Positions 1 to 38,467 of a stretch of 38,467 bases of DNA are shown here, one piece after another (the stretch's first letter is position 1; every line of letters starts with the position of its first letter). Origin of the DNA: a virus. The notes beneath the pieces are model-generated. The model did no database searches. It was given only the letters and a program-made list of their open reading frames with translations, and was not told the origin of the DNA. The DNA is taken from positions 1 to 38,467 of IMG/VR virus record IMGVR_UViG_3300017773_004419. The stretch is one strand, 5' to 3'. The position numbers and the translations under genes are program-made.

Positions 1-1
1 A

Positions 2-886
2 TTAGAGGGAAGTGGTAAATCACTTATTGGTGCTCACGCTCTTGCTTCTACCCAAAAGAAAGGTGGACTTGCTGTCTATATAGATACCGAGTCTGCTGTA
101 TCAGCTGAATTTCTACAGGCAATTGGAATCGATACTGATAGTATGTTATATGTTCATTTGGAAACAGTTGAAGATATATTCGATACTATAGAAACGATTA
201 TTACAAAAATCAGAGAATCAAGTAAAGATAAATTGGTTACAATATTAGTTGATAGTTTGGCTGCTGCTTCTACTAAGGTGGAGATGGATGCCGACTTTGA
301 CAAAGATGGTTGGGCTACAAGTAAGGCCATCGTTCTGTCTAAAGCTATGAGAAAGATTACACAAATGATTGCTCGTCAAAAAGTTTGTTTAATCTTTACT
401 AATCAGTTAAGACAAAAACTTGGCGTGATGTTTGGAGATCCTTGGACTACTTCAGGCGGTAAGGCTCTTCCTTTTCATGCCTCAACTCGTATTCGATTAA
501 AGAATATGGGACAAATCAAAGATACCAAAAAAGATACTATTGGTATCAAGATAAGAGCTCAAGTAATCAAGAACCGATTAGGTCCACCTTTGAGAAGTGC
601 AGAGTTTCCACTTTTCTTTGATAAAGGTATTGACGACTATGGAAGTTGGTTAACTGTAATGAAAGACCACAAGTTGGTAAAACAAGCTGGTGCTTGGTAT
701 ACTTTTACCGACCAAAATGGTAAAGACCATAAGTTTCAATCAAAAGACTTCGGTGCTCTTATATCTGATGTAGAAACTCAAGAATACATCTACGACTCTA
801 TCTGTGAAAAAATAATACTAAAGTATGACTCTGGTCAACTTGGTATTGATGATGTAACAACAGAGGCAGAGTTTGCCGATGAGTAG
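2..886 (+). CDS. uvsX: UvsX/RecA-type recombinase, 5'-truncated by the window edge
   Basis: Homologous-recombination and recombination-dependent-replication ATPase that would coat single-stranded DNA and drive strand exchange. The reading frame is open from base 2, so the start lies outside the window. The first visible codons read LEGSGKS, the end of a Walker A loop, followed by a YIDTES strand typical of RecA-fold proteins. Further on, TILVDSLAA is the Walker B strand, and LIFTNQLRQKLGVMFG with the following TSGGKAL resembles the RecA/UvsX L2-type region (NQxR, GGxAL). Its last codons overlap the rnh start. Synteny with a T4-like RNase H and gp41 helicase favours phage UvsX over a cellular RecA. 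The C-terminus is complete. Family assignment is firm; the symbol rests on context. Confidence 0.88.
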   Translation, partial: LEGSGKSLIGAHALASTQKKGGLAVYIDTESAVSAEFLQAIGIDTDSMLYVHLETVEDIFDTIETIITKIRESSKDKLVTILVDSLAAASTKVEMDADFDKDGWATSKAIVLSKAMRKITQMIARQKVCLIFTNQLRQKLGVMFGDPWTTSGGKALPFHASTRIRLKNMGQIKDTKKDTIGIKIRAQVIKNRLGPPLRSAEFPLFFDKGIDDYGSWLTVMKDHKLVKQAGAWYTFTDQNGKDHKFQSKDFGALISDVETQEYIYDSICEKIILKYDSGQLGIDDVTTEAEFADE

Positions 887-1934
887 TACCAATAAGAATC
901 TACTTAATAAAAGATTCTATGAGTACAAAGAAGAGATTGATGTAAATCCTGAAACTAAAAGTCTAAACGACCATGTTTTATTGGTTGATGGTTTTAATAC
1001 ATTTATTCGTAGTTTCAGCGTCAATCCCTCTTTGAACGAAGATGGTGCTCATGTTGGTGGTTTGGTGGGGTTCTTAAAATCGATACGATACACAATTAAC
1101 AAGTTTAAACCAACTCGTTGTATTATTGTGTTTGACGGTAAAAACTCTTCCAAACCACGACAAAAGATATATCCACAATACAAAGCTGGTCGTAAAGTTA
1201 GAAGTAGATTAAATCGTCTCGTTGATTGGGTTGGAGGACCTCACGATGAACGAGAAAGTATGGGGATGCAACTTAAACGATTGGTTGAGTATTTGGAATG
1301 CCTTCCACTAACTATTGTATCGATAGATAACTTAGAGGCTGATGATATAATGAGTTACATTCCAAGTGTTGTTCTTAAAGATAGTAAGTTTACGATTATG
1401 TCAGCTGATAAAGACTTCTATCAATTGGTGGATGATAGGGTAAAACTATACTCACCTACTAAAAAGATACTATATGATAGAGAATTAGTAAAAAAAGAGT
1501 TTGGAGTTTACCCACAAAATGTGTTAACTTGTAGGGTGGTAGATGGTGATAAATCGGATGAAATACCTGGTGTAAGAGGAATCGGTGTTAAAACCTTAAT
1601 AAAAGAGTTTCCTTTATTAGTAGAGGATAGAGAGTTTAATACCAAAGACCTTTTGGATATGGCAAACTCAAGAGACACTAGAATATCAAATATGATAAAA
1701 AACAACGAAATGATAATAAAAAGGAATTATCTTCTAATGCAGTTAAGTGATCCTGATATCAAAAATCAGACAAAACTAAAAATAGGAGATTCGGTCAGAG
1801 GAATGGCACCAAGTTTAGTAAAATATCAGTTGCAAACTTTGTTTGTAAAGGATAAATTATGGGGACAAATACCTAATTTTGATAATTGGCTAACAGAGTT
1901 CAATATCCTTGACCACTACTGGAGAAATAAATGA
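879..1934 (+). CDS. rnh: 5'-3' exonuclease / flap endonuclease, T4 RNase H type
   Basis: Structure-specific 5' nuclease that would remove RNA primers and flaps from lagging-strand fragments. The 351-residue protein has the acidic-residue pattern of the FEN/5'-nuclease family: LLVDGFNTFIRSF with Asp37, VFDGKNSSKPR, LEADDIM near residue 155, SADKDFYQ near 177, and GDKSDEIPGVRGIGVKT near 223, which carries the helix-3-turn-helix glycines. T4 RNase H is about 305 residues, so this is slightly long. A TTG lies six bases upstream in frame, but I prefer the ATG at 879, which has AGAGG 12 bases before it. The gene overlaps uvsX by 8 bases and the next gene by 4 (ATGA), so these are probably translationally coupled. 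The replication-module context agrees with the family call. Confidence 0.9.
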   Translation: MSSTNKNLLNKRFYEYKEEIDVNPETKSLNDHVLLVDGFNTFIRSFSVNPSLNEDGAHVGGLVGFLKSIRYTINKFKPTRCIIVFDGKNSSKPRQKIYPQYKAGRKVRSRLNRLVDWVGGPHDERESMGMQLKRLVEYLECLPLTIVSIDNLEADDIMSYIPSVVLKDSKFTIMSADKDFYQLVDDRVKLYSPTKKILYDRELVKKEFGVYPQNVLTCRVVDGDKSDEIPGVRGIGVKTLIKEFPLLVEDREFNTKDLLDMANSRDTRISNMIKNNEMIIKRNYLLMQLSDPDIKNQTKLKIGDSVRGMAPSLVKYQLQTLFVKDKLWGQIPNFDNWLTEFNILDHYWRNK

Positions 1935-2329
1935 AAAACCCAATAAATATATCAGGCAAAGAATTTGAATCTTTAACTACAGAGATATTAGAATCAAGTG
2001 GTCATTCTTTTAAAAAGACTAAACGAATCGACTATGAGATTAAATTAGATAATAAAATAATTGGATTGGAGGTTAAAGCTCAAAAACAAGGTGGAACTAC
2101 AGATGAAAAGTTAATGTATTCTATTTACAAATATTCTAAAAAATACAAAGAAATTGTTTTCTTACTACATCCGTTATTTAAGTTTAGAAAAGGAATACGG
2201 GAATCAATGGAATTTGTAGCTGAATATCAAAATGTAAAACTTAGTTTTATATGGGGTACAGAGAATTTGAATAATTACTTAAAGGGAAAGGTTATAAACC
2301 ATACATCTAACATCTCAAGGTTCTGTTAA
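1931..2329 (+). CDS. small PD-(D/E)XK (Mrr/restriction-fold-like) nuclease candidate
   Basis: A 132-residue protein that I do not recognise as a named phage gene. It shows the compact restriction-endonuclease pattern: GKEFESLTTEIL with Glu13, then Asp34 in RIDYEIKL, then GLEVKAQ with Glu47-x-Lys49, spaced as the catalytic D...ExK of PD-(D/E)XK enzymes. Such single-domain proteins act as Mrr-like nucleases, Holliday-junction resolvases or repair nucleases. It lies between the flap nuclease and the replicative helicase, overlapping rnh by ATGA, which favours a recombination/replication role (possibly junction cleavage) over restriction of incoming DNA. The length fits a catalytic core with no separate DNA-recognition domain. 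Fold assignment is moderately sure; biological role is inference. Confidence 0.6.
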   Translation: MKNPINISGKEFESLTTEILESSGHSFKKTKRIDYEIKLDNKIIGLEVKAQKQGGTTDEKLMYSIYKYSKKYKEIVFLLHPLFKFRKGIRESMEFVAEYQNVKLSFIWGTENLNNYLKGKVINHTSNISRFC

Positions 2330-2333
2330 TAAC

Positions 2334-3695
2334 ATGAGTAAGACAAAAAACATATCAGAATTCGGTTATAGTTTTCAAGTAAAGTTTATAGTGTGTTTAA
2401 TCACCGATAAACTTTTTTTAGAGCAAATAGTAGACATTTTAGATGAAAAGTACATTACTAATGATGGATTTAAATGGATTGTTAAAGAAATTCGTGAATA
2501 TTATAACGAATATAAAACTACCATCACTATGGAAGTGTTTAAAATTAAAATAAATGAAATAGAATCAGATTTATTACAGGTAAATGTAAAAGATTCTTTA
2601 AAAGAGATTTTTAAGAGTATGGAAGCTGATGATTTAGAATATATTAAGGATAAATCATTGGATTTTCACAAAACACAAGTTTTAAAGGATGCTGTTATTC
2701 AATCAGCACAAATATTAGAAGTGGATGGTGATACGGATGAAATAAAATCACTTATTGACTCTGCTATGCAAGCTGGTGTTGAAAGAAACTTAGGACATGA
2801 TTATTTAGTAGATATTGAAGAAAGATATTCAGAAACAGCAAGAATTACATCACCAACACCTTGGGATATAATAAATGAGTTGATGCAAGGTGGTTTAGGT
2901 GCTGGAGAACTTGGAGTTGTAGTTGCTCCTGCCGGTATTGGTAAATCTTGGGTATTGAGTGCTATGGGTGCTTATGCTATATCAAAGGGACTAAATGTAG
3001 TTCATTATACATTGGAATTAAATGAAGCATATGTTGGTCTAAGATATGATAGTATATTTAGTGGTGTAGAAAGTCAAAATCTTAAATATCACAAAGAAGA
3101 AGTCATGGAAAAGTTATTTAATTTAGAAGGTAACTTGACTATCAAGTATTATCCAACTAAAGCTTGTACCGTAAACACTCTTTCTGCTCATTTAAAGAAA
3201 GTAACTACATTTGGTAAAAAAGTAGATATGGTATTGGTTGATTATGCTGATATTATGAAAGATGTAGGTAAGGCACAAGAAATGAGACATGCTCTTGGTA
3301 ATATCTATGAGGATTTAAGAGGTATGGCTGGTGAGTTACAGATTCCAATATGGACAGCTAGTCAGGCAAATAGAAGTGCGTTAGATGAAGATGTTATTGA
3401 GGCTAGTAAAGTTGCAGAGAGTTATGCAAAAGTAATGACAGCAGACTTCGTAATGTCGTTAAGTCGTAAGATAGAGGATAAGATAGGCAATACAGGTAGA
3501 TTTCATGTTATTAAAAACAGATTTGGTCCTGATGGGTTGACCTATCCAGCAAAAATTAACACGAATATCGGTAAAATAGAAATTTTTGAAAGTAATTCGG
3601 TTCAAGGTAAAGGTGTTCAACATAAAATTAATAACAGAGATAACCAAACAAAACAAATTTTATCTGCTCGTTATGAGGATTTAATGAGTGAATAG
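2334..3695 (+). CDS. replicative DNA helicase, gp41/DnaB family
   Basis: Hexameric 5'-3' fork helicase of the DnaB superfamily (SF4), predicted counterpart of T4 gp41. The 453-residue protein has an alpha-helical N-terminal part (about residues 1-160) and a RecA-like motor. Walker A is APAGIGKS with Lys204, Walker B is VLVDYAD with Asp303, and WTASQANRSA carries the motif 3 Gln. The C-terminal VIKNRFGPDG matches the arginine-finger region (KNRxGxxG) of this family. Length is close to T4 gp41 (about 475). The start ATG lies five bases after the preceding stop, and the end overlaps the methyltransferase GTG by 8 bases. No primase (gp61) is visible in the window. Confidence 0.92.
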   Translation: MSKTKNISEFGYSFQVKFIVCLITDKLFLEQIVDILDEKYITNDGFKWIVKEIREYYNEYKTTITMEVFKIKINEIESDLLQVNVKDSLKEIFKSMEADDLEYIKDKSLDFHKTQVLKDAVIQSAQILEVDGDTDEIKSLIDSAMQAGVERNLGHDYLVDIEERYSETARITSPTPWDIINELMQGGLGAGELGVVVAPAGIGKSWVLSAMGAYAISKGLNVVHYTLELNEAYVGLRYDSIFSGVESQNLKYHKEEVMEKLFNLEGNLTIKYYPTKACTVNTLSAHLKKVTTFGKKVDMVLVDYADIMKDVGKAQEMRHALGNIYEDLRGMAGELQIPIWTASQANRSALDEDVIEASKVAESYAKVMTADFVMSLSRKIEDKIGNTGRFHVIKNRFGPDGLTYPAKINTNIGKIEIFESNSVQGKGVQHKINNRDNQTKQILSARYEDLMSE

Positions 3696-4764
3696 TAATC
3701 CTGATATATTAACAAATGTCTTTGGATATGATGAGAGAGATGTTGAGTTTGATAAAATTACTAACGATATTCGTAATGTAGACATTGAATATGGGATAGA
3801 AGTTGTCTTTGATTACTATCGTAGACATGGATTTCCTCACTATACTATTCGTGAAGACGAGAAACACGAACATATGAGAAAGTTACAAAGATTTGATGTT
3901 AATAGAATATTCAAAGATAATCAAATTATCCAAACAATGCATTGTTTAAGATTAGCTTGGACTTATTTTCCACATTTTTGGGAAGTTGAATGTGGTAATG
4001 CTAAGATGTCTCCAATGGACATTTATAATGATGATGAGAAGTTTAAGAAAACTATTCGTAAATGTTGGAAGTGGAATATGACACACTTTAAGGGTGAAGA
4101 GGGTACGGAAAAGAGTAGTTTTAGAGAAAATAGACTAAGACAATCGTTGAAAATCTATACTGGCACACAAGCCGTAAGTAATTTCCGACCAACTGCTGCT
4201 AAACTGATATATGAGAAGTTTGGTGGTGATACTATTTGGGATATGAGTTGTGGTTGGGGTGGAAGACTCATAGGTTTTTTGGCTAGTTCAAGACCTAAGT
4301 ATATTGGAACAGAACCATCAAGTCTTACCTTTAAAGGATTAAAAAAGATAAAAAAAGATTTTAATTACTTGACAAAGACAGTAGAATTACATAAATTAGG
4401 GAGTGAAGAATTTATACCAGATAGAAACTCTTTAGATTTGTGTTTTACATCACCACCTTACTTTGATACGGAAAAATATGCTAATGAGGATACTCAGAGT
4501 TTTATTAAGTTTCCGACAAAGGAAGAATGGGTAAATGGTTTTTTAAGAAAAACAATAGAGAACTGTCACAGAGGTTTAAAGAGTGGTAAATATATGTTGA
4601 TTAATATCGCTAATACACCGAAGTATAAGTTCATAGAGGAAGAGACTCAGAAGATAGCAAAGGAACTTGGGTTTGTTCAAAATGATACACTACAACTAAC
4701 ATTGTCAAGTGTTATGGGTGCTGGCTATAAATATGAACCAATTTTCATATTTCAGAAGAGTTAA
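3688..4764 (+). CDS. SAM-dependent DNA methyltransferase (N4-C / N6-A type, TSPPY motif)
   Basis: Predicted amino-methyltransferase acting on an exocyclic amine of DNA, probably to protect or mark phage DNA. The SAM-binding motif I is DMSCGWGGR from residue 185, and the catalytic motif IV is TSPPY at residues 254-258. SPPY is more usual in N4-cytosine enzymes and D/NPPY in N6-adenine enzymes, so N4-cytosine is somewhat favoured, but the motif does not decide it. About 150 N-terminal residues before motif I match no domain I know and may hold target recognition. The start is GTG at 3688, inside the helicase C-terminus; no good in-frame ATG lies nearby. No cognate restriction enzyme follows, so it looks like an orphan phage methylase. 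Confidence 0.75.
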   Translation: MNSNPDILTNVFGYDERDVEFDKITNDIRNVDIEYGIEVVFDYYRRHGFPHYTIREDEKHEHMRKLQRFDVNRIFKDNQIIQTMHCLRLAWTYFPHFWEVECGNAKMSPMDIYNDDEKFKKTIRKCWKWNMTHFKGEEGTEKSSFRENRLRQSLKIYTGTQAVSNFRPTAAKLIYEKFGGDTIWDMSCGWGGRLIGFLASSRPKYIGTEPSSLTFKGLKKIKKDFNYLTKTVELHKLGSEEFIPDRNSLDLCFTSPPYFDTEKYANEDTQSFIKFPTKEEWVNGFLRKTIENCHRGLKSGKYMLINIANTPKYKFIEEETQKIAKELGFVQNDTLQLTLSSVMGAGYKYEPIFIFQKS

Positions 4765-4787
4765 AAGATTGTCGTTAATATTTATGG

Positions 4788-4801
4788 TTGTGTCCACACA
4801 A
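4788..4801. promoter_or_regulatory. short inverted repeat upstream of nrdJ (operator candidate)
   Basis: TTGTGT-CC-ACACAA is a perfect 6-base inverted repeat with a two-base centre, in the 61-base gap between the methyltransferase stop and the nrdJ start. It is too small for a stable terminator and lacks a U-tract, so an operator or a chance palindrome is more likely. It is far too short for a B12 riboswitch. A clear ribosome-binding site (AGGAAAAG, about 4815-4822) follows. Low confidence. Confidence 0.3.
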
Positions 4802-4825
4802 AAAAAGTTAATATAGGAAAAGTTT

Positions 4826-6838
4826 ATGAATAAAAAGTTTGTTTTATCGGAGAATTTCATTAGTAAATATAAAAGAAAGAAAGCTCCGTTTGGTTTCAAT
4901 GGATTAGGTGAATTAGTTTACATGAGAACTTATTCAAGAATTAAAGAAGATGGAAAAAATGAACGATGGTGGGAAACCGTTCAGCGTGTTGTAGAAGGAA
5001 CTTACAATATGCAAATGAATCACATTGAATCACATCAATTAGGGTGGAATCCGTGGCAAGCTCAAAAATCGGCTCAAGATATGTATGACCGAATTTTTAA
5101 CATGAAGTTCTTGCCTCCTGGTCGCGGTCTGTGGGCTATGGGAACGCCTATCACAGAGAAAAAGGGATTATACGCCGCCCTAAACAATTGTGCTTTTGTA
5201 TCTACAAAAACAATAAAAGAAGATTACGCTAAACCTTTTTGTTTCCTTATGGATGCAAGTATGTTAGGTGTTGGTGTAGGATTCGATACAAAAGGTGCTG
5301 GAGAGATAGTAGTTAAAGGTATTCAAAAAGATAGAGATGAACAAGTATATGAAATACCAGATACTCGTGAAGGTTGGGTAGAATCTTTAAGACTACTATT
5401 GGAAAGTTACTTTCATGGACAAGCTCCTATGGAATTTGACTACTCAGAGGTAAGACCAGCTGGTGAACCAATAAGTGGTTTTGGTGGGGTATCAAGTGGA
5501 CACGAACCACTTTTAGAGGTTCATGAAGACATTAGAAAAGTTCTTAATAAAAATAGTGGCGAACCAATCACTATCACGACCATCGTAGATATAATGAATT
5601 TAATTGGTAAATGTGTTGTTGCTGGTAATGTAAGAAGAACTGCTGAAATTGTATTTGGAGATCCCGACTCAGACGAATATTTAGATTTAAAGAATTATAA
5701 AGTAAACCCACATAGAGAGACTTATGGATGGACATCTAATAATAGTATATTTGCAGAATTGGGTATGGATTATACTGCCGCTGCCAAACGAATTGTGGAT
5801 AATGGTGAGCCTGGATTTGCGTGGTTAGACAATATGAGACAATACTCTCGTATGAAAAATGGTGGAAACAACAAAGACCATAGAGTTATGGGTGGTAATC
5901 CTTGTTTAGAACAATCATTAGAATCATATGAGTTGTGTTGTTTAGTAGAAACATTTCCTGATAATCACGAAAATTTTGAAGACTATGCTAAAACTCTTAA
6001 GTATGCTTACCTATATGCCAAAACAGTTACATTAGGTAGAACACATTGGTCAGATACAAATAGAGTTATGTTAAGAAACAGAAGAATCGGGTGTAGTGTA
6101 AGTGGTGTTGCTCAGTTTGTTACTAATCGTGGATTGGATACATTTAAAGAATGGTTAAATAATGGATATGATGTAATACAAACTTGGGATAAACAATATT
6201 CGGATTGGATGGCAGTACCAAGATCTATCAAGACTACATCTGTGAAACCATCTGGTACGGTTTCACTTCTTGCTGGAGCGACTCCTGGATTACACTATCC
6301 TGAGAGTCGTTTTTACATTAGGAGAATAAGATTATCAAAACATTCAGAATTATTAGAACCATTAGAAAAAGCTGGATATAAGTTAGAACCAGCATTTGGT
6401 TCAGAGCAAACTACTATGGTTGTTGAAGTGCCCGTAGATGTGGGAGAGGGAATCAGAACTGCTTCCGAACTCTCCATTTGGGAACAATTCTCACTAGCTG
6501 CGTTTTTACAACGACATTGGGCAGACAACCAAGTAAGTTGCACGGTTACATTCAATCCTGAAACAGAGGCAGACCAAATAGCACCTTGTCTAAACTATTA
6601 TCAATATCACTTAAAGGGTATTAGTTTATTACCAAGACATGATTATGGTGCTTATCAGCAAATGCCCTATGAAGCGATTGACGAAGAAACTTACAATAAA
6701 GAGGTTGCGAAGTTAGGTAAGTTATCATTTGGTGTGATAAAGAACGAAGAGGCTGATGTCGATAAGTTCTGTAATAACGATAGTTGTGAGATACCACCAA
6801 TGCATGGTGATAATGATGACCAGGAATACACAAATTGA
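4826..6838 (+). CDS. nrdJ: class II (adenosylcobalamin-dependent) ribonucleotide reductase, monomeric
   Basis: Reduces ribonucleotides to deoxyribonucleotides using a 5'-deoxyadenosyl radical from coenzyme B12, supplying dNTPs for replication without oxygen or a second subunit. The 670-residue protein resembles the Lactobacillus leichmannii-type triphosphate reductase (739 residues). Cys122 in NNCAF is the N-terminal redox cysteine. NPCLE gives the radical Cys360 and the catalytic Glu362. Cys371 lies 11 residues on, the same spacing as 408/419 in that enzyme. A C-terminal C-x4-C (Cys649, Cys654) matches the shuttle pair that re-reduces the active site. All key residues are present, with no intein or intron interruption. 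AGGAAAAG precedes the ATG. The host must supply cobalamin and thioredoxin; neither is encoded here. Confidence 0.93.
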   Translation: MNKKFVLSENFISKYKRKKAPFGFNGLGELVYMRTYSRIKEDGKNERWWETVQRVVEGTYNMQMNHIESHQLGWNPWQAQKSAQDMYDRIFNMKFLPPGRGLWAMGTPITEKKGLYAALNNCAFVSTKTIKEDYAKPFCFLMDASMLGVGVGFDTKGAGEIVVKGIQKDRDEQVYEIPDTREGWVESLRLLLESYFHGQAPMEFDYSEVRPAGEPISGFGGVSSGHEPLLEVHEDIRKVLNKNSGEPITITTIVDIMNLIGKCVVAGNVRRTAEIVFGDPDSDEYLDLKNYKVNPHRETYGWTSNNSIFAELGMDYTAAAKRIVDNGEPGFAWLDNMRQYSRMKNGGNNKDHRVMGGNPCLEQSLESYELCCLVETFPDNHENFEDYAKTLKYAYLYAKTVTLGRTHWSDTNRVMLRNRRIGCSVSGVAQFVTNRGLDTFKEWLNNGYDVIQTWDKQYSDWMAVPRSIKTTSVKPSGTVSLLAGATPGLHYPESRFYIRRIRLSKHSELLEPLEKAGYKLEPAFGSEQTTMVVEVPVDVGEGIRTASELSIWEQFSLAAFLQRHWADNQVSCTVTFNPETEADQIAPCLNYYQYHLKGISLLPRHDYGAYQQMPYEAIDEETYNKEVAKLGKLSFGVIKNEEADVDKFCNNDSCEIPPMHGDNDDQEYTN

Positions 6839-6848
6839 AGAAAATATG

Positions 6849-6877
6849 CGGACAGGCACAGTACACACCTGTATAAA
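6849..6877 (+). promoter_or_regulatory. sigma70-like promoter for the TonB-dependent receptor
   Basis: CGGACA (6849-6854, 4 of 6 to TTGACA), a 17-base spacer and TATAAA (6872-6877, 5 of 6 to TATAAT) lie in the 76-base gap after nrdJ. Transcription would start near 6884, about 30 bases before the receptor ATG. An inverted repeat ACAGG-N11-CCTGT (6852-6856 / 6868-6872) spans the promoter and could be an operator. The run TATAAAAA also resembles a T4 late-promoter element (TATAAATA), so late transcription is an alternative. The call rests on pattern matching only. Confidence 0.5.
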
Positions 6878-6914
6878 AATGTGTCTATTTAATAACAAAG
6901 CTAGGAGACAGATT

Positions 6915-9647
6915 ATGAATTATCGTAATCTTATTTCCGCTCTAGTGATGTCAGTTGGTCTTGTTTTCGGACAAGCCGTTACTGGTTTTGTTGGAGTCGG
7001 AGAAAAACCACTTGGTGGAGCAAATGTAACAATAGAAGGTACTGAACTTGGTGGCGTAACAGACGCCGAGGGAAAGTTCGTCATAGAGACGGGTACTGGT
7101 ACTTTTGATGTTACTGCTTCATACATCGGTTATGTATCCCAAACCAGATCAGTAAAAGTTGGGGATATAGTTGGGAGTGTTAGTTTCGATTTGGAAACTG
7201 ATGTTGTTGCTCTCACAGCTCTTGAAGTCTTGGCTTCTCGTGCTGATGAAAAAACACCTGTTGCTTATACAACGGTGACTAAGGAAGAGATGGAAATGAG
7301 ATTAGGTTCTCAAGATATTCCAATGTCTCTGAATATGACACCATCAGTATATGCTACTGGTCAAGGTGGAGGTGCGGGTGATGCTCGTATCAATGTTCGT
7401 GGATTCAACCAACGAAATGTTGCTGTTATGATTAACGGAGTTCCCCAAAATGATATGGAGAACGGATGGGTTTATTGGTCTAATTGGGATGGTGTAGGTG
7501 ATGCTACATCTTCCATTCAGATGCAAAGAGGTCTATCTGCTGTTAATCTAGCTACACCATCCATTGGTGGAACTATGAATATAATCACCGATCCTGCTGC
7601 TCTTGAAAAGGGTGGTAAGTTCAAACAAGAAGTAGGTGAGGGTGGATTTCTTAAATCTACTTTGAATTATAACTCTGGTCTTATCGGAGATAAACTAGCA
7701 CTTAGTGGAACGATTGTTCGTAAAACTGGTGATGGTTTAATTGATGGTACTTGGACAGATGCTTGGGCATACTACTTCGGTGGTTCATATGCTGTAAGTG
7801 ATGACCAACGATTTGAGTTATATGCGATTGGTGCACCACAAAGGCATGGACAAAACCTATACAAACAGAATATTGCTACTTACTCACAAGAGTTAGCTGG
7901 AAGTGTCGATGGATACAATGATTCAGCTTATGTCGCTGGAGAGAAGTTTGAGCATGAAGCTGGTAGGTTTTTCAATCAGAATTGGGCTCCTGTTGATGAA
8001 AGTTATACAGGACAACAATACTGGTATATGTATGGTGCTAGAACAACTGATAGGTATAATGCTTCACTACTAAATGAAAGAGAAAACTTCTTTCATAAAC
8101 CACTTGTTAACTTGAATCATTTCTATGATGTAAATGATAGGGTTAATGTAAGTTCAATATTATATTGGAGTGGTGGTTCTGGTGGTGGAACTGGTACTTA
8201 TGGTAGTGTTAGTAGAGTACCTGCAATTGAAGGAAACAATTGGTGGGCTAGCTCACCTTGGATGTGGGATTGGAATGCTGAGATAGCACAGAACTCTGCT
8301 AATGTAGATTCTGCGTGGTCAGATACCGAAAACCGTTCAACAGGTATACTTCGTAATTCAATCAATAGGCAAAACACCTATGGTTTGATTTCCAAGTTAA
8401 ACTATGATGTCAATGAGGACTTAGAGGTTCAAGTTGGTATCGATTGGAGAACTGCTGGTATTGAACATGCTAGAGAGGTTCGTGACTTACTTGGTGGAGA
8501 CTACTATGTAGATTATGCTGATGACAATGCAGCTGATGGTAAGAAAGTTGGGTTAGGTGATATTATTGCCTATCATAACGAAACCACAGTTGATTGGTTC
8601 GGTGCTTTTGTACAAGGTAAGTACGACATCGCTAAGTTCAACCTTTATGGTATGGGTGGGGTATCCACAATTGGATATTCTTATCATGACCATTTTGCTG
8701 TTGATGCTGATGTGGTTGAAGCTCCATCTATTACAACCTTTCAAGTAAAAGGTGGTGGTGTTTATAATCTTGATGATAGATTATCAGCATTTGCTAATCT
8801 TGGGTATGTGGAGAAACCACCTATTCTTGATAATGTAATTGACTATGATGGTAATGTTGCTTCTAATCCAGACAACGAGAAATTTACGAATTTTGAAGTT
8901 GGTGGTAAATACAGCAGTGATTTGGTTGCTATCAAAGGTAGTTACTACAACACTCAATGGAAAGATAGAAACCTTACCAAATCTGTGACATCAGGTCAAG
9001 GTGATTCGGGTGATACTGATATCATCTATCTTACAGGCGTAAACCAAAGTCATACTGGTGTTGAAATTGAAACTAAGATTGCTTTACATGAGATGGTCGA
9101 ATTAGACTTCGCTTTCAGTAAAGGTGATTGGTTCTTTGATGGAGATGCCAAAGGTGATTACACAGAGATGGAATACAATGATGATAATCAAATCATTGGT
9201 CAAACATCTACTGAATACCAATATGCATTAGACAACCTTAAAGTTGGTGATATGCCACAAACTGCTTATGTTGGTGGTTTGACATTGAAACCAATTAAAG
9301 GATTGAATATTCAAGGATTGTTAAAAATCTATGAAGATAATTATGCTGATTGGTCACCAGATGCTCGTGAAGTTGATGAAGATGGTGTTGATAGGGCACA
9401 AGTTTGGAAGGCTCCTGGCTATTCTAAACTTGACCTACATCTATCTTACAAACTACCAGAGATTGCTGGTTTAGATTTGACTCTTAGTGGTCATATCTTT
9501 AATGCTCTTGACGATGTTTATGTTCAAGATGCTACTGATAACAGTCAGTACAATGGCTATGGTGATAAACTTCACTTGGCTCATAATGCTGAAGTATTCT
9601 TGGGTACACCAAGAAGTTTCAACTTAGGACTTTCTGTTAATTTTTAA
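6915..9647 (+). CDS. TonB-dependent outer-membrane receptor with N-terminal carboxypeptidase-like domain
   Basis: Outer-membrane active-transport beta-barrel of 910 residues, the kind that imports siderophores, cobalamin or oligomers using TonB energy. Residues 1-19 are a signal peptide (MNYR, hydrophobic core, cleavage likely after VFG). Residues about 22-100 form a CarboxypepD_reg-like beta-sandwich (GGVTDAEGKF, YIGY), an FCB-group hallmark. A TonB-box-like ALEVLASR follows. The plug is about 112-225, with INVRGFNQRNVAVMINGVP, NDMENGWVYWSNW and GGTMNIIT. The rest is barrel, ending LGLSVNF with the terminal Phe required for barrel assembly. An open frame extends upstream to 6756, but the ATG at 6915 has AGGAGA six bases before it and a signal peptide directly after. 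No frameshift; G+C is visibly higher than around it (28/60 at 7021-7080). Flanked by promoter and terminator between nrdJ and polymerase: host-derived, apparently functional cargo. Substrate unknown. Confidence 0.95.
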   Translation: MNYRNLISALVMSVGLVFGQAVTGFVGVGEKPLGGANVTIEGTELGGVTDAEGKFVIETGTGTFDVTASYIGYVSQTRSVKVGDIVGSVSFDLETDVVALTALEVLASRADEKTPVAYTTVTKEEMEMRLGSQDIPMSLNMTPSVYATGQGGGAGDARINVRGFNQRNVAVMINGVPQNDMENGWVYWSNWDGVGDATSSIQMQRGLSAVNLATPSIGGTMNIITDPAALEKGGKFKQEVGEGGFLKSTLNYNSGLIGDKLALSGTIVRKTGDGLIDGTWTDAWAYYFGGSYAVSDDQRFELYAIGAPQRHGQNLYKQNIATYSQELAGSVDGYNDSAYVAGEKFEHEAGRFFNQNWAPVDESYTGQQYWYMYGARTTDRYNASLLNERENFFHKPLVNLNHFYDVNDRVNVSSILYWSGGSGGGTGTYGSVSRVPAIEGNNWWASSPWMWDWNAEIAQNSANVDSAWSDTENRSTGILRNSINRQNTYGLISKLNYDVNEDLEVQVGIDWRTAGIEHAREVRDLLGGDYYVDYADDNAADGKKVGLGDIIAYHNETTVDWFGAFVQGKYDIAKFNLYGMGGVSTIGYSYHDHFAVDADVVEAPSITTFQVKGGGVYNLDDRLSAFANLGYVEKPPILDNVIDYDGNVASNPDNEKFTNFEVGGKYSSDLVAIKGSYYNTQWKDRNLTKSVTSGQGDSGDTDIIYLTGVNQSHTGVEIETKIALHEMVELDFAFSKGDWFFDGDAKGDYTEMEYNDDNQIIGQTSTEYQYALDNLKVGDMPQTAYVGGLTLKPIKGLNIQGLLKIYEDNYADWSPDAREVDEDGVDRAQVWKAPGYSKLDLHLSYKLPEIAGLDLTLSGHIFNALDDVYVQDATDNSQYNGYGDKLHLAHNAEVFLGTPRSFNLGLSVNF

Positions 9648-9658
9648 AATGGTGATTT

Positions 9659-9685
9659 GGGGGATTGAAATATATCCCCCTTTTT
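9659..9685 (+). terminator. intrinsic terminator after the receptor gene
   Basis: Perfect 7-base-pair stem GGGGGAT (9659-9665) / ATCCCCC (9674-9680), 8-base loop, followed at once by TTTTT (9681-9685). It begins 11 bases after the receptor stop. The G+C-rich stem and U-tract make this one of the clearest terminators in the window, and it would insulate the receptor transcript from the polymerase gene. Confidence 0.85.
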
Positions 9686-9689
9686 ATCA

Positions 9690-9719
9690 AAAAAACCCTT
9701 GACTTGTATAGGGTTTTTT
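9690..9719. terminator. second terminator-like hairpin, symmetrical
   Basis: AAAAAACCCT (9690-9699) and AGGGTTTTTT (9710-9719) form a perfect 10-base-pair arm pair around a 10-base loop. The right arm provides a U-tract for + strand transcripts and the left arm provides one for - strand transcripts, so it could act in both directions. Only four pairs are strong (CCCT/AGGG). It sits four bases after the first terminator's T-run and overlaps the polymerase -35 element. Confidence 0.65.
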
Positions 9720-9728
9720 GTGTATATT
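9699..9728 (+). promoter_or_regulatory. sigma70-like promoter for the DNA polymerase gene
   Basis: TTGACT (9699-9704, 5 of 6) and TATATT (9723-9728, 5 of 6) are separated by 18 bases, about 33 bases upstream of the polymerase ATG. The -35 box lies within and beside the loop of the hairpin at 9690-9719. This restarts transcription straight after the receptor's terminators, and suggests that host RNA polymerase with a housekeeping-type sigma reads the replication genes. Confidence 0.7.
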
Positions 9729-9760
9729 AAGGTATCGAAAATGGGGAAGTTATAATTTAA

Positions 9761-12286
9761 ATGTATCAAAACATTTGGTGTGAGAAAAGAGGTGGTAATC
9801 AAGTAGAAGTTCATCTTTGGGACGATGTTGCTGGTTATCAAAACTTTATATTTAAAAATTATGCTTATGTTCGAGATGGTGGTGGTCAATATCGTTCTAT
9901 TTATGGAGACAAGCTAAAGAAAGTTACTTATTGGACAGAACAAGATTTTAAAACTGGTCGTGTATTTGAATCGGATATTCCCTTAGACACTCGTATTCTT
10001 TTGGATAGATACGAAGATTCAGACGAACCATCAAAAGACCACAGAGAATTATTTTTTGATATTGAAGTAGAAGTTACCGATGGTTTTCCTGAACCATCCA
10101 AGGCACGAAACAAAGTAACTTCAATTGCTATGTATACAAAACATGATGGTAAATATCGTGTTTATGTTTTAGGGGATGGGCAAGATAATGTTAAAGACGA
10201 AGTAGACATTCGTTTTTATTCTACAGAGAGTGAGTTACTCAAAGAGTTTTTAAGATATTGGATAAAGGTACAACCGACTTGTGTTACTGGTTGGAATACA
10301 AATGGGTTTGATATTCCTTATCTATATAATCGTCTATCAAAAGTTTTAGGTGAAGAGTTTGCTAATGCTCTATCACCGATTCAAATCGTAAAGTATAATC
10401 CAAACAAAAAGATGTACCGAATAGCCGGTGTCAGTAGTTTGGACTATATGGATTTATACAGAAAATTTACATATACACAACAATCAAGTTATCGTTTAGA
10501 CCATATCGGAACAATAGAGGTAGGGTTAGGTAAGGTTGAGTATGAGGGGACATTAGATGACCTATACAGAGATGACATTGATAAGTTTATTGAATACAAC
10601 CTAAATGATGTTGAGATAGTTAAAGCACTTGACCAAAAGTTCAAACTTTTGGATTTGGCTAGAGCTGTATCTCACTTGGGTAGAATACCTTACGAAGAGG
10701 TTTACTTTAGTTCTCGATACATTGAGGGTGCTATGTTAGTATATCTTCGTAGTTTGGGTTTAGTTGCTCCAAGTAAACTACCTACTGCTAGTTACGATGG
10801 TTCGGAAGGTAGGTTTGCTGGTGCTTATGTAAAAGCACCAATACCAGGTAGATATGATTGGGTATTTGATTTAGATTTAACTTCTATGTACCCAAGTATT
10901 ATTATGTCTTTGAATATGTCACCGGAAACTAAAATAGGCAAGATAAATGGTTGGGATGCGGAAGAATTTATTAGAGGGGAAGATAAACACTATTCTGTAG
11001 AAAAGGATGGTAAAACTATCAGAACCTTTACGAGTGGACAACTCAAAGATTTCTTTAACAAGAATGAAATATCCATTTCATCAAATGGTGTCTTGTATGA
11101 CCTCAAACAAAAAGGTGTTATACCAGCAATACTTGAGAAATGGTTTAATGAGAGAGTAGAGTATAGGAAACTAGCAAAGAAGTACGAAACCGAAGGTGAC
11201 CAAGAATTACATGGTTACTTCAACAGAAGGCAGCTGGTACAAAAGATTTTACTTAATAGTTTGTACGGAGTATTGGGATTGACCGTATTTAGATTTTATG
11301 ATATTGATAACGCTGAAGGGACAACCACCACTGGTCAGAAACTTATTCAGTTTACAGAAAAGGTTACAAATAGTTATTATAATAAAATACTAAAAACGGA
11401 TGAAGATTATTGTATCTATACAGATACAGACTCGGTTTTCTATTCTGCTCTTCCACTTGTTAAAAATAGATTTCCAAATGCCGATGTCAAGGATGAAAAG
11501 TTTATGACAGAACAAATCCTTGATATTGCTAGTGAGGTTCAAGATTACATCAATAAGTCATATAACTACTTTAGTAGTAAGTTTTTGAATATCCAAGGCG
11601 ACCATCGTTTTGAGATTAAACAAGAAATGATTGCTAAAGCTGCTTTTTGGGTTACCAAGAAAAGATATGGTCAATGGATTATTAACGATGGTGGAACGCC
11701 TTGTGAGAAACTTGATGTTAAAGGTTTAGACATTGTTCGTAGTTCATTCCCACCAGCATTTCGTGATTTCATGACAAAGGTTCTAAAAGCTATTCTTGCT
11801 AAGGTTCCAAAGGAAAAGATAGATGAGTTTATTCTGAATTTCAAGAATAACCTACAGAATGAAGAGTTGGATAAGATTGCTCTTCCAACTGGTGTAAAAG
11901 GCATAAAAAAATATACAGATAATAGTAGGGGTGGATTTAAAAGTAAGACTATGTTCACACCGATGAAAAAGGGAGCACCAGTTCACACAAAAGCTTCTGT
12001 CATATATAATGACCTACTAAAACATTTCAAGGCTAACAATCATGAACCTATCTCAAATGGTAACAAGGTTCGTTGGGTTTATCTAAAACAAAATCCTTAC
12101 AACATTGATGGTTTGGCTTATAAAGGTTATGACGATCCTTCACAAATTATAGATTTTATCAATCAATATGTTGATAGAGATAAGTTATTTGATAAGGCAC
12201 TTAACAAAAAGATAAAGATGTTTTATGATGCTATGTCTTGGGATATGCCAGTAGAAAAGAAAAATACAATCGAAAAGTTTTTTTAA
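9761..12286 (+). CDS. family B DNA polymerase (gp43 type) with 3'-5' exonuclease
   Basis: Replicative DNA polymerase, 841 residues against 898 for T4 gp43. Exonuclease motifs: ExoI FFDIEVEV with Asp100/Glu102, ExoII GWNTNGFDIPY, ExoIII YNLNDVEIV. Polymerase motifs: A, DLTSMYPS with catalytic Asp372; B, KILLNSLYG; C, YTDTDS with Asp555/Asp557; then KKRYG (KxY). All catalytic residues are intact and there is no intein. The C-terminus ends EKFF, consistent with a clamp-binding tail as in T4. The ATG is preceded by GGGGAAG 11 bases upstream, and a promoter starts 62 bases upstream. Polymerase, clamp and clamp loader form one block, so this is the main replicase. Confidence 0.96.
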   Translation: MYQNIWCEKRGGNQVEVHLWDDVAGYQNFIFKNYAYVRDGGGQYRSIYGDKLKKVTYWTEQDFKTGRVFESDIPLDTRILLDRYEDSDEPSKDHRELFFDIEVEVTDGFPEPSKARNKVTSIAMYTKHDGKYRVYVLGDGQDNVKDEVDIRFYSTESELLKEFLRYWIKVQPTCVTGWNTNGFDIPYLYNRLSKVLGEEFANALSPIQIVKYNPNKKMYRIAGVSSLDYMDLYRKFTYTQQSSYRLDHIGTIEVGLGKVEYEGTLDDLYRDDIDKFIEYNLNDVEIVKALDQKFKLLDLARAVSHLGRIPYEEVYFSSRYIEGAMLVYLRSLGLVAPSKLPTASYDGSEGRFAGAYVKAPIPGRYDWVFDLDLTSMYPSIIMSLNMSPETKIGKINGWDAEEFIRGEDKHYSVEKDGKTIRTFTSGQLKDFFNKNEISISSNGVLYDLKQKGVIPAILEKWFNERVEYRKLAKKYETEGDQELHGYFNRRQLVQKILLNSLYGVLGLTVFRFYDIDNAEGTTTTGQKLIQFTEKVTNSYYNKILKTDEDYCIYTDTDSVFYSALPLVKNRFPNADVKDEKFMTEQILDIASEVQDYINKSYNYFSSKFLNIQGDHRFEIKQEMIAKAAFWVTKKRYGQWIINDGGTPCEKLDVKGLDIVRSSFPPAFRDFMTKVLKAILAKVPKEKIDEFILNFKNNLQNEELDKIALPTGVKGIKKYTDNSRGGFKSKTMFTPMKKGAPVHTKASVIYNDLLKHFKANNHEPISNGNKVRWVYLKQNPYNIDGLAYKGYDDPSQIIDFINQYVDRDKLFDKALNKKIKMFYDAMSWDMPVEKKNTIEKFF

Positions 12287-12287
12287 C

Positions 12288-12316
12288 TTGACATTTACAA
12301 AAATAATCAGTAAATT
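12288..12316 (+). promoter_or_regulatory. sigma70-like promoter for the sliding clamp
   Basis: Perfect TTGACA (12288-12293), a 17-base spacer, then TAAATT (12311-12316, 4 of 6), in the 56-base gap between polymerase and clamp. GGAG (12329-12332) lies 10 bases before the ATG. An extra promoter fits the need for more clamp than polymerase. It is the last obvious promoter before the long accessory and glycan region. Confidence 0.7.
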
Positions 12317-12342
12317 AAATAATAATATGGAGAATAATAATA

Positions 12343-13065
12343 ATGAATAAAATCACATTAGATACCTTTATCCAAAAGTATAATCTTGGTGGTAGTATAA
12401 ATTCAGTAAAGTGGGAGTCGGATGGCGAAACACTTTCTACTCGTTTTATATCACCAGATAAAAGTCTTTTGGGTGAGTTATCACTAAGTAAACAATCACT
12501 TCCTAACTTTGAAGTAGGTGTTTATGACACACCACTTCTATCTAAGATGTTAGGTACTCTTGCTGATAAGGTTGACTTTAATGTAATTAAGGCACCATCA
12601 GATGAAGAACAAGCAGTAGCATTTGGATTTTCGGATGGTAAGATATCTGTAAGTTATGTACTTGCTGCTCTTGGTGTTATTCCTGATGTACCAGAACTAA
12701 AGAATATACCTGATTTTGATACTCTTATCAATATTGATACTCAGTTCATCAATTCTTTTATTCGTGGTAAAGGTGCTTTATCCGATGTAGAACATTTTTC
12801 TATTCAACCAGCAGATGGTGGTGTAGAGTTTGTTATCGGTTTTAGTGATATTAACTCAAATCGTATTAGTATAAAAGTTCAAAGTGGTGCAGTAAAATTA
12901 ACTGAACCAATCGTCTTTAATGCTAATCTATTTAAAGAAGTCTTGAGTGCTAACAAAGAATGTTCAAAGGCAGTTCTACAAGTTAGTTCAGGTGGTCTTG
13001 CTCATCTTGAGTTTAAGATAGACGACTTCAATGTTAAATATTACTTAGTATCACAGCAGGTATAG
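12343..13065 (+). CDS. DNA polymerase sliding clamp, gp45 type
   Basis: Processivity clamp: a trimeric ring that tethers polymerase to DNA and, in T4-like phages, also activates late transcription. The 240-residue protein is close to T4 gp45 (228). Sequence identity to clamps is low by eye. The call uses length, the beta-rich repeated architecture (for example RFISPDKSLLGELSL and VEFVIGFSDINSNRISIKV), the acidic character and the position between gp43 and the gp44-like loader. It has its own promoter and a good ribosome-binding site. The gene ends one base before the loader start. Confidence 0.82.
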   Translation: MNKITLDTFIQKYNLGGSINSVKWESDGETLSTRFISPDKSLLGELSLSKQSLPNFEVGVYDTPLLSKMLGTLADKVDFNVIKAPSDEEQAVAFGFSDGKISVSYVLAALGVIPDVPELKNIPDFDTLINIDTQFINSFIRGKGALSDVEHFSIQPADGGVEFVIGFSDINSNRISIKVQSGAVKLTEPIVFNANLFKEVLSANKECSKAVLQVSSGGLAHLEFKIDDFNVKYYLVSQQV

Positions 13066-13066
13066 T

Positions 13067-13978
13067 ATGAGTTCACATGGATTATGGGTGGAACGATATC
13101 GTCCATCGACATTAGACACTTATGTTGGTAATGAAACTCTTAAGACGAAAGTCGAGAGGTTCATAGAAGAACAGAATGTTCCACACCTATTATTGTATGG
13201 TAGAGCCGGTGGGGGTAAAACTACCCTTGCCAAGATTATCGTAAATGCTATTGAATGTGACTATCTCTATATTAATGCTTCGGATGAACGAAACATAGAT
13301 TTGGTTAGGGACAAACTAAAGAACTTCGCTTCTTCTGTTGGTTTCAAACCAAACAAAATAGTAATCTTGGATGAGGCTGATTATCTTAATGTTAACTCAG
13401 CCCAACCGGCTCTTCGTAATCTTATGGAGACTTTCTCTGCTCATTGTCGATTCATCTTGACTTGTAACTATGTTGAGAAGATTATCGACCCGATACAGAG
13501 TAGATGTCAGACCTATAAGATTATTCCACCATCAAAGAAAGATGTTGCTGTTCATGCTAAGTATATCTTGGAACAAGAGAATATCTCTTTTGATTTGGAT
13601 GACTTGGCTCTTGTGGTAACTGCTGGTTATCCTGACTTGAGAAAAGTTATCAACGACTTACAGAGGCAGGCGATTGATGGTCAGTTGAAGATAGACAAAG
13701 ATGGGATGTTACATAACGAATTTAAAATTCAATTCTTGGATATGATAAAACAAGGTGTTGATTTAAGAACTATTCGTAAGTTTGTAGCTGATAGTAACTT
13801 TACAGATTACACAGAGCTGTATCGTTTCCTATATGATGAGGTAGAGAATATTTCTGTGGAGAAGTTGCCAGAGATTATCGTTGATATATCAAATGGTTCT
13901 TATCAAGATGTGTTGGTCGTAGATAAAGAAATAAACTTTATGGCTACCATATCTAACATACTTAGGAGATTACAATGA
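13067..13978 (+). CDS. clamp-loader large subunit (gp44 / RFC-like AAA+ ATPase)
   Basis: AAA+ ATPase that opens and loads the sliding clamp at primer ends. The 303 residues begin LWVERYRPSTLDTYVGN, the RFC-box signature. Walker A is GRAGGGKT at 45-52, Walker B is ILDEAD with Asp102, sensor 1 is ILTCNY, and the arginine-finger SRC motif is near 145-147 (IQSRCQTYK). T4 gp44 is 319 residues, so the length agrees. It overlaps the downstream zinc-ribbon gene by ATGA. Four of these with one gp62 would make the phage loader; the gp62 candidate is two genes downstream. Confidence 0.95.
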   Translation: MSSHGLWVERYRPSTLDTYVGNETLKTKVERFIEEQNVPHLLLYGRAGGGKTTLAKIIVNAIECDYLYINASDERNIDLVRDKLKNFASSVGFKPNKIVILDEADYLNVNSAQPALRNLMETFSAHCRFILTCNYVEKIIDPIQSRCQTYKIIPPSKKDVAVHAKYILEQENISFDLDDLALVVTAGYPDLRKVINDLQRQAIDGQLKIDKDGMLHNEFKIQFLDMIKQGVDLRTIRKFVADSNFTDYTELYRFLYDEVENISVEKLPEIIVDISNGSYQDVLVVDKEINFMATISNILRRLQ

Positions 13979-14217
13979 GTACAAAACCAATGAAACCTTT
14001 GCCAAAACAACAAGTTAAAGTTGACTTGAGTGATGCTGAAACTATGACTTGTCAAAAATGTGGAAATAAAATCTTTATACAAGGTTATGTCATAAAGAAG
14101 ATTTCTGCTATACTTTCACCTACAGGTCAAGAAGTTATTGCTCCAGTTCAAGTTTTTAATTGTGGAAATTGCGGTGAGTTACTACCTATGGGTGATGGTG
14201 TAGATGAACTTATTTAA
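13975..14217 (+). CDS. small zinc-ribbon protein
   Basis: An 80-residue protein with two CxxC knuckles, Cys26/Cys29 (CQKCG) and Cys63/Cys66 (CGNCG), separated by a beta-rich stretch. This is the layout of a single zinc ribbon. AGGAG lies six bases before the ATG, and the start overlaps the clamp-loader stop by ATGA. Lying between the two clamp-loader subunits, it could be a replisome or transcription accessory factor (zinc ribbons often bind nucleic acid or RNA polymerase), but I do not recognise a specific family. Confidence 0.7.
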   Translation: MSTKPMKPLPKQQVKVDLSDAETMTCQKCGNKIFIQGYVIKKISAILSPTGQEVIAPVQVFNCGNCGELLPMGDGVDELI

Positions 14218-14623
14218 ATGGATAGATGAACTATTCGTTAAGAAAAGACCTTGGGATAGTTTTACAAAAGAGGAACAAAAGAAGTTTAGTCCTTTTATGG
14301 TAAATCGTTATTTAAGTATGAATAATGATTTTCTACCTATTGTAAATCATTTTCAAAGATTAACGATTGAGGTGATGCCACATTCTGCTGTTTATAAGTT
14401 CTATTGTTCCTTACTTCCAAATAAAAAAACATACTTAAGATACCTTAGTGGAAAGAAAACAAAGGTAAATGAAAAAGTTGTTCCTTTCATCCAAGAATAC
14501 TTTGAGGTTAGTAAGATACAAGCTGGCGAATACTACAACTTAATGACTACTGATGAGTTAAAGTCTTTACTAACAAAATATGGTAAAACTGATAAAGAGA
14601 TAAAAAAAATGGGTGTTAAATGA
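14204..14623 (+). CDS. putative clamp-loader small subunit (gp62-like)
   Basis: A 139-residue helical protein that I read as the non-ATPase clamp-loader subunit. Support is position (just after gp44-like and one small gene) and the segment PWDSFTKEEQKKFSPFMVNRYLSMN-type text at residues 16-40, where W, F, P, NR and LS resemble gp62-like proteins of marine T4-like phages. It is shorter than T4 gp62 (187 residues). The start overlaps the zinc-ribbon gene by 14 bases and the stop overlaps the next ATG (ATGA). No catalytic motif is expected. Without a profile search the call is moderate; the alternative is an uncharacterised replication accessory protein. Confidence 0.6.
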   Translation: MNLFKWIDELFVKKRPWDSFTKEEQKKFSPFMVNRYLSMNNDFLPIVNHFQRLTIEVMPHSAVYKFYCSLLPNKKTYLRYLSGKKTKVNEKVVPFIQEYFEVSKIQAGEYYNLMTTDELKSLLTKYGKTDKEIKKMGVK

Positions 14624-14964
14624 ATAAGTTACTTATGGCTATGTCTATATCTTTTGTTGGGCATGTAATTGCTTGGTTTCATATGCAAGGTCAATTTAAG
14701 TATGAATGGGCTAAAAGTCTTTGGTGGGTTGTTCTAGGTGGTATTCCAATTAGTCTATGTTTTTATTATGGAACACGCTGGTATTATGAATATTTTCAAA
14801 ATTATTGGTATGTTAGACCAATTGGTTTTGGTATGGCTACTTTAGTATTTACTATAATGACTTGGTTGATGTTAAATGAGTTACCAGATACAAGAACTAT
14901 AATAAGTATGGGGTTATCAATTATTATCATTATGATACAATTATCACATTTAATTATAAAATAG
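14620..14964 (+). CDS. four-helix integral membrane protein, function unknown
   Basis: A 114-residue protein made almost entirely of four hydrophobic segments: about residues 3-21 (SISFVGHVIAWF), 33-52 (WWVVLGGIPISLCFYY), 67-86 (GFGMATLVFTIMTWLML) and 93-112 (IISMGLSIIIIMIQL). Short polar loops join them, and no catalytic motif is apparent. Aromatic-rich loops (WYYEYFQNYWYV) would sit at the membrane interface. It could be a small inner-membrane modulator (exclusion, transport or lysis timing), but holins normally have fewer and less regular helices and lie near an endolysin, which is absent here. Overlaps the previous gene by ATGA. Confidence 0.6.
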   Translation: MNKLLMAMSISFVGHVIAWFHMQGQFKYEWAKSLWWVVLGGIPISLCFYYGTRWYYEYFQNYWYVRPIGFGMATLVFTIMTWLMLNELPDTRTIISMGLSIIIIMIQLSHLIIK

Positions 14965-14972
14965 AGGTTACT

Positions 14973-15350
14973 ATGAATATAAAAGAAAGAGAACTCGGTA
15001 CACAGGACATTCATCCAGTTGTAGAACAGATGGAAAAAGAATGGCCAGTTATGACTAAAGAGTTTAAGAGGTTACAAAAACAACAATACGAGTTGTTCCT
15101 TAAAAAACAACATGATTATGGTCCTGGTAATATTTCAGTTGGTACACAATTACAAACTGATGATGAAGTACACCTATCACTTACAGGTCTTTGGTTCAGA
15201 ATGAATGATAAGATACAAAGACTTAAGACTTTACTAATGAGTGGTAGAGATAATGCAGTACAAGGTGAACCTATGGAAGATGCTTATTTAGATGTATCTA
15301 ACTATGGTATTATGGCAACAATCGTTAAAAATGGTAAATGGGGTAAGTAA
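14973..15350 (+). CDS. Nmad1/DUF1599-type nucleotide-modification-associated protein
   Basis: A 125-residue protein resembling the DUF1599 / 'nucleotide modification associated domain 1' family. Visible signatures are FLKKQHDYGPGNI, LWFRMNDKIQRLKTLL and the acidic EPMEDAYLDVSNYGIMA block, which in this helical fold gather acidic residues like those of all-alpha NTP pyrophosphatases. Family members occur in many phages and are linked by context to base modification or nucleotide-pool control. AGAGG lies five bases before the ATG. The stop shares one base with the next ATG (TAATG). Family moderately sure; the reaction is not known. Confidence 0.65.
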   Translation: MNIKERELGTQDIHPVVEQMEKEWPVMTKEFKRLQKQQYELFLKKQHDYGPGNISVGTQLQTDDEVHLSLTGLWFRMNDKIQRLKTLLMSGRDNAVQGEPMEDAYLDVSNYGIMATIVKNGKWGK

Positions 15351-15952
15351 TGGAAAGACATTGGGGTGAAAAACAAAAGAAACAAGAGCCAAGAAAAGCG
15401 GGTGCTGAAGCTACCGAAAAACATATTTCAGTTCAAGATAATAGAATATATTTTTATTCTGGTGTGAGTAGAAATGCTTGTTGTGAATTAAATAAAAAAA
15501 TAAGTGAATTGGAAACTAAATCTATAACATTATCACAAAATCTTGATACCGAACCACCACCTATTAAACTTTTTATTAACTCAGGAGGTGGAACTATAGT
15601 TAGTGGAATTGCTTCAATGGATACAATGTTAAGATGTAAAGTTCCAATACACACTTATGTTGATGGATTCTCTGCTAGCGCTGCAACTTTTATGACCGTA
15701 GTTGGAAGAAGAAGATATATGAGTAGAAATTCTTATATGTTAATTCATCAATTATCAACTGGTTTTTGGGGCACATACTCAAACTTTGAAGATGAAAAAC
15801 AAAATTTAGATTTGATGATGAAAAACATAAAAAATGTTTATAAAGAGTACACAAAGATACCGATGAAGAAACTTAACGAGATTTTAAAACATGATTTGAT
15901 GTGGGATGCTAAAACTTGTTTAGAATATGGAATGGTTGACGAGATTATTTAA
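15350..15952 (+). CDS. ClpP-like serine protease (peptidase S14)
   Basis: Tetradecameric ClpP-type protease subunit of 200 residues, with a complete catalytic triad. Ser110 lies in GFSASAATF (the GxxxS of ClpP), His133 in YMLIHQLS and Asp182 in KHDLMWDA, followed by LEYGMVDEI, the usual ClpP C-terminal turn. FINSGGGTIVSG forms the oxyanion-side strand (SPGG-like). About 25 charged N-terminal residues (KQKKQEPRKAGAEA) precede the core; no signal peptide is seen, so it acts in the cytoplasm. Phage ClpP homologues serve as prohead proteases or interact with host Clp ATPases. No capsid gene is nearby, so a role in host protein turnover or in altering the host ClpXP is possible. Confidence 0.9.
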   Translation: MERHWGEKQKKQEPRKAGAEATEKHISVQDNRIYFYSGVSRNACCELNKKISELETKSITLSQNLDTEPPPIKLFINSGGGTIVSGIASMDTMLRCKVPIHTYVDGFSASAATFMTVVGRRRYMSRNSYMLIHQLSTGFWGTYSNFEDEKQNLDLMMKNIKNVYKEYTKIPMKKLNEILKHDLMWDAKTCLEYGMVDEII

Positions 15953-16815
15953 TGGCTCATATATCACATAGTCAGTTTACCACTTATAACGATTGTAACC
16001 TTAAATGGAAACTTCGTTATATAGATAAGTTAGGAACTTTTGTAGGTAACATACATACTCTTTTTGGAACTGCTATGCATACCGTAATACAAGAATACCT
16101 ATCGGTAATGTATAATAAATCTATCGTTGCTGCTGATAAACTTAATATGGAATCTCGATTGAAAGAAGAAATGGTTATGGAGTTTACCAAGATAAAAGAA
16201 GGTAAGGGTGTTTTACCTTGTACTCAAGATGAGATGATGGAGTTTTATCAAGATGGTATATCTATATTACAGCACTTTAGAAAATATCGCAATAAATACT
16301 TTATGAAACAAAATTGGGAGTTGGTTGGTATAGAAGTTCCAATTGTCAAGGGTGTTCAAGATGGTGTTGATGTAATGGGATACTTAGATGTTGTATTGAG
16401 AAATAAAATATCTGGTAGAGTTGTAATTATTGACCTTAAAACTGCTACTCGTGGCTGGACAGACTTTCAAAAAAAAGATTTTAACAAAAAATCTCAGTTA
16501 TTACTTTATAAGAAATATTACTCTGAATTATTTGATGTTCCATTAGATAAAATTGATGTAATGTTTTTAATTTTAAAAAGAAAAATAGCTAAAAATTCTG
16601 ATTTTTTAATCACGAGATTACAGAAGTTTGAACCAGCAAATGGAGTTCCGAGTATAAATAAGACTATGCAAAAGTTTGAGGAGTTTAGAAAGGGTGTATT
16701 TGATGATAGAGGTAACTATCTCTTAGAAAGAAATTATTCGGCAAAACCAGGTAAGGCCTGTAAGTTTTGTGAATTTTATAATACGGAGCATTGCAAATGG
16801 GGGAAAATCCTCTAA
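15952..16815 (+). CDS. PD-(D/E)XK exonuclease with four-cysteine Fe-S cluster (Cas4/AddB-like)
   Basis: A 287-residue nuclease of the RecB/Cas4 family. It opens HSQFTTYNDCNLKWKLRYI, as in RecB-like domains. The active site comprises the His of FGTAMHTVIQEY, the Asp of GYLDVVLR and the IDLKTA strand (D-x-K), with QLLLYKKYY as the Q-Y motif. Cys15 plus C-terminal Cys270-x2-Cys273-x7-Cys281 make the four-cysteine iron-sulfur staple of Cas4, AddB and Dna2. It probably digests or processes DNA ends during replication, recombination or host-DNA breakdown. No cas1, cas2 or CRISPR array is nearby, so it is not a CRISPR adaptation gene here. The start overlaps the clpP stop by one base. Confidence 0.85.
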   Translation: MAHISHSQFTTYNDCNLKWKLRYIDKLGTFVGNIHTLFGTAMHTVIQEYLSVMYNKSIVAADKLNMESRLKEEMVMEFTKIKEGKGVLPCTQDEMMEFYQDGISILQHFRKYRNKYFMKQNWELVGIEVPIVKGVQDGVDVMGYLDVVLRNKISGRVVIIDLKTATRGWTDFQKKDFNKKSQLLLYKKYYSELFDVPLDKIDVMFLILKRKIAKNSDFLITRLQKFEPANGVPSINKTMQKFEEFRKGVFDDRGNYLLERNYSAKPGKACKFCEFYNTEHCKWGKIL

Positions 16816-17213
16816 AAGTAGGACTTGTCGGTAGTCGTAAATACGAAAACCGAAAGAAGATAAAAGAGTTTATCTATAAGTTGAAAATAGAAAAAGGTTT
16901 AAATACGATTATCGTTAGTGGTGGATGTTCACAAGGAGCTGATTATTACGCTAAAAAGTATGCTCTTGAATTAGGATTACAATACGAAGAATATCCACCA
17001 GCACATAAATCACATAATTTATATTGTCCACTACACGAAAGAAATTATGGAAAACCATATAGTGTAAAACATTTCTTTGCTCGTAATAAACAGATAGCCA
17101 TTCATTCAGAGTATGTTGTTGCTTTTATTCCAAGAGGAGTTGAGTCAAAGGGCTCTATGTCAACTATAAATTATGCTAAGAAGTTTGGAAAAAAAACACT
17201 TGTTATTAATTAA
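16797..17213 (+). CDS. SLOG-superfamily protein (YspA/DUF2493, DprA-like Rossmann fold)
   Basis: A 138-residue protein with the SLOG nucleotide-binding pattern. KVGLVGSRKY supplies the first strand and loop, and TIIVSGGCSQGADYYAKKYA the GGxxxGAD signature. A Cys/His-containing insertion follows (LYCPLHERN), then HSEYVVAFIPRG and a last strand KKTLVIN. DUF2493/YspA proteins are predicted to bind or sense nucleotide derivatives such as ADP-ribose-like ligands, and are common in phages and defence islands. A TTG lies six bases upstream in frame; I prefer the ATG at 16797. It overlaps the Fe-S nuclease gene by 19 bases. Function in this phage is unknown. Confidence 0.7.
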   Translation: MGENPLKVGLVGSRKYENRKKIKEFIYKLKIEKGLNTIIVSGGCSQGADYYAKKYALELGLQYEEYPPAHKSHNLYCPLHERNYGKPYSVKHFFARNKQIAIHSEYVVAFIPRGVESKGSMSTINYAKKFGKKTLVIN

Positions 17214-17258
17214 AACTATATATTTATATATACAAGTTATAACAACAAGGAAACGGTT
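17214..17258 (+). promoter_or_regulatory. AT-rich leader at the entry to the glycan module
   Basis: The 45-base gap between the SLOG gene and the small RHH-like gene is almost pure A/T, with a near-palindromic TATATATTTATATATA, then TATAAC (17238-17243) as a possible -10 and AAGGAAA as ribosome-binding site. No good -35 lies at the right distance. It is the only untranscribed-looking gap between the clamp promoter and the glycan genes, so a promoter is plausible but unproven. Confidence 0.3.
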
Positions 17259-17462
17259 ATGAAAAAAGATACTTTAACAAAGTTGACATCGGTTAAAATT
17301 CTTAAATCACTATATGAACAATTTAAGTTTAAGACAGTAAACTCACCAATGAATTTACAAAAATTAGTAAATCGTTCTATACATCAATATATTCATGATA
17401 ATGCTATACAAGAACAAATAGAAACTTATGACTATCTTCATATAAGTGGGAGTCAGTTCTAA
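17259..17462 (+). CDS. small ribbon-helix-helix-like protein
   Basis: A 67-residue protein. The N-terminal stretch TKLTSVKILKSLYEQFKF, followed by NLQKLVNRSIHQYI, has the strand-helix-helix rhythm and basic/hydrophobic alternation of RHH (Arc/MetJ/CopG-type) DNA-binding dimers. The sequence is too short and divergent to be certain. The gene follows the AT-rich leader and stands at the head of the glycan block, so it could regulate that leader. AAGGAAA precedes the ATG. The stop overlaps the next start (TAATG). Confidence 0.45.
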   Translation: MKKDTLTKLTSVKILKSLYEQFKFKTVNSPMNLQKLVNRSIHQYIHDNAIQEQIETYDYLHISGSQF

Positions 17463-17704
17463 TGGTTAATATGAGAGAAGATTTAATAGAAGCAAGTAAG
17501 TTGCATTTTAGAGCTCATATAGAAAAACACCGTATCAATGTAGAAAACCTTTTAGAAAAAGGTGTGGGTGTTCCAGAACATCCTGATATTATGGATACGA
17601 TAGAAAAAGAGTTAGAAATTATAGCTGAATATGATGACAAACTAAGTGTATTAAATAAATACTTTAATGACAGCTATACTAATAAAGAGGTTTTAAATGG
17701 CTAA
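17462..17704 (+). CDS. small conserved phage protein, function unknown
   Basis: An 80-residue, charged, predicted all-helical protein (REDLIEASKLHFRAHIEKHRINVENLL; then PEHPDIMDTIEKELEIIAEYDDKLSVL). No cysteine cluster, membrane segment or catalytic motif is visible. The pattern of an EKH-x3-NVE helix followed by a 'HxDIxxxIExEL' helix is one I associate with uncharacterised short proteins of marine T4-like phages. A second ATG lies three codons in (17471). It overlaps the first glycosyltransferase by 8 bases, so it is co-transcribed with the glycan genes, which says little about its own role. Confidence 0.55.
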   Translation: MVNMREDLIEASKLHFRAHIEKHRINVENLLEKGVGVPEHPDIMDTIEKELEIIAEYDDKLSVLNKYFNDSYTNKEVLNG

Positions 17705-19055
17705 GAAAAAAATATTACTAATGTCAGATGACTTAAGAATGCATAGTGGAGTAGCTACTGTATCTAAAGATATCGTATTTGAGACATTGAATGAATATGA
17801 TTGGGTTCAGATAGGTGGAGCAATTAAACATCCTGAAAAAGGTAAAGTTTTTGATATGTCTCAAGGTCTTGAAGAATTTGGAATTAAAAATGGGTATTTA
17901 AAAGTTTATCCTGTTGATGGTTATGGTAATGAAGATATTCTTAGAGAGGTGATGGCTATAGAAAAACCAGATGCTATACTTCACTATACCGATCCTCGTT
18001 TTTGGATTTGGTTTTATAATATGGAGTCTGAAATTCGTAGAGAAATTCCTATCTTCTATTATAATATTTGGGATGATTTACCAGATCCACAATACAATAC
18101 GAACTACTACAAAAGTTCTGATTTATTGATGGGTATATCAAAACAAACTTATGGAATCAATAAAAGATTATTACCTAATTATGAAGATTGGCAGATAACC
18201 TATGTACCACACGGCATATCAAATAGAAGATTCCATAAAATAGAAGATGATAATATTTCACTTTTAGATTTTGATGCTAAACATGGTCTATCAGATAAGA
18301 AATTTAAAATACTTTATAGTAATAGAAACATTAGAAGAAAACAACCTGGTGATGTTCTATTGGCTTATAAATATTTTATGGATGAGTTAACACCTAAACA
18401 AAGAAAAGATTGTGTTCTTATCTATCATTGTACTCCTTGTGATAACAATGGAACAGATTTACCAAGAGTTCATAAACACTTGTGTCCTGAATATGATGTT
18501 TGCTTTACATATGGTGAGAAAAATAGACCATTTGGTGATAGTGAAATGAATTTATTATTTAACTCTGCTGATGTTTACATTAATCTTGCTAGTAACGAAG
18601 GATTTGGATTGGGAAGTGCTGAAGCACTTACTGTTGGGACACCAATTGTTGTAAATGTAACAGGTGGATTACAAGACCAATGTGGATTCAAGAAAGATGG
18701 TGAGTTTTTAACACCAGATGATTATGTTGAATTGGGTACTAATCACAAAGGAACTTATACTGAACATGGTGAGTGGGTATTTCCTGTTTACCCAACAAAT
18801 CGTTCCTTACAAGGTTCACCGATGACACCATATATTTGGGATGATAGATGTCAGCCAGAAGATGCTGCTGTTCAGTTGAAAAAACTGTATGACTTGGGTA
18901 GAGAAGAGAGAAAAAGACTTGGTTCGTTAGGAACTGAGTTCTGTAAAGAAAATCAAATGACATCAAAAGTTATGGGACAAAATTTTATTGATTCTATGAA
19001 TGGTGCATTTGATAATTGGAAACCAAAATCAAGATATACGATGGAGGCAGTATGA
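17697..19055 (+). CDS. GT-B glycosyltransferase, family 4-like
   Basis: A 452-residue glycosyltransferase of GT-B fold. The N-terminal domain begins KKILLMSDDLRMHSGVATV, with the glycine-containing acceptor loop. The C-terminal donor domain shows TYVPHGI, YSNRNIRRKQPGDVL, then SNEGFGLGSAEALTVGTPIVV, whose E-x7-E pair (Glu in NEGFG and Glu in SAEAL) is the GT4 nucleotide-sugar signature. It is cytoplasmic, with no signal peptide or membrane helix. It would transfer a sugar from a nucleotide donor with probable retention. Together with the following GT4-like gene it opens the glycan block. Acceptor (LPS, capsule, virion or DNA) cannot be told from sequence. Confidence 0.85.
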   Translation: MAKKKILLMSDDLRMHSGVATVSKDIVFETLNEYDWVQIGGAIKHPEKGKVFDMSQGLEEFGIKNGYLKVYPVDGYGNEDILREVMAIEKPDAILHYTDPRFWIWFYNMESEIRREIPIFYYNIWDDLPDPQYNTNYYKSSDLLMGISKQTYGINKRLLPNYEDWQITYVPHGISNRRFHKIEDDNISLLDFDAKHGLSDKKFKILYSNRNIRRKQPGDVLLAYKYFMDELTPKQRKDCVLIYHCTPCDNNGTDLPRVHKHLCPEYDVCFTYGEKNRPFGDSEMNLLFNSADVYINLASNEGFGLGSAEALTVGTPIVVNVTGGLQDQCGFKKDGEFLTPDDYVELGTNHKGTYTEHGEWVFPVYPTNRSLQGSPMTPYIWDDRCQPEDAAVQLKKLYDLGREERKRLGSLGTEFCKENQMTSKVMGQNFIDSMNGAFDNWKPKSRYTMEAV

Positions 19056-20407
19056 AACGCTCAGTAGTTATGATTGCACCTTTTAATACTCGCAGTGGGT
19101 ATGGTGACCATGCTCGTTCAATCTATTATTCTATTATGGATAGGGATGATTTAGATATTAAATGTTTAGATGTCAAGTGGGGAAACACTCCACGAAATCA
19201 TTTAAGACCAGAAGTTTCAAGACATAAAAAGTTATTAGACAGTTTTGTAACACAAGACCAAATAAAAGGTCAACCAGATGTTCTCATGGACATTAGGATA
19301 CCAAATGAGTTTTCTACGGGTGCTAAAATAAATATTGGCATAACTGCTGGTGTAGAAACTGATGTTGTATCACCTGAGTTTTTAGAAGGTATGAATAAGA
19401 TGAATTTAAATATAGTTCCATCTAAATTTACAGCATATACATTTACTAAATGTACTTACGATAAAATGCAAGATACTCCTAACGGACAAAAACAGAAGAT
19501 TGGTGAAATTAAAAATGAAAGACCTATTCATGTTTTATTTGAAGGCGTGGATACAGATGTTTATTGTCCAAAACAGAAACACGAGTTAGAAAAAGGTCTT
19601 TATGAAGAGTTAGATGACCTTATTAAAGAAGAGTTTGCTTATCTTCATGTAGGTCAATGGGGTAATGCTGGTTTTGGTGAAGATAGAAAAAACATCGGTG
19701 TTATGATTAAATCTTTCTTAAAAGCTTTTGCTAATATTCCCAACGCTCCAGCACTTGTTTTGAAAACTAATGGTGCTAACTTTAGTATTCTTGATAAGGT
19801 GGAGATAAAGAAGAAAATACAATCGGTAAAGGATATGTTTGACGGAGTAAAATTACCAAATATATACTTAATACATGGTGATTTTACTATCCAAGAAATG
19901 TCAACACTTTACAACCACCCAAAGATTGGTGCTTTTATTACTTGCACACATGGTGAAGGTTTTGGACGACCAATGTTAGAGGCCAGTTGCTGTGACTTAC
20001 CTGTAATTGCTAGTAAGTGGAGTGGTCATCTTGACTTTCTTACAGATGCCGAGTCTATGTTGATTGATGGGTTTATAAAACCAGTTCCTAAGTCTGCTCT
20101 TTGGAAGCCAATTATCGTAGAACCATCTCAATGGTTTGATGTAAATGAAGCAGATGTAGTTAGAAAAATTAGAACCTTTCACAAGAAGAGAAAGTTAATA
20201 CAAAAAAAAGCTGCTCGTTTAGGTAAGAAAAACAGAAGAGAATTTTCCCTAATATCAATGAAAAATGAATTCAATAAAATATTAGATGAAATATTAAAAA
20301 GTACACCACAATCTGTGGGTTTAAAACTACCTAAACTCAAAAAAGTTAGTAATCAAAGTTCACAACCAACAAAGTTAAAATTACCAAAATTAAAAAAGGT
20401 AACTTAA
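19052..20407 (+). CDS. GT-B glycosyltransferase, family 4-like, with repeated basic C-terminal tail
   Basis: A 451-residue GT-B enzyme. It opens RSVVMIAPFNTRSGYGDHARS (glycine-rich acceptor loop) and includes HVLFEGVDTDVYCP, the start of the donor domain. It also has HVGQWGNAGFGEDRKNIG and THGEGFGRPMLEASCCDLPVIA, the E-x7-E donor motif. The last 35 residues carry two copies of LKLPKLKKV separated by about nine residues, a basic tail absent from ordinary GT4 enzymes. The start is the ATG at 19052 with GGAGG four bases upstream, overlapping the previous stop by ATGA; a longer frame from 19016 is unlikely. Product is a cytoplasmic or membrane-surface glycosyltransferase. Confidence 0.85.
   Translation: MKRSVVMIAPFNTRSGYGDHARSIYYSIMDRDDLDIKCLDVKWGNTPRNHLRPEVSRHKKLLDSFVTQDQIKGQPDVLMDIRIPNEFSTGAKINIGITAGVETDVVSPEFLEGMNKMNLNIVPSKFTAYTFTKCTYDKMQDTPNGQKQKIGEIKNERPIHVLFEGVDTDVYCPKQKHELEKGLYEELDDLIKEEFAYLHVGQWGNAGFGEDRKNIGVMIKSFLKAFANIPNAPALVLKTNGANFSILDKVEIKKKIQSVKDMFDGVKLPNIYLIHGDFTIQEMSTLYNHPKIGAFITCTHGEGFGRPMLEASCCDLPVIASKWSGHLDFLTDAESMLIDGFIKPVPKSALWKPIIVEPSQWFDVNEADVVRKIRTFHKKRKLIQKKAARLGKKNRREFSLISMKNEFNKILDEILKSTPQSVGLKLPKLKKVSNQSSQPTKLKLPKLKKVT
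20321..20401 (+). repeat. duplicated LKLPKLKKV peptide motif in a glycosyltransferase tail
   Basis: Two nine-codon units, 20321-20347 and 20375-20401, encode the same peptide LKLPKLKKV. Five of the nine codons differ synonymously between copies (cta/tta, cct/tta-type changes at Leu, Pro, Leu, Lys and Val). The amino-acid identity therefore outlasts the DNA identity, which suggests selection for the peptide rather than a fresh duplication. Confidence 0.75.
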
Positions 20408-20826
20408 TGGATGATTTCACACTCAGAGTTAAATGCCCAAATGATGATAAGAAGTGTTCAGTATCAGGTGGAGAGATAAGAGAGTCAATGATATTGTTGG
20501 GTGATAGTGAACAGAATATGCAATGTTTGGAATGTGGATATGCTTCTAATAGTGGTATGAAAACTCATATCAAACCTTTTCCTGAAGATTTCAAAGATGT
20601 GTGTGTTGAAACAGATAAGGGTAGATATTGGGCACCATCGGTATTCACTACAGAAAACTATAATGTTATTCCTATGGTTGATGAAGGTATATTAAAGTGG
20701 AGAATATTTGCTCATCAGGATCCTGAAACAGAAGTAATAGTTCCACTATTTTCTGATGCTTATAAAATGGTAGAAAAAATGGAGAAATTAATTGGCGAGA
20801 CGATACAACAACAGACGAATAATTAA
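20407..20826 (+). CDS. hypothetical protein with zinc-ribbon-like cysteines
   Basis: A 139-residue protein of unknown function. Four cysteines near the N-terminus, Cys10, Cys17, Cys40 and Cys43 (MQCLECGY), could bind zinc. The middle holds RYWAPSVFTTENYNVIPMVDEG, and the C-terminal third is acidic and helical with LFSDAYKMVEKMEKLIGE. There is no catalytic motif of a sugar enzyme, so it may be a general phage protein lying in the glycan block by chance. The start shares a base with the preceding stop (TAATG). Confidence 0.6.
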   Translation: MDDFTLRVKCPNDDKKCSVSGGEIRESMILLGDSEQNMQCLECGYASNSGMKTHIKPFPEDFKDVCVETDKGRYWAPSVFTTENYNVIPMVDEGILKWRIFAHQDPETEVIVPLFSDAYKMVEKMEKLIGETIQQQTNN

Positions 20827-21250
20827 GTCTTTTCAGACAGTTCCTTCTCGTAGATTAATTCCTGGTATGATAGTTACATTTAACTATTCGGAGAGTGGTA
20901 TAATGGATCCTCGTCCTATTTTACTTTTCTTACATCAAGATAATAAAACAAAGAATGTAGAAGGTTTAAATCTAAATTATCTTAATCCAACAAAATTAAA
21001 AAAGCTATTTCAAGTAATAGATTTTAAAAAAACCAAATTAGATGAAATTGAAAATTTAATTAATTTGACCGAGGATTATTTTAGAATTCAGATATCAAAT
21101 CCAAAGAAAAGAAGTGCTATGTCTACTAAAAGATTTTATAGTGATATTATATCATCTGATATATTTTTTAAAGAATCATATAGAGCCTATAAAATATCAA
21201 AATTAACATCACTAAAGGTAACTCAAATAAATATGGAATTTATTAAATGA
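20792..21250 (+). CDS. hypothetical basic phage protein, TTG start
   Basis: A 152-residue basic protein. It begins ARRYNNRRIIKSFQTVPSRRLIPGMIVTF-like text in which RPI, LFL and LNLNYL follow, and ends with a YRAYKISKLTSLKV segment. The N-terminal basic run and a 'PGMIVTFNY' beta motif resemble uncharacterised proteins of marine T4-like phages (possibly virion or DNA-binding), but I cannot name the family. The TTG at 20792 is preceded at seven bases by GGAG (20781-20784) and no ATG lies nearby, so TTG is the likely start. It overlaps the previous gene by 35 bases and the next by ATGA. Confidence 0.6.
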   Translation: MARRYNNRRIIKSFQTVPSRRLIPGMIVTFNYSESGIMDPRPILLFLHQDNKTKNVEGLNLNYLNPTKLKKLFQVIDFKKTKLDEIENLINLTEDYFRIQISNPKKRSAMSTKRFYSDIISSDIFFKESYRAYKISKLTSLKVTQINMEFIK

Positions 21251-21882
21251 AAATTAGCTATTCAATATTAGTTCATAATGAAACAGATACTCTTGAAAAG
21301 TTATTAGAACTTTTAGTAAAATACAAACAACCACAAGATGAAATTGTAATTCTTGATGATTATTCCGATAACGAAAAGACTAACCAAATATTAGACTTTT
21401 ATATATCAACAGAGAACATTGTTTTTGAGCAAAGAAATTTATTAAAAGATTTTGCTAGTCAAAAAAACCATTTAAAAAATATGTGTTCCGGTGATTATAG
21501 TTTTAATTTAGATGCTGATGAAATGATATCCCATTGGTTTATGAAAGATATACATCAGATACTCGAAGGTAACGAGGTTGATTTAATATTTGTTCCAAGA
21601 ATAAATACCGTAGATGGGATAACAGAAGAACATTGTAGAATGTATGGATATAAAATAAATGAAAGGGGTTGGGTAAACTATCCTGATTGGCAAGGTCGTA
21701 TTTTTCGTAACAGACCAAATATCCGTTGGGAAAAACCTGTGCACGAACAGTTAACAGGTTTTCAGACTTATGCTCATTTGCCACAAGAGCAAAAGTATTC
21801 TATTGTTCACCCAAAGACAATAGACAGACAAGTAAAACAAAATAAATTTTATAACGAAGAGATAAGTGGGAATCTGAGGTGA
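21247..21882 (+). CDS. GT-A glycosyltransferase, family 2-like
   Basis: A 211-residue inverting-type glycosyltransferase of GT-A fold, close to the waaE/kdtX-like subset. It opens KISYSILVHNETDTLEKLLE, the start of the nucleotide-binding Rossmann half. It continues with EIVILDDYSD, whose DD pair binds the nucleotide, and NLDADEM with Asp89-x-Asp91, the metal-binding DxD. RIFRNRPNIRWEKPVHEQL is the acceptor-side pattern common in these enzymes. It is shorter than most GT2 proteins (about 250) because it lacks a C-terminal helix region. ATGA overlap upstream and GTGA overlap downstream indicate coupled translation. Confidence 0.85.
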   Translation: MKISYSILVHNETDTLEKLLELLVKYKQPQDEIVILDDYSDNEKTNQILDFYISTENIVFEQRNLLKDFASQKNHLKNMCSGDYSFNLDADEMISHWFMKDIHQILEGNEVDLIFVPRINTVDGITEEHCRMYGYKINERGWVNYPDWQGRIFRNRPNIRWEKPVHEQLTGFQTYAHLPQEQKYSIVHPKTIDRQVKQNKFYNEEISGNLR

Positions 21883-22895
21883 TTAAAGTAAAGTTATATG
21901 AACTTGATAAACATCGTAATGAAACTACCTTTAGACCTTTTATCAAAGCACAGAATATATTTAGAGAGGTAGGAATAGATATTACCAACGGTGATACCTA
22001 CGATTATGCTTTTGTAGGTCAAGCAAGTATAATAGATAAGAAAAAACCACTAAAAGAATCAATCGACAACGGATTAAAATTTTGTTCTAAAATAACTGGT
22101 GATTATTTTATAGTAGATGGTCAAGATGCTACAACTCTAATAGGAACAATAGATGTATTTAGAGAATCCAATGCTAAGTTATTTTTTAAAAATACATACT
22201 TAAAAGATTTTGACTTATATAAACAAGGTTGGGCTAATGGTAGATATTATTGGGGTAGGGGAGATTATTCTGTTCCTGATATTGATGATTTAAAACCCAA
22301 AATGAAACTATCTGGTTGTAATTGGTTACATACGATTCAACCAAATTGGTTGGATTATAACCAAGATAAACCTTATGATTTATCTTGTATGTTTAGTTAT
22401 CCAACAAAAGAACCAGTTTACGAACATGATTTATGTCAAACAGATTATTACGATCCCCATAGAAAAAATCTTATGGATACTTTAGGTAATAAATACAATG
22501 TAGCTAAATTGGTAGATGGTGTTAGGTTGCCACCACAAGAATACTATAAAAAAATGTTTGACTCTAAGATTATTTTAGCACCAATTGGTTATGGTGAAAT
22601 GGCGCCAAGAGATATAGAGTCTGCTATGTTCGGAAGTGTTTTGATGAAACCTGATATGAGTTATATTAATTCTAAACCTTTTATATATGAAGATGATGAG
22701 ACATATATTGCTGTAAATTATGATTGGTCTAATCTTGAGGAAAAGATAGATTATGTATTATCGGATTATGATAATATCAGAGAAAGACTTGTACAAAATA
22801 TGAGAAAAAAATATCAAGAAAAATATAATTTACAAAATTTAGTGTTGCATGTTTATAATATTTTTAGTAAATTAGATGAGGTAGAAACATCATGA
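21879..22895 (+). CDS. putative GT-B glycosyltransferase (exostosin/GT1-like)
   Basis: A 338-residue protein that I read as a glycosyltransferase. The second half contains KIILAPIGYGEMAPRDIESAMFGSVLMKP, which matches the 'P.G.G...R..EA...G..PV' donor-binding stretch seen in exostosin-like and GT-B enzymes; the N-terminal half is less recognisable. The start is GTG at 21879 overlapping the previous stop by GTGA, with GAGG beside it. The following gene has a comparable architecture, so the two may act in tandem. Specific family uncertain. Confidence 0.6.
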   Translation: MIKVKLYELDKHRNETTFRPFIKAQNIFREVGIDITNGDTYDYAFVGQASIIDKKKPLKESIDNGLKFCSKITGDYFIVDGQDATTLIGTIDVFRESNAKLFFKNTYLKDFDLYKQGWANGRYYWGRGDYSVPDIDDLKPKMKLSGCNWLHTIQPNWLDYNQDKPYDLSCMFSYPTKEPVYEHDLCQTDYYDPHRKNLMDTLGNKYNVAKLVDGVRLPPQEYYKKMFDSKIILAPIGYGEMAPRDIESAMFGSVLMKPDMSYINSKPFIYEDDETYIAVNYDWSNLEEKIDYVLSDYDNIRERLVQNMRKKYQEKYNLQNLVLHVYNIFSKLDEVETS

Positions 22896-23902
22896 ATTTT
22901 GGATTAATAACAGACGATACGGCAATAAAATCGTATTACATTAAAGATAAAACATCGTATGGGTATCATGACAATAAACCATATGTATACCATCATGCAT
23001 TTTCAGCAGAGTGTTATCTTGCTATGTTTAATTTACCTTGGTTATTTGATTTTGGGTGTTATATAAATTGGATTGAGTGGCAAGATAAAGGTTTACCTGA
23101 TTATGATTTGGATTTGATATTTTACGATAACGGTAAGATTGGATTAGAAGATGAACATTATGATAATTATACTGTCGCTAAATTAAAAGAAAAATATCCA
23201 AATGCTAAAATTTTGGGTTGGATAAAAGAGGTAAATGTTGCAAATGAGAAACGATTAAAAAATAGAGTTAAATTTCTAAATGATTGTGATGCTATAATAA
23301 CATCTGGTATTTCAGAAAATTTTAAAAACATAGATATGTTTAAATATTTAAGAACTGTTGTAGATAAAGAGTGGCATTTCATATCACAACCCGTAAACAT
23401 AAATTATTTATTTGATAATTTTTATTCTGATGAAAAGGATATGGCAATATGGGCATATTTACCTAATCCAATGTATAGAAGGGGTAGGACTTATGAATTT
23501 GCTGATTATCTTGGAAATAAATATGGTGTTGAGGTAAGAAAAAAAGAACTTAATCCAAATCAAAAATTTGATCATATTAGTCAATACGATTTTATAAATA
23601 TGTGGTCTAAATGTGCTTTTCATTTTAATATGGATCCATCGGATATACATCCTGGTAATCAGATTATGCAAACGGCTGCTGTTGGTTGTTTAAATATAGG
23701 TGGGTTAAATGAGGCTCATAGTATAATGTATCCAGATACAGCAACTTGTGATGAGAAAATTTTAGAAGAAAAATTTGTAGAATATTTAAATGATGAAAAT
23801 AAAAGATTTGAAGCAATACAATATGCATGGAATAAACTAAATGAAATTTATAGTTTTAAATCGGTTAAGTCTCAAATAAACAAAATATATGAGAGTATTT
23901 GA
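22892..23902 (+). CDS. putative GT-B-like glycosyltransferase
   Basis: A 336-residue protein with a Rossmann-like layout: DLDLIFYDN; YPNAKILGWIKEV; CDAIITSGISENFK (a 'D.ii..S' strand as in GT4 proteins). A second half follows with WAYLPNPMYRRGRTYEFADYLG and NMDPSDIHPGNQIMQTAAVGCLNIGG, where the G-N-Q-x4-A pattern resembles the donor-binding helix of GT-B enzymes. No E-x7-E pair is convincing, so the assignment is by architecture and position. The start overlaps the previous stop by ATGA. Very A+T-rich (13 G/C in 60 at 23401-23460). Confidence 0.5.
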   Translation: MNFGLITDDTAIKSYYIKDKTSYGYHDNKPYVYHHAFSAECYLAMFNLPWLFDFGCYINWIEWQDKGLPDYDLDLIFYDNGKIGLEDEHYDNYTVAKLKEKYPNAKILGWIKEVNVANEKRLKNRVKFLNDCDAIITSGISENFKNIDMFKYLRTVVDKEWHFISQPVNINYLFDNFYSDEKDMAIWAYLPNPMYRRGRTYEFADYLGNKYGVEVRKKELNPNQKFDHISQYDFINMWSKCAFHFNMDPSDIHPGNQIMQTAAVGCLNIGGLNEAHSIMYPDTATCDEKILEEKFVEYLNDENKRFEAIQYAWNKLNEIYSFKSVKSQINKIYESI

Positions 23903-23903
23903 T

Positions 23904-24680
23904 ATGGGAGTTAAATCATACGATATGCAAGATACTTTAGAGAAATTATGTAATCTATTAGATAACAGAGATAAAGTTTATTATCCTAGATTTGGTGATG
24001 GTGATTTTAATATAATGACTAACAATGGTCGATGTATTGAACATGACTATTCAGAAGAACTTCAAAAAGAATTACAGTCCTCTTTTCTTATTGAGGAAGA
24101 GTCTTACTTAAAAGGTGCTATGGTTAATGAACCGACTTTTAATGGTATAAATTTACAACCAAGAAATCAAAATGAAAATGAGCAGATATTGTCTTTTTTT
24201 AAAGAGTTATATGGTGGTATAAATGTAACAACTTACTCTCATGTTTTATTTACTTATGCTGCCGTTCATGAACAAGAACTGATGATAGAGTTTTTAGAGA
24301 ACTTTATAAGACCAAAGAAAAAACTTTTTATTGGAAGTGTTCCTAAAGATGATATTGAAAAATTAGTTGGTAAAGTAGATTATTATGTTAATATTCCAGT
24401 AGCAAGTTTAGAGGAACAAAAAGTATTCAAAGGTGCTTATTATACAATGGATAAGTGGTGGGAAGATGTGATGGATTGTGTTGATGATGTAGATTTAGTT
24501 TTACCAACTGCTGGTATGGCTGGTAGAGTTACTTGTGGTAGGTTGTGGAATTTAAATAAACAAGTACATTGTATTGAACTTGGCTCTATAGTAGACGCAG
24601 TTATTTCTAAAGAGTCGAGAAGCTGGATAATAAGGGCTGGTGTAGATAAAATTAAAAAGATATTAATAGGGGAAGGTTGA
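23904..24680 (+). CDS. GT-D-fold (DUF1792-like) glycosyltransferase candidate
   Basis: A 258-residue protein. YYPRFGDGDF (Arg29 to Phe35) matches the RfGDGEf motif of the DUF1792/GT-D glycosyltransferases first described in streptococcal adhesin glycosylation, with the DxE reading as Asp-Gly-Asp. DLVLPTAGMAGRV near the C-terminus matches the 'aG..g....l' stretch that closes that fold. It would use a UDP-sugar and Mn2+ to extend a glycan. An in-frame ATG at 23889 exists, but the ATG at 23904 has GAGAG eight bases upstream and starts just after the previous stop, so I prefer it. It abuts the epimerase gene (TGATG). Confidence 0.65.
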   Translation: MGVKSYDMQDTLEKLCNLLDNRDKVYYPRFGDGDFNIMTNNGRCIEHDYSEELQKELQSSFLIEEESYLKGAMVNEPTFNGINLQPRNQNENEQILSFFKELYGGINVTTYSHVLFTYAAVHEQELMIEFLENFIRPKKKLFIGSVPKDDIEKLVGKVDYYVNIPVASLEEQKVFKGAYYTMDKWWEDVMDCVDDVDLVLPTAGMAGRVTCGRLWNLNKQVHCIELGSIVDAVISKESRSWIIRAGVDKIKKILIGEG

Positions 24681-25576
24681 TGAACATATTAGTAACAGGT
24701 GGTGCTGGATTTGTAGGAACTAACTTAATTAAGAGGTTGTTAAGTGACGGAAACAATGTAATTTCATTAGATAACTATTCTACTGGATTTAAAAGTAATC
24801 AGATTGATGGATGCAATTACATAGAAGTAGATATATCAGATGATTCAAGGCGACATAAAGCTTTTGGTTTAGAAACTTATCAGTTAGATAATATACATTT
24901 AATATTTCACCTAGCAGCTTTGGCTAGAATACAACCTTCATTTAAAAATCCACATGAAGTTTTTAAGGTCAATGCTTTAGGAACTGAAAATGTACTAAAT
25001 TGGGCTAGAGAGAAAAATATACCCGTTGTTTATGCTGGTTCTAGTTCTACTCATGGTGACCACTATGCTAATCCTTACACATTTACTAAGTGGCAAGGTG
25101 AGTTGTTATGTGAAATGTATAAAAAAGTTTTTGATTTACCAACTGCTGTTTGTAGATTTTATAATGTATATGGACCACATCAAATATTAGATGGTGCTTA
25201 TGCAGCAGTTATTGGTATATTTGAAACACAATATAAAAATAATAAACCACTAACTATTACCGGTAATGGCGAACAAAGAAGAGATTTTACTCACATTGAT
25301 GATATTGTAGATGGGTTGGTTAAATGTGGTGATATAATTGTTACAGACGATGTTTACAAAGTTAGTGGTAAAACATTTGAGTTAGGTAGAGGTAAAAATT
25401 ATTCAATAAATGAGGTAGCATCTTTTTTTAAAACTGATATTGAGTATATATCTAAAAGACCTGGTGAAATGGACACTACCTTATGTAAATCAAAAGAAGC
25501 TAGACGATTATTAAATTGGAATCCTAAAATTAATATTGAAGATTATGTAAAAAATTGGATAAGTGATGAAAATTAG
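24680..25576 (+). CDS. NAD-dependent nucleotide-sugar epimerase (GalE/WbpP-like SDR)
   Basis: Extended short-chain dehydrogenase/reductase of 298 residues that would epimerise a UDP-sugar at C4 or act similarly. The NAD loop is TGGAGFVG, and LDNYSTGFK carries the Asp that selects NAD(H) over NADP(H). The catalytic set is present: SSSTHGD (Ser/Thr) and Tyr133-x3-Lys137 in PYTFTK. VCRFYNVYGPHQ and RRDFTHIDDIVDG are substrate-site stretches of the GalE family. The start is the ATG at 24680 (TGATG), since the frame otherwise begins with a TTG. It appears fully active, unlike two SDRs further along. Confidence 0.85.
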   Translation: MNILVTGGAGFVGTNLIKRLLSDGNNVISLDNYSTGFKSNQIDGCNYIEVDISDDSRRHKAFGLETYQLDNIHLIFHLAALARIQPSFKNPHEVFKVNALGTENVLNWAREKNIPVVYAGSSSTHGDHYANPYTFTKWQGELLCEMYKKVFDLPTAVCRFYNVYGPHQILDGAYAAVIGIFETQYKNNKPLTITGNGEQRRDFTHIDDIVDGLVKCGDIIVTDDVYKVSGKTFELGRGKNYSINEVASFFKTDIEYISKRPGEMDTTLCKSKEARRLLNWNPKINIEDYVKNWISDEN

Positions 25577-26333
25577 TGTTATGTGGATGACCAGAAAGAG
25601 GTCACATGAGTTAGTATATTCAATGTCTTCATTTATTATGAAAGCTAATAACAATGAAGATATAGAATATTTGGTTATATCAGATCCAGATGATACTGAA
25701 ACATTTAATGCTGTTCAAAAGATAAAAAAGATGTGTTTTGAAACAGAAATTATCAATTTAACATCATCAGAGAGATATGGGTACGAAGAGTTAGAGGCTT
25801 ATCAAAATGATGTTGGAACTGTTTTTTCTGGTGAGTGTTTGTTTATTATGAATGATGATATTGTGTGTTTAAGCAATGGATGGGATGATGAGATAAGAAA
25901 TACTTTAAGACCACATATGGATAAACCAAGATGGGTAGGTTTGGCTGGTGTTAACGAGGTGTGGAAAAACACACCGACCTTTGTTGGTATAAATAGAAAG
26001 TGGTATGATACTACAGGTAGAGTATCTGGTAATAGAGCTACCGATGGTTATATCAGAGATTTAGGTCACTCTCTTGGTTTAAAACCATTACAACCAAATG
26101 TAACTATGTTACACTTACAAAGAGGTAGAGGGGATATAGATTTTAGTTGGAATGATAAATCTTATAAGGTGTTTGGTTTGCCAGATGATGGGTTAGGTGG
26201 GTATCCAACTAAAACACCAAAACCACCAAAATACTATCACAGCCCAAATGAATTTACAAATAATTACACTAATTTTGTAAAAGGTAAAGAAAGATTTGAT
26301 GAAGATTTAAAAAACTTAAAGGCTATAATATGA
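25566..26333 (+). CDS. GT-A-like glycosyltransferase
   Basis: A 255-residue protein of GT-A character. It opens KISVMWMTRKRSHELVYSM, continues with YLVISDPDD, and carries CLFIMNDDIVCL near residue 95 as the probable metal-binding D-D-x motif. GDIDFSWNDKSY and LPDDGLGG may hold the catalytic acidic residue. The first conserved R-x3-H segment and overall length suit family 2-like enzymes that transfer single sugars. A GTG three bases upstream is in frame; the ATG at 25566 is the simpler start. It overlaps the flanking genes by 11 and 4 bases. Confidence 0.65.
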   Translation: MKISVMWMTRKRSHELVYSMSSFIMKANNNEDIEYLVISDPDDTETFNAVQKIKKMCFETEIINLTSSERYGYEELEAYQNDVGTVFSGECLFIMNDDIVCLSNGWDDEIRNTLRPHMDKPRWVGLAGVNEVWKNTPTFVGINRKWYDTTGRVSGNRATDGYIRDLGHSLGLKPLQPNVTMLHLQRGRGDIDFSWNDKSYKVFGLPDDGLGGYPTKTPKPPKYYHSPNEFTNNYTNFVKGKERFDEDLKNLKAII

Positions 26334-26803
26334 TTAATGGAGTTGTAATAAGACAACCAGACATACATACTGATTACAGAGGTGATTTGTGGACATTATG
26401 GAAAGACAATGATTTTGATTTAGATTTTAATCATGATAAAGTATCTACATCGAGAAAACATGTTTTGCGTGGTATACATGGCGACAATAAATCTTGGAAG
26501 TTAGTTACTTGTTTGTACGGTGATATTTACTTTGTAATGGTAGATAATAGAGAATCATCAGATACTTTTATGAGATGGAAATCTATGACATTAAATGATA
26601 GAAATAAAAAACAAGTTTTACTGCCACCTGGTGTTGGAAATGGATTTTTAGTAATGAGTAAATATTCTGTTTTTCATTACAAATGGTCGTATGATGGTGA
26701 GTATCCTGATGTAGACCAACAATTTACAATTAAATGGAATGATCCTATAGTCGGTGTAGAATGGCCTATAGACAATCCTATATTATCAAGGAGAGATAAA
26801 TGA
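26330..26803 (+). CDS. RmlC-like nucleotide-sugar 3,5-epimerase
   Basis: A 157-residue cupin enzyme like dTDP-4-keto-6-deoxyglucose 3,5-epimerase. TDYRGDLWTLW, then VLRGIHGDNKSWKLV with His50 and Lys57 as the base and its partner, GDIYFVMVDNR, LPPGVGNGFLVMS and FHYKWS with the conserved Tyr. RmlC is usually about 180 residues; the C-terminal strand here is short. No rmlA, rmlB or rmlD is recognisable in the window, so the substrate need not be dTDP-linked; some related enzymes act on GDP- or CDP-4-ketosugars. Both ends overlap neighbours by ATGA. Confidence 0.85.
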   Translation: MINGVVIRQPDIHTDYRGDLWTLWKDNDFDLDFNHDKVSTSRKHVLRGIHGDNKSWKLVTCLYGDIYFVMVDNRESSDTFMRWKSMTLNDRNKKQVLLPPGVGNGFLVMSKYSVFHYKWSYDGEYPDVDQQFTIKWNDPIVGVEWPIDNPILSRRDK

Positions 26804-27432
26804 GTGTAAGAATACCAAAACATCTTGAGAAAAAAAGAGATGTTACAATTACAAAAGAAGAGCTCATTGAGTTTGAAACTGAGGTAAAAAATAGATATGA
26901 AGACGGAGAAGTAAAAGCTCCTATTCATTTGGCAAAAGATAATGAAGATGAATTAATAGAAATCTTTCAATATATAAGTCCAAATGATTGGGTGTTTCAG
27001 GCTTGGAGAAATCACTACCATGCTTTATTACATGGTTTTGACAGACAACAATTAATGGATGATATTGTTGAGGGTAGAAGTATGGCTACAAGTAGTAATG
27101 TCCATAAGTTTTATTCTTCCGCGATAGTAGGTGGTGTAATACCAATTGCTCTTGGAACTGCTATGGCACTAAAGAGAAACAACTCAGATGATAAAGTTTG
27201 GTGTTTTGTTGGAGATATGACTTTTGAAACTGGTGTTTTTCACGAGTCATATAAATATGCTAAAAACTTTAACCTACCGATTCAGTTTGTAGTCGAGGAT
27301 AATAATTTAAGTGTCCATACACCAACCGATGTTGCTTGGGGTAAGAGACAGGATGTACCAGATGATGTTGTGTACTATAGATATGAAAATGGATATCCAC
27401 ACCACGGTACTGGTGCTTGGGTTAACTTTTAA
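26800..27432 (+). CDS. thiamine-diphosphate enzyme, alpha (PP-domain) subunit, transketolase/E1-alpha-like
   Basis: A 210-residue subunit carrying the cofactor-binding half of a split ThDP enzyme. GDMTFETG...EDNN is the GDx-(27)-NN signature that binds the diphosphate through Mg2+. FYSSAIVGGVIPIALGTAMALK before it is the usual glycine-rich helix, and NHYHALLHG resembles the 'R.hHa..a..G' stretch of E1-alpha. Standard E1-alpha subunits are about 330-360 residues, so this is a compact version. It pairs with the next gene, which supplies the catalytic glutamate. In a glycan locus this could add a two-carbon unit from pyruvate to a ketosugar. It is separated from the beta gene by nine bases. Confidence 0.8.
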   Translation: MSVRIPKHLEKKRDVTITKEELIEFETEVKNRYEDGEVKAPIHLAKDNEDELIEIFQYISPNDWVFQAWRNHYHALLHGFDRQQLMDDIVEGRSMATSSNVHKFYSSAIVGGVIPIALGTAMALKRNNSDDKVWCFVGDMTFETGVFHESYKYAKNFNLPIQFVVEDNNLSVHTPTDVAWGKRQDVPDDVVYYRYENGYPHHGTGAWVNF

Positions 27433-27441
27433 GGGGTTATC

Positions 27442-27972
27442 ATGAAATACAAAGATGAATTAATTAGGTCAATGAAATGGCTTGGTGAAAAAGAAAACAC
27501 ATTATTTTTAGGTCAAGCTACAGCATTTAGTGGTCACTCTATTTCTGGCACTTTAACTGAAGTTCCTAAAAATAGACTAATTGAGTTACCTGTAATGGAA
27601 GAAGTTCAGATGGGTATGTGTGCTGGTCTTTCACTTGAGGGGTATGTGCCAATATCAATATATCCAAGATTTAACTTTATGATGTTAGCAATAAATCAGT
27701 TAGTTAATCATATTGATAAAATGAAAAAAATGAGTAAGAGTTTGTTAGTTCCGAAAGTGATTGTTAGAGTTGCCGTTGGTGCTAGAAAACCATTAGATGG
27801 TGGAGAACAACACACTCAAGACTTTACCAAATCAATAGAATGTATGTTAACCGATACAACTTTAGTTGAGTTAACAGAGCCAGAACAAATATTCGACACT
27901 TTTGTTGATGCTTACGATAGAAATGGTTCTACTGTAATCGTTGAGTGGGGAGATTTTTATAGTGAAAAATAA
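27442..27972 (+). CDS. thiamine-diphosphate enzyme, beta (Pyr-domain) subunit, C-terminal domain absent
   Basis: A 176-residue partner of the preceding gene. LPVMEEVQMGMCAGLSLEGYVPI matches the E1-beta Pyr-domain motif, where the glutamate of MEEVQ protonates the thiamine ring. GARKPLDGGEQHTQDF follows as in transketolase_pyr domains. The protein ends straight after this domain, whereas E1-beta proteins run to about 325 residues with a transketolase C-terminal domain. A G-rich leader (GGGGTTATC) precedes the ATG. Two short subunits with intact cofactor motifs suggest a minimal alpha/beta enzyme rather than decay. Its stop is overlapped by the next gene's GTG. Confidence 0.8.
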   Translation: MKYKDELIRSMKWLGEKENTLFLGQATAFSGHSISGTLTEVPKNRLIELPVMEEVQMGMCAGLSLEGYVPISIYPRFNFMMLAINQLVNHIDKMKKMSKSLLVPKVIVRVAVGARKPLDGGEQHTQDFTKSIECMLTDTTLVELTEPEQIFDTFVDAYDRNGSTVIVEWGDFYSEK

Positions 27973-29131
27973 GTTCAAATGGCAACTGATAAATGATAGT
28001 ATTACGAATGGTGATAAAAAAGCATTAACAGATTTCATTAACACACCTAACCAAAGGTTTACAAATGGTCCTAAAGTTAGAGAGTTTGAAAAAGCTTGGT
28101 CTGAATATGTGGGATGTAGATATAGTGTTTTTGTAAACTCAGGTGCTTCTGCTAATTACATAATGGCTTCGATAATGAAAGAAGAAAAAGGTCTTGGCGA
28201 AGTTATAGTTTCACCATTAGGCTGGGTATCAGATGTAGCACCACTTGTTAACTTAGGATTCACGCCTGTGTTTGTCGATGTCAGTATGGAGAATATGTCT
28301 ATTACTCTTGATAATATTAAGGCTGCCGTTACAGATAAAACAGTTGGTGTTTCTTTAGTTCATGTTCTTGGGTTTGCTGCTGTAACAGATGAGATGACAC
28401 AATTTTGTGAAGATAATAATTTATTTTTTATTGAAGATTGTTGTGAGTCACATGGAGCAACTTACAAAGGAACTAAGGTTGGTAACTTTGGTGATGTATC
28501 TAACTTTTCTTTTTATTTTGGTCATCACATCACTACTATAGAAGGTGGTATGGTGTGTACCAATGATGAAAGGTTTTATGATTATGCGAAATTGTTTCGT
28601 TCACATGGTATGACAAGAGAAGCTTCTACTCAAGTTCAAGAACAATATGAAAGAAGTAGACCTGATTTGAATCCATTGTTTACTTTTGCTGTACCTGGAT
28701 ATAACTTTAGAAATCAAGAGTTAAATGCTGTATTAGGTTTAGAGCAATTAAAAAGACTTGATTTTAATTGTGATAAAAGAAGAGAAAACTTTTCTGATTG
28801 GATAGATGAATTAGATTCAGATAAATTCTATACTGATTTTCACCAAAACGGAAATAGTAATTTTGCACTTCCTTTAATTTTAAGAAAAAAAGACTTGGAA
28901 TTGTTTGAAAAATGTTGTATATTATTAGAAGAAAAAAATGTAGAATATCGTGTAGGAACTGCTGGTGGTGGTAATCAAGCAAGACAACCATATTTAGATA
29001 AGTATGATTTTATAGAACACGACTTGTTAAATGTTGACCATATACATGATTTTGGTTTGTATATTGGAAATCATCCAGAATTAGTAAAAGAAGATATTTT
29101 TAATTTATGTAAAGGACTAAATAATTTATGA
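27962..29131 (+). CDS. PLP-dependent sugar 3-dehydratase, ColD-like (DegT/DnrJ/StrS fold)
   Basis: A 389-residue member of the sugar aminotransferase fold in which the Schiff-base lysine is replaced. Aminotransferases read Lys-x-x-T-T-x-E-G-G; here FYFGHHITTIEGG puts His188 at that place, exactly as in ColD, the GDP-4-keto-6-deoxymannose 3-dehydratase, and as in the CDP-sugar dehydrase E1. NSGASANYIM binds the PLP phosphate and IEDCCESHGA includes the PLP-N1 Asp. It should therefore remove the 3-hydroxyl to yield a 3,6-dideoxy-4-ketosugar and use glutamate as amine donor. The GTG at 27962 has GGGGAG nine bases upstream; a TTG at 27941 is less likely. The GDP-mannose dehydratase-like gene downstream could feed it. 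Confidence 0.85.
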   Translation: MKNKFKWQLINDSITNGDKKALTDFINTPNQRFTNGPKVREFEKAWSEYVGCRYSVFVNSGASANYIMASIMKEEKGLGEVIVSPLGWVSDVAPLVNLGFTPVFVDVSMENMSITLDNIKAAVTDKTVGVSLVHVLGFAAVTDEMTQFCEDNNLFFIEDCCESHGATYKGTKVGNFGDVSNFSFYFGHHITTIEGGMVCTNDERFYDYAKLFRSHGMTREASTQVQEQYERSRPDLNPLFTFAVPGYNFRNQELNAVLGLEQLKRLDFNCDKRRENFSDWIDELDSDKFYTDFHQNGNSNFALPLILRKKDLELFEKCCILLEEKNVEYRVGTAGGGNQARQPYLDKYDFIEHDLLNVDHIHDFGLYIGNHPELVKEDIFNLCKGLNNL

Positions 29132-30036
29132 TTGATTTAAATGGAAAAAACATATTAGTAACTGGTGCCAATGGGATGATTGGTAAAGAACTTGTTAGGA
29201 TATTAAAAAAAGAATATCAACCAAGATATATAAGTGAAGTTGATTTACCAGAATATGATTTAAGAGAAAGAATAGATTGTGAAACTATATGCGATGGTCA
29301 AGAAATAGTATTTCATTTAGCAGGTATAAAGGGTTCACCACAACGATGCATGGAGGCGCCAGCTTCTTTTAGTATACCAATGATTCAGTTTAATGCTAAC
29401 ATGATTGAAGCATCACACAATGCTGATGTGAAATGGTTTCTATACACGAGTTCGGTGGGTGTTTATCATCCAGCAGAGGTATTTGTAGAAGATGATGTAT
29501 GGAAAACATTTCCAAGTGAAAATGATTGGTTTGCTGGTTGGGCTAAAAGAATAGGTGAAATGAATGTTGAAGCTTACATGAAACAATATAATTGGAATAA
29601 GTGTTCTATAGTAAGACCTGCAAATGTATATGGTCCTAATGATAATTTTGGTAAGTGGTCAATGGTCGTGCCATCATTAATTAAAAAAGCTATAGAGAAT
29701 GATGTTTTATCAGTATGGGGTGATGGTTCGCCAATAAGAGATTTAATATATGCAGAAGATGTTGCTCGTGGTATGATACATATGGTAGAAAACCAAATTA
29801 CCCAACCAGTTAATCTTGGTAGTGGTACAGGAGTTACTATAAAAGAAGTAGCAGATATTGTTGCTGGATATTTTGATAAAAAAATAGAGTGGGATACTAG
29901 TAAACCTATGGGTGATATGAAAAGATTGATGAGTACAAAAAGAGCTGAAAGTTATGGTTTTACTCCTAAAGTCAGTTTAGAACAAGGTATAATAAAAACA
30001 ATACAATGGTATAAGGATAATAAAGATGTTTTATAA
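29128..30036 (+). CDS. NAD-binding SDR sugar epimerase/reductase lacking the YxxxK tyrosine
   Basis: A 302-residue extended SDR, GDP-fucose synthase-like. NILVTGANGMIG binds NAD(P), and FLYTSSVGVYHP carries the catalytic Ser/Thr. RPANVYGPNDNF and RDLIYAEDVARG are substrate-side motifs. The usual Tyr-x3-Lys is not there: the sequence reads FAGWAKR, with Lys140 but Ala at position 136. Either another residue serves as acid/base or the protein is regulatory. It could reduce or epimerise the 4-keto-3,6-dideoxysugar, as ColC does. It overlaps its neighbours by 4 and 11 bases, and the next gene is a paralogue with the same defect. Confidence 0.75.
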   Translation: MIDLNGKNILVTGANGMIGKELVRILKKEYQPRYISEVDLPEYDLRERIDCETICDGQEIVFHLAGIKGSPQRCMEAPASFSIPMIQFNANMIEASHNADVKWFLYTSSVGVYHPAEVFVEDDVWKTFPSENDWFAGWAKRIGEMNVEAYMKQYNWNKCSIVRPANVYGPNDNFGKWSMVVPSLIKKAIENDVLSVWGDGSPIRDLIYAEDVARGMIHMVENQITQPVNLGSGTGVTIKEVADIVAGYFDKKIEWDTSKPMGDMKRLMSTKRAESYGFTPKVSLEQGIIKTIQWYKDNKDVL

Positions 30037-30973
30037 AAATAAAAAAGTATTAGTAACTGGTGCTGGTGGTTTACTTGGTTCACAAGTTGCAAAGATGTTG
30101 GTTGAACAAGGTGCTATAGTTAGGGCTAGTTATAGAGGTAGAGAAGTTCCAAGTTGGGTAGGAGATGTTGAGTCTGTGAAAGCGGATTTTATGAATATCA
30201 ATGATGTTAAAAAATGTGTAACGGACATGGACATAGTTTTTGTTTGTTCTGCTAATACATCAGGTGCTGGAGTTATGGCTCACGATCCATTACAACATGT
30301 AACACCTAATTTAATTATGAACTCTACATTAATGGAAGAGTCTTACAGAGCTGGAGTAGAAAGGTTTTTCTTTGTGAGTAGTGCAACTACATATCCACCA
30401 GCAGACTATCCGATAAAAGAAGATGAGGTTTACGATGGAGAACCTTACAAAACTTATTTTGGTGTTGGTTGGATGAAAAGATATACAGAGATACTTGGAC
30501 AATTTTATCAAAGAAATAAAATGATGAAAATAGCCACAGTTAGACCAGCAAACATATATGGTATTCAAGGTGACTTCACCGATGAGACTGGTCATGTGTT
30601 ACCTGCTCTAATAAGAAGAGCTTTAGAAAAACAAACTCCTTATCAAGTTTGGGGTAATCCTGATGTAGTTAGAGACTTTACTCACTCTGTGGACATGGCT
30701 CGTGCTTGTTTAGATGTAGTTGAACACTATGCTGTTTGTGATCCTATCAATATTGCTTCAGGTAATCTAGTTACTATAGGAGAGAGTGTTGATTTGATAC
30801 TAAAATGTGCTAGTCACAATGTTACTCCAGAATATGATGAGAGTAAACCTGTTACTATTCAATACAGAGCATTAGATACCACAAAGGCTAAAGAAGTTAT
30901 TGGTTATAAACCAACCATATCTTTTGAAGATGGTATAGAAGAAACTGTAAATTGGATTAGGGAGAATATGTAA
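30026..30973 (+). CDS. second NAD-binding SDR paralogue lacking the YxxxK tyrosine
   Basis: A 315-residue extended SDR similar to the gene before it. KVLVTGAGGLLGSQ is the nucleotide loop and FFFVSSATTYPP the Ser/Thr strand. RPANIYGIQGDF and RDFTHSVDMARA match the first copy closely. The catalytic region reads YFGVGWMKR: Lys151 is present but the residue four before it is Val147, and the nearest Tyr is at 144. Two adjacent paralogues with the same substitution pattern may form a heterodimer or act on successive intermediates. Four bases separate it from the oxygenase gene. Confidence 0.75.
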   Translation: MFYKNKKVLVTGAGGLLGSQVAKMLVEQGAIVRASYRGREVPSWVGDVESVKADFMNINDVKKCVTDMDIVFVCSANTSGAGVMAHDPLQHVTPNLIMNSTLMEESYRAGVERFFFVSSATTYPPADYPIKEDEVYDGEPYKTYFGVGWMKRYTEILGQFYQRNKMMKIATVRPANIYGIQGDFTDETGHVLPALIRRALEKQTPYQVWGNPDVVRDFTHSVDMARACLDVVEHYAVCDPINIASGNLVTIGESVDLILKCASHNVTPEYDESKPVTIQYRALDTTKAKEVIGYKPTISFEDGIEETVNWIRENM

Positions 30974-30977
30974 ATAG

Positions 30978-31799
30978 ATGAAAAATCCTTATTTAAAAAA
31001 TAGGTTTTTTATTGATTATTTTAAACATGATACAATAAAATTATCTTTTGGTGATTGGAACAAAATCTTTAGAAAAGATTTAGTAAGATTATTATTAACA
31101 AAAGATATTTTAGCTGATGAGAATAATTTAGAAAATTTACATCTGAGTATAAATAAAGAACTATTTGATTACAGTATGGAAAAAGGTGTCAATCCATTGA
31201 CAATTAAATTTTATGATACTGATGAGGATTTTTTAAAAATTTATTACGATTTTTTGAGGGCATTAAAAACAGAGTTAGGTTTTGATTTTTATTTTCAAGC
31301 CACACCAACTATTAGATTTCATGCACCAAATGTTAAAAATGAATTTCACTACCCAATATTTCACAGCGATCCTGTAGTTTATGGGCATCCACCACAAGAA
31401 ATTAATGTTTGGTTGTCATTGACAGAAAATAAACATTCTGGATTTCATATGATTAATAGAGAAGATAGTGAAAGATGGTTTAGTGATTATGATTTTGATG
31501 TAGATAAATTTAAAAATGATGCTTCTTCTGCAAGAGATATTAATGATGACTTTAATAAGAAAGGGTTTAATCTTTCAAAAGAAGTGGAGTCAGATACAAG
31601 CTCTGTTTATTTATTTGATTCATTGTGTATTCACACTAATAAACCTAGAAAAGAAGAAACTAGAATATCAATTGATGTTAGGATTAATCCAGTAAATCAA
31701 TTTGTGAGTGGATATATTGGATTGGGTAATATGAAAGCTGACTTTAAACCAGGTGGGGCTTTTGGTTATCATAAATGTTCAATAGGAGATTTAATATGA
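30978..31799 (+). CDS. putative 2-oxoglutarate/Fe(II) oxygenase (StrG/phytanoyl-hydroxylase-like)
   Basis: A 273-residue protein with the facial-triad pattern of 2-oxoglutarate-dependent oxygenases. His129-x-Asp131 lies in IFHSDPV, the distal His219 in LCIHTNKP, and Arg229 ten residues on would bind the co-substrate carboxylate. NVWLSLTENKHSGFHMI lies between them, as in the double-stranded beta-helix of these enzymes. Related proteins sit in aminoglycoside and polysaccharide clusters. It may hydroxylate or oxidise a sugar of this pathway, though substrates of the family vary widely. The first 90 residues match nothing I know. Moderate confidence. Confidence 0.6.
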   Translation: MKNPYLKNRFFIDYFKHDTIKLSFGDWNKIFRKDLVRLLLTKDILADENNLENLHLSINKELFDYSMEKGVNPLTIKFYDTDEDFLKIYYDFLRALKTELGFDFYFQATPTIRFHAPNVKNEFHYPIFHSDPVVYGHPPQEINVWLSLTENKHSGFHMINREDSERWFSDYDFDVDKFKNDASSARDINDDFNKKGFNLSKEVESDTSSVYLFDSLCIHTNKPRKEETRISIDVRINPVNQFVSGYIGLGNMKADFKPGGAFGYHKCSIGDLI

Positions 31800-32764
31800 A
31801 TATATTAATCACAGGTGGTACAGGTTTCGTAGGTAGTCATATGATTGATTATATTTTAAAGTATACTATAAAACCAAATCAAAAGATATATTGTACAAGA
31901 CGATGGATGGAAGACACTAAAAATGTAGATCATATAAATGATGATAGACTTGAATTTATTGATTGTGATTTACTTGACGCCCATAGTATAAGAAGAGCTG
32001 TAGAAATATCCAAACCGTCAAAAGTATTTCATTTTGCTGCTCAAAGTTTTCCTGAAGTTAGTTTTAAAACACCAGTTATAACACTACAGACAAATACAGT
32101 TGGAACTACACACTTATTAGAGGCAATCAAGGAATCTGATTGTAATCCTGTTATCGTTAGTGTATCTACTAGTGAGGTATATGGTATGCCAAATGAAGAT
32201 GAAGTTCCTATCAAAGAAAATAATCCTATTAGAGCTGCTAATCCATATTCAATATCAAAGGTTGGTCATGATTTAATGTCACAGTATTACGAAAAAGCAT
32301 ATGGTTTAAAAATAATTACAACTCGTATGTTTAGTCACGAGGGTGCTCGTAGGGGTAAACAATTCGCATTATCATCTTTTGCTCATCAAATTGTATTGAA
32401 TGAAAAGGGTAAAGGTGATGGTTTTATTCGACATGGTAATTTGAATTCTACTAGAACCTATGCTCATATTGATGACGCTATAAATGCTTATTGGTTATGT
32501 TCTAATAGTAATAAGTTTGGAGAGGTGTATAATATCGGTGGACAAGAAACTTGTACTGTTGGTGAAGCTTTAGATAAATTAATCGATATGTCTACTAGAG
32601 ACGATTTAAAAAAGAAATTAGATAAAGATAGGGTAAGACCAACTGATATTACATTACAAATACCAGATACTACAAAGTTTAGGCATGAGTTTGGTTGGAC
32701 TCCTAGAAAAAATTTAACTAATGTGTGTGAAGATTTATTAAATTATTGGAGAAAAATATTATGA
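31796..32764 (+). CDS. GDP-mannose 4,6-dehydratase-like SDR
   Basis: A 322-residue extended SDR. MNILITGGTGFVGSHM binds the cofactor, with CTRRW following the second strand, suggesting NADP preference as in GMD. VSTSEVYG carries the Thr/Ser and PYSISK the Tyr151-x3-Lys155 pair. TTRMFSHEGARRGKQF closely parallels the 'R.FNHE.PRRG..F' of GDP-mannose 4,6-dehydratases. The expected product is GDP-4-keto-6-deoxymannose, which is the substrate of ColD-type enzymes such as the one encoded at 27962. AGGAG lies seven bases before the ATG at 31796, which overlaps the oxygenase stop (ATGA). The nucleotide carrier is inferred from similarity. Confidence 0.8.
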   Translation: MNILITGGTGFVGSHMIDYILKYTIKPNQKIYCTRRWMEDTKNVDHINDDRLEFIDCDLLDAHSIRRAVEISKPSKVFHFAAQSFPEVSFKTPVITLQTNTVGTTHLLEAIKESDCNPVIVSVSTSEVYGMPNEDEVPIKENNPIRAANPYSISKVGHDLMSQYYEKAYGLKIITTRMFSHEGARRGKQFALSSFAHQIVLNEKGKGDGFIRHGNLNSTRTYAHIDDAINAYWLCSNSNKFGEVYNIGGQETCTVGEALDKLIDMSTRDDLKKKLDKDRVRPTDITLQIPDTTKFRHEFGWTPRKNLTNVCEDLLNYWRKIL

Positions 32765-34386
32765 AAATAGTAGGAATATGTTCAGGACATGATGTCTCTT
32801 ATGCAGTATTAGAAGACGGTGTGCCTATATTACATAATGAAAAAGAAAGATTTAGTAGAATAAAAGAAGAAGTTGGCGATGGGTTTGAATTTTTATTTGA
32901 TACTTACGATGATGTAGACGATATAGTACATGCTTCTTATTGTGTAAATAATTGGCATGGAGGAATAGAAAAAAGATTTTCAAATACATTCAACAGAATT
33001 AAATCAATTGTAGAAAAAAACGGTGGTAGGTATTGGCCAAATGAACAAACTGTTGAAGGTCATAATGCTCCTGTTCCTGGTCATCATCAAGCACACGCTG
33101 CAAATGCTTTCTTTTCAAGTAATTTTGACGAAGCACTTATCATAACAATGGACGGTGGTGGTGAAGATTATAAAAAAGATGGTACATATGTTTCAACAAC
33201 TTTTACTGCTTGGAAAGGTATTGATAATAAAATATATGAAATTGATATTATTCCAATTGAACAACTTAATATAGGATGGATGTGGGATTGTATAACGACT
33301 AAAGTATTTGGATTATCTGGTGGAGGACCTCCTTATGGTTGTCAAGCTGGAACTGTCATGGGTATGGCTGCTTTAGGTAACGCTTCAAAATTTAAAGATG
33401 TATTTGATAGATTTTTACCTTATGATCCTTATACAAATGAATGGGACTTTTTAAGAGGTAAAGCTGAAGAATCAGAACAAAATCAATTTGACATAGCCGC
33501 TTCTCTACAAGAGTATACTGATAGACTTATAAAAGAAAAAATAGGTTCTTATTTAAAAGAATACAGCAGTGAAAATTTATGTTTATCAGGTGGGGTTGCT
33601 TTAAATAGCGTGATGACAGGTCAAATAAGAAATTGGTTTCCAACTATAAAAAATGTGTATGTAGATCCAATTCCCTATGATGCTGGTATAGCTTTAGGTG
33701 GTCCTAGATATATTTGGCATCATATATTAGATAATCCGAGAATTAAATGGGATGATAATTCTACATCTTATTTGGGACATACTTATCCCAAAAGTGATGT
33801 TATAACGGCTCTTGAATTGGTATCCGATAAAGTAAAGTATGAGGTTGTAGAGAACGATTATGTAGTAGATTTACTAACGATGGATGATAATGTAATATCA
33901 GTATTTGGAGGGGGTTCAGAATCAGGTCGAAGAGCTTTAGGTAATAGAAGTATTCTAGCAGATCCAAGGAGTCCTAAGATGAAAGATGTTATCAATGAAA
34001 AAGTAAAACATAGACAATGGTTTAGACCTTTTGCCCCATCTATAATAAGAGAAGAGGTAAAGAATTGGTTTGAACAAGATATTGATAGTCCTTATATGAG
34101 TTTTGTGATTCCATTTAAAAAAGAAGTTTTAGATAAAGTACCAGCAGTTGTCCACTTTGATGGTTCTGCTAGATTACAAACTGTTGCTGAAAATGATAAT
34201 AAATGGTATTATAATTTTATAAAAAGTTTTGGAGAAAAAACAGGAGTTCCTATTGTTTTAAATACTAGTTTTAACGATAGAGAACCAATAGTTGAAACTC
34301 CTAAGCATGCTGTTAATTGTTTTTTAAAAACTGATATTGATTTTCTTTATTTTAGAGATTACAATATTTTAGTTAGAAAAGTCTAA
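32761..34386 (+). CDS. O-carbamoyltransferase (NodU/CmcH/TobZ family)
   Basis: A 541-residue enzyme that would transfer a carbamoyl group from carbamoyl phosphate, via carbamoyl-adenylate, to a sugar hydroxyl. It begins KIVGICSGHDVSYAVLEDG, the Kae1/ASKHA-like N-terminal strand. HHQAH at 108-112 is the metal-binding site, then TMDGGGED, LCLSGGVALN and PYDAGIALGG. FGGGSESGRRALGNRSI and FRPFAPSI form the carbamoyl-site half, and SFNDREPIV ends the family core. TobZ is about 570 residues, so it is complete. GGAG lies nine bases before the ATG, which overlaps the previous stop by ATGA. Confidence 0.95.
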   Translation: MKIVGICSGHDVSYAVLEDGVPILHNEKERFSRIKEEVGDGFEFLFDTYDDVDDIVHASYCVNNWHGGIEKRFSNTFNRIKSIVEKNGGRYWPNEQTVEGHNAPVPGHHQAHAANAFFSSNFDEALIITMDGGGEDYKKDGTYVSTTFTAWKGIDNKIYEIDIIPIEQLNIGWMWDCITTKVFGLSGGGPPYGCQAGTVMGMAALGNASKFKDVFDRFLPYDPYTNEWDFLRGKAEESEQNQFDIAASLQEYTDRLIKEKIGSYLKEYSSENLCLSGGVALNSVMTGQIRNWFPTIKNVYVDPIPYDAGIALGGPRYIWHHILDNPRIKWDDNSTSYLGHTYPKSDVITALELVSDKVKYEVVENDYVVDLLTMDDNVISVFGGGSESGRRALGNRSILADPRSPKMKDVINEKVKHRQWFRPFAPSIIREEVKNWFEQDIDSPYMSFVIPFKKEVLDKVPAVVHFDGSARLQTVAENDNKWYYNFIKSFGEKTGVPIVLNTSFNDREPIVETPKHAVNCFLKTDIDFLYFRDYNILVRKV

Positions 34387-34388
34387 AT

Positions 34389-35102
34389 ATGAAAACAAAG
34401 ATTACTATGATTATAGGTACTTGTGACAAGTATGATATTTTTTGGGAAAATTTTATGATACTATGCGATAAGTTTTGGGAAATTGATTGTAGGAAGATTT
34501 TTATCTCTGAAACTAAAAAAGTACCATCAACAAAATATGAAACATTTTTAACTGGTAAAGATTTACCTTGGACAGATAGAATGTTAAGTGCAGTTGAAAC
34601 TATAGACACTCCATACATTTTTCAAATGGCAGAGGATTTTTATTTAAGAGAACCAGTAACAGAAAAAGAAATTTTAGGTTATATAGAATTCTTAGATAAG
34701 GTGGATGGTAATAAAATGTTAATTGTCCCAAATGATAATCCAACCACTTATACTTTTGGTAAAAAGATTTCAAATAACATGTATAAGTTAAGTGATAATA
34801 GTAATTATCAAACTGCTGTTATGCCAAGTATTTGGAGAACTAGTTGGTTTAAGGATGTCGTAAAACCAAATTGGACTCCTTGGGAGTTAGAAATTGAAGG
34901 AACTGATGCTATAAAGGGTAAAGATAATCGAGTCTATATAAGTATTAAGGATTATCCAGGAATTTCTCCAGGTATATGTAGAGCTGGTGGTTTTTTAATA
35001 GATAATTGGGATTACATATATAATAAATATAATTTAAAAAAACCACCTCGGGTTAAAAGTCAAGGTAGAGTAGAGGTGATATTAAGTGAGGATATAAAAT
35101 GA
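34389..35102 (+). CDS. GT-A-like glycosyltransferase of polysaccharide loci
   Basis: A 237-residue protein opening TKITMIIGTCDKYDIFWENF, as in a family of putative glycosyltransferases found in LPS and capsule clusters. LPWTDRMLSAVETIDTPYIFQMAEDFYL gives the nucleotide/metal region, with AEDF in place of a plain DxD. The carboxy-terminal half (PSIWRTSWF, GTDAIKGKDNRVY) is less conserved. No membrane segment. It begins three bases after the carbamoyltransferase stop and overlaps the 2-epimerase by ATGA. The family call is moderate; the acceptor is unknown. Confidence 0.65.
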   Translation: MKTKITMIIGTCDKYDIFWENFMILCDKFWEIDCRKIFISETKKVPSTKYETFLTGKDLPWTDRMLSAVETIDTPYIFQMAEDFYLREPVTEKEILGYIEFLDKVDGNKMLIVPNDNPTTYTFGKKISNNMYKLSDNSNYQTAVMPSIWRTSWFKDVVKPNWTPWELEIEGTDAIKGKDNRVYISIKDYPGISPGICRAGGFLIDNWDYIYNKYNLKKPPRVKSQGRVEVILSEDIK

Positions 35103-36193
35103 AAGTAGTTACTATTTCTGGAATAAGACCCGATTTTATTAGAATGTCAAAAATTTATTCTGAATTAGATTCAAATCCTAATATAGAACATATATTAGTA
35201 CATACTGGACAACATTTTGATAAACTTTTATCTGATGTGTTTTTTGAAGATTTGGGGATAAGAAAACCAGACTATAATTTAGAAGTTGGTGCTCATGGTA
35301 AAGAACATTTTCATGTATCATCAGATGCTTCAATTAAATCTGTAGAGTTGATACGAAAGTTAAAACCAGATTATGTTATGTTTTTAGGAGACTCCAATAC
35401 TGCTAGTTTATCTATACCTATCAAACGAGATGGTTGGAAAATAATACATATAGAAGCCGGCATGAGAAATGGTGACGAGTGGATGCCGGAAGAAATTAAT
35501 AGAATTGCATGTGACCATGTATCAAACATTTTATTTGCTTATCATAATGACAATAGAGATTTTATGTTAAGAGAAAATATATCAGCTGATAAAATTCATG
35601 TTGTTGGAAATACTATTGTTGAAGTCTGTCAACCTTACATTAAAAAATATGAAAATGTTCAGAAAAAAGAAGATTTTATATTAGTTGATATACACCGTTC
35701 TGAAAATATAGGTATAGGTTCATTAGAACCAAAAAAACATAAGTTACAAAACATAGTTAAGTATATAAATCAATGTATAGATAGATACCAAGTTCCTGCT
35801 AAAATGTTGAGGTTTGGTAGAACTTTTGGTGTTATAGAAAAATTTGATATTGATTTGGGTAAAATTGAAGTTATTGATTTAATGGGTTATAATGATTTTA
35901 TGGAAGCTCAATATCATTGTAAGTTTATGATATCAGATTCAGGTACTGCTCATGAAGAACCAGCTCTACTAAGAACACCTGTCATATCACCAAGAAGGTT
36001 TACCGAAAGACCACAATCATTGAGACATAATTGTTCGATGTTATTAAATACTGATGAAGAGGATATTTCTTGGGATATGTCACATGTATTTTTAAGTAGA
36101 TGGTGGAATGGTACTTTAAATTATAACATTGATTGGTTAGGTGATGGTAAAACTTCAAAAAAAATAGTAGATATTTTATGTCAAGAAAATTAG
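35099..36193 (+). CDS. wecB: UDP-GlcNAc 2-epimerase family enzyme (WecB/FnlC-like)
   Basis: A 364-residue non-hydrolysing 2-epimerase of GT-B fold. VTISGIRPDFIRMSKI and HTGQHFDKLLSDVFF start the fold as in WecB, MFLGDSNTA supplies the conserved Asp, IHIEAGMRN the Glu near residue 119, and PEEINRIACDH the second Glu. VDIHRSENIG near 199 is the 'HRxEN' loop, and SDSGTAHEEPALLRTPVIS is the UDP-binding helix. It would convert UDP-GlcNAc to UDP-ManNAc, or a 6-deoxy analogue as FnlC does in the FucNAc pathway. The 4,6-dehydratase downstream makes the latter attractive. It overlaps the deacetylase gene by 16 bases. Confidence 0.88.
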   Translation: MKVVTISGIRPDFIRMSKIYSELDSNPNIEHILVHTGQHFDKLLSDVFFEDLGIRKPDYNLEVGAHGKEHFHVSSDASIKSVELIRKLKPDYVMFLGDSNTASLSIPIKRDGWKIIHIEAGMRNGDEWMPEEINRIACDHVSNILFAYHNDNRDFMLRENISADKIHVVGNTIVEVCQPYIKKYENVQKKEDFILVDIHRSENIGIGSLEPKKHKLQNIVKYINQCIDRYQVPAKMLRFGRTFGVIEKFDIDLGKIEVIDLMGYNDFMEAQYHCKFMISDSGTAHEEPALLRTPVISPRRFTERPQSLRHNCSMLLNTDEEDISWDMSHVFLSRWWNGTLNYNIDWLGDGKTSKKIVDILCQEN

Positions 36194-36786
36194 TTATAGC
36201 TCCACATATTGATGATGATGTCTTAGGGTGTGGTGGTATAATAGATTCTAAAACTCATGTCGTATATGTTGGTAATGGCCACTCAAAAAATGTAATAAGT
36301 AAAGAAGATAGAATTAAAGAAGCTGATGATGTTAAGAATTATTTAGGACACACCTATCAAATTCTTAATCACAAAGTAGACCATTATGAAGTATATCCAT
36401 TAATAAATGATTTTGAAAAAATATTAAAAGATATAAAACCAAATGAATTATTTGTTGTACACCCATCTTATAATCAAGACCATAAAACAGTTTACGATGC
36501 TATGATGGCAGCAACAAGACCACATGACACTAATTGGTTTGTAAAAAAAATATTTTTGTATGAACAACCACAATTATACTTATGGAATAATACCGATAGA
36601 GTCTTTAAACCTAATTATTTTATACCAATAGATGTGGATAGGAAAATAAAGGCATACGAGTTGATGCCATCACAAGTTCGTAGTTTTAGGAGTTCAGACT
36701 TAATAAAATCTATGGCTAAAGTAAGAGGTAAACAAAGTAATTGTACCTATGCTGAAGCATTTGAAATTTTAAGGTGGGTTATTTGA
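36178..36786 (+). CDS. PIG-L/LmbE-family N-deacetylase
   Basis: A 202-residue zinc amidase that would remove an acetyl group from an N-acetyl sugar. VIAPHIDDDVLGCGG (His10, Asp12, Asp13) gives the zinc-binding and catalytic PHxDD motif, and VHPSYNQDHKTVYDA the second histidine cluster. PSQVRSFRSSDL near the C-terminus is the family's 'h.SQ' stretch. Lying directly before a formyltransferase, it could expose an amine that the next enzyme formylates. The ATG lies inside the end of the 2-epimerase gene, and its stop overlaps the next start (TGATG). Confidence 0.9.
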   Translation: MSRKLVIAPHIDDDVLGCGGIIDSKTHVVYVGNGHSKNVISKEDRIKEADDVKNYLGHTYQILNHKVDHYEVYPLINDFEKILKDIKPNELFVVHPSYNQDHKTVYDAMMAATRPHDTNWFVKKIFLYEQPQLYLWNNTDRVFKPNYFIPIDVDRKIKAYELMPSQVRSFRSSDLIKSMAKVRGKQSNCTYAEAFEILRWVI

Positions 36787-37454
36787 TGAAAAATATATTA
36801 TTTTGTAGTTATAGAGATTGGTCTAAAAAAATATACAAAAAAATTGTTGACTTTCATAATGAGAATGTCAACATAATTTATGTTACTAAAGGTGATAATT
36901 TAAAAAATAAAATAGACATCTATGAACCTGAGTGTATTTTTTTTATTGGATGGAGTTGGATAATTGAACCTGAGATAGTAAATAACTATGAATGTATATG
37001 TTTACACCCATCACCATTACCAAAATATAGAGGTGGCTCTCCGCTACAACATCAGATAATTAATGGTGAAAAAAATAGTGCTATTTCTTTATTTTTAATG
37101 GATGAGTATATAGATAAGGGAGACATATTATTTCAAAAAGAATTTTCTTTACGAGGTAATTTATCTGAAATATATGATAGAATTACTAATCTTGGCATTG
37201 AGGGTGTAAGTAGATTAATTGATTTTAAGTTATATGACGGTGGTAAATTTGTTGGAGAAAAACAAGACCATAGTAAATCAACTTATTATAAAAGAAGAAA
37301 ACCTAATATGAGTGAAATAAAAATAGATGACATACAAGAGTTTACTGCAAGTCAATTAAATGACAAAGTGAGAGCACTACAAAATCCATACCCTAATGCT
37401 TTTATCACCTGTAAAGGTGGAACAAAGTTGTTTTTAAAAAATACTGAGGTTTAA
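36786..37454 (+). CDS. sugar N-formyltransferase (Fmt-like)
   Basis: A 222-residue formyltransferase using N10-formyl-tetrahydrofolate. CLHPSPLPKYRGGSPLQ has the catalytic His74 and the 'HPSlLPkYRG' signature; NGEKNSAISLFLMDEYIDKGDIL ends with the catalytic Asp. The Asn of the usual Asn-His-Asp triad is not obvious before His74. The C-terminal NPYPNAFITCKGG resembles the small barrel of methionyl-tRNA formyltransferase. At 222 residues it is shorter than Fmt (about 315), which fits a sugar-modifying enzyme such as those for formylated 4-amino or 3-amino sugars. ATG 36786 is preferred over an upstream GTG. Confidence 0.85.
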   Translation: MKNILFCSYRDWSKKIYKKIVDFHNENVNIIYVTKGDNLKNKIDIYEPECIFFIGWSWIIEPEIVNNYECICLHPSPLPKYRGGSPLQHQIINGEKNSAISLFLMDEYIDKGDILFQKEFSLRGNLSEIYDRITNLGIEGVSRLIDFKLYDGGKFVGEKQDHSKSTYYKRRKPNMSEIKIDDIQEFTASQLNDKVRALQNPYPNAFITCKGGTKLFLKNTEV

Positions 37455-37455
37455 T

Positions 37456-38406
37456 ATGAAGAATAAAAAGATATTAATACTAGGAGGTACTGGTGCTTTA
37501 GGGCAAACATTAACTAAGAGATATTATCAAAATAACCATATAATTGTTTTTTCAAGAGATGAACATAAACAAGTTAATATGAAGAAAGATTATAAAAATG
37601 TTTATTATCAGATAGGTGATGTAAAAGATAAAGATAGTGTCTGTCAAGTTATAAATGAATACAAACCAGATGTAGTCATAAATACAGCTGCATTAAAACA
37701 TGTTCCTATTTGTGAAGAACACCCATATGAAAGTGTAAAAACAAATATTATAGGACATAAAAATTTAATTGATTGTATTAGTAGTTGTAATCATAAGATA
37801 GAGACATTAATGTTTATTTCTACAGACAAAGCCTGTAAGCCAATAAATGTTTATGGTATGTGTAAAGCTATCTCAGAAAGACTTTACATAGACTATGCTA
37901 ATAAACAATCTGATATAAAAGTAGTGCTGTGTAGATATGGTAATGTATTAGAATCTACTGGTTCAGTAATACCTTTTTTTAAGGAACTATTGGATAAAGG
38001 TGTTAGTTCATTACCAATTACTGATAAACGAATGACTAGGTTTTTAATATCATTAGAGGAGTCTGTAGATTTAATTGAATGGGCTTTAAATGAACCATCA
38101 TCTCATGGTTGTATTATCGTTCCTAAATTAAAATCACTATTGGTAACAGATTTAGCTATTGAACTAGGGTATAGTTATGCAGGATTAGATGATGTGGATT
38201 TAGAATATGTTGGTATAAGATCTGGTGAAAAAATACATGAAGATATGGTTAGTTTAGAAGAGTCTTTACGAACAAAAAAATATAATAAATATTTTATGAT
38301 AACCAATAACATTATCAACAAAAATGCTTGGTCTTTTTCTTCAGATAGTGATGTCATGCCTTTTGAAGAAATTAAAAATTTTTTAAAAGAAAAAAATGTG
38401 ATTTGA
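37456..38406 (+). CDS. UDP-sugar 4,6-dehydratase (inverting; PseB/FnlA/CapE-like SDR)
   Basis: A 316-residue polysaccharide-biosynthesis SDR. KILILGGTGALGQTLTKRY, FSRDEHKQ (a phosphate-binding SRDE as in PseB) and NTAALKHVPICEEHPYE precede STDKACKPINVYGMCK, with Tyr133-x3-Lys137 and the DK pair of inverting 4,6-dehydratases. CRYGNVLESTGSVIPFF is the substrate loop. It would turn UDP-GlcNAc into a UDP-2-acetamido-2,6-dideoxy-4-ketohexose. Whether it follows the pseudaminic/formylated-sugar or FucNAc route depends on genes beyond the edge. It starts one base after the formyltransferase stop and ends overlapping the next ATG (TGATG). Confidence 0.88.
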   Translation: MKNKKILILGGTGALGQTLTKRYYQNNHIIVFSRDEHKQVNMKKDYKNVYYQIGDVKDKDSVCQVINEYKPDVVINTAALKHVPICEEHPYESVKTNIIGHKNLIDCISSCNHKIETLMFISTDKACKPINVYGMCKAISERLYIDYANKQSDIKVVLCRYGNVLESTGSVIPFFKELLDKGVSSLPITDKRMTRFLISLEESVDLIEWALNEPSSHGCIIVPKLKSLLVTDLAIELGYSYAGLDDVDLEYVGIRSGEKIHEDMVSLEESLRTKKYNKYFMITNNIINKNAWSFSSDSDVMPFEEIKNFLKEKNVI

Positions 38407-38467
38407 TGATTAACAAAAGTTATAGAATTAAAACTATAAATAAACCGTATAAGATTTGGTTAATAGA
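38406..38467 (+). CDS. start of a further gene, truncated by the window edge
   Basis: An open frame starts at the ATG sharing one base with the dehydratase stop (TGATG) and stays open for the remaining 20 codons (MINKSYRIKTINKPYKIWLI). This matches the coupling used throughout the block, so it is probably the next glycan gene. Too short to assign a family. By context a sugar-nucleotide reductase or aminotransferase would be expected. Confidence 0.55.
   Translation, partial: MINKSYRIKTINKPYKIWLI

Follow-up and report, generated by a model that had tools for sequence, protein, structure and literature searches.

Why should a phage glycosyltransferase end in two identical nonapeptides, both basic and rich in leucine? 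The question is raised by IMGVR_UViG_3300017773_004419, a virus record of 38,467 bases, which was analysed over its full length and is called the window here. The record encodes T4-type replication proteins (a UvsX-like recombinase, a DnaB-like helicase, DNA polymerase and clamp-loader subunits); behind these come glycosyltransferases and sugar-nucleotide enzymes in a row, and the genes around the tailed enzyme are of the sugar-nucleotide and surface-glycan type. The features under discussion are the following.

17697..19055, plus strand: upstream glycosyltransferase, 452 aa, matching PF00534 (E=4e-9)
19052..20407, plus strand: GT4-type (GT-B fold) glycosyltransferase with tail, 451 aa, assigned by PF00534, phrog_2170, AlphaFold and 3oy2
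20309..20404, plus strand: disordered C-terminal extension, about residues 420-451, predicted by AlphaFold
20321..20347, plus strand: unit 1, LKLPKLKKV, putative docking motif, seen in the sequence and kept in relatives
20348..20374, plus strand: linker SNQSSQPTK, 9 residues, variable, 5-12 residues long in relatives
20375..20401, plus strand: unit 2, LKLPKLKKV, putative docking motif, seen in the sequence and kept in relatives
20407..20826, plus strand: downstream protein, 139 aa, possibly zinc-binding, with weak zinc-finger matches in relatives only

By its family matches and predicted structure, the tailed enzyme is a GT4-family glycosyltransferase of the GT-B fold, for which sugar transfer is predicted, and the enzyme family as such is ordinary. 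The protein scores above the cut-off with PF00534 (Glycos_transf_1; E=4.8e-7, 29.9 bits, cut-off 26.4) and matches the phrog_2170 glycosyltransferase (E=3.2e-19); a sequence search of solved structures with its profile gave no match. Translation likely starts at ATG 19052 and stops at TAA 20405-20407; the alternative TTG start at 19016, called mechanically, is less likely, because the relatives align from MK. The AlphaFold model, computed from an alignment of 41 sequences, has a mean pLDDT of 89, with 330 of 451 residues at 90 or above, and its top Foldseek matches are GT-B enzymes, HepE, PimB', BshA and WaaG among them. The closest solved fold, 3oy2 (E=7.7e-18, 13% identity), is that of B736L from chlorovirus NY2A, also a viral GT-B protein, but one of an algal virus. 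A review presents B736L as a retaining type-B enzyme with GDP-mannose as the best ligand, which conceivably, though not provenly, adds sugar to virus glycans (PMC4691112). The last helix of the phage model spans residues 400-417; no secondary structure follows it, and residues 421-451 are modelled as coil with pLDDT of about 40-50.

The C-terminus of the enzyme reads ...STPQSVG-LKLPKLKKV-SNQSSQPTK-LKLPKLKKV-T, with a single residue after unit 2. The earlier note had described two identical nonamers whose codons differ synonymously at five of nine positions, and this is exactly so (codons 3, 4, 6, 8 and 9). No further copy of LKLPKLKKV is found in any frame of the whole window, and a looser pattern, applied to the 43 listed ORFs, picks up only two internal look-alikes, IEVPIVK (15952-16815) and IIVPKLK (37456-38406).

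Relatives were collected without using the tail. A first search with core peptides only gave 25 relatives, and all 19 with a complete C-terminus have the tail: L016 has a single unit, and the other 18 have two each, variants like LKLPKLNKA included. A deeper tail-blind search covered the best 80 of 524 relatives, so that more distant tail-less ones may exist; with the window, 83 loci were examined. The C-terminus is complete in 69 of these, 52 of them distinct; 13 end at a contig edge, and one (L082) has a broken frame, the C-terminal piece of which bears the tail. Every one of the 52 distinct complete C-termini is tailed, 51 with two units and one with one. The pattern used to define a unit demanded P4, a hydrophobic residue at positions 3 and 6, and K/R/Q/N/T at position 8; it matched 104 times, and 103 matches were counted as units after KYVPEFPKE of L089 was dropped as spurious. 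L3, K5 and L6 are invariant in all 103 units, the two leucines never being replaced by I, V, M or F, nor K5 by R. Position 2 is lysine in 91 units and never arginine, position 7 is lysine in 95 and position 8 in 98; P4, which the pattern demanded, is present twice in 51 of the 52 tails.

The proposal of the earlier note that selection acts on the peptide is borne out by this set. Pairs of relatives have, on average, an identity of 0.90 and 0.87 in the two units, compared with 0.33 in the linker (426 of 1275 pairs, those with linkers of equal length) and 0.40 in the 20 residues that precede the tail units, and the 103 units are encoded by 90 different DNA 27-mers. The same note had named recent DNA duplication as a finding that would speak against selection. 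Recent tandem duplication seems unlikely as a general explanation: five of nine codons differ in the window, and in 51 genomes the paired units agree, on average, in 0.552 of their codons, against 0.501 expected from codon usage. A weak within-genome excess does persist, in that 0.552 exceeds the between-genome value of 0.447 and none of 5000 re-pairings reached it, a comparison confounded by relatedness and codon use.

A second tail-blind search, in another branch of the family, was followed for the best 80 of at least 595 relatives, all with complete C-termini and 77 of them distinct. In these 77 the last 45 residues always contain one to four [LIVM]Px[LIVM] cores; a PxLKK-like pattern is seen in 69 and strict LPxL is absent from five. 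LPxL occurs 128 times in the 3465 tail residues of this set and 4 times in the remaining 30433. The distant tails are often tandem, as in LKLPQLKKIELPKLKKV, and their leucine and proline are more constant than the basic residues; some have few lysines or interspersed acidic residues, for example VELKLPTLQLPKLQKING. The main enzyme never lacks the core motif in 161 distinct pairs with the upstream enzyme. Tail-less homologues, which the earlier note had also named as contrary evidence if they show no phenotype, are thus missing from the sets examined, as far as complete C-termini go.

Among named phages, the tail is found in gp180 of phage immuto (NC_055915), where the order of genes (glycosyltransferase, glycosyltransferase, small protein, GT2) is the same as here. 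The protein differs in being only 39.5% identical, in having three units, partly divergent (LPTLKKI, LPQTKKV and IPRLKKL), and in being annotated simply as a glycosyltransferase. A loose pattern matches immuto in nine places, two in the gp180 tail and seven elsewhere; one of the latter, VPSIKK, is located 12 residues from the end of a frame of 108 aa. Microcystis phage Mel-JY01 has a decayed form of the tail. The metagenome-assembled genome 'bacterium TMED46' (L187) contains a 457-aa protein closely related to the tailed enzyme, on what is probably a phage contig binned with that genome.

The composition of the tail, with a net charge of +9 and eight Leu/Val residues, suggests a peripheral membrane anchor, in which the basic, leucine-rich tail would keep the enzymes on the inner leaflet, close to a lipid-linked acceptor. 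Enzymes of sugar-nucleotide clusters often act on lipid-linked sugars, the tailed enzyme belongs to such a cluster, and multiple copies would help anchoring. We nevertheless consider this explanation unlikely. Every unit contains a proline; the helical hydrophobic moment, 0.198, is equalled or exceeded by 83% of about 3,000 shuffles of its residues; and AlphaFold models the tail as disordered, so that the amphipathic helix offered in the earlier note is not borne out, although a non-helical kind of membrane binding is possible. Membrane binding would, moreover, tolerate exchange of L3, L6 and K5, none of which is ever exchanged in the 103 units, and some distant tails are poor in lysine or interspersed with acidic residues. 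The same charge, together with the replication genes in the window, could indicate a tail for nucleic-acid binding or solubility with the basic residues as its working part, which is very unlikely, given that leucine and proline outlast lysine in the wider family and that linkers and charges vary.

The peptide is also found on the upstream glycosyltransferase, a distant relative of the tailed enzyme, and there it is at the opposite end. In the window this upstream enzyme is untagged and begins MAKKKILLMSDD. In other phages, the pattern M-x-x-hydrophobic-KLPKLKK was detected in 33 contigs and begins 28 distinct frames, 20 of which are upstream glycosyltransferases; the other 8 are 18 aa or shorter, and three of these are C-termini of the main enzyme. 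A signal that works only at the C-terminus is rejected on account of these N-terminal copies. In a set collected without regard to the tag (best 80 of 197 relatives), 5 of 54 distinct upstream N-termini are tagged, counting variants like LPKLNK, and one of the 49 untagged rows starts inside the protein. Outside this set the frequency is inflated, because the tag itself was searched for; 18 upstream enzymes are tagged in the 161 distinct pairs from the loci gathered by then. On a tree of 143 upstream enzymes, 20 of them tagged, at least 10 changes of tag state are needed, seven of them forced by well-supported branches, compared with a mean of 19 when tag states are shuffled; this tree was built quickly, contains some long branches and rests on sequences thinned by similarity separately among the tagged and the untagged. 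The tag is therefore clustered, yet was gained or lost many times. In the AlphaFold model of one tagged upstream enzyme (L040), residues 1-22 have pLDDT below 50 and are thus predicted to be disordered.

Are the N-terminal tags fresh copies of the C-terminal ones? DNA of the two was compared for 16 loci, 13 of them with both tags, and most copies share 0-3 of 6 codons; sharing is higher in L005 (4 in one copy), L101 (5), L263 (5) and L250 (6 in one copy). As the two enzymes mostly encode their tags with different codons, the tags are usually not fresh copies, and we reject that origin as a general explanation.

The presence of the tag on either of two enzymes that occur together in 161 distinct pairs could also be explained by a structural element: the units would pack on their own enzyme or on the neighbouring one in a fixed heterodimer, and a contact between two glycosyltransferases needs no third partner. 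Monomer models give the tags low confidence and no regular structure, and both the copy number (1-4) and the length of the linker vary, which makes such packing highly improbable.

Beyond the two glycosyltransferases, we searched for ORFs ending in the pattern K-[LF]-P-K-[LF]-K-K-[VIM]-x-TAA/TAG. It is found in 78 viral contigs, as opposed to four for a scrambled pattern of equal composition, the frames of which are only 9-43 aa long. This control and the tail-blind relatives lead us to reject chance or a low-complexity repeat as the source of the tail. Among 73 distinct ORFs that end in the pattern, from the loci gathered by then, 61 are the tailed enzyme. The remaining 12 are the downstream neighbour (L078, L079, L083), a small protein discussed below (six loci) and three frames of 62, 13 and 26 aa. 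In 84,980 bacterial and archaeal genomes the pattern is seen in 28 contigs, in 25 of them within frames of 50 aa or less; the rest are the relative from 'bacterium TMED46' and two frames of 157 and 275 aa, taken as chance matches. The tail alone, searched by tblastn against 50,697 phage records, gave no match, which for a short query of low complexity is weak evidence.

The product of the next gene downstream is untagged in the window, where a search for a zinc-finger family also gave no match. Homologues of this protein end in LPKLKK at L078, L079, L083, L108 and also L421; the first four are the tagged cases in 70 complete distinct rows out of 75 distinct rows. The search of other proteins for the motif, which the earlier note had advised, was thus negative within the window and positive on neighbouring proteins of some relatives.

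Could the peptide be a signal for a chaperone or protease, for example a DnaK site or a degron? It lies at an exposed end, and a hydrophobic core with lysine flanks resembles chaperone sites. The peptide is also carried by the N-terminus of the upstream enzyme, and in bacteria and archaea it rarely ends a long frame (3 of the 28 matches are in frames above 50 aa), so we give this idea very little weight.

We think it probable that the tail is a multicopy short linear docking motif that tethers consecutive glycosyltransferases to a common putative partner. The last ~30 residues of the enzyme would form a disordered tail, usually of two tandem units, each an L-P-x-L core with mostly basic residues after it. 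These units would fit into a pocket or groove of a protein partner shared within the locus, and the presence of two would give avidity. In an extended helix of threefold symmetry, one side would be formed by L3, L6 and V9 and another by K2, K5 and K8, as would suit a hydrophobic groove with an acidic rim; the threefold (polyproline-II-like) hydrophobic moment of the unit is 0.733, a value reached by 5% of about 3,000 shuffles. Carried by the second glycosyltransferase at its C-terminus, in some phages also by the first at its N-terminus, and now and then by the product of the next gene, the motif would gather enzymes of the glycan pathway on one scaffold or acceptor, for instance a glycosylated virion protein or a hub enzyme. 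In phages such as the present one, with the tag on the main enzyme only, no other enzyme would be recruited by it.

Docking is the better of the two roles offered in the earlier note, because the peptide is present also on two neighbouring proteins, at either end, and thus on the products of three adjacent genes; the amphipathic anchor fails in its helical sense. The peptide has several traits of short linear motifs, namely a site predicted to be disordered, few fixed positions with free surroundings, and recurrence on other proteins and termini. N-terminal and downstream tags are both minority traits (5/54 and 4/70), and co-tethering is therefore not needed by all these phages. The charge of +9 counts against a view of the tail as docking only, as membrane or nucleic-acid binding is possible. 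Twenty records were searched whole with a looser pattern, which gave many loose matches, chiefly in the bacterial genome of L187, that were not read in context; matches that were read in context place the peptide itself only on the main enzyme and, in one record, on the N-terminus of the upstream enzyme. As these matches sat on neighbouring genes, they give no independent clue to the partner.

The small protein mentioned above belongs to another phage group and is unrelated to the glycosyltransferases. It is encoded near the terminase, ends in KLPKLKK[VI] (L135, 6796-7080, and L097, L104, L110, L113 and L124) and is 88-94 aa long where a start is listed; the seven relatives found keep K[LM]PKLK[KT]. 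A family search gave no convincing match and the phage records no match. No tagged glycosyltransferase is found beside it, so that either a host partner or convergence is suggested. BLAST comparison of the ORFs of these small phages with ORFs of other viral loci, made in search of a shared partner, gave no candidate; weak matches link ORFs of L113/L229 and L097 to unidentified ORFs of L316, L324, L327, L351 and L299, and immuto and two loci of the group that encodes the small protein have a tail-fibre-like protein in common (34% over 173 aa and 30% over 236 aa). Separately, a 70-aa frame cut at its 5' end (L268, 1-210) has a charged linker and then the terminal sequence KEIKFPKLKKQGD, and may be another tagged protein.

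A broader version of the docking proposal, which we hold to be doubtful, is that LPxL(K)K serves as a general recruitment tag of Bacteroidota-infecting phages, directed to one hub, perhaps of the host, and carried by consecutive glycosyltransferases in a large lineage and independently by the terminase-side small protein of unrelated phages. With a Bacteroidota host factor as the partner, the occurrence of the peptide in two unrelated phage groups would be accounted for. Hints at such hosts are that immuto infects Flavobacterium, that it has the tail-fibre-like protein in common with two loci of the other group, and that the window encodes a protein of SusC-like make-up (6756-9647, described below). 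Against it, the host of Mel-JY01 is listed as cyanobacterial, though the tail of that phage is decayed.

Docking by short peptide motifs is familiar from eukaryotes and from sliding clamps. The PIP box and the bacterial beta-clamp motif resemble the peptide described here in having few fixed residues, in occupying disordered ends of unrelated proteins at either terminus, and in being multicopy, whereas the spread of the present motif within these phages is confined to a few adjacent genes. Its residues are not known to match clamp-binding motifs; the DNA polymerase of the window ends in TIEKFF, which to our eye looks more like a clamp peptide than the LPxL unit does. T4 alpha-glucosyltransferase reportedly contacts the sliding clamp gp45, and would be a parallel case of a phage glycosyltransferase docking on another phage protein, docking being putative in our case. 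The T4 enzyme acts on DNA, in contrast to the sugar-nucleotide and surface-glycan setting seen here, and is not known to have an LPxL tail.

Text searches of 5.39 million papers of the open literature found none of the strings KLPKLKK, LKLPKLKKV or LPKLKK, nor the name of Microcystis phage Mel-JY01, and in work on phage glycosylation and on motifs at disordered ends the titles and opening parts of abstracts mention nothing comparable. As far as these searches show, a tag shared by glycosyltransferases is undescribed. A peptide that recurs at opposite ends of two consecutive phage glycosyltransferases offers a concrete, testable way into the question of how glycan building is organized by phages. 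The identity of the partner would tell whether a virion protein, a host factor or a membrane complex is the target, and the motif is usable as a marker for other members of such assemblies. If the broader, doubtful version should hold, LPxL(K)K would be an address label of a phage glycosylation assembly, gained and lost by whole genes as needed.

Three other ORFs of the window deserve mention. Within the glycosyltransferase run, a 152-aa protein (20792-21250) weakly matches phrog_429, a DNA end protector (E=0.0005). A 240-aa ORF (12343-13065) precedes the clamp-loader genes, in the position of the sliding clamp gp45, and has no family match. A 963-aa ORF (6756-9647), located between the ribonucleotide reductase and DNA polymerase genes of the phage, combines a TonB-dependent receptor plug with carboxypeptidase-regulatory-like domains, a make-up typical of Bacteroidota SusC-type proteins; its last residue is Phe, as in many outer-membrane proteins.
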